From: Kofleriaceae bacterium
GTDB lineage: Bacteria > Myxococcota_A > Polyangia > Haliangiales > Haliangiaceae
Length of the DNA: 64,000 bases
Reading direction: 5' to 3'
NCBI GenBank assembly: GCA_018058095.1
Contig: JAGPCO010000008.1
Location: forward strand, 49,997-113,996
Under the pieces are notes generated by a model. It was not told the origin of the DNA and made no database searches. It worked only from the letters and a program-made list of their open reading frames with translations. A program made the translations under genes and the position numbers. The stretch's first letter is position 1. Every line of letters starts with the position of its first letter. Shown piece by piece: positions 1 through 64,000 of the stretch.

Positions 1-24
1 AGCTCACAGCTAAGGATTCTCGCC

Positions 25-189
25 ATGGCCTCCTTTACCGCCGCCACCAGCGTCAAGCGCAAGAACAAGACCAAGGCGCAAGGTCGCCGCCGCAAGAACG
101 CGCAGGCTCGCCACTCGACGCTGAGCGAGACCGCGCTGTTCGCCGCGCTCGGCGAGCCCGGCAAGCCGGCCCCGCGCAAGGCGACCTGA
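25..189 (+). CDS. 54-aa basic hypothetical protein
   Basis: A short reading frame of 54 codons starts at ATG 25 with an AAGGA ribosome-binding site at 12-16 and ends in TGA. The product begins MASFTAATSVKRKNKTKAQG and is rich in Lys, Arg and Ala in its first 30 residues, with a Pro/Lys-rich tail. No signal peptide or membrane segment is visible. The Lys/Arg density would suit nucleic-acid or ribosome binding, but that is inference. It stands alone upstream of a hairpin terminator and convergent to rel. The ribosome-binding site, terminator and typical codon use support a real gene. The function is not recognised. Confidence 0.6.
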   Translation: MASFTAATSVKRKNKTKAQGRRRKNAQARHSTLSETALFAALGEPGKPAPRKAT

Positions 190-190
190 G

Positions 191-224
191 GCCGGCGCGA
201 GCGGCAGGCTCGCGCGCCGGTTTT
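191..224 (+). terminator. Rho-independent terminator after the 54-aa gene
   Basis: An 11-base arm (CCGGCGCGAGC, 192-202) pairs with 208-220 with a two-base bulge, followed directly by TTTT at 221-224. It begins two bases after the stop codon of the small gene. Confidence 0.6.
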
Positions 225-327
225 CGTCGACGGGCGCCAAGGCCGCCGGCGCAAGCATGGGCACCTCGGCGGTGCCGCCGGAGGCAGCACGCCCGGGACG
301 CGGCGGTGCCGTCCGCTGCGACCGCGA

Positions 328-2493
<2,166 letters not shown>

Positions 2494-2520
2494 CGTCGCC
2501 CGGCACGCGGGCGAGCGGTG

Positions 2521-2529
2521 AGGGTAGCA
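2521..2529 (-). promoter_or_regulatory. Possible extended -10 promoter of rel
   Basis: On the minus strand TGCTACCCT fits an extended -10 (TGnTAnnnT) about 28 bases before the rel start codon. No good -35 is visible, which extended -10 promoters can tolerate. Confidence 0.3.
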
Positions 2530-2646
2530 AGAATCGCCCGGTGTCGCCTGCCAGGCCGGGGCGGTCGCGCCGCAGGTACGCGAGGTCGCCCAGGAAAAGT
2601 CTGAGGCCAGCCAGGCAACCAGGCCGGGGCCGCCGCGGGCCGGCGG

Positions 2647-3363
2647 TCAGTCGAGCGCGTCGGTCGCGTCGGCCCAGCGCGGCTGATCACGATCGCGGAA
2701 GTTCCACACGAACTCGAACGCCTGGCCGCGCCGGCGGACGATGAGCTTGACCCAGGTCAGCTGCTTGGTGAACAGGTCGCGCCGGTAGAACACGAAGTCG
2801 GCCTTGCCCCGGAACACCGACAGCGACCCGAGCGGCTGACGCCGTCGCCAGCCATCGTCGTTGAGCGCGACGATGTCGCCGTACAGGTTGCGGCGCGCGC
2901 TGCGGACCTCGGTGTCCCACATCGTGACCAGGTGCTTGGTGGTCGGGTGCTCGACCGCCTCCGGGCGGTAGTGGTTGCCGGCGCTGTCGACGTACTCCAC
3001 CTCCCAGGTGCGAAGGTCGGCCCACTCCTGCCACTTGTGCTCGAGCTGGACGTGAAAGCGCAGGCGGTCGCGTGACACCAGCGTGAAGCTGGCCTCGTTG
3101 TGGAGCGGGTAGCGCGCGGTGCGCACCGGCGCCGCCCGCTGGGCCGGGCCCGGCTGGTGCGGCAGCCGCAGCTCCATGTCGCCGGTGACGATGACCGCCT
3201 TCTCCGACTTGCGGAGCGTCTCCATCGTCACCAGCGGGTTGGGCTGGACCACCGCGGCCTGGAACGTACGTGTGCACGCGCCGACCGCCAACGCGCTGGC
3301 GATCATCGCCAGCGTGGTCATCCGCGCCATCCCCACACCCCGAGGCCGTCGTGGAACCGCCAT
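2647..3363 (-). CDS. Putative lipoprotein of unknown function
   Basis: The 238-aa product starts MAVPRRPRGVGMARM and has a hydrophobic stretch ending in a lipobox-like AVGAC, so it is probably a lipoprotein. The mature part is mixed alpha/beta with many Trp and Tyr residues and no motif I recognise. An inner Met at 3330 is an alternative start. I chose 3363 because a sigma-70-like promoter sits exactly six bases upstream (TTGACG, 18-base spacer, AACGAT). It lies between rel and gmk in the same direction, with 108 bases separating it from gmk, and probably forms its own unit. Confidence 0.65.
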   Translation of the reverse strand: MAVPRRPRGVGMARMTTLAMIASALAVGACTRTFQAAVVQPNPLVTMETLRKSEKAVIVTGDMELRLPHQPGPAQRAAPVRTARYPLHNEASFTLVSRDRLRFHVQLEHKWQEWADLRTWEVEYVDSAGNHYRPEAVEHPTTKHLVTMWDTEVRSARRNLYGDIVALNDDGWRRRQPLGSLSVFRGKADFVFYRRDLFTKQLTWVKLIVRRRGQAFEFVWNFRDRDQPRWADATDALD

Positions 3364-3369
3364 GAACAG

Positions 3370-3399
3370 ATCGTTGCGCCGTTCGATCGCCGGCGTCAA
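3370..3399 (-). promoter_or_regulatory. Sigma-70-like promoter, leaderless spacing
   Basis: On the minus strand TTGACG (3399-3394) and AACGAT (3375-3370) are separated by 18 bases. The -10 ends six bases before ATG 3363, so transcription would start at or beside the start codon. Confidence 0.45.
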
Positions 3400-3470
3400 T
3401 TCGATTCGGCGGCGACCACGCACCTCGCCGCTGTCGCACCCGCGTCGCACCGTCGCCTCGGCCCGGCGGA

Positions 3471-4193
3471 TCAGGTGCCGAGCAGGGCGCGCGCGTGCGC
3501 GGCGTGGTCGCGGGCGGTGTTGGCGGCGACCACCGTGGCCAGCTCGGCCAGCGGGTGGGGCACGTCCGGGCGATCGACCACACCGTAGCGACGGGTGAGA
3601 TAGATGGCGCGCAGGACCCGGTAGGCCTGGTCGAGGTCGTCGTTGATGACCTGGTGGGCGTACTCGGGGAAGTGGGCCAGCTCCTCGAGCGCCTTGCGCA
3701 GGCGGCGCTCGATCACCTCGGGATCGTCGGTGGCCCGCCGCCGCAGCCGCTCGGCCAGCGTGGTCAGGTCGGGCGGGAGGATGAAGATCTTGAGCGAGTC
3801 GGCCGGCCACTGCGCCGACAGCGCGGCCCCGCCCTGCCAGTCGACGTCGAAGATGACGTCACGCGCCCCGGCCAGGGCGGTCTCGACCGCGGCCCGCGCC
3901 GTCCCGTAGCGGTTGCCGTGCACCACCGCGTGTTCGGCGAAGGCGCCGGCCTCGATCATCGCGGCGAAGCGGGCCCCGTCGACATAGTGGTAGTCGCGGC
4001 CCTCGACCTCGCCCGGGCGCATCGGTCGAGTCGTGTACGACACCGAGAACTCGAGGGTCGGGAACTCGGCCAGGAGCCGGCGCGTGAGCGTGGTCTTGCC
4101 AGCGCCAGACGGCGACGAGACGATGACCAGGGTTCCGCGGGCCACGGCGGGACTATCGGGCGGCGGCGCCCCGGGTGCAAGCGACCCGCTCAC
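3471..4193 (-). CDS. gmk: Guanylate kinase
   Basis: The 240-aa enzyme phosphorylates GMP to GDP with ATP in purine nucleotide metabolism. The P-loop SSPSGAGKTT lies at about residues 26-35. The GMP-binding region has SYTTRPMRPGEVEGRDYHY near 52-70, both hallmarks of the family. It is about 20-30 residues longer than usual because of a Pro/Ala-rich N-terminus (MSGSLAPGAPPPDSPAVARG). A later start is possible, but no better candidate is visible before the P-loop strand. It lies 39 bases downstream of yicC, a pairing conserved in many bacteria, and the two are probably co-transcribed. GMK also supplies the GDP/GTP pool used by the nearby Rel. Confidence 0.95.
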   Translation of the reverse strand: MSGSLAPGAPPPDSPAVARGTLVIVSSPSGAGKTTLTRRLLAEFPTLEFSVSYTTRPMRPGEVEGRDYHYVDGARFAAMIEAGAFAEHAVVHGNRYGTARAAVETALAGARDVIFDVDWQGGAALSAQWPADSLKIFILPPDLTTLAERLRRRATDDPEVIERRLRKALEELAHFPEYAHQVINDDLDQAYRVLRAIYLTRRYGVVDRPDVPHPLAELATVVAANTARDHAAHARALLGT

Positions 4194-4232
4194 GGCCGTG
4201 ATCCGCTCCGCCGCGGCGCGAGATCTACCCGG

Positions 4233-5105
4233 CTACTCGACGTTCTGGACCTGCTCGCGCAGCTTCTCCAGCTCGACCTTGCCGGACACCACCAGGTGGG
4301 CGATGGCGGCCGAGCCCGCCTTGGACCCCACGGTGTTGAGCTCGCGCCCCAGCTCCTGCACCAGGAAGTCGAGCGCGCGCCCGATCGTGCGGTCCGCGCC
4401 GTCGACCAGGCCGAGGGCCTGGGCCAGGTGTGATCGCAGGCGGGTCAGCTCCTCGCTGACGTCGACCCGATCGGCGATCGTCGCCAGCTCGGCGGCCAGC
4501 CGGTCGGGTCCGAGCTCGGCCGCGCCGGCGTCGGCCAGCAGGCGACGGACCCGGTCGAGCAGCCGGGCGTGGGCCTCGGCGGCGGCCCCAGCGCTGGCGC
4601 TGGCCACCTGCTCGACCAGGGTGGACAGGGCCGAGATCCGCCCGCGCAGATCGGCGGCCAGGGCCTGGCCCTCGCGCGCCCGCATCACCCGCAACCCGGC
4701 CAGGGCGTCGTCGGCCGCCGCCAGCACATCCCCGGCCACGGCCTCGTCGTCGACGCTCGGCCCGGCGCCGCCCGCGGCCGCGCCGAGCCGGGCCAGGGTC
4801 AGCTCGAGGCTCGGCGGCGGCGCGCCGAGGGCCGCGGCCAGCGCGACCAGCTGGCGATGGACCGGGGCGACCCGATCGAGCGCGAGCGCCCCGTCGTCGG
4901 CGGCAGCGGCCCGGTCGACACGCACGGCCAGCGTGACCGCGCCCCGGCCCAGCGCGGCGCGCACCCGCGCCGACAGCGCCTCCTCGAGGCCGGGCCTGCC
5001 CACCCCGCGCAGCTTGAGGTCGAGGTGGCGGTGGTTGACCGCGCGCACCTCGACCACCACGCGCCCGCCGTCGATCCCACGCTCCCCGCGTCCGAAGCCG
5101 GTCAT
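4233..5105 (-). CDS. yicC: YicC/YloC-family endoribonuclease
   Basis: The 290-aa product starts MTGFGRGE, the signature beginning of the YicC family, and contains VRAVNHRHLDLKLRG near residue 25. The C-terminus carries the family segment around DVSEELTRLRSHL and a final region rich in acidic residues (VGSKAGSAAIAHLVV, then KVELEKLREQVQNVE). YicC proteins are cytoplasmic endoribonucleases that act in RNA turnover. Length and both ends match the family, so the start at 5105 is preferred over upstream in-frame codons. It heads a yicC-gmk pair and is divergent from the solute-binding protein gene, with 44 bases between the chosen starts. Confidence 0.9.
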   Translation of the reverse strand: MTGFGRGERGIDGGRVVVEVRAVNHRHLDLKLRGVGRPGLEEALSARVRAALGRGAVTLAVRVDRAAAADDGALALDRVAPVHRQLVALAAALGAPPPSLELTLARLGAAAGGAGPSVDDEAVAGDVLAAADDALAGLRVMRAREGQALAADLRGRISALSTLVEQVASASAGAAAEAHARLLDRVRRLLADAGAAELGPDRLAAELATIADRVDVSEELTRLRSHLAQALGLVDGADRTIGRALDFLVQELGRELNTVGSKAGSAAIAHLVVSGKVELEKLREQVQNVE

Positions 5106-5149
5106 GCTGTACACGGGTGGTGGATACCACGGCGGGGTATCGTCGGGCC

Positions 5150-6349
5150 GTGCCGCCCCGCCCTGCCACCGCCACCACGCGCCACGCGCCAGGCCTGGCC
5201 CTGGCCCTCGGGCTGCTGGTTGGTGCCGACGGGTGCAGCGCCGACCGGCCGCCACCGGCGCCGGCCATCGAGTTCTGGCACACCCTCGGCCCGGCCGAGG
5301 CCACGACGCTGCTGGCCGCGGCCCGGCCGGAGCTGGCCGGGCGCGCGGTCCACGCCCGCCCCATCCCGTTCTCGCGGGCCCACCCGATCGCGCTCGCCGC
5401 GCTCACCAGCGGCGCCGGTTGCCCCGATCTCCTGCGCATCGACGCGACCTGGCTGCCGCGTTTCGCCCCGCTGCTGGCGCCGCCGCCGCCGGCCCTGCTC
5501 GAGGCGCCGTGGCTCGACGAGGCGCGCGCGCTGGCCACGGTCGCGGGCGGGCAGCGAGCGGCGCCGCAGGCGCTCGACGGCCTGCTCGCGCTGCATCGGC
5601 GCGACGTGGTGCTGCCGGCCGCGGCCTCGCTCACGGCCTGGCTCGACCACGTCGCCGCGCTGCCCCTGACCGGCGGCGCCCGCTGGCGCCTGGCGCTGCG
5701 CGCCGATGGCTACTGGTGGGTCCCGTTCCTGCGCGAGCTCGGCGGCGAGTTGCCGGCCGGCCCCAGCCCCGCTGGCGGCGGCGGCCTGCCGTCGCCGCAG
5801 GCCGAGCGAGCCACCGAGGAGCTGGCGGCGCGGGCCCACGCCCTGGCCGCGCCGACCACGACCGGGGCCGACACGCCCGACGAGGCGCGCCAGTTCAGCC
5901 GGGGCGAGGTCCTGGTCTGGCTGACCGGCTCGTGGGCGCTGGCCACGCTCGACGAGGTCGACCGGCGCGACCTGGTCGCGTCCCCGGTGCCGCACGCACC
6001 CCGCGGCGGCCAGCTGCTGGTGGTGCCGGCGTGCGCCAGCGACGTCGCCGCGGGCTGGCGGCTGGCCGCGGCGCTGACCTCGAACGCGGCCGAGCTGAGC
6101 CTGGCCCGCGCGCACGGCGTGGTGCCGACCCGGCGCGACGCCCTGGCCGCGGCGCCGGCGCTGGTGCAGGCGGCGTATCGCGCCGTCGCCGCCGGGCGGC
6201 CCCTGCCGCAGGGCGCCGGCGTCCCGCTCCTGTTCGACGATCTGTCGCCCGCGGTGGCCGCGGTGCTGGCCGGCGACAGCAGCGCGGCCGAGGCCATGGC
6301 CGGGGTCCGCCAGGGCTGGGCCCGCCTCGCCGCCGAGGCCCGGCCGTGA
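5150..6349 (+). CDS. Extracellular solute-binding lipoprotein (ABC sugar-binding type)
   Basis: The 399-aa protein has an N-terminal hydrophobic segment ending in LLVGADGC, a probable lipobox. The mature start (IEFWHTLGPAEATTL) is the classic opening of family 1 solute-binding proteins, which bind sugars or similar ligands. Further hits are CPDLLRIDATWLPRF, and FSRGEVLVWLTGSWAL near the middle. The protein is somewhat short of the usual 420 or so residues. No permease or ATPase gene follows. Instead its stop codon overlaps the start of a sensor kinase (GTGA), suggesting that it presents ligand to the kinase rather than feeding a transporter. GTG 5150 is chosen because GTG 5117 would leave only 11 bases to the divergent yicC. 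Both starts are possible. Confidence 0.75.
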   Translation: MPPRPATATTRHAPGLALALGLLVGADGCSADRPPPAPAIEFWHTLGPAEATTLLAAARPELAGRAVHARPIPFSRAHPIALAALTSGAGCPDLLRIDATWLPRFAPLLAPPPPALLEAPWLDEARALATVAGGQRAAPQALDGLLALHRRDVVLPAAASLTAWLDHVAALPLTGGARWRLALRADGYWWVPFLRELGGELPAGPSPAGGGGLPSPQAERATEELAARAHALAAPTTTGADTPDEARQFSRGEVLVWLTGSWALATLDEVDRRDLVASPVPHAPRGGQLLVVPACASDVAAGWRLAAALTSNAAELSLARAHGVVPTRRDALAAAPALVQAAYRAVAAGRPLPQGAGVPLLFDDLSPAVAAVLAGDSSAAEAMAGVRQGWARLAAEARP

Positions 6350-8183
6350 CCGCGCCGCCGCCGCCGCCACCCCGCGCGCCGCGCCCGCGCACGCTGCGGA
6401 CCCGCGTCGTCGTCGTGCTCGCCATCGCCGCGGTGGTGCCGACGCTGCTCGTCGGTGGGCTGGCCGTGCTGCGGGCCCAGCGCGACGTCGAGGCCGAGGT
6501 CGTGCGCGGTCACCTCGCGCTCATCCGCGCCCTGGCCAGCCTGCTCGACGGGACGCTGCAGGACGGCCGGCGCGCGGTCGAGCTGGCGGTGGCGGCGTGG
6601 GCCGACCCGCGCCCGACCGTGCCCGCCGTCGCCCCCGCCGGCCAGGGCGAGCCCGACACCACCGACGCCGCCGACGCCGACCGCCTGCGTCGGCGCCTGC
6701 GCCGCCAGCTACCGCTGGCGACCGAGGTCACCGTGCTCACCCCGGCCGGCGCCCGCCTGGCCGGGCCGGCGCTGCCGCCCGGCCTCGCCGTCGACGCCCA
6801 CTCCTACGGCGGCTACGTGGCCGAGGTCGAGCCGCCTGCCAGCGCCGGCCCCGACGCCGCGCGCGCGGCCTACCTCATCGTCCAGGCCCGCAACCGCGCC
6901 GGCGCGCTGGTCGGCGTGGTCGCGGTCGAGCTCGCGCTCGACTTCGTCGCCGACGCGCTGGCGCAGGCGCGCCTGCCGCGCGCCGCCCGCGTCCTGGTCG
7001 TCGACGGCCGCGGCCGGGTCATCGCCACCGCCGGCGCCGTCGCCACCGGGCCGCCACCCGAGGCGGTGGTCCGGGCCCAGGCCACCAGCGCCGCCGTCGA
7101 GGGCTGGACCATCGGCGACGGCGACGTCGCGGCGTACCGGGCCCTGGGCGGGCTGCACTCGCTGCGCGGCGTGCCGTGGTCGGTGCTGCTGGTGCAGCCC
7201 GAGGCCGACGCCTTCGCGGTCGCGCGCGCGACCCGGCGCGACACGTTGTGGATCGGTGCCCTGGCCCTGGTGCTGGCGGTGATCGGCGGCGCGCTGCTGG
7301 CGCGGCGCCTGACCCGCCCGCTGGCGGCGCTGGCGGCGCGGGCCGACGTCATCGCCCGCGGCGACGCCGGCCCGGCCCAGCCGGCCATCTCCGGACCCGG
7401 CGAGATCGGCGTGCTCGGCGCGCGTATGGAGGAGATGGGCGCGCGCCTGCACGAGCGGGCCCAGCTGGCCGGGGCGCTGGCCCGCGGTGATCGCCTGGCC
7501 TCGGTCGGCGTCATGTCGGCCCAGGTCGCGCACGAGATCAACAACCCCCTGACCACCGTGCTCGGCTACGCCCGCCTGCTGCTCGAGGACAAGCCAGCCG
7601 ACCACCCCGATCACGCTGGGCTCACCCTCATCGCCGAGGAGGCGGAGCGGATGAAGGGCATCGTCGGTGGCCTGCTCGACTACGCGCGCGCGCCCGGCAG
7701 CGGGCCCGGGGCCGACGCCGCCACCAGCGCGACCGACCTGGCCCGGACCTGCCAGCACGTCGCTGGCCTGATCGCGCCCGAGCTCCGGCGCGGCCGCTGC
7801 ACCCTGGCGCTCGCCGTCGACGGCGCCGGCGCGGTGGCGATGGCCGCCGCCGACCTGCAGCAGGTGCTGTTCAACCTGGTCCAGAACGCCATCCACGCCA
7901 TGGCCTCGGCCGGCGGCGCCGTCCGCATCCAGGCCGACCTGGGCGTCGGCGGCGTCGCCACCGTGGTCCGCGTCGTCGACGAGGGCCCCGGGGTCCCGAC
8001 CGCACATCGGGCCCGCGTGTTCGACCCCTTCTTCACCACCAAGGGCAGCGGCCACGGCACCGGCCTGGGCCTCGCCGTGTGCCGTCACCTCGTGCTGCGC
8101 GCCGGCGGCACCATCGAGGTCGGGCCGGGCCCGGACGGCCGTGGCGCCGAGTTCCGGCTCGTGTTACCCCGGTCCACCACCCC

Positions 8184-8187
<4 letters not shown>
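6346..8187 (+). CDS. Membrane sensor histidine kinase
   Basis: The 613-aa kinase starts with GTG overlapping the previous stop. One membrane segment lies near residues 20-42, followed by a periplasmic sensor region of about 250 residues with a Cache-like pattern. A second membrane segment is near 300-320, with a HAMP domain after it (LTRPLAALAARADVIARGD). The dimerisation/phosphoacceptor box is AQVAHEINNPLTTVLGYARL, with His near 395. The ATP-binding domain has NLVQNAIHAM (N box), DEGPGVP (G1), FDPFFTTK (F box) and GTGLGLAVC (G2). It should phosphorylate the NtrC-type regulator encoded next, whose start codon overlaps its stop. The solute-binding protein upstream is a plausible input. Confidence 0.9.
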
Positions 8188-9578
<1,391 letters not shown>

Positions 9579-9631
9579 CAGGGTGCTGAGCAACGCCGCA
9601 GGGGCGGTCCTCGCGCCCTGCTGCGCCGCGC

Positions 9632-10747
9632 TCACCCCTCGGACAGCCGCGACCAGGCGCGCTCGAGGTCGGCCGGCGCCGGCGCGTGCAGGCGCAGGCG
9701 GACGCCGGTGATGGGGTGATCGAGCTCGAGCCGCTCGGCGTGCAGGGCCTGGCGCCCGAGCTCGCCGGCGACCTCGAGCAGGCGCGGCGTGCGCGGGCGT
9801 GGGCCGTACACCGGGTCACCCACGATCGCGAAGCCGTGATCGGCGCAGTGGACGCGGATCTGGTGGGTCCGCCCCGTCTCCAGCTGGCAGCTGATGCGGG
9901 CCGCGCGATCGTCACCGGCGCCGGCCCGGGCCAGCAGGCGGACGTGGGTCACCGCGCTCTTGCCACGCTCGACCTTCGACGAGAAGCGCATGCGGTGTAC
10001 TGGGTGGCGGCCGTACAACGTGCGCAGGGTCAGCGCGTCGCGGTACGGCGGCGGCGCGCACAGCGCAAGGTACGACCGCACCATGGTCGCCTTGTGCTTG
10101 AACGCCTCGACCAGGGCGATGTGGGCGTGGTCGTGCTTGCTGGCGATGAGCACCCCCGAGGTGTCCTTGTCGAGCCGGTGGACGATGCCCGGGCGCAGCT
10201 CGCCGCCGATGCCGGCCAGGTCGCGGCAGTGGTGCAGCAGGGCGTTGACCAGGGTGCCGCGCGGGTGCCCGGGCGCCGGGTGCACCACCAGGCCGGCCGG
10301 CTTGTCGACGGCGATGACGTGTTCGTCCTCGTACAGCACCACGAGCGGGATGGCCTCGGCCTCCAGCGTGACCGCGACCGGCGCCGGCACGTCGACCTCG
10401 ACCCGCTCGCCGCCGCGCAGCTTGAGGCCGGCCTTGGCGGCGACCAGGCCGTCGACGCGGACCCGGCCCTCGCCGATGAGGCGCTGCACCGCGGCCCGGG
10501 TCAGCTCGGCCAGCGCCGCGGTCACCACCGCGTCGAGCCGACCGCCGGCCCGCACCGTGAGGGTGCGCACCCCGGCGGCGATGCCAGCGCCGCCGGGCGC
10601 GAGGGCCAGCGCCGCCTCGTCGTCGTCGTCCCCGCCCGCGTCCCCCTCGAGCTCGACCTCGTCGTCGCCGCCAACCAGGTCGGGCGCGGCACCCGGCCCC
10701 GTGTCCGGATCGGGCGGCTCGCCCGGGCCGGGGCCGGCGCCGATCAC
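9632..10747 (-). CDS. RluA/RluD-family pseudouridine synthase with acidic N-terminal extension
   Basis: The 371-aa protein converts uridines to pseudouridine in RNA, most likely 23S rRNA. An S4 RNA-binding domain covers about residues 60-125 (GRLDAVVTAALAELTRAAVQ onward). The catalytic signature is RPGIVHRLDKDTSG near 185-198 with the active Asp near 192. The sequence fits RluD better than RluA because the S4 domain is present. The first 55 residues are unusual, being Pro/Gly-rich followed by an acidic run (GGDDEVELEGDAGGDDDDEA). The GTG start overlaps the stop of the upstream 88-aa gene. A shorter form starting just before the S4 domain cannot be excluded. Confidence 0.88.
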   Translation of the reverse strand: MIGAGPGPGEPPDPDTGPGAAPDLVGGDDEVELEGDAGGDDDDEAALALAPGGAGIAAGVRTLTVRAGGRLDAVVTAALAELTRAAVQRLIGEGRVRVDGLVAAKAGLKLRGGERVEVDVPAPVAVTLEAEAIPLVVLYEDEHVIAVDKPAGLVVHPAPGHPRGTLVNALLHHCRDLAGIGGELRPGIVHRLDKDTSGVLIASKHDHAHIALVEAFKHKATMVRSYLALCAPPPYRDALTLRTLYGRHPVHRMRFSSKVERGKSAVTHVRLLARAGAGDDRAARISCQLETGRTHQIRVHCADHGFAIVGDPVYGPRPRTPRLLEVAGELGRQALHAERLELDHPITGVRLRLHAPAPADLERAWSRLSEG

Positions 10748-11010
10748 CAGATCTTCGACTTGATGTGGCCCTTGGACTTGACCAGCACGTCGACCACCGC
10801 GCGCTCGTAGATCCCCTGCGCGAAGATGTCCTCGGTGACGCGGCTCTTGAACAGCTCCGAGCCCTCCTTGATCTCGTCGGCCATGACGTCGAACAGGGTG
10901 TCGTTGGCGATGCCCTCGAGGATCTTCGGCTCGTGATACAGGGTCAGGTCGGAGGCGATGGCGCGCGCCAGCTGGCGCGCCCGCTTGGCGTTGTCGATCA
11001 GGGTTGCCAT
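10744..11010 (-). CDS. 88-aa conserved-looking hypothetical protein
   Basis: The product starts MATLIDNAKRARQLARAIAS and is mostly helical and charged, with no signal peptide or membrane segment. It ends KSKGHIKSKIW. I do not recognise the family, although the composition looks like an ordinary cytoplasmic protein. A strong sigma-70-like promoter lies just upstream, and its stop overlaps the GTG of the pseudouridine synthase, so both genes should be made together. A small partner or regulator of the modification enzyme is possible but is inference only. Confidence 0.7.
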   Translation of the reverse strand: MATLIDNAKRARQLARAIASDLTLYHEPKILEGIANDTLFDVMADEIKEGSELFKSRVTEDIFAQGIYERAVVDVLVKSKGHIKSKIW

Positions 11011-11016
11011 GGCGTG

Positions 11017-11046
11017 ATCGTAGGGGCCACCAGGCCAGGGGGTCAA
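11017..11046 (-). promoter_or_regulatory. Sigma-70 promoter, leaderless spacing
   Basis: On the minus strand TTGACC (11046-11041), an 18-base spacer and TACGAT (11022-11017) form a good promoter. The -10 ends exactly six bases before ATG 11010, so the transcript would carry little or no 5' leader. Confidence 0.55.
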
Positions 11047-11113
11047 GCCCGGGGGCCGGTCGCCTGCCCGGTCGCCTGCCCGCCCGGGTGATCGTCCACC
11101 CGGCGTGGTTCGG

Positions 11114-12913
11114 TCACGGTGGCGCGGGCGTCGGCGCGGGCGCGGCCAGGGCCAGGGTCGTACACGGTTCGAGCGGGCTGCCGTCGAGCAGGCGGGGGCA
11201 CAGCTCGAGCTGGCGTGCGCCGACGGTGACCAGCAGGTAGTGGTGGGCCGAGCGCGCCAGCGTCGCGCCGTCGTCGACCCGGCAGCGCGGCCGACCGCGC
11301 ACGCCACACTTGACCGGGTACAGCGAGGCGCCTCCACCGCCGCTGACCAGGTAGTTGAGGCCGTCGGCGCGGCCGCGCTGGTACAGGTGGTCGTGGCCCG
11401 ACAGCAGCAGGTCGACCCGATGCCGGACCAGCAGCGGCACGATCTCGCGTCGGGCCAGCTCGCTGCCGCCGTGGATGCCGCGCGACCACGGCCCGTCGTG
11501 GGTGGCGGCGATGATCGCGCGCACGCCGCGGGCCCGGGCCGCGACCAGGTCGGCCTCGAGCCAGCTGCGCTGGCTGGCCAGCTCGTAGGCGCCGGAGTCG
11601 AGCACCACCAGGTGGACGTCGCCGACGTCGACCGCGTACCAGCCCCCGCCCTCGGGGCGATCGGGCGGGCCGGCCGGCAACACGAAGCGATCGGTGAAGC
11701 GGCGGCCGTCGGCGGCGCCGCGGCCGAGGTCGTGGTTGCCCATGGCCGGGTAGAACGGGAGCTCGGCCAGGAGCGGGCCCGCGACCGCGAAGAAGCGCTG
11801 CCAGTCGCCGTCGTCGCTGCCGCGCAGGACCAGATCGCCGGTCGCGATCACCGCGTGCGGGGCGTCGCCGCGCATCAGCTCGACCAGCTTGCCGTGGGTG
11901 CCGTGACCGCCGCGGACGTCGCCATACACGGCGAGGCGCACCGGGGTGCCGGGGCCGACCGGCCCGGCGAAGCGCACGACCGGGCCCGGCACCCCGCCGG
12001 CGACGACCTGGTACTGGTAGGCGGCGCCCACCACCAGCCCGGGCAGGGTCACGCGATGCAGGCGGCCACGCGACCCGAGCGTGGAGGTCGCCGCCCCGAC
12101 CCTGCCCCACCGCACCTCGAGCGCGGTCGGCACGTCGGTCTCGACGTCCACCACCGCCTGGTCCGGCCGTGGCCGGGCCAGCACCGGGCCGCGGATCACC
12201 TGCGGCGCGGCCCGCGCGCGCAGCTCGAGCTCGAGGCTGGGCGCGACGCTGCGTCCGGACGGCCGGACCTCCACCGCCAGCTGGTTGTCGCCGGCGCGGA
12301 GCAGGCCGGGCGCGACCGGGACGTACAGCTCCTCCCACTCCGGCCCGCGCGGCGCCGCGGCCAGGCCAGCGCCGTCGATCCCGCGCCGGGCCACCTCCAG
12401 CCCGTTGACGTGGATGATCAGGCCGTCGCGGTAACGCACACGCACCACCAGGACCCGGGCCGGCGTGGCCAGCTGATCGACCCGGAACGTCGTGCTGGCC
12501 CAGAGCACGGCGACACGCTGGTCCGGGCGGCGCGGCAGGCGCGTCGCACACCCGCACCGCCCGTCGTCGTCGCTCGCCGCCAGCGGGGCCGGCCCCTGGT
12601 GTGGCCCGGCCGCGGCGATCGGCCACCCCGGCGGCGCGACCACCGGCTCGCCGGTGATGAGCGCGCCGTGCGGCCGTCGGCCGGCGGCGCGGTCGAGCTC
12701 GGCCAGCACCACCACGCCGAGCTGCCGCTCGAGGCGAGGCGCGTGGGCGATGGCCCACGACCAGCGCGCACCCGCCGCCAGCACGACCTGCCCGGAGGCG
12801 GTCGCCGGCTCGGGCAACGGATCGACCGGCTCGGGCGGCTCATCGGCCCGGGCCGGGCTCAGCCCGACCAGCACGGCGGCCAGCGCGCCGATCGCGGCCG
12901 CTGGCGCGCGCAC
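11114..12913 (-). CDS. Secreted metallophosphoesterase with N-terminal beta-sandwich region
   Basis: The 599-aa protein starts at GTG 12913 with a signal peptide (VRAPAAAIGALAAVLVGLSP, then ARADE). Residues about 30-320 contain beta-rich segments, including a Fn3-like domain just before the catalytic part, as in purple-acid-phosphatase-like enzymes. The metallophosphoesterase motifs are in order: YGDVRGG near 331, TGDLV near 357, GNHD near 393, THDGPW near 475 and SGHDHLYQ near 505. These bind a dimetal centre, so phosphoesterase activity is expected in the periplasm or outside the cell. The substrate is unknown. The gene lies 11 bases downstream of the Lys/Ala-rich protein gene and may be co-transcribed with it. 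Confidence 0.85.
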   Translation of the reverse strand: MRAPAAAIGALAAVLVGLSPARADEPPEPVDPLPEPATASGQVVLAAGARWSWAIAHAPRLERQLGVVVLAELDRAAGRRPHGALITGEPVVAPPGWPIAAAGPHQGPAPLAASDDDGRCGCATRLPRRPDQRVAVLWASTTFRVDQLATPARVLVVRVRYRDGLIIHVNGLEVARRGIDGAGLAAAPRGPEWEELYVPVAPGLLRAGDNQLAVEVRPSGRSVAPSLELELRARAAPQVIRGPVLARPRPDQAVVDVETDVPTALEVRWGRVGAATSTLGSRGRLHRVTLPGLVVGAAYQYQVVAGGVPGPVVRFAGPVGPGTPVRLAVYGDVRGGHGTHGKLVELMRGDAPHAVIATGDLVLRGSDDGDWQRFFAVAGPLLAELPFYPAMGNHDLGRGAADGRRFTDRFVLPAGPPDRPEGGGWYAVDVGDVHLVVLDSGAYELASQRSWLEADLVAARARGVRAIIAATHDGPWSRGIHGGSELARREIVPLLVRHRVDLLLSGHDHLYQRGRADGLNYLVSGGGGASLYPVKCGVRGRPRCRVDDGATLARSAHHYLLVTVGARQLELCPRLLDGSPLEPCTTLALAAPAPTPAPP

Positions 12914-12924
12914 CAGCGCCGGAC

Positions 12925-13344
12925 CTACTTGGCGCGGCGCGCCGCGGCCGAGGCCAGGTCGAGCAGGCGCGGCAGCGGGAACGAGGCGAGCTTGGACATG
13001 AAGTCCTTGTCCTTGGCCTTGTTCATCGCCTTGCTGACCGCGTCGATCAGCTGCTGGCGCCCGCCGTACTGCTTCTTGACCTTGTCGACCGTGGTCGCCA
13101 GGCGGAGCAGCTGGGCGTTGCTGGCCTTGAGCAGGCGCTGCTTGAGCGCGCCCTCGTCCTCGTCGGCGGTCCGCAGGGTGCCGACCAGGTTGCCGACCAG
13201 GCTCTCCTTGCTCTCGTACACGGCCTTGAGCTTGGCCAGCGGGCCACGCGGGACCGCCTTCTTGCTCTCGGCCTTGGGCTTGGCCGCCGCCTTCTTGGCC
13301 GGGGCCGTGCTCGACTTCGCGCTCGCTTCGCTCTTCTTCGCCAT
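12925..13344 (-). CDS. Lys/Ala-rich hypothetical protein (histone-H1-like tail)
   Basis: The 139-aa product has a tail of about 35 residues rich in Lys, Ala and Ser (MAKKSEASAKSSTAPAKKAA), similar in composition to bacterial histone-H1-like tails. A helical part of about 100 residues follows, with LKQRLLKASNAQLLRLATTV. A CGGAG ribosome-binding site precedes ATG 13344. The tail suggests DNA or RNA binding, but the folded part is not a domain I recognise. It is 11 bases upstream of the metallophosphoesterase gene and 17 bases downstream of the lipoprotein gene, consistent with one leftward operon. Confidence 0.7.
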   Translation of the reverse strand: MAKKSEASAKSSTAPAKKAAAKPKAESKKAVPRGPLAKLKAVYESKESLVGNLVGTLRTADEDEGALKQRLLKASNAQLLRLATTVDKVKKQYGGRQQLIDAVSKAMNKAKDKDFMSKLASFPLPRLLDLASAAARRAK

Positions 13345-13361
13345 GACGCTTGCTCCGGGCT

Positions 13362-14447
13362 TTATCCACCGAGGCCGGCATCCGGCGCACTCGGTGCCCC
13401 GCCAGCCGGGGCCACCCCGCCGTCGGGGATGGTGCCAGGTGGAGGGGGTAAGGGGGTCGCATCCTCATCGCCCGCGGCCGGTGTGTCAATCGCAGACATC
13501 AGCTGATTGATCTCGGCGATGGACAGGGTCCAGCGCAGCCGGACCACGGCCTGGTCCCGGCTGACCGTGAGCTTGGCCACCAGCGGGCCGACCCCACGCA
13601 GCTGGGCCCCCATGGACAGGATGGGTAGCTGCTGGTTGGCCAGGGTTTCCAGCTGCTTGGCGTCCTGGTCCGACACCATGACCACGTCGAGGGTGGCGTC
13701 GATCCCGGCGCTGGGGTCGAGCGCCAGGGCGATGGCGGCCGGGCCCCCGGACAGGGCCCCCTTGGTGAGCCGGACCAGGCCCAGGCCGATCCGGGCGTCG
13801 GGGACACCGACCGCCCACACCGGCGACGCCGCGCTGGCCCGGGCCATCCAGGCTGGCGGCGCGTCGGCCAGCTTGGGCCCGGCGCCGATGGCCGCGCGCA
13901 GGAACTCCGGGTCCGAGGACAGGGCCACCGTCTCGGCCTGGACGAAGCTCAGCCACACGACCCGGCCACCCGAGCGCAGCTGGTACACGGTGCGTCCTTC
14001 GATCGTCTCGGCGCTGAGGTCGGCGCCACCGCTGCCGACCGTGCTGCGCAGGCAGGTCGCCAGCGTGCTCTCGCTCAGCGCCCCGGTCGCCACGCTCAGC
14101 ACCGGCTGGGCCCCGCTGGCGCCCCGCGGGCGCAGCGCCAGCACGATGGACCGCAGCTGGGTCCGGAGGTCGAGCTGGCAGGCGCTGGCCACCCGCTGCC
14201 AGCCGGCCGCCAGGTCGGGGTCGCGCTCGACCAGCAGGCGAGCCATGCGCAGGATGAGCGGCGAGTCCCCCAGGCGGGCGACGTCGAAGCCGACCACCGC
14301 GGTGACGTCGGCCGGCACCGCGCTCAGGCCGGCCAGGTCGGGCGGCCGTGGCCGCGGCGCCGCCTTCTTCTTGCAGCCGGCGGTCGCCAGGGCCACGGCC
14401 AGAGACAGCGCGACGACGACGAGCTGGGCGCGAGCGCCGCGGCTCAC
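13362..14447 (-). CDS. Putative lipoprotein, paralogue of its upstream neighbour
   Basis: The 361-aa product has a signal peptide with lipobox (LAVALATAGC) followed by KKKAAPRPRPP. The body contains DVTAVVGFDVARLGDSPLIL, which resembles the AIPIDSEVVLAIDIVPFREN region of the gene upstream, and both have segments about kinases-free substrate or colicin-like folds that I cannot assign. The two look like diverged paralogues. The C-terminus is rich in Pro, Gly and Asp. The GTG start overlaps the stop of the upstream gene, so the pair is translationally coupled. The function is unknown. An envelope role follows only from the lipobox. Confidence 0.7.
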   Translation of the reverse strand: MSRGARAQLVVVALSLAVALATAGCKKKAAPRPRPPDLAGLSAVPADVTAVVGFDVARLGDSPLILRMARLLVERDPDLAAGWQRVASACQLDLRTQLRSIVLALRPRGASGAQPVLSVATGALSESTLATCLRSTVGSGGADLSAETIEGRTVYQLRSGGRVVWLSFVQAETVALSSDPEFLRAAIGAGPKLADAPPAWMARASAASPVWAVGVPDARIGLGLVRLTKGALSGGPAAIALALDPSAGIDATLDVVMVSDQDAKQLETLANQQLPILSMGAQLRGVGPLVAKLTVSRDQAVVRLRWTLSIAEINQLMSAIDTPAAGDEDATPLPPPPGTIPDGGVAPAGGAPSAPDAGLGG

Positions 14448-15478
14448 GGTCCGCCTGCGCCTCCGCCCATGCCCTGCATCATCTGCTCGAGCATCGGGCC
14501 GGCGAAGGCCGAGACCATGCCGACCAGCGACTTGACCTGGTCGTTGGTCATGACCACCTCGATCACCGCGTCGCTGCCGTCGACGCGTGCGCCGGCGGTG
14601 GACGCCATGCCCATGTCCTTGAGGCGGCCGATGTCCTTGCCGAAGCCGTCGATGAGCGACTGCGCGTCCTTGGCGCTGTTCATGCGGACGCGGATCTTGG
14701 CGTCGATGCCCTTGCGCACGTCGATCGAGCCGAACGCCGCCTTGAACTGGAACGGCGCCTGCCGGGCGAAGGCGGCGTTACCGTTGACGAGGAACCACAG
14801 GCCGGCCTTGGTGTCGACCAGCTTCATCATGTCCATGAACTGGGCCGAGCCGGTCAGGCCCTGGCCGGCCTTGGTCGCCGCCATGCGGTCGAGCTCGGCC
14901 TTGTCGATCGCGCCCTTGCCGCCGAGCAGGAACGCGGTGTTCTCCTCGGCGAAGAACAGGCCGCTGTTGCCCTGGGCCGAGGTCATCATGACGTAGTTGC
15001 CGTCGATGGTCTGGGTCCCGCCCTGGGCCGTGGCCTGGCCCTTGGCCTTGTCCAGGCACGGCAGCATCTTGCTGCGCGGCAGGCCGTTCATCGCCCCCGA
15101 GATGCGCTGGTCGGCGACGCGCACGCCGAGCACCATCTTCAGGTCGAGGGAGAACGGATCGACGCCGCACTCCTTCTGCATGTCGAAGCCGCCGGTGTTC
15201 ATCTTCGCCAGCTTGTCGAGGAACGGGCGGATGAGGGTGTTCTCGCGGAACGGCACGATGTCGATCGCCAGCACCACCTCGCTGTCGATCGGGATCGCGG
15301 CGAGGATCCGCTCGACCGCGCCGAGCTTGGCGGCGCCGCCGGAGGCGCCGGCCCCGCCCTTGCCGCCATCCTTGCTGCTCTTGTCACAGCCGGCCGCGCC
15401 GACGCCGGCCAGGGCGACCCACGCGGACAACAGGGCGGTGAACACCGGGGTCGAGATCGGGGCGCGGCATGCCTTCAT
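14444..15478 (-). CDS. Putative lipoprotein of unknown function
   Basis: The 344-aa product starts MKACRAPISTPVFTALL and has a lipobox GVGAAGC, then a Ser/Lys/Gly-rich linker. The mature protein has an alternating alpha/beta pattern and a Met/Gly-rich end (MMQGMGGGAGGP). An AAGGAG ribosome-binding site precedes ATG 15478. It is the first gene of a leftward run of four or five genes and overlaps the next lipoprotein gene by GTGA. Shared segments with that neighbour suggest an old duplication. No enzyme motif is seen. Confidence 0.72.
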   Translation of the reverse strand: MKACRAPISTPVFTALLSAWVALAGVGAAGCDKSSKDGGKGGAGASGGAAKLGAVERILAAIPIDSEVVLAIDIVPFRENTLIRPFLDKLAKMNTGGFDMQKECGVDPFSLDLKMVLGVRVADQRISGAMNGLPRSKMLPCLDKAKGQATAQGGTQTIDGNYVMMTSAQGNSGLFFAEENTAFLLGGKGAIDKAELDRMAATKAGQGLTGSAQFMDMMKLVDTKAGLWFLVNGNAAFARQAPFQFKAAFGSIDVRKGIDAKIRVRMNSAKDAQSLIDGFGKDIGRLKDMGMASTAGARVDGSDAVIEVVMTNDQVKSLVGMVSAFAGPMLEQMMQGMGGGAGGP

Positions 15479-15576
15479 CGGGTCGCTCTCCTTGGCTGGG
15501 CTCGGCGACGGGACGGCGATCGCCCCGACGCGAGCGCCTGGTTTGTATCACGCGCCCGCGGTGATGCCCAATCGCG

Positions 15577-15582
15577 TATAAG
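15577..15582 (+). promoter_or_regulatory. -10-like element before rnhA
   Basis: TATAAG ends six bases before ATG 15589, in a stretch poorer in GC than its surroundings. No -35 is recognisable. The spacing fits a leaderless start. Confidence 0.35.
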
Positions 15583-15588
15583 ACGGCG

Positions 15589-16296
15589 ATGCCCTGGGCC
15601 CCCCACCGCCTGCGCGACGCCGAGGTCTATGCCCGCGTCGATGAGTCCGGTCGCCTCGTCGCCGACGGTACCGGCCGGGTCGAGGTCGTGTACAAGCCGG
15701 CCGCCGGCGCCAAGGTCTACCGCGCCGCCGCGGCCAACCTGGCGCCGGTGCCAGGGCGACCGACCCTCGAGCTCGACGTGTCGGCGCCGCCCGAGGCGCC
15801 GCGCCCGGCCACGCCGCCCGGCCGGACCGGGGCGTCCGCGCCGCGCGCCGCCGCGCCGCGCAAGCTGGCCTACGCCCACACCCCGGCCGAGGGCGCGGTC
15901 CAGGTGTGGACCGACGGCGCCTGCACCGGCAACCCCGGCCCGGCCGGCATCGGCGTGGTCGTCGTCGACGGCGACCAGCGGCAGGAGGTGTCGGAGTTCC
16001 TCGGCCCGGGCACCAACAACATCGCCGAGCTGACCGCGATCGAGCGGGGCCTGCAGCTGGTGACCGACCGGCAGCGCCCGGTCGAGGTCTACAGCGACTC
16101 GTCGTACGCGATCGGCCTGCTGTCGCAGGGCTGGAAGGCCAAGGCCAACCAGGAGCTGGTCGCCCGCATCCGCGCCCTCGTCGCCACCTTCCCGCGTGTC
16201 CGCTTCGTCAAGGTGGCCGGCCACAGCGGCATCCCGCTCAACGAGCGCACCGACGAGCTGGCCACCGGCGCCATCCGCGACCGCAGCCGGCGCTGA
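15589..16296 (+). CDS. rnhA: Ribonuclease HI with extra N-terminal domain
   Basis: The C-terminal 140 or so residues are RNase HI, which cleaves RNA in RNA-DNA hybrids. All catalytic positions are visible: Asp in WTDGACTGNPGPAG near 105, Glu in NIAELTAIE, Asp in VYSDSSYAI, His in VAGHSG and Asp in NERTDELATG. Ahead of it lies a domain of about 60 residues (MPWAPHRLRDAEVYARVDES onward), then a Pro/Ala-rich linker. This is not the viroplasmin-type domain of eukaryotic RNase H1 as far as I can see. Its Tyr/Val-rich pattern with VYRAAAANLAP could bind nucleic acid. The total of 235 aa is well above the 150 or so of plain RNase HI. Confidence 0.9.
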   Translation: MPWAPHRLRDAEVYARVDESGRLVADGTGRVEVVYKPAAGAKVYRAAAANLAPVPGRPTLELDVSAPPEAPRPATPPGRTGASAPRAAAPRKLAYAHTPAEGAVQVWTDGACTGNPGPAGIGVVVVDGDQRQEVSEFLGPGTNNIAELTAIERGLQLVTDRQRPVEVYSDSSYAIGLLSQGWKAKANQELVARIRALVATFPRVRFVKVAGHSGIPLNERTDELATGAIRDRSRR

Positions 16297-16404
16297 GGCC
16301 AGGCCGCGCGCCGGCGTTGCCGCCACGCGCCAGCGAGGTGTCGTGCCGAGGCAACCCGGGCGCGATGGGGCGCGATTCGGCCCCGATCCGGATCGCCCGC
16401 CGTG

Positions 16405-16410
16405 TAGCGT
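16405..16410 (+). promoter_or_regulatory. -10-like element before the LamG gene
   Basis: TAGCGT ends seven bases before ATG 16418. The same hexamer precedes the bactofilin gene at a similar distance. No clear -35 is seen here. Confidence 0.3.
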
Positions 16411-16417
16411 GTGGCCC

Positions 16418-18409
16418 ATGCGGCTGCCTCTTTCGCTCGCCCTCGTCGCCCTGGTCAGCCTCGACGGAGGGCGGTCACGGGCCGCCACCAGCACGGCGAG
16501 CGTCCCGTCGGTGTTCGGCGGCAACGGCCACAACGCCTCGTTCGACGGGCGGCTGTACCTGATCCGCACCGGCCCCGGCTGGCAGGCCTTCGTGCTGCGG
16601 CCCGAGGCGCTCACGCTGCGGCCCGACGGCCTGCCCGACGCCACCGCCGGCCTGTGGTCGTCGCCGCTGCAGGTGGTGGCGGGCGAGCCCAACGGCGAGA
16701 ACGCGCTCGCCATCTGCGAGCCCGACCCGGCGCGCGCGCCGTACGCGTGCGACGGCAGCGGCAACCCCGGCGGCCCGTTCGCCTGCTACGACGTGTGGGT
16801 CCTCGACTCCGACGCGGTGCGCACCGTGGCCCAGGGCGGGCAGTCGTTCCGGCGCCGGCGCCTGCTGCTGCGGGTGGCCGAGCCGGGCACGCCGAGCGCG
16901 CGCCCGGTCGCCTTCACCTGGGGTGCGATCGAGCCGATGACCATGGCCGGGGGCGGCGCCCTGCATGGCATCGAGCCGACCGTCACTCGCGATGGCCGCC
17001 TGATGGTGTGGAACGGCTCGCTCGACAACGGCGACCAGGACAGCGTGATGATGTACGCGACCGCCCCGACCGCGTGCGCCGCCACCGGCTGGTCGGCGCC
17101 GCGCTCGCTGTCGCACATGGTGGCCGACCCGGCGGTCAACAGCCGGTACCGGCTGGCCGCACGCCCGCTGCGGGCCGCCGATGGCACCCCGTTCGCCGAC
17201 GGCGCCGCCGTGCCCGGGGCGTACCCGTGGCTCCTGCCCGACGGCGACGGCGTGATGTTCTCGGCCGCGCTCATGCCGTGCCGCGGCGTCGACGATCCGT
17301 TCGGGTGCGGCCCGCGCCGCAACGGCACCTCGGTCCTGGGCTACCCGACCAACTGGGGCGTGGCCCACATCGACGGCGGCGTCAACCCGTCGACCACCGA
17401 CGAGGTCCGGCTGTTCTTCTCGTCGCCGGGGCCGAGCACGCTGGCCCAGCTGCCGGTCAGCGCGGGCCACGACGTGTGGCCGTTCTTCGGCAGCAACACC
17501 TCCAACTACGTCGAGATCTCGTTCGACGACGGGCTCGACGGCCAGTACGCCGGCTTGTGGCACCTCAACGAGTCGATCACCGTCGCGGGTGACATCGACC
17601 GCGGCCGCAGCCCCGACGTGTCGGGGTACTACAACACGGCCGTGGTCCACGGCGCCGTGACCTTCCCGGCCGCCAACAACGGCGTGCTCGGCAAGGCCGC
17701 GGTGCTCGGCGGCGGCTGGCTCGAGGCCGCGCCAGCCGCCAGCCTGAACCCGGTCGGTGGCATCACCCTGCAGGCCACGGTGCGGCCGGCCGGCGACCCC
17801 GACTGCGACGGCGACAACAACTACCGCTTCCTCCTCTACAAGGGCGCGGCCTACAGCCTCATCCTCGAGGAGACCGGCGGCATCCGCGCCCGCGTCGGGG
17901 TCGAGGGCGGCGCCACCTACGACCTGTACTCCGGGGCCGAGCTGGCCACCGATGGCACGACCTGGACCGCGGTCAGCGCCGAGTACGACGGCGCCAGCGG
18001 CGTGATGCAGATCCGCTTCGACGACGTGATCGTCGCCGAGCAGACGTTCGCGCCGGCGCCGCTGGCCGGCAGTGACGAGGCGCTGCGCATCGGCGGCGTC
18101 GGCCCACGCCCGGCCTGCCCGGCCGGCGCCAGCGGCGGAAACTTCGACGGCACGCTCGACGAGGTGTCGGTGTCGCGCATCGCCCGCCACCTCGGCACGC
18201 CCGAGCCGCCGCCGCCCGACGCCAGCACCGGCCCGGGCCCCGACGCCGCGCCTGGTGGTGACGCCGGCAACGGCGGCGGTGCCGATGGCGAGGCGGGCGG
18301 CTGCGGCTGTCGCGCCCCCGACGGCGGCCACGGCGGCGGGTTGATCGTCCTGGCCGCCCTGGTGGCGAGCGGGCGCCGACGCCGCCGCGGCGCCGAGGCC
18401 CGGCGGTGA
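16418..18409 (+). CDS. Secreted LamG-like protein with MYXO-CTERM tail
   Basis: The 663-aa protein has a signal peptide (MRLPLSLALVALVSLDGG) and a large N-terminal region with WSSPLQV, GIEPTVTRDGRLMVWNGS and PWLLPDGDGVMFSA, reminiscent of beta-propeller or sialidase-like folds. A LamG/concanavalin-like domain follows at about residues 380-600 (YAGLWHLNES, then SLNPVGGITLQATV). The end is a MYXO-CTERM sorting signal: a Pro/Asp/Gly-rich spacer, a GGCGC motif, a short hydrophobic segment and a final Arg cluster. Such tails direct myxobacterial proteins to the cell surface after cleavage by a dedicated protease. Its stop overlaps the start of the next lipoprotein gene. Confidence 0.82.
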   Translation: MRLPLSLALVALVSLDGGRSRAATSTASVPSVFGGNGHNASFDGRLYLIRTGPGWQAFVLRPEALTLRPDGLPDATAGLWSSPLQVVAGEPNGENALAICEPDPARAPYACDGSGNPGGPFACYDVWVLDSDAVRTVAQGGQSFRRRRLLLRVAEPGTPSARPVAFTWGAIEPMTMAGGGALHGIEPTVTRDGRLMVWNGSLDNGDQDSVMMYATAPTACAATGWSAPRSLSHMVADPAVNSRYRLAARPLRAADGTPFADGAAVPGAYPWLLPDGDGVMFSAALMPCRGVDDPFGCGPRRNGTSVLGYPTNWGVAHIDGGVNPSTTDEVRLFFSSPGPSTLAQLPVSAGHDVWPFFGSNTSNYVEISFDDGLDGQYAGLWHLNESITVAGDIDRGRSPDVSGYYNTAVVHGAVTFPAANNGVLGKAAVLGGGWLEAAPAASLNPVGGITLQATVRPAGDPDCDGDNNYRFLLYKGAAYSLILEETGGIRARVGVEGGATYDLYSGAELATDGTTWTAVSAEYDGASGVMQIRFDDVIVAEQTFAPAPLAGSDEALRIGGVGPRPACPAGASGGNFDGTLDEVSVSRIARHLGTPEPPPPDASTGPGPDAAPGGDAGNGGGADGEAGGCGCRAPDGGHGGGLIVLAALVASGRRRRRGAEARR

Positions 18410-19803
18410 CCAGGCCACCGCCCCGCCGACGCCGATGCGCCTCGGGCGCCGTGCTGGCGCTGGCCGTGGCCGCCGCCTGCGGCGACGACGGCGCCGACGA
18501 CGTCCTCGACCTCGACCGCGTCGTCGACGCCAGCGGCCACGGCCAGCTCGTCGTCGACGCCAGCGCCGGGGCGACCGTGCGGCTGCGCGCGACCGACCTG
18601 GTGATCGAGGGCTGGCTTGACGGCGACGGCGCGGCCTTCGCCGATCCGCCGCCGGCGCAGCTGGCCACCGGCGCCAGCGCGGCGTGGGCGGCGCCGCGCC
18701 CGGTCGATGGCGAGGTGACCTGGACGATCGCCGGCGGCGACACGCTCACGCTGTGGGCCCGCGGCCCGGGAGTGCCAGCCATCCGCCGCGAGCGGGCCCT
18801 GACCTGGTTGACCCCGGTGCTGCTCGACGACCCGGCCGTGGTGTCGCTGTCGCGCCTGCTGGCGGTCCTCGGCGGCGACGGCCACGGCGGCGCGCTGCTC
18901 GAGCGCTGGTTCACCGCATTCTCGCGCGGCCCGGGCGCGGGGCGGGCCGCGTTCGCGCAGTTCCTCGACGAGGTGCGGGCGGCGCAGGGCGCCGATGCGC
19001 GGCGGTGGGACCTGACCACCCTGCCCTTCACCGTGACCGGCGTCCACCTCCGGCACGACCTGGCCGACGCCGACGGCTGCGGCCAGCTGCGGGTGTCGCT
19101 CGCCTCGACCCACCCCGTGCTGGCCCCGGCCCACCTCATCTTCCTGTTCGACACGCCGCCCGGCGCCGACGACGTGACGCCGGATGGCCACGTCCACTGC
19201 CGCGGCGTGGCCCGGCGCTGGGCCCGGCTCGGCGCTGGCGACGACGCCGGATGGCAGGCGGCGGCCCGGCAGATCCTCGACGAGGCGCTGGTGCCCGATC
19301 GGTTCCTGCTGGCCGAGTCGGTCGAGCTGACGGTGTCGCCCTGGCAGTGGCGGCAGTGGGAGCCCGACGGCGCCGGTGGGCTGCGCAACCCGCCGCTGGC
19401 GCAGACCGTCGACCTGGCCCGGGTCGACGCCGCCGGGCCGGTCCGAGAGGCCTTCCTGGTCGACGTCGCCGCCCACGCCGCCGACATCGCCGCCCAGCGC
19501 TGGGTCATCCCCGCCGCGTACCGGGCGCCGACCGCCGAGGTCGACCCCAACGCCCGCGCCGGCGAGCCGGACCTGACCCCGCTGCCAGATGTGGTGGCGG
19601 CCTACCCCTCGCTCGGGCGGTCGCTGGTGATCGTCGGCTGCCCGCGCTGCCACACCGAGGACGCCGACTTCGTGCAGACCTCGGTCGCGCGCCAGCCCAG
19701 CCCGTTCTACGACCGCGAGCTCGACGCCCGCGCCGCCCGGCTCGACGCCCTCGGCCGGGGCGAGTGGCCCGAGGTCCCAGCCTTCGCGCCGCTGCAGCGG
19801 TGA
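18406..19803 (+). CDS. Lipoprotein with a single CxxCH heme-binding motif
   Basis: The 465-aa protein begins with an Arg-rich n-region and a hydrophobic core ending in VAAAC, a probable lipobox. The middle has no domain I can name. Near the C-terminus (residue 412 onward) GCPRCHTEDADFVQTS contains one CxxCH motif, the attachment site of c-type heme, so it may be a monoheme cytochrome-like protein. The rest lacks an obvious cytochrome c fold and the distal ligand cannot be picked. The GTG start overlaps the stop of the MYXO-CTERM protein, so the two are made together and may act together at the surface. Confidence 0.7.
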   Translation: MTRPPPRRRRCASGAVLALAVAAACGDDGADDVLDLDRVVDASGHGQLVVDASAGATVRLRATDLVIEGWLDGDGAAFADPPPAQLATGASAAWAAPRPVDGEVTWTIAGGDTLTLWARGPGVPAIRRERALTWLTPVLLDDPAVVSLSRLLAVLGGDGHGGALLERWFTAFSRGPGAGRAAFAQFLDEVRAAQGADARRWDLTTLPFTVTGVHLRHDLADADGCGQLRVSLASTHPVLAPAHLIFLFDTPPGADDVTPDGHVHCRGVARRWARLGAGDDAGWQAAARQILDEALVPDRFLLAESVELTVSPWQWRQWEPDGAGGLRNPPLAQTVDLARVDAAGPVREAFLVDVAAHAADIAAQRWVIPAAYRAPTAEVDPNARAGEPDLTPLPDVVAAYPSLGRSLVIVGCPRCHTEDADFVQTSVARQPSPFYDRELDARAARLDALGRGEWPEVPAFAPLQR

Positions 19804-19818
19804 GCACGCTCGCCGCGC

Positions 19819-19848
19819 TCGACAAGCGCGCCGCGGTGCGTGTAGCGT
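19819..19848 (+). promoter_or_regulatory. Sigma-70-like promoter of the bactofilin gene
   Basis: TCGACA (19819-19824), 18 bases, then TAGCGT (19843-19848), ending six bases before ATG 19855. This predicts a leaderless or nearly leaderless transcript. Confidence 0.5.
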
Positions 19849-19854
19849 CCGGGC

Positions 19855-20271
19855 ATGCAAGCTAGCGCGCGGCGCGACGGCGCCATGGGTGAGATCACGA
19901 CGTTGCTCGGGCGCGGCGCCACCTTCGAAGGCAAGCTGACCTTCGAGAACACGGTGCGCATCGACGGCCGGTTCAAGGGCGAGGTGTTCTCCGACGACAT
20001 CCTCGTCGTCGGCGAGGGCGCCATCGTCGAGGCCGAGATCGACGTCGGCGAGATCATCGTGCAGGGCACGATCATCGGCAACATCAAGGCCAAGCGCTCG
20101 ATCGAGATCCACGCCCCCGGCCGGGTCAAGGGCGACCTCATCACCCCCAGCCTGCAGATCGACAAGGGCGTCGTGTTCGAGGGTCGCTGCTTCATGGAGA
20201 GCGCGGCCAAGCTGCCGGCGACCAAGCCGCCCGAGCCCCCTGGCGCCAAGGGCCCGCAGCCGGTCAAGTGA
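19855..20271 (+). CDS. Bactofilin family cytoskeletal protein
   Basis: The 138-aa protein has the bactofilin beta-helix core: LLGRGATFEGKLTFENTVRI, then DGRFKGEVFSDDILVVGEGA, then the repeated short beta rungs IVEAEIDVGEIIVQGTIIG and PGRVKGDLITPSLQIDKGVV. Bactofilins polymerise into filaments that scaffold cell-shape, chromosome or envelope proteins in myxobacteria and others. A short N-terminal tail and a Pro/Lys-rich C-terminal tail flank the core, as usual. ATG 19855 is backed by the promoter spacing. ATG 19885 (MGEITTLLGRG) is an alternative. The next gene, a lipoprotein, begins two bases after its stop and is likely co-expressed. Confidence 0.93.
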   Translation: MQASARRDGAMGEITTLLGRGATFEGKLTFENTVRIDGRFKGEVFSDDILVVGEGAIVEAEIDVGEIIVQGTIIGNIKAKRSIEIHAPGRVKGDLITPSLQIDKGVVFEGRCFMESAAKLPATKPPEPPGAKGPQPVK

Positions 20272-20272
20272 C

Positions 20273-20935
20273 GTGGCGCCCGGCGTTCGCCGTGGCGTGC
20301 TGCTGGGGTGGATCGTGGCGGCCAGCGCCGGCGCGTGCGAGCGGCCGGCCGGCCCGCCCGTGGTCCGCCCTCCTGGCGCGAGCCCCCCGGTTGCCCCGGA
20401 CGGTCGCCTCGACGCGGGCGTCGACGGGGGCGCAGGTGCCGCCGCGACGACGCCGGTGCCCGACGCGGCGGCAACAGGAACGACCGACGCGAGCGCGGTC
20501 AACGCCGCCCGGGTGCTCCCGGTCGGGCACGACGAGCTGATCATCGGCCGAGCCGGTGCCCACCAGGAGTTCACGTGGCGTACCAGCGGCGGTGACGTGG
20601 TGATCGCGGTGGCCTGGGAGGCCGACGACCTGGCCGACGACCCGCTCCGCGTCGGGGTGGACGTGACCCGGGCCGGCACCCCGGTGTGGACCTGCGCGGC
20701 GCCCGGGTGCGAGCTCGACTGCGTCGGCTGCGACCTCGGCCTGGCGGTCAGCGCGCGTGACACGTTGTGGATCGCCAGCGTGTCGTGGAACAAGGCCCGC
20801 ACCGTGCCCGAGGGTGTGCGCCGCCTGCGCTGGGCCAGGGGCCAGGTCCGGGTCGAGGAGATCGACGACCCGTGCCGGCTGGCGCCGCGGGTGCTGCTGT
20901 GGGCCGAGTACTGCGACGAGCTGGCGTCCGACTGA
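20273..20935 (+). CDS. Putative lipoprotein downstream of bactofilin
   Basis: The 220-aa product starts at GTG two bases after the bactofilin stop. It has a hydrophobic N-terminus ending in ASAGAC and then a Pro/Ala/Asp-rich linker of about 60 residues. The C-terminal part has about seven Cys residues (WTCAAPGCELDCVGCD, then DPCRL and EYCDEL), suggesting disulfides in the periplasm. No known domain is recognised. The tight spacing suggests a functional tie to the bactofilin, for instance as an envelope anchor or cargo, but nothing in the sequence shows contact. Confidence 0.68.
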   Translation: MAPGVRRGVLLGWIVAASAGACERPAGPPVVRPPGASPPVAPDGRLDAGVDGGAGAAATTPVPDAAATGTTDASAVNAARVLPVGHDELIIGRAGAHQEFTWRTSGGDVVIAVAWEADDLADDPLRVGVDVTRAGTPVWTCAAPGCELDCVGCDLGLAVSARDTLWIASVSWNKARTVPEGVRRLRWARGQVRVEEIDDPCRLAPRVLLWAEYCDELASD

Positions 20936-20954
20936 GCGCGGCGCCGGCCCGCCG

Positions 20955-21962
20955 TCAGCGCACCGGCGGGCGGGCCGGGGCCACCAGCCGGCCGGTGATG
21001 GTGGCGCCGTCGACCAGGCAGTGCCACAGGTCCTCGCCGTGCTCGTCCTCCTCGACCACGTGGTGGTCGACCCGGGCCGTGCCACGCACGGCGCCATCGG
21101 CGAAGGTCACCTCGGCCGCCAGCTCGGTGGCGTCGTCCTGGAGGCCGAGCGCGACCGCACACGGGCCGCGCGCCTCGGTGTGGTCGAGCGACCAGGCCTG
21201 GGCGTGCGGCGGCTCGGGCCGGGCCAGCGTGGTGACCAGCGCCGGGCCGAGCGGCTCGACGCGGATCAGGACCGGGCCCATCCGGCGCGAGATGCCACGG
21301 CACGGCCGGTCGTCGGTCGGGTCGACGTTGCGCCAGCGCGCCTTCGGGTCGATGGAGAGGCGATAGACCCCGGCCGGCGCACACGCCGGCGCCGCGGAGG
21401 CGCCACGCTCACGCACACCACGAACGACCTGGTCGCGCTCATCGGCGGCGTGGGCCCGGGTCCGGGTCAGGCGGCCGGTGAAGGTGCCGTCGCCTGGGTC
21501 GAGCTGCGCGGTGAGCGCGACCTCGCCGGCCAGCCCGCTGCGCGAGCGCACCGTGAAGCCGCACCCAGCCGCGGCGACCTCCAGCTGGCCGGGTCCGGGC
21601 CGGTCCTGCAGCACGAAGATCTCGTCGAGGAACTCGGCCCGGACCGGATCGCCGTCGAGCCGAACCCGATACCACCAGCCGTCGTGGCCGTTGCTGCGGA
21701 AGCGCAGCTTGTAGTCGCCGCGCAGGTCGCAGCCCGCGGGCACGGCCGCGGGCACGGCCGCCGCCACCGGCGCCGGCGCGGCGTCGACCACACCCGGGTC
21801 GACGCCACCCGTGGCTGCGGTGGCGGGCGGAAGGGACCTGGCGTCGGGCCGCGGCGGGCCCTCGATGCCGGGCCCGCCCGGAGGCCGAGGCGCGGCGGCG
21901 CCGCCGCTGCAGCCAGTGGTGAGCCCGAGGACGAGGAGGAGCGCCTGGCCGGGCCGGCTCAC
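20955..21962 (-). CDS. Putative lipoprotein of unknown function
   Basis: The 335-aa product starts at GTG overlapping the upstream stop and has a lipobox (LLLVLGLTTGC). A Pro/Ala/Gly-rich linker leads to two beta-rich segments, one with WWYRVRLDGDPVRAEFLDEI and one with VYRLSIDPKARWRNV, possibly related lipocalin-like halves. Paired Cys residues are consistent with export. It is convergent with the bactofilin unit and coupled to the lipoprotein gene upstream. Confidence 0.65.
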   Translation of the reverse strand: MSRPGQALLLVLGLTTGCSGGAAAPRPPGGPGIEGPPRPDARSLPPATAATGGVDPGVVDAAPAPVAAAVPAAVPAGCDLRGDYKLRFRSNGHDGWWYRVRLDGDPVRAEFLDEIFVLQDRPGPGQLEVAAAGCGFTVRSRSGLAGEVALTAQLDPGDGTFTGRLTRTRAHAADERDQVVRGVRERGASAAPACAPAGVYRLSIDPKARWRNVDPTDDRPCRGISRRMGPVLIRVEPLGPALVTTLARPEPPHAQAWSLDHTEARGPCAVALGLQDDATELAAEVTFADGAVRGTARVDHHVVEEDEHGEDLWHCLVDGATITGRLVAPARPPVR

Positions 21963-23242
21963 GGGCACGCCGCCGCCGGCATCGGGGTCAGCCGGTTGAT
22001 GGCGACGCCAGCCGTGGTCGCCAGTGCGATCCCCGATCCGCCCACGCCGGTCTTGCTGGTGGTCACCGCCACCGGCGCCATCGCGACGGTGAAGGGCACG
22101 CCGTACGGCGCTCCCGCGCAGGCCGCGCGCGGATCGCGGTTGAGCGGCGCCAGCACCACCGCGCCGGCACGGCCCAGCAGCAGGGTGGGCTCGGCCGGTC
22201 CCGGCAGCAACGCCGCCCCGCCCTGCGACGGCAGGCTGAAGCCCTCGAAGCGCACGCCGGCCAGCGCGGTGTCGAGGCGCCCCGCGAACGGACCCGCGCC
22301 GGCGTCGCCGGCGACCCAGAGCGCGCCGCCACTCCGCACCACCGTCGACAGGGGCAGGCCGGGGAGCAACGCCGACTCCGCCACCGTCCCGGTGACTCGG
22401 TCGAGCCGGACCAGCACGCCGTCCTCGCCGAGGCGGCCGACCACCTCGAGCTCGGAGCCGGACGGTGTGACGTCGATCAGGTCCAGCGCCGCGGCGGCGC
22501 CGAGGCTGACGCCCCACACCGGGCTGAGCATCCCGCCCGTGGTCTCGAGCGCGGCGGCCCAGCCGCGGCGCTGACCGCCCACGGCGAAGCTGCCGACCAC
22601 GTACAGGCGGCTGCCCTCGCTGACGACGCGGCCGACCGACAGCGCGCTGGCGGTGCCGTCCAGGCTCAGGTGCAGCGCCATGTCGATCTGCAACATCTGG
22701 TCGACCAGGACCAGCAACAGCTGGCCGCCGTTCGGGCCGACGACGGCCCACCCGGACGGCAGCGCCGCCGCCCCGGTCACGCGCACGGGCTCGCCGGGGT
22801 ACGACAGGACGACCCCTGAGTAGCCGCTGAGGAACGTGCCGCGAACCAGGATCCCCTGCTCGCCGCCGCTGCCGCCGAGCATCCGACCAGCCATCATCAT
22901 CGAGCCGCCGCTGGTGGCGATCGCCTCCAGCTCGACCGGCCCAGAGGCCGAGAACGTCTGCACCTGCGGCCCATCCGTCACGGCGATCAACAGCGCGCCG
23001 TTGCTGCTGGCGGGCGTCGGCGCGTGGCTGCCGACCACCACCACCGTGCCCTCGACCTGTGCCACCCCGGCCGGGGCCAGCCCGCCCGTCGACACCATGT
23101 ACCCGCTCACGTCGACGGGGAGGGGTGCGGGCGCCGCGTCGATCGCGCCCCCGGCCGGCGCATCGATCGCCGGCAGAAAGTCCGACGACTCGATCGAGCA
23201 TGCCGCCATCGCGATCACGAGCAGCCAGCACCCTCGCACCAT
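21959..23242 (-). CDS. Putative lipoprotein, beta-propeller-like
   Basis: The 427-aa product starts MVRGCWLLVIAMAACSIESS, with a lipobox AMAAC. The mature part shows repeated short strands of the type VVVVGSHAP, MMMAGRMLGG, WAVVGPNGG, LYVVGSFAVGG, LEVVGRLGED and LWVAGDAGAG at intervals of 40-60 residues, as in a beta-propeller. This is inferred from the periodicity. ATG 23242 is preceded at six bases by TAGGAT, a -10-like element. Its 5' side faces the minisatellite, whose nearest repeat begins only 36 bases away. Confidence 0.65.
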   Translation of the reverse strand: MVRGCWLLVIAMAACSIESSDFLPAIDAPAGGAIDAAPAPLPVDVSGYMVSTGGLAPAGVAQVEGTVVVVGSHAPTPASSNGALLIAVTDGPQVQTFSASGPVELEAIATSGGSMMMAGRMLGGSGGEQGILVRGTFLSGYSGVVLSYPGEPVRVTGAAALPSGWAVVGPNGGQLLLVLVDQMLQIDMALHLSLDGTASALSVGRVVSEGSRLYVVGSFAVGGQRRGWAAALETTGGMLSPVWGVSLGAAAALDLIDVTPSGSELEVVGRLGEDGVLVRLDRVTGTVAESALLPGLPLSTVVRSGGALWVAGDAGAGPFAGRLDTALAGVRFEGFSLPSQGGAALLPGPAEPTLLLGRAGAVVLAPLNRDPRAACAGAPYGVPFTVAMAPVAVTTSKTGVGGSGIALATTAGVAINRLTPMPAAACP

Positions 23243-23248
23243 CTCGCC

Positions 23249-23254
23249 ATCCTA
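23249..23254 (-). promoter_or_regulatory. -10-like element before the propeller-like lipoprotein gene
   Basis: TAGGAT on the minus strand ends six bases before ATG 23242. No -35 is seen. The upstream sequence is the edge of the repeat array. Confidence 0.3.
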
Positions 23255-23277
23255 CCCCGGTCCCACCGACCCCGCGC

Positions 23278-23985
23278 CAGCGTTCCCGCCCGCCGCGACG
23301 CTGCGCGTCCCGCCAGCGTTCCCGCCCGCCGCGACGCTGCGCGTCCCGCCCGCCGCGACGCTGCGCGTTCCCGCGCCAGCGTTCCCGCCCGCCGCGACGC
23401 TGCGCGTCCCGCCAGCGTTCCCGCCCGCCGCGACGCTGCGCGTCCCGCGCCAGCGTTCCCGCCCGCCGCGCAGCTGCGCGTCCCGCGCCAGCGTTCCCGC
23501 CCGCCGCGCAGCTGCGCGTCCCGCGCCAGCGTTCCCGCCCGCCGCGACGCTGCGCGTCCCGCCAGCGTTCCCGCCCGCCGCGACGCTGCGCGTCCCGCGC
23601 CAGCGTTCCCGCCCGCCGCGCAGCTGCGCGTTCCCGCGTCAGCGTTCCCGCCCGCAGCGACGCTGCGCGTCCCGCCAGCGTTCCCGCCCGCAGCGACGCT
23701 GCGCGTCCCGCGCCAGCGTTCCCGCCCGCAGCGCGTTCCCGCGTCAGCGCTCCCGCCCGCAGCGCAGCTGCGCGTCCCCGCGTCAGCGCTCCCGCCCGCA
23801 GCGCGTTCCCGCGTCAGCGCTCCCGCCCGCAGCGCAGCTGCGCGTTCCCGCGTCAGCGCTCCCGCCCGCAGCGCGTTCCCGCGTCAGCGCTCCCGCCCGC
23901 AGCGCAGCTGCGCGTTCCCGCGTCAGCGCTCCCGCCCGCAGCGAAGCTGCGCGTCCCGCGCCAGCGTTCCCGCGTCAGCGTCCTG
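23278..23985. repeat. Minisatellite of about 19-20 units of 31-39 bp
   Basis: The unit opens with CAGCG(T/C)TCCCGCCCGC and closes with CTGCGCGTCCCGC or TTCCCGC. Units begin at 23278, 23314, 23377, 23413, 23451, 23489, 23527, 23563, 23601, 23640, 23676, 23714, 23745, 23784, 23815, 23854, 23885, 23924, 23962 and 23976. Many units contain the palindrome GCGCAGCTGCGC. The left half has CCGCCGCG and the right half CCGCAGCG, and T changes to C in the opening motif from unit 13 on. There are no unique spacers. Unit lengths are not consistently multiples of three, so it is not coding. Confidence 0.9.
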
Positions 23986-24001
23986 GTCGTTGTCCAGGGC
24001 A

Positions 24002-24212
24002 CGGGGGACTCGCCGGCCTGCGCCAGGAGCGCTGCGCCGCAGGCGCACGCGACGCGGCGCGCAGGCCCCAGAGTCCCCCCGTCCGCGGCCTTCGGTCGCG
24101 GACCGCAGCCGCCTCCGGCGGCTGCGATTCGCACCGCGGCACGCCCCCCGGCCCCACACGGCCCGGTCCCCCGGGCCATGTGGGGGGCCGGGGGGCGTGC
24201 CGCGGTGCGAAT
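24002..24212. repeat. Four consecutive hairpins next to tRNA-Leu
   Basis: Hairpin 1 (24003-24079) has three nested stems: 24003-24011 with 24071-24079, 24015-24023 with 24059-24067, and 24033-24038 with 24042-24047. Hairpin 2 (24081-24103) and hairpin 3 (24105-24125) are short, with three-base loops. Hairpin 4 (24127-24212) has 29-base perfect arms (24127-24155 and 24184-24212) and an inner stem at 24160-24166/24171-24177. The right arm of hairpin 4 includes the 3' end of tRNA-Leu. Confidence 0.85.
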
Positions 24213-24287
24213 GGGGGGACTCGAACCCCCACGGTGTTACCCACTGGAACCTGAATCCAGCGCGTCTACCAATTCCGCCACATTCGC
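24206..24287 (-). tRNA. tRNA-Leu (anticodon CAG)
   Basis: The minus strand folds as a class II tRNA. The acceptor stem is GCGAATG with CATTCGC, followed by discriminator A. A D-arm with GGTAGACGC follows. The anticodon stem CTGGA/TCCAG encloses TTCAGGT, giving CAG in positions 34-36. A short variable arm and the T-arm GGGGGTTCGAGTCCCCC complete it. CCA is not encoded, since the genome reads ACCG. The tRNA reads CUG leucine codons, the major Leu codon in this GC-rich genome. Confidence 0.95.
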
Positions 24288-24318
24288 ATCCCCGTCAGCC
24301 GTGGCCGACGGGGGCATC

Positions 24319-24347
24319 TCAATACACAACTCCGGCGACCAACTCAA
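24319..24347 (-). promoter_or_regulatory. Possible promoter of tRNA-Leu
   Basis: On the minus strand TTGAGT (24347-24342), 17 bases, then TATTGA (24324-24319), about 31 bases before the mature tRNA 5' end. The leader contains a CCCGTC/GACGGG hairpin at 24291-24312. Confidence 0.4.
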
Positions 24348-24434
24348 GGGCCCACGCGCCATCCTGACGTCGAATCGTGCAAACGGTCGGTCACCACGCC
24401 AGCCGAAACGCTCCGGATCTCGGCCTCTTGGCGC

Positions 24435-24464
24435 TTGTACCGGGTTCCCGTCGCGATCTAACAT
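24435..24464 (+). promoter_or_regulatory. Promoter of the FHA-GAF-cyclase gene
   Basis: TTGTAC (24435-24440), 18 bases, TAACAT (24459-24464), about 22 bases before ATG 24487. A GGGGA purine run at about 24470 could serve as ribosome-binding site. Confidence 0.45.
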
Positions 24465-24486
24465 CCTCTGGGGACTGTCCTCGGCC

Positions 24487-26115
<1,629 letters not shown>

Positions 26116-26236
26116 CCGCTGACGGGGTCGCCATGACACCGCTGCCCCGGATCGATGGGGCGAGGTCCTCCCGCTCGGCCCAACTCGCTGATTCCGCTCG
26201 GCGTGACCTGGCGCACCTGCTGCTACCTCCACCAGC

Positions 26237-26749
26237 ATGCCCCACCGTCCCGTCCGCCTCTTCGCCCCTGCCCTCGCCCTGCTCGCTGGCAGCGGCACGG
26301 CCGCCGTCCCGGCGCTCACGGCCAGCTCCGCCCTGCTCGGCACCGGCTGCACCACCTGCACGCTGGCCTACGCCCCCGGCGGAGCCTGGGTCAGCCTCCA
26401 GCTGGAGGACCCCAGCGGGGCCTATCACGTCGAGGTCGAGGGTGCCGGCGAGACCCTGACGGCCGCCATCACCCCGACCGCCCCGGGCCTCTGCCCCGGC
26501 TGCACCGCCGAAGGGGAGCGTCTCCTCATCGAGCTGAGCCCGCCCCAGCCCGCCGGCGCGACCATGGTCACGCTGTGGGTCAGCGATCTCACCGGGCAGG
26601 CCGAGCCCGACCAGCTCACCGTCCGGGTCTACCGCGGCGCCGAGCTGCGCCTCGAGCGGGTGCTGCGACCCGACTATCAGATCGACGAGCCCAACGGGCC
26701 CGGCTGTGGCGAGGTCGCCACGGCCAGCCTCGCCGTCCCCGTCCCTTGA
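26237..26749 (+). CDS. Small secreted hypothetical protein
   Basis: The 170-aa product begins MPHRPVRLFAPALALLAGSG, a probable signal peptide. The mature part is beta-rich with two Cys pairs (GTGCTTCTLAY and GLCPGCTAEG) and a further Cys near the end (GPGCGEV). The pattern suggests a disulfide-stabilised exported domain of about 140 residues. No family is recognised. It is convergent with the giant TPR gene, 57 bases away. Confidence 0.6.
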   Translation: MPHRPVRLFAPALALLAGSGTAAVPALTASSALLGTGCTTCTLAYAPGGAWVSLQLEDPSGAYHVEVEGAGETLTAAITPTAPGLCPGCTAEGERLLIELSPPQPAGATMVTLWVSDLTGQAEPDQLTVRVYRGAELRLERVLRPDYQIDEPNGPGCGEVATASLAVPVP

Positions 26750-26752
26750 GCC

Positions 26753-26804
26753 CGGTTGGCCAGCGGCTGGCGTTGAGGTCACGCCCCGCCCGCTTGGCCG
26801 ACCG
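26753..26804. terminator. Possible bidirectional terminator between convergent genes
   Basis: Arms CGGTTGGCCA (26753-26762) and TGGCCGACCG (26795-26804) pair with one G-T wobble, enclosing a small GCCAG/CTGGC hairpin. There is no T-run, so this is tentative. Confidence 0.3.
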
Positions 26805-26806
26805 GC

Positions 26807-38788
<11,982 letters not shown>

Positions 38789-39362
38789 CTGCGGTCTGTC
38801 CTCCGCATTCACAGAGACCGTTACACCCAAGAACCCTGGCCCCGTCCCGGTGCCCGTTCCGATCGCCGATATATCACGGAAACCAAACCCCTTTCACCAG
38901 CGGGCGGCACACAAATGCTCGCGCCGCGGCGACGTGGTCAGCGCGGTGTGGGTGGGCGCGGTCGAGCCGCGGCACGAGCCCTGCCCGGCGCGCACCTTCG
39001 CCCCGCCCCAGCCCGACTCGCCCCAGCTCGGCGTCCCGGCCGGGTCGCCAGGGTCGCAGGCGCTCGATCCGGCGAGGGCGATCGACCGGGTCGCGACGCA
39101 CACAGGCCGAGCGTTCACCCACGCCAGGGCGGGCTGTGCCTGGCGTGGCCGCAGGACGGGCGACGGGGCCGGCCGGCATCACGACCGGCGCCTGCGACGC
39201 CCTGCGGCTGGTGCGATGCCGGCGACGGCCCGCGGGCGCCACGATGCGCCCGGCCCACGCGCCGACGCCCACGCACCACGGCCATCCGCCGGCGGTCAGC
39301 GTGGCCGCGCAGCGTCGGCGGTCACGGAGGTACACGCGCCGCGTCGACCGCGGCGGCTCGGC
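38789..39362. other. Intergenic region of 574 bases
   Basis: The region lies between the TPR lipoprotein gene and the giant TPR gene. Open frames within it (for example 38874-39335 minus) are Arg/Ala/Pro-rich and lack ribosome-binding sites, so I call none. The end near the giant gene holds its ribosome-binding site and a TATATA-containing promoter element. The rest is GC-rich with no feature I can name. Confidence 0.5.
38867..38876 (-). promoter_or_regulatory. Extended -10 promoter of the giant TPR gene
   Basis: TGATATATCG on the minus strand matches an extended -10 (TGnTATAnT-like) and stands out in GC-rich surroundings. It would give a leader of about 70 bases before ATG 38788. No good -35 is present. 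Confidence 0.4.
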
Positions 39363-40304
39363 TCACCGCTGCTTGGCGGCGATGTCCATCAGCATCTTGT
39401 TGGCCTGGGCCTTCTCGAAGTCGGCCGACTGCCCGCCGGACTTGGCGAACTGCTCGAGGTCCGGCTTGGCCTTGTCGTAGTCGCCCTTGCGGAACAGGGC
39501 CTGGCCGCGCTGGAACTTGGCCTTGTGGTTGTCCTTGCGCGACTCGATGGCCTTGGCGAACGCCTCGACCGCCTTGTCGTCCTGGCGCTTGTCGTTGTGG
39601 CCCATGCCGAGCACGAACCAGACGTTGGACGCCTCGGCCGCACCCGGGATCTGCTGGGTGCCGATGGTGGCGACCTGGATGGCCTGGTCGGGGTAGTCCC
39701 ACTGCCGGTACAGCTCGGCCAGGGCGATGTACGGCGCCGCCTCGAACGGGTTGGCCTGGATCGCCTTGGTGAAGGACTCCGCCGCCTGCTGGGCGTTCTC
39801 CTTGTTGCGGTGGATCCGCCCCGCGAAGTAGTGGGCGCGCCACAGCTCCTGGTTCTTCTTGGTCGCCGCGTCGAGGTGCTGCAGCGCGCTCTCGTAGTTG
39901 AGGTTGGAGACGTCGATCTCGACCTCCTGCGGCTTCTTGCCCTGAGCCTTGGCCGCGGCCTCGCGCGCGACCTGCAGCGCCTTCTCGTACAGCGCCACGC
40001 CGAGGTACAGCTGGTACATCGGCTCCTCGGGCTTGATCTGCGCCGCCTTCTCGAAACCCTCGACGGCGGCGGTCCAGTTCTCGCGCTGGGCGTTGGCGTA
40101 GCCGAGGTAGTAGTGCGCGCTGTGGTTGTCGCGGTACGACGCCACCGCCTTCTCGAACGCGTTCTTGGCCGACTCGAACTGCTTGGAGTTGAGCGCCTTG
40201 ACCCCGGCGTTCATGTGCTCGATCGACGCGTTCTTCTCTTTGTTGGGGCACGCCGCGAGCGCGACGGCCAAGGACAACACAGTGGCGATCTTGGTGAGCT
40301 TCAT
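39363..40304 (-). CDS. TPR-repeat lipoprotein
   Basis: The 313-aa product starts MKLTKIATVLSLAVALAACP, with a clear lipobox LAAC, after a GAGGA ribosome-binding site. About seven TPR units follow, for example AFEKAVASYRDNHSAHYYLG, AVEGFEKAAQIKPEEPMYQL and AVEAFAKAIESRKDNHKAKF. It is probably an outer- or inner-membrane-anchored periplasmic scaffold. It lies between the GltG-like and giant TPR genes, with its own promoter at 40323-40351 and a terminator upstream. I cannot tie it to a named Glt protein. Its position suggests part of the same envelope complex. Confidence 0.85.
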   Translation of the reverse strand: MKLTKIATVLSLAVALAACPNKEKNASIEHMNAGVKALNSKQFESAKNAFEKAVASYRDNHSAHYYLGYANAQRENWTAAVEGFEKAAQIKPEEPMYQLYLGVALYEKALQVAREAAAKAQGKKPQEVEIDVSNLNYESALQHLDAATKKNQELWRAHYFAGRIHRNKENAQQAAESFTKAIQANPFEAAPYIALAELYRQWDYPDQAIQVATIGTQQIPGAAEASNVWFVLGMGHNDKRQDDKAVEAFAKAIESRKDNHKAKFQRGQALFRKGDYDKAKPDLEQFAKSGGQSADFEKAQANKMLMDIAAKQR

Positions 40305-40322
40305 CGTCGATCCTCGGTTCGG

Positions 40323-40351
40323 ACGGTAGAACGAAAGGGCCCAGGCCTCAA
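40323..40351 (-). promoter_or_regulatory. Sigma-70-like promoter of the TPR lipoprotein gene
   Basis: TTGAGG (40351-40346), 17 bases, TACCGT (40328-40323) on the minus strand, 18 bases before ATG 40304. An 8-base inverted repeat at 40398-40421 lies upstream of the -35. Confidence 0.5.
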
Positions 40352-40433
40352 GCCGTGGCCGGGCTTTTGGGACGGTCGTGGCACCGACGAGGAGCCACCG
40401 GGTCGACCTGAAACGACCCGGCGCGTCGCGGCC

Positions 40434-40467
40434 GAAAACGAGCAACGCGGCCGGCAGGGCCGACCGC
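40434..40467 (-). terminator. Terminator after the GltG-like gene
   Basis: A 9-base stem (40447-40455 with 40459-40467, one G-T pair, loop of three) is followed on the minus strand by GTTGCTCGTTTTC. It separates the GltG-like gene from the TPR lipoprotein promoter. Confidence 0.45.
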
Positions 40468-40511
40468 GTCACGCCAGCGCCGCGGGGCGCCGGCCTCGGA
40501 AGCGTGGCCGC

Positions 40512-42818
40512 TCAGCCGCCGGTCGGGCGGAAGTTGAACGGGTAGTTCACCTGCACGCCGCCGCCGCCCTTGGGCTTGGGGAACTCGATGTTCTTGATGA
40601 CCCCGGCCACGCAGCTCGACACCTCACCATCGACGCCGCTGGCCGTCGACGACGCCACGTTGCCGTTGGGGGTGATGAAGAACTGGGTGGTCACCGTGCC
40701 CTGCAGGCCGGGCTTGGCGATGAGCTGCTTCTCGTAGCAGTAGGCGATCTTCTGCTCGTTGCGCTTGATGTAGCGGCGGATGATGGCCTTGTCGAGGTCA
40801 CCGACCGCGGTCGGCTGGCCGATGCGGACCTGCGGCACCGACGAGCTGCGACCACGCATGCCGCCGCGACCGCCACCCACGCCGTAGCCCGAGCCGGTGC
40901 CGGAGCCGTGGCCGATGGTGCCGTAGCGACCGGTGCCGATGGTGCCCCAGCCGGTGCCACCACCGCCCGGGCCGAAGCCCGACCGGCCGAAGCCGAAGCC
41001 GCCGTACATCTCGCCCGCCTCGTTACCGAGGAGGCCGCCGTAGACGTTGGCGTCGTCGAATCCGCTCGACACGTCGCCGGTGCCGGTCAGCGAGGCGAAC
41101 GCCCCACCCTGCTGCAGCGCGGTCGACCCGAGGATACCAGCGGTGCGCGCGGCCTCGACGGCCTGGATGCGCGCCAGCTGCTCCTGGTCCTGCGTCTTCT
41201 GCATCTTGTACTGGCCTTCCTTGGCCGTGGAGTCCTTCTTGCCCATGAGGCCCTCCTCGAGGGTCATGGCGGTGCCGGTACCACCCGACTCGTCCTCACC
41301 GTCCTCCTCGGTCTCCTCGGGCGGCGGCGGCGGCGGGTCGTCCTGCGAGGTCGACGACGAGTCGGTCGACACGTCCTCGAGCGCGGCCAGGTCGAGGTTG
41401 GCGGCGTCGGGGTCGGGCGAGACGGTGCGGAGCAAGGCCCACAGCCCGAGGTGCACCGCGGCCGAGCCCGCGAAGTACGCCATCACCGAGCTCTGCGCCA
41501 TCGCGAACAGCGGCACCGCCTGCCGGCGCGGCTTGTTGACCGAGTTGATGAGGAAGGTGGCCTTGCCGGCGCGGACGCGGATGCGAGCCTTGGCCGGGAT
41601 CGGCACCTCCATGCCACCCGGCGCCGTCGAGGACGGCCGAGCCCGACCCTGTGCGGCCAGGTCGGCCAGCGAGGTCGACTGGCCGTCGACGACGAGATCG
41701 CCGTCCATGCCCTGCGTGAAGTTGAAGACGAAGTCGTCCCCGATCGGCGCGACCAGCGGGAAGCTCCCCATCGGCATGTCGCCGAGCGGAAACTCGACGT
41801 CGGGCGCGGTGCCGACGCGGAAGAACGGCGACTGCCGCTCCTCGCGATAGCGCAGCAGGCCCATGGCCAGGCAGCCCAGGCCGATCAGGAAGCCACCGAA
41901 GGTCACCCAGTCGCGCGACATCGGCAGCATCCGCTCGCGGAACGCGTGCTCGGGGCGCTTCTGGACGTGGACCCAGTACTCCTTCTTGGCGTTGTTGTAC
42001 TTGGCGTTGTTGACGGCCAGGGCGAAGGAGATGACCGCGCCGAGCAGGGCGACGGCGCCACCGATGAACAGCGCGTACGTCGCGGTCGAGACCTTGCCGG
42101 CCCGCGGGTTCATGACGTGGCGGACCGACACCACCGAGTCGCCCAGCATGGCGGCGACCTCGACGGCGCGAGCACCACTCGCGTCATCCACCGACTCCGC
42201 GGCGTACTGCTGGAAGCCAGCCGGGGCCGCGGTGGCAGTGGCGAACGGCGACGGCATCCCCGGGGGCGGACGCACCGCCGGGGGCGGGGCGGCCGGGGCC
42301 GAGTACGCCGGAGCCGCGTAGGCCGGGGCGGCCGGAGCCGCGTAGGCCGGGGCGGCCGGGGCCGCGTAGGCCGGGGCCGCCGGGGCCGCGTAGGCCGGGG
42401 CCGCTGGGGCCGGCGCGCTCGGCGCCGGCAGGTCCATCGGCGGCACGCTGGCGGAGGCCGGCCGAGCGATGGCCGCCTCGTTGACGCGGGTCGGGATCTC
42501 GTCGTCCTCCTCGGCGGCGCCGAGCTGGACCTCGATCCGGGTGTCACCGACGAGCACCAGGTCACCGGCCTGCAGCTTGGCCTTGTTGACCTTCTGCCCG
42601 TTGACGAACGTGCCCTTGGTCGACCCGAGGTCGATGATGCTGATGTCGCTCGGGCTGCCGACCTCGATGATCGCGTGCATCCGCGACACGCTCTCGTCGT
42701 CGAGGCGGAGGTGCGAGGACGACAGCTTGCCGATCTTGATGACCGGCAGCGTCAGCTTCTCCTCGCGGAGGAACTGGTCGCCCTTGTAGAGCCGAAAGAT
42801 CAAAGGGACCTTGGACAT
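40512..42818 (-). CDS. gltG: FHA-domain protein with AgmX/PglI C-terminal (TonB-like) domain, GltG-like
   Basis: The 768-aa protein has an FHA domain at about residues 25-95 (IGKLSSSHLRLDD, SVSRMHAIIEV, DLGSTKGTFVNGQKV). The usual Arg of the GR motif is Lys. A Pro/Ala linker with AAPAY repeats follows, then three membrane segments near 250-275, 305-325 and 450-470. Next come an acidic/Pro-rich stretch with a PPPPPPEETEE run, a Gly-rich region and the C-terminal domain (RYIKRNEQKIAYCYEKQLI, then GLQGTVTTQFFITPNGNV) of the AgmX/PglI type. This matches AgnA/GltG of the Myxococcus gliding machinery, thought to link cytoplasmic signals to the periplasm. ATG 42818 follows a CGGAG site. The paralogue NfsG of spore-coat assembly is the main alternative. 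Confidence 0.85.
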   Translation of the reverse strand: MSKVPLIFRLYKGDQFLREEKLTLPVIKIGKLSSSHLRLDDESVSRMHAIIEVGSPSDISIIDLGSTKGTFVNGQKVNKAKLQAGDLVLVGDTRIEVQLGAAEEDDEIPTRVNEAAIARPASASVPPMDLPAPSAPAPAAPAYAAPAAPAYAAPAAPAYAAPAAPAYAAPAYSAPAAPPPAVRPPPGMPSPFATATAAPAGFQQYAAESVDDASGARAVEVAAMLGDSVVSVRHVMNPRAGKVSTATYALFIGGAVALLGAVISFALAVNNAKYNNAKKEYWVHVQKRPEHAFRERMLPMSRDWVTFGGFLIGLGCLAMGLLRYREERQSPFFRVGTAPDVEFPLGDMPMGSFPLVAPIGDDFVFNFTQGMDGDLVVDGQSTSLADLAAQGRARPSSTAPGGMEVPIPAKARIRVRAGKATFLINSVNKPRRQAVPLFAMAQSSVMAYFAGSAAVHLGLWALLRTVSPDPDAANLDLAALEDVSTDSSSTSQDDPPPPPPEETEEDGEDESGGTGTAMTLEEGLMGKKDSTAKEGQYKMQKTQDQEQLARIQAVEAARTAGILGSTALQQGGAFASLTGTGDVSSGFDDANVYGGLLGNEAGEMYGGFGFGRSGFGPGGGGTGWGTIGTGRYGTIGHGSGTGSGYGVGGGRGGMRGRSSSVPQVRIGQPTAVGDLDKAIIRRYIKRNEQKIAYCYEKQLIAKPGLQGTVTTQFFITPNGNVASSTASGVDGEVSSCVAGVIKNIEFPKPKGGGGVQVNYPFNFRPTGG
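42285..42420 (-). repeat. Coding repeat for AAPAY units in the GltG-like protein
   Basis: A 24-base-scale tandem repeat in the FHA protein gene encodes successive PAAPAYAA units, forming a flexible Pro/Ala/Tyr linker between FHA and membrane parts. Confidence 0.7.
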
Positions 42819-42913
42819 GGACAAACTCCGAAGGGTTCAGTGAGCAGTGCCACCAGCGACGTATCGAGAGAACCTGAACCGCGAGTTTTGCGTGCCCTCG
42901 GTCCCAGCCCGAT

Positions 42914-43174
42914 CTACAGGTCTTCCGCCGACTTGAGGATCTCGGCGATGAATTCCCTGCGGATCCGGATGAGGCTCGAGTGCTTCGCGAAGTCGCGGGC
43001 ATCGACCGCAGTACCGTCCGGCTTGATGAGGTCACCCTCGATCGTGTCGCCGGAGAAGTCGTAGACCTTGACCTTGCCGCCACCGGCCGGCGCCGCGTCC
43101 TTGCCTTTGCCCTGGGCAGCGGCGACCGACGTCAGCGAGAACAGAGACACGACGATCAGCGCGAGCGTACGCAT
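42914..43174 (-). CDS. 86-aa exported protein in the Glt-like cluster
   Basis: ATG 43174 follows a strong GGAGGAG site at five bases. The product has a signal peptide (MRTLALIVVSLFSLTSVAAA) and a mature part of about 65 residues: a Lys/Gly/Ala-rich start, VKVYDFSGDTIEGDLIKPDG, then a helical acidic/basic end (RIRREFIAEILKSAEDL). No family is recognised with certainty. Small exported proteins occur in Myxococcus Glt clusters (GltF lies near GltE there), but I cannot confirm identity. It is 95 bases upstream of the GltG-like gene and downstream of the GltE-like gene. Confidence 0.8.
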   Translation of the reverse strand: MRTLALIVVSLFSLTSVAAAQGKGKDAAPAGGGKVKVYDFSGDTIEGDLIKPDGTAVDARDFAKHSSLIRIRREFIAEILKSAEDL

Positions 43175-43354
43175 GCGGGCTCCTCCCCGGCCTTGGCCGG
43201 GATGTGAGAGGCACCGGAGTGCGGGGCTCGTGCGGTCCACGAAGCCTCCGACATCCGGTTTCGACATTGGTTCCCAGGATCTTGCACTTTTTCTCGGGCT
43301 CGTGAAAACAGTTCAGCGTATAGCGATTTCAGCTGGTTACGCGCCTGGCCGGGA

Positions 43355-44707
43355 TCACTTGGGGGCCGGCGGCTGGGCCGCCTGCGCCTTCATGAACTGG
43401 TCGAGCTGGGCGATGACCTTGTCGCAGTCGGCGATGTTGTTCTTGGCCTCGTCCCGGTCGGACTCGGACACCCCCGGCTTGCTCATGAAGTCCTTGAAGT
43501 AGTCGCGCGCGGTCCGGTAGGCGGTCTGCGAGGCCTTGAGGTCGTCCGACTTGGCGGCCTTGAAGTCCTTGTAGAGCACGCCGAGGTTGAACAGGGCCTC
43601 ACCCCGACGACCGTCGAGCTCGCGCGCCTTCTTGTACTGGCCCTCGGCCCCATCGAGGTCGCCCATGCCGCGCATGGCGATGCCGAGGCCGATGATCGCG
43701 TCGTAGTTCTTGGGCTGCTGCCCGAGCACCGCCGTGAACTGCTCCTTGGCGGTGTCGTACTTGCGGAAGCCCAGGGTGGTCAGGCCGACGTTCATGCGGG
43801 CCTCGACGAACTTGGAGTCCATCTCGACCGCCGACTGGAAGTACTTGAGGGCCTCCGACAGCGCGTTGCGGTGCAGGAACAGGAGGCCGCGCGCGTTGAC
43901 CAGCGGGGCGTACTTGGCCGCGGCCGGCTTCTTGTCGGCCTCGTCGAGCAGCAGCTTGGCCAGGTCGAGCCGGTTCTTGTTCTTGGCCCGGCCCTCCATG
44001 AACGTCAGCGCGTACAGCGTGTAGGCGCGGATGTTGTCGCCGTCGACCGCCAGCGCGTTGGACAGCTGGGTCTGGATCTCCTTGTCGAGCCGGGCAAACG
44101 CCGCCGCGTCCTTGGCCTTGCGCAGCTCCTCGAGCTGCAGCGCCGCCAGGTTGATGCGGGCCGCGACCAGCTTGGGCTCGGCGTCGAGCGCCTTGACCCA
44201 GCTGGTCTTGGCGGCGTCGACCCGGCCGTTGCGGAAGGCGATCTCGCCCAGGTTCGACAGGGTCGGACCGTGGTTGGACTTGCGGCCCAGCGTGGCCTGG
44301 TACGCCTTCTCGGCCTCGGCCATCAGGCCGCAACGGTGGTAGGCCAGGCCGACCATGTAGCTGGCCTCGATCAGGTCCTTGTGCTCGCTGGCGACCGACT
44401 CGAACTGCGACGCCGACTGCCGGCAAGCGCTCTCGCTCCAGCCCTCCTTGTCGCTCTTGGTGAAGAACTTCACCGCCGACTCGTAGTCGCTGCGGGCGTC
44501 CTTCGAGATCTCGCGCTTGGGCTCCTGCTTGACCGGGGCCTCGCCGACGATGTCGGTGGCGCCGGCGCCGGTGCCGCCAGTGCCGCCACCGCCGCCGCCG
44601 GGGCCGGTGCCGTCGACCTTGGCCTTGCCGCCGCAGGCCGCGGCCAGCAAGACGGTGGCCAGGGTGCTCAGAGTCATCATTCCGTGGATCTGCTTGGTTT
44701 CACGCAT
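43355..44707 (-). CDS. gltE: TPR-repeat lipoprotein, GltE/AglT-like
   Basis: The 450-aa product has a signal peptide with lipobox (LATVLLAAAC), then a Gly-rich linker (GPGGGGGGTGGTGAG) and an array of TPR units from about residue 75 to the end: AEKAYQATLGRKSNHGPTLS, ALKYFQSAVEMDSKFVEARM, AKEQFTAVLGQQPKNYDAII and others. An AGGAAGGAA site precedes ATG 44707. Lipobox, linker, length and position between GltD- and GltG-like genes match the gliding TPR lipoprotein AglT/GltE, a periplasmic outer-membrane-linked component. The homologous NfsE remains possible. An 8-base inverted repeat (44727-44734/44749-44756) spans the stop of the upstream gene and precedes this ribosome-binding site. Confidence 0.85.
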   Translation of the reverse strand: MRETKQIHGMMTLSTLATVLLAAACGGKAKVDGTGPGGGGGGTGGTGAGATDIVGEAPVKQEPKREISKDARSDYESAVKFFTKSDKEGWSESACRQSASQFESVASEHKDLIEASYMVGLAYHRCGLMAEAEKAYQATLGRKSNHGPTLSNLGEIAFRNGRVDAAKTSWVKALDAEPKLVAARINLAALQLEELRKAKDAAAFARLDKEIQTQLSNALAVDGDNIRAYTLYALTFMEGRAKNKNRLDLAKLLLDEADKKPAAAKYAPLVNARGLLFLHRNALSEALKYFQSAVEMDSKFVEARMNVGLTTLGFRKYDTAKEQFTAVLGQQPKNYDAIIGLGIAMRGMGDLDGAEGQYKKARELDGRRGEALFNLGVLYKDFKAAKSDDLKASQTAYRTARDYFKDFMSKPGVSESDRDEAKNNIADCDKVIAQLDQFMKAQAAQPPAPK

Positions 44708-44746
44708 GGCGTGGGTTCCTTCCTGTCCTCGAGTGGAGTGCGGGGG

Positions 44747-47700
44747 TTACTCGAGGCGAGCCGCGGCCGGCTCGACGTCGGTGATGATGGAGGTCTGATC
44801 GGGGTAGTCCTTGAGCTCGGCCGCCGTCGGGAACTCCTCCGGCTTGATCTGGCCCAGCTCGCGCTCACACAGGCGCGACCACTCCGAGAACCAGCCCAGC
44901 TTGGTCGACTGCTCGAGGCACACGCTGAAGGCGTTGATGGTCGTGCTGTCGAGCGGCTCGGCCTTCTCCATCAGGGTGTCGCAGTAGATCTCGACCGCCT
45001 CCTCGTACGGGCGGATGTTGGTCGGGATCTCGGCGGTGTACAGCGCGTCGGCCGCGTTCTGCGCGATCTGGCCGCGCCGGGCCACGCCGGCGATCATGTT
45101 GGCGGCGTCGCGGGTCTGCTCGATCGCCTCGTACTTGCTGCGAGCGGCCTCGCCCGACTTGGCCTTCTTGGCCATGAACTCCTCGAAGCGCTTGAGCGAC
45201 TTCTTGGCGACCGCCTCGTTCTTGGGATCGAAGTTGAGGTTCGACGGGAACTCGACGCTGAGGTAGTCCTCGAAGTCGCGCTCGGCCTGGTGGAACTTGG
45301 CCAGGGCGTAGAAGTAGCTGGCCCCGCCCTCGCCCTTGCTGCCGCTCTTCTCGAACGAGGCGATGGCCTTGCCGAACTCGCTCATGGCCTCGCGCAGCTT
45401 CTTGTCGTCGCGCTTGACCACGGTGATCTTGACCTTGGAGGTCTCACCACACTGGGTCTGCACCACGCGCTTGCGCTTGCCCTTCTTGCCGCGGTTGGCC
45501 AGGGCGCGCTCGCGCTGGACCTTGATACACGAGCCGTCGACGGTCTTGACCGGGCAGCTCTGGTTCCACAGCGCCTGCCCGATCTTGGCGTGGGCGATGA
45601 CCAGCAGCTCGGGCGCGCCCTTGCTGCCGAACTCGCGGATGTACTTCTGCAGGTGCTTGATCAGCGCCTCGGTGTCGCCGTTCTTCTCGTAGATGGCGTG
45701 CAGACCGAAGAACGCGCCGGCCTTGTCCTTGGCCGAGACCTGCGGGTGGCCCGCGTACTTCATCGTGTTCTTGATGGCCAGATCGTCCTGGCCCAGGCCC
45801 TTGCGGTAGAACACCGCGTCGTTGAGCGCGTCCTTGGCGTCCTTGAGGTCCTTGTCGCCCTTGGTCGAGCCGTACTTCTCGAAGTAGAGCTCGAGGTACT
45901 TGGACGCCTGCTCGTAGAACGCGACCTGGGCGTAGGCCACGCCGAGGCGGGCCATGCCGCGAGCGCGAATGTTCTTGTCGGCGGCGGTCAGGTCCTCGAG
46001 CCGCTTGTACATGGAGATGGCCAGGCCGATCGACTTGCCCTGCTCGAAGCAGACCGCGGCGTTGTAGAGCACCTGGTCGTTGCCCTCGGCCTCCGGGTTG
46101 CGGTTGTAGATCGTGGTGTAGGCCTTGCCGCACTCGATGTACTTGCCGATGTCGCCGGTGTCCTTGGCGACCTTCTCCAGGCCCTCGGCCTTCTTGCGCT
46201 CGGCCTGCAGCTGCAGGATCTCGAGGCGGCCGGCCAGGTCCTCCTTGCCCTCGAGGAACTTCTTGTCGTTGACCAGCTTGTCGACCAGCGTGACCAGCTC
46301 ATCGAAGCGGCCCAGGCGGTTGAGGCTGTCGAGCATGAGGTTGGCCGAGAACTCGGCGGTCTCGTGCTCGCGGTGCTTGCTCAGGATCTCCTCGAACAGC
46401 GGCAGCGCCTTGTCGTAGTGGTGGTAGCGCCGGTACAGGTTGGCCTTGAGGAACTTCATGCCGACGAGGTCGTCGTCCTTGGGGTCCTTGATGTACTTGA
46501 TGTACACGTCGAAGGCGTCGATCATCTTCGCCTCGCGCTCGGGGATGGGCTGCGGGTCGGGCACCTTCTCGCCGGCCTTGGCGTCCTCGGGCGGCGGCGC
46601 CTTCACGCGCGGGTCGACGTTGAGGGCGTTCTTCCAGCCCAGCACGGCGGCGTAGGCCGACTCCTTCTTCATCTTGTCGTCGACCTTGCCGGTCTTGACG
46701 ACGTCGGTGAAGGCGATGGCCGCGTTCTCCCACAGCTCGGTCTGCAGGCGCTGGTTCTTCTCGCTCTCGGCGCGGGTCCACAGCAGCTCGGCGTAGTAGT
46801 ACTGGGTCCGGGCGAAGTCGGGCGCGTCGGTGAAGACCTCGAGGTAGACCTTGTACAGCTTCTCGGCGTAGGCCAGCGTCTCCGGGTTGCGGGTCTTGAC
46901 CGACTCCGAGTGCCAGGCGGCGGCCAGCTCGCCGGCCATGGCGGCGGCGTTGTCGTGGCACTCCTGGGCCTCGGCCTGCGGCAGCACCTTGGTGCCCTTG
47001 AGGGCGCCGTACAGCTTCACCAGCGTCTGGATCTCCTCGACCTTCTGCGGGTTGGTGCCCGCGGTCATCATCGCGTGCGCCACGTTGTACTGCCACAGGC
47101 ACACGTTCTTGTTCTTGGGCGCCAGGCCGATGAGGTCGCGGTAGGTGTAGATGGCCTTCTCCGACTTGCCCTGCTCGAGGTAGAAGTCACCGAGCAGCTG
47201 GTACATGTCGAAGGAGTAGGCGCTCTTGTCCACCTTCTGGAAGTACGGGTAGGCCTTCTCGACGTTGCCGACCGCGGCGTAGGCGCGGACGATGTCCTTC
47301 TTGGCCGAGCGGTGCAGGTTCTCCTTGCCCTTGGTGGTCTTGGTCGCCATGGCGACCTCGTAGAAGGTCTCGAGCGCCTCCTGGTTGCGACCGAGGTTGA
47401 GGTAGACCCAGCCCATCTTGTACTTGGCGTACATGTAGACGCTGGACTTGGGGAACTGCAGCACGCGCTGGTAGCGCGACTCGGCGTCGGCCAGCTGGTT
47501 GTTCTCGAAGTGGTAGTCGGCGAAGGCCAGGTGGGCCTCGGGCACGTACTTGCTCTGCGGGTAGTTCTTGAGGAGCCGGTCGTAGACCGCACGCGCCTCC
47601 TTCATGTACTTGCCGCCCTGCAGCGTGTACCCGTAGTAGAACAGCGCCTGATCCATCTTCGGGTAGTTGCGGAACTTGTCGTTGTCGGCCAGGGCCTTGT

Positions 47701-48202
47701 AGACCTTGACCGCCTCGATCAGCGCCGCCTTCGACTTCTTGGCCCCGTCGTCGGCCTTCTTCTTGAACTTCGACTTGTCGCCGGCGTTCTTGGCGGTGTC
47801 CGCCTTGATCTGGGCGTCGAGCGAGATCAGGCGCCAGTAGCGCTGGCTGCCGGCGTGGAGCTCGGCCAGGCGGAAGTACAGGTCGGCCTTCTCCTCGACC
47901 TCGCTGTCCGGGGTGTCCTCGATGAGGTCACCGATGAGCGCGGCCTGCTCGGAACGGAGGTCTCCGACCTTGCCCTCGACCGACAGCACCTGATCGGAGG
48001 TGATCTCCGGCGCCGCCTCCTTGGGCTTGTCGGTGGTCGCCTTCGGCTTGACCCGGTCCGACAGCTTGACGTCGATCTTGACGTCCTGGTTACGCGTGTA
48101 CTTGGCGCGCTGGGCGAGGGCGGTCGACGAGGTCGACAGCACCAGGGTGGCCAGCGCGGCCATGCACCATTTCCAGCTCCAGCTCGAGTTCGGCATCTTC
48201 AT
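44747..48202 (-). CDS. gltD: Large periplasmic TPR protein, GltD/AgmU-like
   Basis: The 1151-aa product starts at ATG 48202 after an AAGGA site and has a signal peptide (MKMPNSSWSWKWCMAALATL, then STSSTALAQ). The rest is mostly TPR or tetratrico-like helical pairs, for example AESRYQRVLQFPKSSVYMYA and SEKAIYTYRDLIGLAPKNKN, with Lys-rich inserts. Size, export signal and position at the head of the GltE/GltG group match AgmU/GltD of Myxococcus, which decorates periplasmic gliding complexes. The Nfs paralogue NfsD is the alternative. A 212-base gap separates it from the upstream TPR gene, so it may have its own promoter, although none stands out. Confidence 0.8.
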   Translation of the reverse strand: MKMPNSSWSWKWCMAALATLVLSTSSTALAQRAKYTRNQDVKIDVKLSDRVKPKATTDKPKEAAPEITSDQVLSVEGKVGDLRSEQAALIGDLIEDTPDSEVEEKADLYFRLAELHAGSQRYWRLISLDAQIKADTAKNAGDKSKFKKKADDGAKKSKAALIEAVKVYKALADNDKFRNYPKMDQALFYYGYTLQGGKYMKEARAVYDRLLKNYPQSKYVPEAHLAFADYHFENNQLADAESRYQRVLQFPKSSVYMYAKYKMGWVYLNLGRNQEALETFYEVAMATKTTKGKENLHRSAKKDIVRAYAAVGNVEKAYPYFQKVDKSAYSFDMYQLLGDFYLEQGKSEKAIYTYRDLIGLAPKNKNVCLWQYNVAHAMMTAGTNPQKVEEIQTLVKLYGALKGTKVLPQAEAQECHDNAAAMAGELAAAWHSESVKTRNPETLAYAEKLYKVYLEVFTDAPDFARTQYYYAELLWTRAESEKNQRLQTELWENAAIAFTDVVKTGKVDDKMKKESAYAAVLGWKNALNVDPRVKAPPPEDAKAGEKVPDPQPIPEREAKMIDAFDVYIKYIKDPKDDDLVGMKFLKANLYRRYHHYDKALPLFEEILSKHREHETAEFSANLMLDSLNRLGRFDELVTLVDKLVNDKKFLEGKEDLAGRLEILQLQAERKKAEGLEKVAKDTGDIGKYIECGKAYTTIYNRNPEAEGNDQVLYNAAVCFEQGKSIGLAISMYKRLEDLTAADKNIRARGMARLGVAYAQVAFYEQASKYLELYFEKYGSTKGDKDLKDAKDALNDAVFYRKGLGQDDLAIKNTMKYAGHPQVSAKDKAGAFFGLHAIYEKNGDTEALIKHLQKYIREFGSKGAPELLVIAHAKIGQALWNQSCPVKTVDGSCIKVQRERALANRGKKGKRKRVVQTQCGETSKVKITVVKRDDKKLREAMSEFGKAIASFEKSGSKGEGGASYFYALAKFHQAERDFEDYLSVEFPSNLNFDPKNEAVAKKSLKRFEEFMAKKAKSGEAARSKYEAIEQTRDAANMIAGVARRGQIAQNAADALYTAEIPTNIRPYEEAVEIYCDTLMEKAEPLDSTTINAFSVCLEQSTKLGWFSEWSRLCERELGQIKPEEFPTAAELKDYPDQTSIITDVEPAAARLE

Positions 48203-48414
48203 GGCGGTTCCTTCTCCGGCGGAATCAGCAGGGTCGGTCAAGGGTCGAGGGCGGACAACACGGGCGGGTCGGGCCCGTCCACTCCGGCCGCACGCGCCGG
48301 CCCGAAAAACGCACCCAGCCAGGCGTGTTCACACACGTCTGGCCAGAGGTCTTGGGTCGGTCACAAACAGCCGTCATGGTCGGGGGGCGAGACGATGCGC
48401 CGGCTGTCTGTCGC

Positions 48415-50028
<1,614 letters not shown>

Positions 50029-50050
50029 GAGACCTCCAGAAGAGGGCGGA

Positions 50051-50080
50051 ATCATCGGGGAGCGCCGTCCGCCCTGTCAA
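50051..50080 (-). promoter_or_regulatory. Sigma-70 promoter at the head of the Glt-like cluster
   Basis: TTGACA (50080-50075), 18 bases, GATGAT (50056-50051) on the minus strand, 22 bases before ATG 50028. The -35 is a perfect consensus. Confidence 0.55.
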
Positions 50081-50204
50081 GGCACCTGGTCGCCGGTCGC
50101 CAGGCCAGGTGCGAGTCGATCGGTCCGCCATGCGGCAGGGGGACACGCCGGCCGGCCTGCTGGTTGCGGCGCGAAGGAATCCCGCGGTGCGGACACCCAC
50201 CAGC

Positions 50205-50684
50205 ATGCCCACCATCCTGCCGGGAACCTGGTTCATGCCGACCCTCGTGGCCGGCCTGGCGCTTGCCACCACCGCCTGCCCCGTCGACGACGACACCGTC
50301 GGACGCCTGTGTGACCTCGGCGCCGAGGCCGGCCCGCGCGACACGGTCATCGCCACCGGCTCGCTCGACTGCACCAGCCGGACCTGCCTCAAGGTGCCGC
50401 TCACCGCCGAGCTGCCGGGCGACAGCCGCTACCCGGCCGACGATCGCGGCCTGTGCACCACCACCTGCAGCAGCGACGACGATTGCGCCGGGATCGCCGG
50501 GTCGCCCTGCCAGGGCGGCTTCACCTGCGCGGTGGCGACCGTGGTCGGGCCGTTCTGCTGCGAGAAGGTGTGCGTGTGCCGGGACTACGGCACCCGGCCC
50601 GAGCCGGCGGCGTGTGACGCCGACGACCCGGCCAACACCTGCTGCAACCTGCCGGGGCGCGAGGGGTCGGATGAATGCCGATAA
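50205..50684 (+). CDS. Cys-rich lipoprotein, first of a tandem pair
   Basis: The 159-aa product has a hydrophobic start ending near ALATTACP (weak lipobox). Its mature part contains 16 further Cys residues at positions shared with the next gene: GRLCDLGAEA, LDCTSRTCLKVPLT, GLCTTTCSSDDDC, GPFCCEKVCVC and NTCCNLPGR. This suggests a disulfide-knotted surface domain. ATG 50205 is chosen because it gives a normal signal peptide. ATG 50236 is an alternative, and upstream in-frame codons would add a long non-hydrophobic tail. The function is unknown. Confidence 0.7.
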   Translation: MPTILPGTWFMPTLVAGLALATTACPVDDDTVGRLCDLGAEAGPRDTVIATGSLDCTSRTCLKVPLTAELPGDSRYPADDRGLCTTTCSSDDDCAGIAGSPCQGGFTCAVATVVGPFCCEKVCVCRDYGTRPEPAACDADDPANTCCNLPGREGSDECR

Positions 50685-50716
50685 GCGATCGCCCTCGCCT
50701 TGACTTCCCCTCCCGC

Positions 50717-50732
50717 CCTCATGATTATGAGG
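50717..50732. promoter_or_regulatory. 16-base palindrome, possible operator
   Basis: CCTCATGATTATGAGG is a perfect 6-base inverted repeat with a 4-base centre, in the only AT-rich patch between the two Cys-rich lipoprotein genes and 22 bases before ATG 50755. Confidence 0.4.
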
Positions 50733-50754
50733 CCCCGCCGCTGCGAGGAACTCC

Positions 50755-51234
50755 ATGATCCGACACTCCTTCCTGTTCATCTTCGTCGCCACCGCCGTGG
50801 CACTGGGCGCGTGTGGTGGTGAGGAGGTCGGCCGCATCTGCGATCTCGGCGTCGAGGCGCCCGGGGTCAACGAGACCGTCGTGGCCTCGCCCTCGCTCGA
50901 CTGCACCACCCGGACGTGCCTCAAGGTGCCGCTGACCAACGCCCTGCCGGCCGGCAGCCGCTACCCCGACGGCAACCGCGGCCTGTGCACGGCCGAGTGC
51001 GAGTCGGACGACGACTGCGAGCGTGTGCCCGAGTCGCCCTGCGCCGGCGGGTTCACCTGCGCCATCCCGACCACGGTCGGCCCGTTCTGCTGCCGGAAGT
51101 TCTGCATCTGCAAGGACTACGTGGTGATCCCCGAGAACGGGACCATCCCGGAGCCGCTGGCGTGCGACGCCGGCAACCCGGACAACGCGTGCTGCAACCT
51201 GCCCGGCCGCGCCGGTCAGGGTATCTGCCCGTAG
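50755..51234 (+). CDS. Cys-rich lipoprotein, second of a tandem pair
   Basis: The 159-aa product starts MIRHSFLFIFVATAVALGAC, with a clear lipobox, after a GAGGA site. It shares the 17-Cys framework with the gene upstream (ICDLGVEA, LDCTTRTCLKVPLT, GLCTAECESDDDC, GPFCCRKFCIC, NACCNLPGR). The copies are identical at the Cys positions and many flanking residues but differ elsewhere, so the duplication is not recent. A terminator follows at 51267. No known family is recognised. It is exported and likely lipid-anchored. Confidence 0.78.
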   Translation: MIRHSFLFIFVATAVALGACGGEEVGRICDLGVEAPGVNETVVASPSLDCTTRTCLKVPLTNALPAGSRYPDGNRGLCTAECESDDDCERVPESPCAGGFTCAIPTTVGPFCCRKFCICKDYVVIPENGTIPEPLACDAGNPDNACCNLPGRAGQGICP

Positions 51235-51266
51235 CACCGGCCGGGCGCGCGCTGACGGCGCACACG

Positions 51267-51289
51267 ACGGGGCGAGCCACTCGCCCCGT
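51267..51289 (+). terminator. Terminator after the Cys-rich lipoprotein genes
   Basis: A perfect 10-base stem (ACGGGGCGAG with CTCGCCCCGT, loop CCA) is followed by a T-containing tail (TTTCGCGTTT). Confidence 0.6.
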
Positions 51290-51645
51290 TTCGCGTTTCG
51301 GCGCCGAGCCGGCCGCTGATGGCGCGGGCCGTGATCGTGCCCGTGGCCGTGGCCGTGCACGTGAACGGGAACGACGCCGTGGCCCTGATCGATCCGGCGT
51401 GGACGGTCCGGGGTCCCGAACGGGTTGCAAGCGGGAACATGGGCGGCACGGGCGGCACTCGTTGCTGGGAAGACAGGTGGTCAGAGCGGGCCTGAACCAG
51501 TGCTATCGACGTGGCCAGGGTCGGCTTGGCGAAGGTCACCTGCCATGCACCGGCACGCTGGGTTCCCGGTGTCGATCACCGCCACGGTTCGATCCCGATC
51601 ACGGCCACGGCCACGTGGCATCAGTGGTCGTCGTTCTCGCCCCTG
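51290..51645. other. Intergenic region of about 356 bases
   Basis: No gene is supported between the terminator and the OmpA-family gene. The region carries a 16-base inverted repeat (51342-51357 and 51600-51615, CACGGCCACGGCCACG on opposite strands). Short His/Gly-rich frames arise from this repeat and are not credible genes. Confidence 0.5.
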
Positions 51646-53436
51646 CTAGTCGCGCAGGATGAGGAACTCGACGCGGCGGTTCTTCCGCCACGCCTCCTCG
51701 CCGACGCCGGCCGCCTTGGGCATGCGCTCGCCATAACCGACCGCGCTCAGCCGGGCCTCCTCGACCCCCTGCTCGACCAGGTGAGCCCGGACCGCGTCGG
51801 CCCGCGCCTGCGACAGGGCGAGGTTGTAGGCGTCGCTGCCGCGCGCGTCGGTGTGCCCGCCGACCTCGACGTGGTGCAGCTCGGGGTTGAGCATGATGGT
51901 CTGGGCGATCGTCGCCAGCAGCGGGTACGAGCGGGGCTGGATGCGGGCGCTGTTGAAGTCGAAGTGGATCTCGCGCAGCACCTCGATCTCCGACTCCCCG
52001 ACGTTGACGACCCCGCGATCGGCGCAGCCGTCCTCGTCCTGATGCCGGTTCCAGGTCTCGCGCTCGAGCGGACAGCGGTCGTCGCGGTCGACGATGCGGT
52101 CGCGATCGGCGTCGAGCTCGGGGCACCCATCCTCGTCGGCGACGCCGTCGCGGTCCTCGGCCTCGTCGGCGCACAGGTCATCCTCGTCGACCAGCCCATC
52201 ACGGTCGTTGTCGAGGTCGGGGCAGCCGTCGCCGTCCTGCCAGCCGTCGACGTCCTCGGGCGCGTCGGGGCAGGCGTCGTCGTCGTCGCGCAGGCCGTCT
52301 CCGTCGCGATCGCTCGGCCCGGGCGGGGCCGACGCCGCCGGTGAGGGCGGGACCGCGGCCTGGGCCCGGGCCGGCGCGCGTGGCTCGAGCACGATGCCGA
52401 GGAAGGCGCGCACGTCGGGGTTGCCGGCCTGGTCGCCCAGTCCGGTGCCCAGGCCCAGGCTCAGGTGTGACCGCGCCGCCAGGTAGACCCGGCCGCCGGC
52501 CAGCACCTCGATCGGCCGGTAGCGCTCGCCGGTGAAGGGCACGGTCGCGCTGGCCTCGGCCAGCAGCTCGACCCGGCCTGGCACCAGGCCGTACGCCCCG
52601 GCCGCCCCGGCCAGCACGGCCGATCCGGACGCCACCCGCAACCCGGTCGTCGGCATGGCCCCGGCCTCGACGTCCATGAAGGCGTTGTCGCCGCCCGCCT
52701 GCCAGCGCGCCCCGGCCATGATCGCCGCTCGCACCCGTCGCCCGCGCGCCTCGACCACGCCCCGCCCGACCAGCCCGAGCCGGCCGGCGCCGAGCCAGGT
52801 GCCGGTGGTGGCCGTGGGCAGGGTGGCGACCAGCACCACCGCGGCGGCCAGGCGGCCGCGGCCGAGCTGGAGCTTGCCGTGGACGCCGACGTCGCCCAGG
52901 CCCTGCCCGGCCAGGTCGCGGCGGTCGTCGTCGTTGCCGCCGGGGCCGCCCAGCGCGTCGGGGCTGCGCCCGCCGGCCACCACCCCGAACGGGAGCGACA
53001 GGCCGAGCTCGAGGTCGCTGTGCCGCTGCAGCGGCGCCGGCAGCGGCAGGCCGACCGCGCCGACCAGGGTGGGCGTGACGACGTCGTCGATGCGGTAGCC
53101 GGCGTCGGCGGTGCGCAGGTCGAGCAGGCCACGCGCCCACGACGACACCAGCCCGAGCGCCAGCGCGCCCGGCTCGAGCGCGTCGGCGCCGTCGACGGTG
53201 ACGTAGCCGCGCGCGTCGACCGTGGGCCGGAACGCCGACAGCTCGAGGTCGCCTCCCATGGCCTGCTGCGCCCGGGCCGACCCCGGCGCGACGGCCAGGG
53301 CGACCGCGGCCGCCACCGCTGCCCACCGCCACGGCGGCGACGTCGCGGGCGACGAGCGTGACGCGGGCGACGAGCGCGACGAGCACGACGAGCACGACGA
53401 GCACGACGACGAGACGACGCAGCGAGTGCGAGCCAT
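51646..53436 (-). CDS. OmpA-family outer membrane protein with thrombospondin type 3-like repeats
   Basis: The 596-aa product starts at ATG 53436 after a GGAGG site. An unusual Ser/Cys-rich start precedes the hydrophobic signal segment (WRWAAVAAAVALAVAPGSAR). Residues about 60-385 form a beta-barrel-like domain with repeated short strands. Calcium-binding-type repeats follow (DRDGDGLRDDDDACPDAPED, DNDRDGLVDEDDLC). The C-terminal OmpA domain binds peptidoglycan (IHFDFNSARIQPRSY, VGGHTDARGSDAYN, LSQARADAVR). It should tie the outer membrane to the cell wall. The gene is on its own, with no close co-directional neighbour. Confidence 0.88.
   Translation of the reverse strand: MARTRCVVSSSCSSCSSCSSRSSPASRSSPATSPPWRWAAVAAAVALAVAPGSARAQQAMGGDLELSAFRPTVDARGYVTVDGADALEPGALALGLVSSWARGLLDLRTADAGYRIDDVVTPTLVGAVGLPLPAPLQRHSDLELGLSLPFGVVAGGRSPDALGGPGGNDDDRRDLAGQGLGDVGVHGKLQLGRGRLAAAVVLVATLPTATTGTWLGAGRLGLVGRGVVEARGRRVRAAIMAGARWQAGGDNAFMDVEAGAMPTTGLRVASGSAVLAGAAGAYGLVPGRVELLAEASATVPFTGERYRPIEVLAGGRVYLAARSHLSLGLGTGLGDQAGNPDVRAFLGIVLEPRAPARAQAAVPPSPAASAPPGPSDRDGDGLRDDDDACPDAPEDVDGWQDGDGCPDLDNDRDGLVDEDDLCADEAEDRDGVADEDGCPELDADRDRIVDRDDRCPLERETWNRHQDEDGCADRGVVNVGESEIEVLREIHFDFNSARIQPRSYPLLATIAQTIMLNPELHHVEVGGHTDARGSDAYNLALSQARADAVRAHLVEQGVEEARLSAVGYGERMPKAAGVGEEAWRKNRRVEFLILRD
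53369..53418 (-). repeat. 9-base tandem repeat in the OmpA-family signal region
   Basis: Units GACGAGCRC (plus strand) repeat four times and then degenerate. In the protein they encode the SSCSSC-like run at residues about 7-20. Confidence 0.65.
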
Positions 53437-53558
53437 GACACCTCCGGCGGCCGTCAGCCGACGCAGCCTGCGTCGACCCGGCCGGGTCTTCGCCGCGCGG
53501 TCCACCAGGGCCGCGTCGGTCTGCTCGGATGGTGTCGGCCGGCCCGGCCCGGGTTACA

Positions 53559-53927
53559 TCAGGCCCACTCGCCGAGCCGCCAGGCGTCGACCACCACGTC
53601 GATCCGCCCGGCGGTGATGGCCACCACGTCGAACCGGCACCGGCGTGGCCGCAGCCGGCGCGTCGCCAGGTACAGGCTGGCCATGCGGCTGACCTGGCGC
53701 CGCTTGCCGACCCCGACGGCCTGGCGGGCGTCGCCGAAGCGGGCGCTGGCCCGGCTGCGCACCTCGATGAACACCAGCACGTCGCCGTGCCAGGCCACCA
53801 GGTCGAGCTCGCCGGCGACGAAGCGGACGTTGCGATCGACGATGCGGTAGCCGCGCGTGGTCAGCTCCTGGGCCGCCAGCGCCTCGGCGACTTGCCCGAC
53901 GCTGCTGGTGGATCGACGCGGCGGCAT
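53559..53927 (-). CDS. yraN: YraN family putative endonuclease
   Basis: The 122-aa product matches the UPF0102/YraN family in length and pattern: GQVAEALAAQELTTRGYRIV, GELDLVAWHGDVLVFIEVRS, then QAVGVGKRRQVSRMASLYL and RCRFDVVAI. The Glu, Asp and ExR residues form a Holliday-junction-resolvase-like nuclease core. The usual EVK is EVR here. It lies after rplS, as in many bacteria, but a strong terminator at 53983-54013 stands between them. It therefore needs read-through or its own promoter, which I could not pick out. Confidence 0.88.
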   Translation of the reverse strand: MPPRRSTSSVGQVAEALAAQELTTRGYRIVDRNVRFVAGELDLVAWHGDVLVFIEVRSRASARFGDARQAVGVGKRRQVSRMASLYLATRRLRPRRCRFDVVAITAGRIDVVVDAWRLGEWA

Positions 53928-53982
53928 GCCCCGCTGTCGACCGAGCGCGCCGGCGGTTGCGCGCCCTCCGCGCCGCCCACGC

Positions 53983-54013
53983 AAAACAGGCAGGCCGCAT
54001 CGCGACCTGCCTG
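53983..54013 (-). terminator. Rho-independent terminator of the ribosomal operon
   Basis: On the minus strand CAGGCAGGTCGC pairs with GCGGCCTGCCTG (loop GAT, one G-T pair) and is followed by TTTTG. It lies 50 bases after the rplS stop and upstream of yraN. Confidence 0.75.
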
Positions 54014-54063
54014 GTGCTCGCCGACCGTCGATGCGCCGGCCGGAGCCGACGCGCCTGCCTGGA

Positions 54064-54537
54064 TCAGGCCTTCTTCTTGCGCTTGCCGCGGCCCTTGGCC
54101 TTGGCCTCGCCACCCTCGGCCGCGCCCTCGCCCGCCGCGCCCTCGGCCGACGCGCCCTCGGGCTGCGCCGCGGCCTGGTACGAGCCCTCGCGCTCCTTGA
54201 TGCGAGCCGCCTTGCCGGACAGGTCCCGCAGGTAGAACAGGCGGGCCTGGTGCACCTTGCCGCGCTGCAGGACCTCGACCTTCTCGATGTTGGGCGAGTG
54301 GTCGGGGAAGATGCGCTCGACGCCGACGCCGTACGAGATCTTGCGGACGGTGAAGGTCGACTTGGTGCCCTTCGACGCGCGGCGGATACACACGCCTTCG
54401 AACGCCTGCAGGCGGGTCTTCTCACCCTCGCGGATCTTCGCCCAGACCTTCACCGAGTCGCCGGGGCGGAACTCGGGCAGCGCCGTGGGGCGAATGTTGC
54501 GCTTGTCGATGGCAGCGATGATCCGGTGCGCGCTCAT
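54064..54537 (-). CDS. rplS: 50S ribosomal protein L19 with C-terminal extension
   Basis: The first 115 or so residues are L19 ([74 protein letters not shown]), which sits at the 30S-50S interface. The usual length is about 115-120. This protein has about 40 extra residues, rich in Ala, Glu and Gly and ending in a Lys/Arg cluster (GRGKRKKKA). The tail keeps the genome's codon style, so it is a lineage feature rather than an error. It is the last gene of the rpsP operon before the terminator. Confidence 0.95.
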
Positions 54538-54603
54538 GGGAATGTGACCTCGCGAGAAAACCGTGAATGGACGGTGGGTTCTGCCAGAGATCAGGGCACG
54601 GCG

Positions 54604-55944
54604 TCAAGCCGGTGGTGGCCCTGCGTGCACGGCCGGGTCCTCGGCCAGGCCAAACAGGCGATCGAGCACCACCGCCACCGCGCTCCGGACCGACAGGTGG
54701 TTCCAGTCGCCACCCCCCTCGATCGGGGAGAGAACCTGATTGACTTCAGGCACCTGCGTATCGACGAGGCCCCAGCCCGTGCCGAACAGCAGGAGCAGCG
54801 GACGTTCGTCCCCGGCCAGCTCGGCGCGCAGCTGCCAGGCGGTACAGCGGCCGGCGCCCTCGAACCCATCGGTCCGGGCCGAGGTCGCCACCACCCGTGG
54901 CCGGGTCCCGCCATGGCGCCCGGTGATCCAGTCGATGGTGGCGGCCACGCTCGGCTGCGGGCTGACCAGCGCCAGGGCCTGGGCCCGGTGCTGCCCGTCC
55001 TGGTCCTCGCTCCACATCCGGGCGATATGCAGCGCCTTGTCGCGCTGCGAGGTGATGGGCGTGACCACCGCGTAGCCAGCCAGGCGGTAGGTCATGGTCG
55101 AGCGGGCGATGTCGTGTACGTCGAAGTTGGTCAGCGCCGACGTCACCACCTTGCCGTCGCGGTCCCACACCGGGTGGTGGCACAGCGCGACGTAGCTGCG
55201 CGCCGCCACCGCCAGGCGCGGGTCCTTGGCCAGCAGCGCCCGGTCGCCCGCGCTCGGGCGGTACCGCGCCCACAGCTCGGGCCGGCGCGCCGCGGTGCGC
55301 CGCATGGCCTGCTGCCGGCGCCACCCGGCGATGGCGGCGTGGTTGCCGCCGGTCAGCACCTCGGGCACGACCCGCCCGTCGAGGTCGAGCGGGCGGGTGT
55401 ACTGCGGGTACTCGAGCAGCCCGGCCGAGAACGACTCGTCGTCGGCCGAGGCCGGCTCGCCCAGCACCCCCGGCACCAGCCGGGCCACCGCGTCGATCAC
55501 CGCCAGCGCGGCCAGCTCGCCGCCCGACAGCACGAAGTCGCCGACCGACACCGTCTCGTCGATCGCCGCCTCGGCCACCCGCTCGTCGATGCCCTCGTAG
55601 CGGCCACACACCAGCACCAGGTGCGGGTGGGCGGCCAGCGCGCGCACCCCGGCCTGCGTCAGCGGCGCGCCGGTCGGCGCCAGGAGGACGCGGTGCGGGC
55701 GCACCTCGGGCGCCAGCGCCCCGGCGGCGGCGATGGCCGCCAGCACCGGCGGCGCCTTCATGACCATGCCGGGCCCGCCGCCGTACGGGGTGTCGTCGAC
55801 GGTGCGGTGGCGGTCGGTCGTGAAGTCGCGCGGGTTGACGGTGGTGACCGTGAGCAGGCCGGCCTTGTGGGCGCGCCCGACCACCCCGGCCTCGAGGGTC
55901 GGACCGACCAGCTCGGGCAGCAGGGTGACGACGGTGAAGCGCAT
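54604..55944 (-). CDS. trmD: tRNA (guanine-37-N1)-methyltransferase TrmD fused to a second SPOUT-like methyltransferase domain
   Basis: Residues 1 to about 240 are TrmD, which methylates G37 next to the anticodon. Key motifs are DDTPYGGGPGMV (50-61), LVCGRYEGIDERV (111-123), SVGDFVLSGGELA (133-145) and the Asp in SADDESF near 168-169. Residues about 248-446 form a second domain (YVALCHHPVW, SALTNFDVHDIARS, ARTDGFEGAG, LLLLFGTGWGL), matching the putative SAM-dependent RNA methyltransferase family Methyltrn_RNA_4 (PF09936). This fusion is known in some deltaproteobacteria and thermophiles. The start is set at ATG 55944 to match the family. GTG 55956 overlaps the rimM stop and would add four residues. 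Confidence 0.92.
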   Translation of the reverse strand: MRFTVVTLLPELVGPTLEAGVVGRAHKAGLLTVTTVNPRDFTTDRHRTVDDTPYGGGPGMVMKAPPVLAAIAAAGALAPEVRPHRVLLAPTGAPLTQAGVRALAAHPHLVLVCGRYEGIDERVAEAAIDETVSVGDFVLSGGELAALAVIDAVARLVPGVLGEPASADDESFSAGLLEYPQYTRPLDLDGRVVPEVLTGGNHAAIAGWRRQQAMRRTAARRPELWARYRPSAGDRALLAKDPRLAVAARSYVALCHHPVWDRDGKVVTSALTNFDVHDIARSTMTYRLAGYAVVTPITSQRDKALHIARMWSEDQDGQHRAQALALVSPQPSVAATIDWITGRHGGTRPRVVATSARTDGFEGAGRCTAWQLRAELAGDERPLLLLFGTGWGLVDTQVPEVNQVLSPIEGGGDWNHLSVRSAVAVVLDRLFGLAEDPAVHAGPPPA

Positions 55945-55952
55945 CGCCGCGG

Positions 55953-56492
55953 TCACGACCGCTCGGGCCGGGCCGGCACCTTGAAGCCACGCGCCAGCGG
56001 GGCGCTCGGCCAGTCGGTCGCCGGCGCGACGGTGATGTACCCGGCGGCGACGTCGATCGCGACCACCAGCTCCGGCACCATCGGCAGCAGGCGCTCGACC
56101 TGGTCGTCGTGGATGACCAGGCGGTCCTGCGGGCCGAGCTCGACCGCGACGACCCGGCCCCACGTGCCGCCGCCCTCGAGCCGCGCCTCGCAGCCGATGA
56201 GATCGTCGAGCACCAGCTCGCCGTCGCTGGCCAGCAGCTCGCGCGGCAGCGCCACCGCCAGCCCACGCAGGCGCTCGGCCCCGGTGCGGTCGGTCACGCC
56301 CTCGACCGCCAGCAGGAAGCCCTGGTTGCTGGGCCGGCAGCCGGTCACCACCCGGGCCTCGCCGCCGATCCACACCTGGGTCGCCTCCAGCAGCGCCTCG
56401 CCGTCGGGGTCATGCGGGATCACCACGACCTCGCCGCGCAGCCCGTGGGCACGCGAGATGACGCCGATCTCGATGCGGTCCTCGCCCCGCAC
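55953..56492 (-). CDS. rimM: 16S rRNA processing protein RimM
   Basis: The 179-aa protein assists 30S maturation by binding S19. The N-terminal RimM domain starts IEIGVISRAHGLRGEVVVIP, and the C-terminal PRC-barrel half has DDLIGCEARLEGGGTWGRV and LLPMVPELVVAIDVAAGYIT. GTG 56492 gives the standard N-terminus, while upstream in-frame codons fall inside khpA. It is in the usual order rpsP-khpA-rimM-trmD-rplS, eight bases from khpA and overlapping the possible GTG start of trmD. Confidence 0.93.
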   Translation of the reverse strand: MRGEDRIEIGVISRAHGLRGEVVVIPHDPDGEALLEATQVWIGGEARVVTGCRPSNQGFLLAVEGVTDRTGAERLRGLAVALPRELLASDGELVLDDLIGCEARLEGGGTWGRVVAVELGPQDRLVIHDDQVERLLPMVPELVVAIDVAAGYITVAPATDWPSAPLARGFKVPARPERS

Positions 56493-56499
56493 CGGCCTC

Positions 56500-56757
56500 T
56501 TACTCGAGGATCTCGACCAGCGTGCGCTTGCGCGACTTGGGCGCGACCGTCTGGACCAGGGTGCGCAGGGCACGTGCGGTCTTGCCGCCGCGGCCGATGA
56601 CCTTGCCGAGATCGGACTCGGCGACCTCGAGCTCGTACACGTTGGCCTGACGCTCCTCGACCAGGGTCACGAGGACCTCGTCGGGCTTGTCGACCAGGTT
56701 GGTCGCCAGGAACCGGACCAGCTCGGCCAGGTCGGGCGAGCGCTCGTCGGTGTCCAT
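56500..56757 (-). CDS. khpA: KH-domain RNA-binding protein KhpA
   Basis: The 85-aa product is a single KH domain with the GxxG loop in KVIGRGGKTARALR. The start MDTDERSPDLAELVRFLATN and the second half VAPKSRKRTLVEILE fit the YlqC/KhpA family. KhpA proteins bind RNA and affect cell-wall growth and ribosome assembly. Its place between rpsP and rimM is the conserved one, seven bases from the rpsP stop. Confidence 0.92.
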   Translation of the reverse strand: MDTDERSPDLAELVRFLATNLVDKPDEVLVTLVEERQANVYELEVAESDLGKVIGRGGKTARALRTLVQTVAPKSRKRTLVEILE

Positions 56758-56764
56758 GGCCGAC

Positions 56765-57034
56765 CTAGGCCTTGGCCTTGACGGCGCCAGGACCCGTCGC
56801 CGCACGCGCGGTGCGGCGGACGATGGCGGCCAGGGTGCCGCTCGGCTTCGCGCCGGTCTTGAGCCACTTCTCGTAGCGCTCCTGATCGAGCTTGAGCGCC
56901 TTGGTGCGCGGATCGTACGTGCCCAGCAGCTCGATGAACTTCCCATCGCGCGCCTTGATCTTGTTGGCGGCGACGATGCGGTAGAACGGGGCCTTCTTCT
57001 TGCCCTGGCGAGCGAAACGGATTGCGACCGACAT
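56765..57034 (-). CDS. rpsP: 30S ribosomal protein S16
   Basis: The 89-aa protein starts MSVAIRFARQGKKKAPFYRI and has LLGTYDPRTKALKLDQERY, typical of bS16, a 30S assembly protein. ATG 57034 follows an AGAGG site. It is the first gene of the operon and sits behind a near-consensus promoter with a leader of about 57 bases that contains a T-run. Confidence 0.96.
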   Translation of the reverse strand: MSVAIRFARQGKKKAPFYRIVAANKIKARDGKFIELLGTYDPRTKALKLDQERYEKWLKTGAKPSGTLAAIVRRTARAATGPGAVKAKA

Positions 57035-57097
57035 GGAACCTCTGCGAGCTGCGAGAACCGAGTGGAAAAAAACAGGGGGTGGGGACGAGGGCGCGGC

Positions 57098-57126
57098 AAT
57101 CTACCGGCGCCCCCCAGGGGTGTCAA
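57098..57126 (-). promoter_or_regulatory. Strong sigma-70 promoter of the rpsP operon
   Basis: TTGACA (57126-57121), 17 bases, TAGATT (57103-57098) on the minus strand: perfect -35, ideal spacer, good -10. It is the best promoter in the window, as expected for ribosomal protein genes. Confidence 0.8.
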
Positions 57127-57156
57127 GCGTGCAACTTGCGTGCTATGGGTACGGCC

Positions 57157-58866
57157 ATGTCGCGGAAACTGCTCGCGCTGGCGCTGTTGATCAGCGCCCT
57201 GCCCGGCTCGACCGGGGCCTGCTCGAGCGACGGCCGCGGCCCGGGCGGCAACGGCCGGCCCCAGGCCCCGACCGCGCCGCCACCGCCGACCTTCACGCTG
57301 CTGGCGCTGGCCGAGGTGCGCGGCCAGGTCGAGCCATGTGGCTGCACCACCGACCCGCTGGGTGACATCGCCCGGACCGCGGCCCTGATCCGCGACGCCC
57401 GCGCGGCCGGGCCGGTGCTGGTGGTCGACGCCGGCTCCCTGCTCTATTCGAAGGCGCCGGTGCCGCCGCACCTGGTGGCGCAGGAGGAGCTCAAGGCCGA
57501 CCTCCTGGCCGGCCTCTACAAGGACACGCTGCGGGTCGACGCGATCGGGCTCGGGCCGATGGACCTGGCGCGCGGGCCCGACAAGGTTCGGCTGCCGCGG
57601 GTGGTGGTCAACCTGGCCGCCAGCGCCAGCGCCGTGCCGGTCGCGCCGCCACCGGTGCTGCCGCTGGGCTCGACCAAGGTCGGCGTCCTCGGCCTGGTCA
57701 CCGCCGACGCCGCGCCCGGGGTGGCGGTCGACGACCCGGTCACCGCCGGCAAGCGCGCCGCCGCCCAGGTGCGCGCGGCCGGGGCGGAGTTCGTGGTCGG
57801 CCTCATCAGCGCGACCTCGCGCCGCGACGCGGTCCGGCTGGTGCGCGAGGTCGGCGACCTCGATCTCGCGGTCATCGGGCTTGGCCAGGCCACCGCCGAG
57901 CCGGACGAGCTGAGCCCGACCGCCGAGCAGGAGGGCCGGACCTGGCTGGTGTTCCCGGCCAACCGCGGCCAGGCCGTGGCCCGGGTCGCGGTCACCGTCC
58001 GCGCCGGCGCCGGGCCGCTGGTCGACGCCGTCGGCGAGGCCGCCGCGGCCGAGGTCATCGCCCAGCTCGACGTCCGCCTGGCCGAGTACGAGCGCGAGCT
58101 GACCGCGTTCGCCGCCGACCCCAGCGCCGACCCGGCCTTCGTCGCCGCCAAGCGGCGGGAGCGCGACGAGGTCAGCGCGCGCCGGGCCGTGCTCGTCAAC
58201 ACGCCGCTGCAGCCGCCGGCCAGCGGCAGCTACTTCACGCTGGCCCACGTCCGCATCAACAAGAAGCTGGCGTGTGACGGCGCGACCATCACCGCCAAGA
58301 CCACGTACGACCGCGCCGCCGGCGCGGCCAACGCCGCCGCGGCCGCCGCCACCCCGCCGCTGCCGGTCGCCAAGGGCGCCGCCACCTACGTCGGCGCCGA
58401 GGCGTGCACCGACTGCCACGACGACGCCGCCCAGTTCTGGGCCAAGACCCGCCACGCCGGGGCCTGGGCCACGCTCGAGCGGGTCGGCAAGCAGCTCGAC
58501 TTCGATTGCATCGGCTGCCACACCACCGGCTACGACAAGCCCGGCGGCGCGACCCTGGCCAGGAACGAGCTGCTGCGCTCGGTCCAGTGCGAGACCTGCC
58601 ATGGCCCCGGCTCGATCCACGTCGCCAAGGACGGCGCCGTCGGCACGTTGACCCGCGCCCCGGCGCCCGAGCTGTGCGCCGGTCAGTGCCACACCAAGGA
58701 GCACTCCGACACCTTCCAGCTCGAGGCCTACCTGCGCGACGTCGTCGGGCCGGGCCACGGCGAGGCGCGCCGGACCGCCCTCGGCGCCGGCCCGACCGGG
58801 CGCGAGCTGCGCGCGGCCGGCCTGGCCAAGGCCGGCAGCGCCGTCGGCGCCGGGTGCAGCAAGTGA
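57157..58866 (+). CDS. Multiheme cytochrome (c554-like) with UshA-like N-terminal domain
   Basis: The roughly 569-aa protein starts MSRKLLALALLISALPGSTG, a signal peptide with a possible lipobox Cys. ATG 57145 is an alternative start. Residues about 50-330 resemble the 5'-nucleotidase/UshA metallophosphatase fold (EVRGQVEPCGCTTDPLGDIA, VLVVDAGSLLY, VDAIGLGPMDLARG), but the metal motifs look altered. The C-terminal part has three CxxCH motifs (CTDCH at 417, CIGCH at 451, CETCH at 478) and a CX3CH variant (CAGQCH at 507), in the pattern of cytochrome c554 family proteins. A periplasmic redox role is likely. It is divergent from rpsP and overlaps the next gene by GTGA. Confidence 0.82.
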   Translation: MSRKLLALALLISALPGSTGACSSDGRGPGGNGRPQAPTAPPPPTFTLLALAEVRGQVEPCGCTTDPLGDIARTAALIRDARAAGPVLVVDAGSLLYSKAPVPPHLVAQEELKADLLAGLYKDTLRVDAIGLGPMDLARGPDKVRLPRVVVNLAASASAVPVAPPPVLPLGSTKVGVLGLVTADAAPGVAVDDPVTAGKRAAAQVRAAGAEFVVGLISATSRRDAVRLVREVGDLDLAVIGLGQATAEPDELSPTAEQEGRTWLVFPANRGQAVARVAVTVRAGAGPLVDAVGEAAAAEVIAQLDVRLAEYERELTAFAADPSADPAFVAAKRRERDEVSARRAVLVNTPLQPPASGSYFTLAHVRINKKLACDGATITAKTTYDRAAGAANAAAAAATPPLPVAKGAATYVGAEACTDCHDDAAQFWAKTRHAGAWATLERVGKQLDFDCIGCHTTGYDKPGGATLARNELLRSVQCETCHGPGSIHVAKDGAVGTLTRAPAPELCAGQCHTKEHSDTFQLEAYLRDVVGPGHGEARRTALGAGPTGRELRAAGLAKAGSAVGAGCSK

Positions 58867-59405
58867 GGCGCGCCGCCGCCCTGGCGCCGCTGGCGTCGGC
58901 GCTGCTGCTGCTCGGCTGCGCGCGCGCCCCGGCCCCGGCCCCGGCGCGACCGGCCGCCAGCGCTGGGGTGGCCCCGCGCACGACGAGCAAGCGGCGTCGA
59001 CCGCCGCCCCCACCGCGCCCGGTCGAGGTCGCCGCGCGGCCGGCCACGCCGCCGGCCGAGGTCGCGCCCGCCGACCCGCCGCCCAGCGCCGGCGCCAGCG
59101 CCAGCGCCGAGGAGGGCATGGCCACCTGGTACGGCGGCCGCCACCACGGCGGGCCGACCGCGTCGGGGGAGCGGTTCGACAAGCGGGCCATGACCGCCGC
59201 GCACCGGACCTTGCCGATGGGGACCCGCGTGCGGGTGACGCACCAGAAGAACGGGCGCTCGGTCGTGGTCCGCATCAACGACCGTGGCCCGTTCGGCAAC
59301 AAGCGCCGCATCATCGACGTCTCGGAGGCGGCGGCGCGCAAGCTCGACATGATCGACGAGGGCGTGGCCCCGGTCCGGGTCGAGGTGGTGGAGGCCGCGC
59401 CGTGA
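58863..59405 (+). CDS. rlpA: RlpA-like lipoprotein (double-psi beta-barrel)
   Basis: The 180-aa product has a lipobox (ALLLLGC), a long Pro/Ala/Arg-rich linker of about 65 residues and an RlpA-type domain (MATWYGGRHHGGPTASGERF, MTAAHRTLPMGTRVRV, VVRINDRGPFGNKRRIIDVS). RlpA proteins bind or cleave denuded peptidoglycan, and the Asp in NDRGPF is the conserved active-site residue. There is no SPOR domain, so it is a short form. GTG 58863 overlaps the cytochrome stop, and its own stop overlaps the ABC ATPase start. Confidence 0.88.
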   Translation: MRRAAALAPLASALLLLGCARAPAPAPARPAASAGVAPRTTSKRRRPPPPPRPVEVAARPATPPAEVAPADPPPSAGASASAEEGMATWYGGRHHGGPTASGERFDKRAMTAAHRTLPMGTRVRVTHQKNGRSVVVRINDRGPFGNKRRIIDVSEAAARKLDMIDEGVAPVRVEVVEAAP

Positions 59406-60352
59406 GCGCCGACCGCCCGCTCATCACCCTGCGCGGGATGCGCAAGCGGTACGGCGACATCACCGCGCTCGGCGGCGTCGACGGCGTGATCGCCGGTCGC
59501 ATCGTCGGCCTGCTCGGCCGCAACGGCGCCGGCAAGTCGACCCTGCTCAAGTGCCTGCTCGGCCTCGAGCCGTTCGAGGGGCAGGCCGAGGTGCTCGGCC
59601 TGTCGGCCCAGACCCAGGCCGACGAGATCCGCGGCCGGGTCGGTTACATGACCGAGAACGAGGCGTTCCTGACCGGGATGTCGGCGGTCGAGCTGTGCGT
59701 GTACGCCGGCGAGCTGTCGGGCCTACCGACCGCCGAGGCGATGCAGCGGGCCCACGCCGCCCTGTACTACGCCGGCCTCGAGGAGAAGCGGTACCAGCCG
59801 ATCGACACCTACTCGACCGGGATGAAGCAGCGGGTCAAGCTGGCGGCGGCGCTGGTCCACGACCCCGAGCTGCTGTTCCTCGACGAGCCGACCAACGGGC
59901 TCGACCCGCGCGCGCGCGACGAGATGCTGGCGCTCATCGCCGACCTGCCCGACCGGCGCGGCTGCGCCATCGTCGTGTCGACCCACCTGTTGCCCGACGT
60001 CGAGCGGGTGTGCGAGTCGGCGGTCATCATGGAGGCCGGCCGCATCCAGTTCATCGGCGCCATCACCTCGCTGCGCTCGAGCCGGACCCAGCTCGGCCAG
60101 CTCACCGTCGAGACCCGCGACGACAGCGCGGCGCTGGCGGCGGCCCTGACCGCGGCCGGCGCGACCTGCCGGGTCACCAGCCCGGCCGCGCTCGACGTCG
60201 ACCTGCCGCCTGGCGCTGGTTCGGCCCTGGTGTTCACGGTGGCCCGGGCCAGCGGGCTGCAGGTGCGCGGCCTGGCGCCGCGGCAGGAGTCGCTCGAGAC
60301 CGCGTTCCTGCGGGTGGTGCACGGCGCCACCCCCGAGGGCACCCAGCCATGA
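59402..60352 (+). CDS. ABC transporter ATPase (first pair)
   Basis: The 316-aa protein is an ATP-binding subunit for an ABC-2 type exporter or membrane-protein transporter. Walker A is GRNGAGKST near residue 40, the signature is YSTGMKQR near 140, and Walker B is LLFLDEPTNGLD near 160 with the switch His in VVSTHLLPDV. The last 80 residues form a small extra domain typical of the drug/NosF/CcmA-like group. It overlaps the permease gene that follows (ATGA) and the rlpA gene before it (GTGA). The substrate is unknown. Confidence 0.93.
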   Translation: MSADRPLITLRGMRKRYGDITALGGVDGVIAGRIVGLLGRNGAGKSTLLKCLLGLEPFEGQAEVLGLSAQTQADEIRGRVGYMTENEAFLTGMSAVELCVYAGELSGLPTAEAMQRAHAALYYAGLEEKRYQPIDTYSTGMKQRVKLAAALVHDPELLFLDEPTNGLDPRARDEMLALIADLPDRRGCAIVVSTHLLPDVERVCESAVIMEAGRIQFIGAITSLRSSRTQLGQLTVETRDDSAALAAALTAAGATCRVTSPAALDVDLPPGAGSALVFTVARASGLQVRGLAPRQESLETAFLRVVHGATPEGTQP

Positions 60353-61293
60353 GCGCCGACGCCGCCACCGCCAACGGCGCCGCCGCCACCACCGCCGCCG
60401 CGCCGATCCCGGCCGGCACCATCCACGACCTCGGGTACCGGCGCTACCTCGGCACCCGTCGGCCGCAGCGCACCCGCTGGCGGGTCATCGCCCGCCAGCA
60501 GCTGCAGGCGGCATGGAAGGGCTTCTGGCGGTTCAAGCTGCCGCTCCTGCTCGCGGTCATCAACACCGTGGTGTGGATCGTCGCCCTGACCACCCCGGCC
60601 TTCCTCAAGGCCGCGGTCGCGCGCTTCACCGCCAGCAACGCCGACGACGTCATCCTGGCCATGTCGTGGCGCTACTACGGCACCGCCGCCTTCCTGGTGT
60701 CGATGACCGTCACCTCCGGCGTGGTCGCGGCCGACCGCGCCAGCGGCGCGTTCTCGTTCTACTTCGCGCGCCCGGTTCGGGCCCGCGACTACATCCTCGG
60801 CAAGCTGGCCGGGCTGACCGCGCTGGCCGCCGCCATCCTCCTGGCCGGGCCGGTCGTGCTGACCCTGGTCCGCCTCGGCCTGCACGCCAGCTCCGACGAG
60901 GTGCTGGCCCACGCCGGGGTGTTGCCGCGGGTGCTGGCCATCGGCGCGATGGCCGCGCTGGCGTTCGCGGCGGTGCCGCTGGCCATCTCGGCCCTGGTCG
61001 AGCGCCGGCGCTACGCCATCGCGGTGTGGGCGGCCTACTACCTCGTGTTCGGCCTGGTCGCGACCGGGCTCGGCGCCGCGACCGGGCTTCCGCTCGGCGC
61101 GCTCGACCTGTCGGTGGCGATGCAGTCGCTCGCGTACGACTGGCTCGACGTCGGGCTCACCTTCGGGCCGCGCGTGTTCGTGGCCGCGCCGTGGGCCATC
61201 GCCAGCCTGCTCGGCCACAGCCTCGTCGCCGTGGCCATCGTCGCCTGGCGCATCGACGCCGCCCGCCGGGCCGGCCTGGGGAGCTCGTCGTGA
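60349..61293 (+). CDS. ABC-2 type permease (first pair)
   Basis: The 314-aa protein has an Ala/Thr-rich N-terminus, IHDLGYRRYLGTRRPQRTRW, and about six membrane segments (for example LPLLLAVINTVVWIVALTT, ALAAAILLAGPVVLTLV, YAIAVWAAYYLVFGLVATGL). FYFARPVRARDYILGKLAG matches the ABC-2 permease motif near the second segment. It is the partner of the ATPase before it and is chained by ATGA and GTGA overlaps to both neighbours. Confidence 0.88.
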   Translation: MSADAATANGAAATTAAAPIPAGTIHDLGYRRYLGTRRPQRTRWRVIARQQLQAAWKGFWRFKLPLLLAVINTVVWIVALTTPAFLKAAVARFTASNADDVILAMSWRYYGTAAFLVSMTVTSGVVAADRASGAFSFYFARPVRARDYILGKLAGLTALAAAILLAGPVVLTLVRLGLHASSDEVLAHAGVLPRVLAIGAMAALAFAAVPLAISALVERRRYAIAVWAAYYLVFGLVATGLGAATGLPLGALDLSVAMQSLAYDWLDVGLTFGPRVFVAAPWAIASLLGHSLVAVAIVAWRIDAARRAGLGSSS

Positions 61294-62219
61294 CCACCCC
61301 CGCCATCCGCGCCACCGGCTGCTCGAAGTGGTACGGCCACGTGCTCGGCGTGTCCGACATCGACTGGACCCTACCCGGCGGCGTGGTCGGCCTGCTCGGG
61401 CCCAACGGCGCCGGCAAGTCGACCCTCATCAAGCTCATCGCCGGTCTGTTGCGCCCGACCCGCGGCACGCTCGAGGTGTACGGGCAATCGCCGTTCACCT
61501 CGGCCGCGACCCGGGCCCGCGTCGGCTACGCCCCCGAGCACGACGCCACCTACGACGAGCTGTCGGCGCTCGAGCTGTGTACGGCCATGGCCACCCTGGC
61601 CGGGGTGCCGCGGGCCGAGGCCGGCGCCGCCGCCGCCCGCGCGCTCGAGGTGATGGGCATGACCGCGGCGGCGCATCGCCGGGTGCGCGGCTTCTCCAAG
61701 GGCATGCGTCAGCGCACCAAGCTGGCCAGCGCCATCGCCCACGACCCCGATCTGCTGCTGCTCGACGAGCCGCTGACCGGGGTCGACCCGGTCGCCCGCG
61801 CCGCCATCGTCGAGCGCATCCGTGCCTGGGCCCAGGACGGCAAGACGGTGATCATCTCGAGCCACGTCCTGTACGAGATCGAGGCGCTGACCCGCAACAT
61901 CGTCGTCGTCTACCGCGGCCAGGTGCTGGCCGAGGGCGACATCTACGCCATCCGCCGCCTCATCGACCGCCACCCGCACCGCATCCGGGTCGAGTGTGAT
62001 CGCCCGCGCGAGCTGGCCGCCGTGCTGGCCGCGGCCGAACACGCCAGCCGGCTGTCGATCGAGCGCGGCGCGGTCATCGTCGAGACCCGCGACCCCGACC
62101 GCTGCTACGCCACCATCGCCGACGTGGTGGTCGAGCGCGGCCTGGTCGTCGACAGCCTGACCTCGCCCGACAACAACCTGGGCGCGGTGTTCGAGTACCT
62201 GACCGGAGGTCACGCGTGA
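61290..62219 (+). CDS. ABC transporter ATPase (second pair)
   Basis: The 309-aa ATPase has Walker A GPNGAGKST near residue 38, signature FSKGMRQR near 132, Walker B LLLLDEPLTGVD near 150 and the switch His in IISSHVLYEI. The start KWYGHVLGVSDIDWTLPGGV is normal for the family, and the end (NNLGAVFEYLTGG) follows a C-terminal domain like that of the first ATPase. It shares its layout with the first ATPase, but the two sequences are clearly different, so one operon encodes two distinct cassettes or a heteromeric transporter. Confidence 0.93.
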   Translation: MTTPAIRATGCSKWYGHVLGVSDIDWTLPGGVVGLLGPNGAGKSTLIKLIAGLLRPTRGTLEVYGQSPFTSAATRARVGYAPEHDATYDELSALELCTAMATLAGVPRAEAGAAAARALEVMGMTAAAHRRVRGFSKGMRQRTKLASAIAHDPDLLLLDEPLTGVDPVARAAIVERIRAWAQDGKTVIISSHVLYEIEALTRNIVVVYRGQVLAEGDIYAIRRLIDRHPHRIRVECDRPRELAAVLAAAEHASRLSIERGAVIVETRDPDRCYATIADVVVERGLVVDSLTSPDNNLGAVFEYLTGGHA

Positions 62220-62965
62220 GCGAGCCAGGCGCATCGACCGCCGCGCCTGCGCGCGCCCGGGCCGCGGTCGGCGCCGGCGCGGCGGTGCGAGCCATCGCCG
62301 GGGTGACCTGGACCCGCCTGTGGCGCGGCCGCGCCGTGTGGATCGCCGCCGGCATCGCCGCGCTGCCGTACCTGCTCGCCGCCATCGGCAAGGCGGCCAG
62401 CCGCGGCGGGCCGCACCCGGCCGTCGGCCAGGCCGAGGTGCTGTCGCTGGCGGTGCTGGTCATGGCGGTGCTGCCGCCGCTGCTGGTGGCCAGCGCGGTC
62501 GCCGAGGAGCTCGAGGACAAGACCGCCGCCTACCTGTGGTCGCGTCCGATCGCGCGCTGGACCGTGCTGGTCGGCAAGCTGGTGGTGCTGCTGCCGCTGG
62601 CGGCGGCGCTGGTCGCCGGCGGCACGGCCGCGGCGCTGCGCACACTGGGACCGGTCGACGGCGGGGCCGGGCTCACCACGATCAGCGCCGCGCTGGCCGC
62701 CGGCGCCAGCGCGCTCGGCCTGTGCGCCGCCGGCATCTCCAGCCTGGCGCCGCGCCAGGGCACCGCGGTCACCATCGGCTACATCATCCTCATCGACCTC
62801 CCGCTCGGCGTGTTGCCGGCGGCGATCGCCAACCTGTCCATCACCCACCACGTCGACACGTTGACCGGCCGGGACGGCGTGAGCGCGGCGCCGATGATCG
62901 GCCTGGCCGCGCTCGCCCTGGCCTGGGGCGGCCTCGCGCTGTGGCGCATCCGCACCGCCGAGTAG
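62216..62965 (+). CDS. ABC-2 type permease (second pair)
   Basis: The 249-aa protein has about six hydrophobic segments (VWIAAGIAALPYLLAAI, VLSLAVLVMAVLPPLLVASA, VLLPLAAALVAGGTAAAL, IGYIILIDLPLGVLPAAIA, MIGLAALALAWGGLALW) and the motif DKTAAYLWSRPIARWTVLVG, matching ABC-2 permeases of the Nos/Gld type. It starts with GTG overlapping the second ATPase. Confidence 0.85.
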   Translation: MSEPGASTAAPARARAAVGAGAAVRAIAGVTWTRLWRGRAVWIAAGIAALPYLLAAIGKAASRGGPHPAVGQAEVLSLAVLVMAVLPPLLVASAVAEELEDKTAAYLWSRPIARWTVLVGKLVVLLPLAAALVAGGTAAALRTLGPVDGGAGLTTISAALAAGASALGLCAAGISSLAPRQGTAVTIGYIILIDLPLGVLPAAIANLSITHHVDTLTGRDGVSAAPMIGLAALALAWGGLALWRIRTAE

Positions 62966-62989
62966 TCAGCCACCCGCCCCGGAGCCGCC

Positions 62990-63469
62990 ATGCCGCACCC
63001 CAACGTCGACGTGATCGACCGCTTCTACCGCGCCTTCGCGGCGCGTGACGCCGAGGCCATGGCCGCGTGTTACGCGCCGAACGTGCACTTCTCCGACCCG
63101 GCCTTCCCCGACCTGCACGGCGACCGCGCCCGCGCCATGTGGCGCATGTTGTGCGGCGGCGCGAGCGACCTCCGCGTCGAGCACAGCCGGGTCTCGGCCG
63201 ACGACACCCGCGGCGCGGCCCACTGGGAGGCCTGGTACACGTTCTCCGGCACCGGCCGGGCCGTCCACAACGTCATCGACGCCGCCTTTCGCTTCGAGGG
63301 TGGGCTCATCGTCGACCACGTCGACACCTTCGACTTCCACCGCTGGGCCGGCCAGGCGCTCGGGCTGACCGGTCGCCTGCTCGGCGGCACCGGCTGGCTG
63401 CGGCGCAAGGTCCAGCGCACCGCCGGGACCCGCCTCGACCGCTTCATCGCCAGCCCCGCCCGGCCATGA
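62990..63469 (+). CDS. SnoaL/NTF2-like family protein
   Basis: The 159-aa product starts MPHPNVDVIDRFYRAFAARD and continues AEAMAACYAPNVHFSDPAFP, the typical opening of SnoaL-like NTF2-fold proteins. HVDTFDFHRWAGQALG follows. The C-terminus carries an extra basic stretch (GWLRRKVQRTAGTRLDR). A CGGAG site precedes the ATG. NTF2-like proteins include isomerases, dehydratases and non-catalytic ligand binders, so the activity is open. It overlaps the VOC gene by ATGA. Confidence 0.85.
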   Translation: MPHPNVDVIDRFYRAFAARDAEAMAACYAPNVHFSDPAFPDLHGDRARAMWRMLCGGASDLRVEHSRVSADDTRGAAHWEAWYTFSGTGRAVHNVIDAAFRFEGGLIVDHVDTFDFHRWAGQALGLTGRLLGGTGWLRRKVQRTAGTRLDRFIASPARP

Positions 63470-63864
63470 GCGCGCGCCACGTCCTGACCATCCTCGCCGT
63501 CGACGACCTGGCGGCGCTGACGCGGTTCTACGACGACGCGTTCGCCTGGCCGGTCGCGGTCGCCGTGCCGGTGTACCGCGAGTACCAGGTCCCGGGCGGC
63601 CAGCGCCTGGGCCTGTACCAGCGCCAGCACTTCGCCCACAACGTCGGCGGCGAGGTCCCGGCCGCCACGCCACCCGGCGCGCTGAGCACGACCGAGCTGT
63701 ACTTCCACGTCGACGACGTCGACGCCGCGCTGGCCCGCCTGCTCGCCGCCGGGGCGCGCCTGCTGTCCACGCCGGCGCCGCGGCCGTGGGGCGATCTGGC
63801 CGCATACGTGGCCGACCCGGTCGGCACCGTGCTGGTGGTGGCGCGGCCGCTGCCGGCCAGCTAG
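63466..63864 (+). CDS. VOC (glyoxalase/bleomycin-resistance fold) family protein
   Basis: The 132-aa product is a single VOC unit: ILAVDDLAALTRFYDDAF, the strand pair with REYQVPGGQRLGLYQ, TELYFHVDDVDAALARLLAA and a C-terminal strand DPVGTVLVVARP with a preceding Trp-Gly turn. The metal ligands expected in glyoxalase I (His/Glu pairs) are only partly evident, so the role could be as a dioxygenase, resistance protein or unassigned. It is translationally coupled to the NTF2-like gene and is the last gene in the window. Confidence 0.85.
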   Translation: MSARHVLTILAVDDLAALTRFYDDAFAWPVAVAVPVYREYQVPGGQRLGLYQRQHFAHNVGGEVPAATPPGALSTTELYFHVDDVDAALARLLAAGARLLSTPAPRPWGDLAAYVADPVGTVLVVARPLPAS

Positions 63865-63920
63865 CAGTCCGACACCGTAACGACTTCGGATCGCCCCGGG
63901 GTCGGCCGTCCGGCCTCGCG

Positions 63921-63989
63921 CTGTGGACAGGCGCCCGGCGAAGCCGGGCGTGAGGGCACGCCAGCCCCGATGGCGGCGCCTGCCCACAG
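63921..63989. repeat. Large imperfect palindrome at the window end
   Basis: Outer arms CTGTGGACAGGCGCC (63921-63935) and GGCGCCTGCCCACAG (63975-63989) match at 14 of 15 positions. An inner perfect hairpin CGCCCGGC-GAA-GCCGGGCG (63932-63950) competes with the outer stem. It starts 57 bases after the last gene and may be its terminator or a dispersed repeat. Confidence 0.6.
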
Positions 63990-64000
63990 CGGTCCCCCCG

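Follow-up and report, generated by a model that had tools for sequence, protein, structure and literature searches.

In the window, by which we mean the whole 64-kb stretch of Kofleriaceae DNA that was analysed, the 3' end of the tRNA-Leu(CAG) gene runs directly into a block of consecutive hairpins, and we consider this block to be a real and striking lineage-specific structural mutation at the end of a tRNA gene, most likely the product of a template switch. More precisely, the reading that we favor, at a probability of roughly 0.6, is that the 3' end of the tRNA-Leu(CAG) and its trailer were duplicated in inverted orientation, in this lineage only, through a template switch. The block looks like a one-off oddity and not like a new genetic system. 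It would represent a clean bacterial example of how a 40-bp stem can be built by a single copying slip directly on a tRNA gene that is probably essential, and it provides a natural test of the amount of stable structure that tRNA 3'-end processing can withstand.

The tRNA-Leu(CAG) gene was located by a tRNA search on the minus strand (24287-24204). Its CCA end is not encoded, the sequence at this place being ACC-GCG. The tRNA is the only family that passes the Rfam gathering score at the locus, the matches to mir-3138 and mir-3943 being far under the threshold. This gene is also the only full-length tRNA-Leu(CAG) found in its genome, where a 75-nt tRNA-like gene with the same anticodon lies on contig C62. 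Given that no other full-length copy was found and that CTG accounts for 352 of the 579 leucine codons in four genes of the window, the gene is probably essential, which argues that tRNA processing tolerates the trailer stem. The window has a GC content of 72% and belongs to contig C68 of a draft assembly made of 227 contigs. The tRNA gene is neighbored by a gene for an FHA-GAF-cyclase (24487-26115, Pfam), and directly beyond the hairpin block, there is a minisatellite (23344-23973) with 17 copies of units of 38 bp, as well as of 31 and 70 bp. Contig C62 also carries an array of 20 tRNA genes (C62:80800-89200), many of which are low-scoring.

Following the tRNA strand, four hairpins succeed each other in the trailer, at 24212-24127, 24126-24104, 24103-24081 and 24079-24003, the initial annotation having likewise counted four. 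The largest one is an 86-nt near-perfect palindrome (24127-24212, minus strand), recovered both by the inverted-repeat search and by folding, and its 5' arm on the tRNA strand begins inside the tRNA itself (24212-24204). Its two arms (24127-24159 and 24180-24212) are 33 nt long, 97% complementary and separated by 20 nt; their outer 29 nt are perfectly paired, and 9 of these are the last nucleotides of the tRNA. A central 7-bp hairpin (24160-24166 with 24171-24177, span 24160-24177, minus strand) was noticed by reading and is paired in the fold, with a 4-nt loop that reads GGGA on the tRNA strand. As the 20-nt center is thus itself a hairpin, the 24127-24212 segment amounts to a single hairpin of about 40 bp with a 2-nt bulge.

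The inverted copy of the tRNA 3' end is carried by the plus strand in two parts. Part one, ATTCGCACC (24127-24135), matches the final 9 nt of the tRNA. It is followed by a 46-nt insert (24081-24126) in which two 23-nt hairpins stand side by side, at 24081-24103 and 24104-24126; both have a 10-3-10 organization, and the first includes one G-T pair on the plus strand. Past this insert, the copy takes up again at exactly the next base, nothing being added or missing, with part two, GAGTCCCCCC (24071-24080), which covers the 3' strand of the T-stem and the start of the acceptor. In total, the inverted copy takes in 19 nt of tRNA plus about 24 nt of trailer, and the 46 nt divide it into 33 and 10 nt. 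The idea of an inverted tRNA fragment interrupted by a two-hairpin insert holds. No target duplication flanking the insert could be seen by eye. At the far end, the last hairpin is imperfect (arms 24003-24023 and 24059-24079, minus strand, 21 nt, only 86% paired), and its outer end holds 10 nt of the T-arm in direct orientation (24003-24012, minus strand; CGAGTCCCCC as read along the tRNA), at about 190 bp from the tRNA.

The hairpin block as a whole is above chance. Its fold has a z-score of -12.2, and none of 200 shuffled sequences was as stable. Within a sample of the same genome, the 29-nt perfect arms are the longest inverted repeat, the next one reaching 22 nt (gap of at most 120), and in three Markov surrogates of the same size, the longest perfect-arm repeats measured 18, 18 and 16 nt. 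This sample gathers 60 stretches (1,177,143 bases, or 1.18 Mb) and is not a random one, being drawn from contigs with tRNA or block matches, the contig of the window included. As for GAGTCCCCCC, it occurs once per strand in the 64-kb window, in the block and in the tRNA, and the chance of meeting it at its fixed place is 8e-6 under the local composition. We also assembled 115 distinct pairs of a tRNA and its trailer, 68 from the same genome and 47 from relatives (32 of them Leu-CAG), from which trailers shorter than 120 nt had been dropped. Only the pair of the window shows an inverted repeat of more than 12 nt overlapping the tRNA 3' end; the Markov controls, five per pair (575), gave at most 14 nt at the tRNA end, and among the 47 trailers of relatives, the 32 Leu-CAG ones included, none has such a repeat above 9 nt. 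The block is not a type of terminator shared by every tRNA, which was the alternative that the initial annotation had envisaged. In the same genome, the trailers of a tRNA-Gly(GCC) and a tRNA-Lys contain inverted T-arm matches of 11 and 12 nt, which are near chance by a rough estimate.

The direct copy at 24003 belongs to another category. A direct match of at least 10 nt to the last 30 nt of the tRNA, within 1.5 kb, exists for 26 of the 115 tRNAs, and many of these matches come from neighboring tRNA genes. The copy that had been pointed out is therefore present over its 10 nt, at a level that is not above chance. Small hairpins also have to be considered against a rich background, as the sample contains 293 perfect stems of at least 10 (loops of 3 to 25), that is 249 per Mb vs. 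75 per Mb in the Markov control. Single 10-bp hairpins, including the two of the insert, are thus not rare in themselves in this genome, and this roughly threefold excess means that some process, selection included, favors stems here. No abutting pair of perfect small hairpins was found in the 1.18-Mb sample, a count in which the pair of the window does not figure because one of its stems is imperfect.

We then come to the distribution of the block. Among the best 40 of 201 blast candidates in its own genome, no second copy was found, the sole other match being one of 41 nt at 83% on contig C108, and an exact scan of the genome for hairpin B gave no second occurrence. In 35 relatives (up to 19 candidates being scored in each genome), the matches listed for the block were tRNA sequence and short low-scoring stretches; it had no blast match in phages or plasmids, and an exact 30-mer of the 46-nt insert was absent from viral contigs. 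An inverted TTCGCACC tRNA end was also sought across 192 genomes of the class with a pattern that can match solely tRNAs ending in TTCGCACC, other tRNA ends being outside its reach: at gaps of 45-75, it matched one genome, which is the own genome and served as positive control, and at gaps of 0-30, it matched none. By the measure that the initial annotation had itself proposed, which called for a search of other loci and relatives, the block is a one-off rearrangement.

The same locus can be followed in relatives through the FHA-cyclase gene, whose neighbors in sequence belong to Kofleriaceae and other Myxococcota drafts, the nearest with about 84% protein identity. Of the best 80 (of 169) FHA-cyclase loci, 25 have a tRNA-Leu(CAG), which lies on the strand opposite to the FHA-cyclase gene in 22 of them, as it does in the window. 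In 24 of these 25 loci, the Leu-CAG trailer forms a hairpin whose best short-loop stem measures 6-17 nt. Beside the same FHA-cyclase gene, relatives thus carry different trailer hairpins, most of them short, and the trailer of the window looks derived by comparison. A possible repeat family of the form GGGGACTC-N25-55-GAGTCCCC was considered and rejected: it matches 3 of 36 genomes, only one of them by a tRNA-Leu(CAG) (G009), and the pattern misses the own locus because the gap there is 59. In G009, the tRNA-Leu(CAG) is followed by GCGAAC, then by a hairpin and then by GGGGACTCG; its longest inverted tRNA match is 9 nt, and we did not count it as a second case since the shuffled controls also reach at least 9 nt in 13 of 575 instances. 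Two other relatives (G002 and G014) carry tandem second copies of the tRNA-Leu(CAG) with changed anticodons (TTG and TCG).

How could such a block be built? In the scenario that we propose, the 7-bp core at 24160-24177 would descend from a short hairpin of the ancestral trailer, and this hairpin would have allowed the nascent end of the tRNA strand to snap back during replication. The 3' end would then have been extended with its own 5' flank as template, over about 43 nt that cross the trailer and reach 19 nt into the tRNA; the resulting arms would be perfect over 29 nt, and replication would then have switched back. At a later stage, two short 10-3-10 hairpins would have arisen in the copy or entered it, perhaps from further small fold-backs, leaving the tRNA part as 9 and 10 nt, and the two inverted tRNA pieces would form the distal part of what was copied. 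A single event of this kind does not account for the 46-nt insert, which needs at least one more. Since the nearest FHA-cyclase neighbors are only about 84% identical and no close relative of the source genome was found among the genomes searched, the ancestor and the order of the events are not reconstructable.

Two features support this template switch in particular: a near-perfect reverse-complement copy adjoins its source (the 29-nt arms and the 10 nt in register), and it is absent from the same locus in relatives (47 trailers, 25 Leu-CAG loci). Template switches at E. coli quasipalindromes reportedly correct, in most cases, an imperfect repeat that already exists, whereas the block would have gained about 43 nt of new arm. 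What the block does share with the quasipalindrome-associated mutations of E. coli, for which this mechanism is described, is a hairpin at the replication fork and a template switch at an inverted repeat (PMC7202029). The mechanism is also described for RNA genes, in a study of template-switch mutations that give rise to RNA hairpins (Monttinen & Loytynoja 2022, PMC8794818): there, as in the window, one lineage acquires a perfect reverse-complement of adjacent sequence, which forms a long perfect stem in or beside an RNA gene. Those cases were reconstructed on a phylogeny, whereas the block is known without the sequence of its ancestor; the block also differs in being a bacterial case, in its overlap with the 3' end of a tRNA and in its interruption by a second pair of hairpins (PMC8794818). 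We searched the literature for tRNA trailers, for template switches in bacteria and for inverted duplications at tRNA genes, and there was no such case among the matches listed.

Other origins have to be weighed against the template switch. A chimera of assembly or amplification, in the form of a fold-back read, would be conceivable in a draft genome of 227 contigs, where chimeric joins can occur, and fold-back chimeras do make inverted joins; we hold this to be quite improbable, as the sequence runs on at both sides of the block and as the arms are short, are interrupted by an insert and contain a mismatch as well as a bulge, all of which is unlike a fresh fold-back read. The insert, compact and made solely of two equal-sized hairpins, had suggested a miniature mobile or REP-like element that came to rest beside the tRNA. 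MITE and REP-like elements are recognized by their several copies per genome, and the searches in the own genome, the 35 relatives, the phages, the plasmids and the viral contigs gave no second copy, within the limits given above; the mobile element is therefore unsupported, and we regard it as hardly credible.

An integration scar, in which elements with a tyrosine recombinase would have inserted at the 3' end of the tRNA-Leu(CAG) and then degenerated until tRNA fragments and hairpins were left, remains a rival because this tRNA is used as an attachment site in relatives. Indeed, one relative (G008) has a Phage_integrase gene (PF00589, E 1.4e-23) whose end lies at 7 nt from the tRNA-Leu(CAG) 3' end. 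In another (G011), a segment made of the final 27 nt of the tRNA and the 114 nt that follow it is found again, identical, on two further contigs (three in all); on one of these contigs, an integrase-like frame, identified by motif, ends at the shared tRNA segment, and on the other, the segment is joined to what appears by eye to be the body of a tRNA-Leu(TAG). Fragments of tRNA-Leu(CAG) of 24 to 61 nt also occur in G038, G040, G041, G042 and G043, and the own genome does have Phage_integrase genes, one piece of which (C225) lies beside another tRNA. The 10-nt direct copy at 24003 could be counted on the same side, but it is limited to the T-arm and at chance level. Islands are described by the Islander method as leaving direct copies of the tDNA with an integrase in between, and fragments in opposite orientation are rejected (PMC4383910). 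The resemblance to the islands so described lies in the tRNA fragments found downstream of a tRNA and in the use of tRNA-Leu(CAG) by relatives, whereas the main tRNA copy of the block is inverted and the window's contig has no PF00589 match (PMC4383910). The direct copy does not reach the end of the tRNA gene, and no integrase lies between the tRNA and the fragment, which are about 190 bp apart. The three PF00589 matches of the genome are on C107, C90 and C225, none being on C68, and the G008 integrase has a single weak match in the own genome (E 1e-4). What stands of the scar proposal is that relatives integrate elements at this tRNA, and the scar itself is, in our view, unlikely.

Several observations on integration were made along the way. 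Frames of tyrosine recombinases end beside the tRNA-Leu(CAG) or its fragments at three loci of relatives (L062 70-1494, L160 and L154, the Pfam assignment applying to L062 only), and at L159, another one ends beside a tRNA-Leu(TAG). The 22-nt matches in G012 and G001 (L158 and L159) were rejected as tRNA-Leu(CAG) fragments, as they sit in tRNA-Leu(TAG) genes. In the own genome, the Phage_integrase piece of C225 (22419-22571, PF00589, an open frame of 89 aa) lies about 170 nt beyond a tRNA-Gly(CCC) (C225:22179-22250) and is probably an integration scar at that tRNA.

Whatever its origin, the block could affect the transcript. In the initial annotation, the downstream arm was thought able to capture the acceptor strand of the tRNA precursor, and folding does predict this: capture of the acceptor, with the two insert hairpins forming a bulge, makes the full precursor more stable by 7.4 kcal/mol. 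One could then imagine that an invasion of the precursor's acceptor and T-arm by the trailer strand slows down the maturation of the main CUG-decoding tRNA, a view in line with the share of CTG among the leucine codons of the four genes and with the absence of another full-length copy among those found in the genome. With trailers of 130 nt, the predicted capture margin of this precursor is 14.7, the second largest of 112 folded precursors (3 of the 115 having been dropped for an N or a poor acceptor). Acceptor loss is also predicted in 27 of the other 111 precursors (mean pairing of about 0.0), one of them with a larger margin, so this prediction is not specific, is weak, and was rejected as a proof of function. 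Moreover, no conservation of the inverted copy of the tRNA end was found across the 115 pairs and the 192 genomes of the class, and the tRNA is transcribed before the invading arm. A slowing of maturation is, from these models, distinctly improbable. The more elaborate version, in which the antisense copy of the acceptor and T-arm, kept in register by its two-hairpin bulge, would form a self-capture switch setting the supply of the sole full-length CUG-decoding tRNA-Leu, seems very improbable. If the trailer did control maturation, this would be a new way to regulate tRNA supply. Any effect of the trailer stem on the maturation of the tRNA is best described as a putative side effect.

A more ordinary role can be predicted for the stem. 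No intrinsic terminator, in the sense of a G+C hairpin with a T-run behind it, was found in 23300-24700, and the window has a single T among the 14 nt that follow the best short-loop stem, when at least 4 are found in 14 of the 25 loci of relatives. We thus rejected an intrinsic terminator, there being no terminator-like site and only 1 T after the stem. Since a T-run terminator was not found, this very stable trailer stem probably stops or protects transcripts by its structure alone.

Trailers that hold a piece of their tRNA are known elsewhere. At E. coli tyrT (rtT RNA), the trailer holds direct tandem repeats that carry a piece of the tRNA 3' end. The block resembles tyrT in that its trailer repeats hold such a piece, and it differs in that the repeats of tyrT are direct and in tandem, whereas the copy in the block is inverted and single. 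A trailer of the own genome resembles tyrT more than the block does: on contig C32, a tRNA-Gly(GCC) is followed by repeats of about 108 bp, each with 21 nt of the tRNA 3' end, which surround an assembly gap of 100 N. Direct copies of their own 3' end are also found downstream of a tRNA-Glu(TTC) on contig C93 (21 nt, at 60 nt) and of a tRNA-Gln(TTG) on contig C100 (13 nt, at 20 nt). Finally, five loci of the own genome (L092, L096, L098, L128 and L077) share a repeat family with ends like GCAGGCTGCTGAAAAACCCG, which is probably a transposon-derived miniature element.
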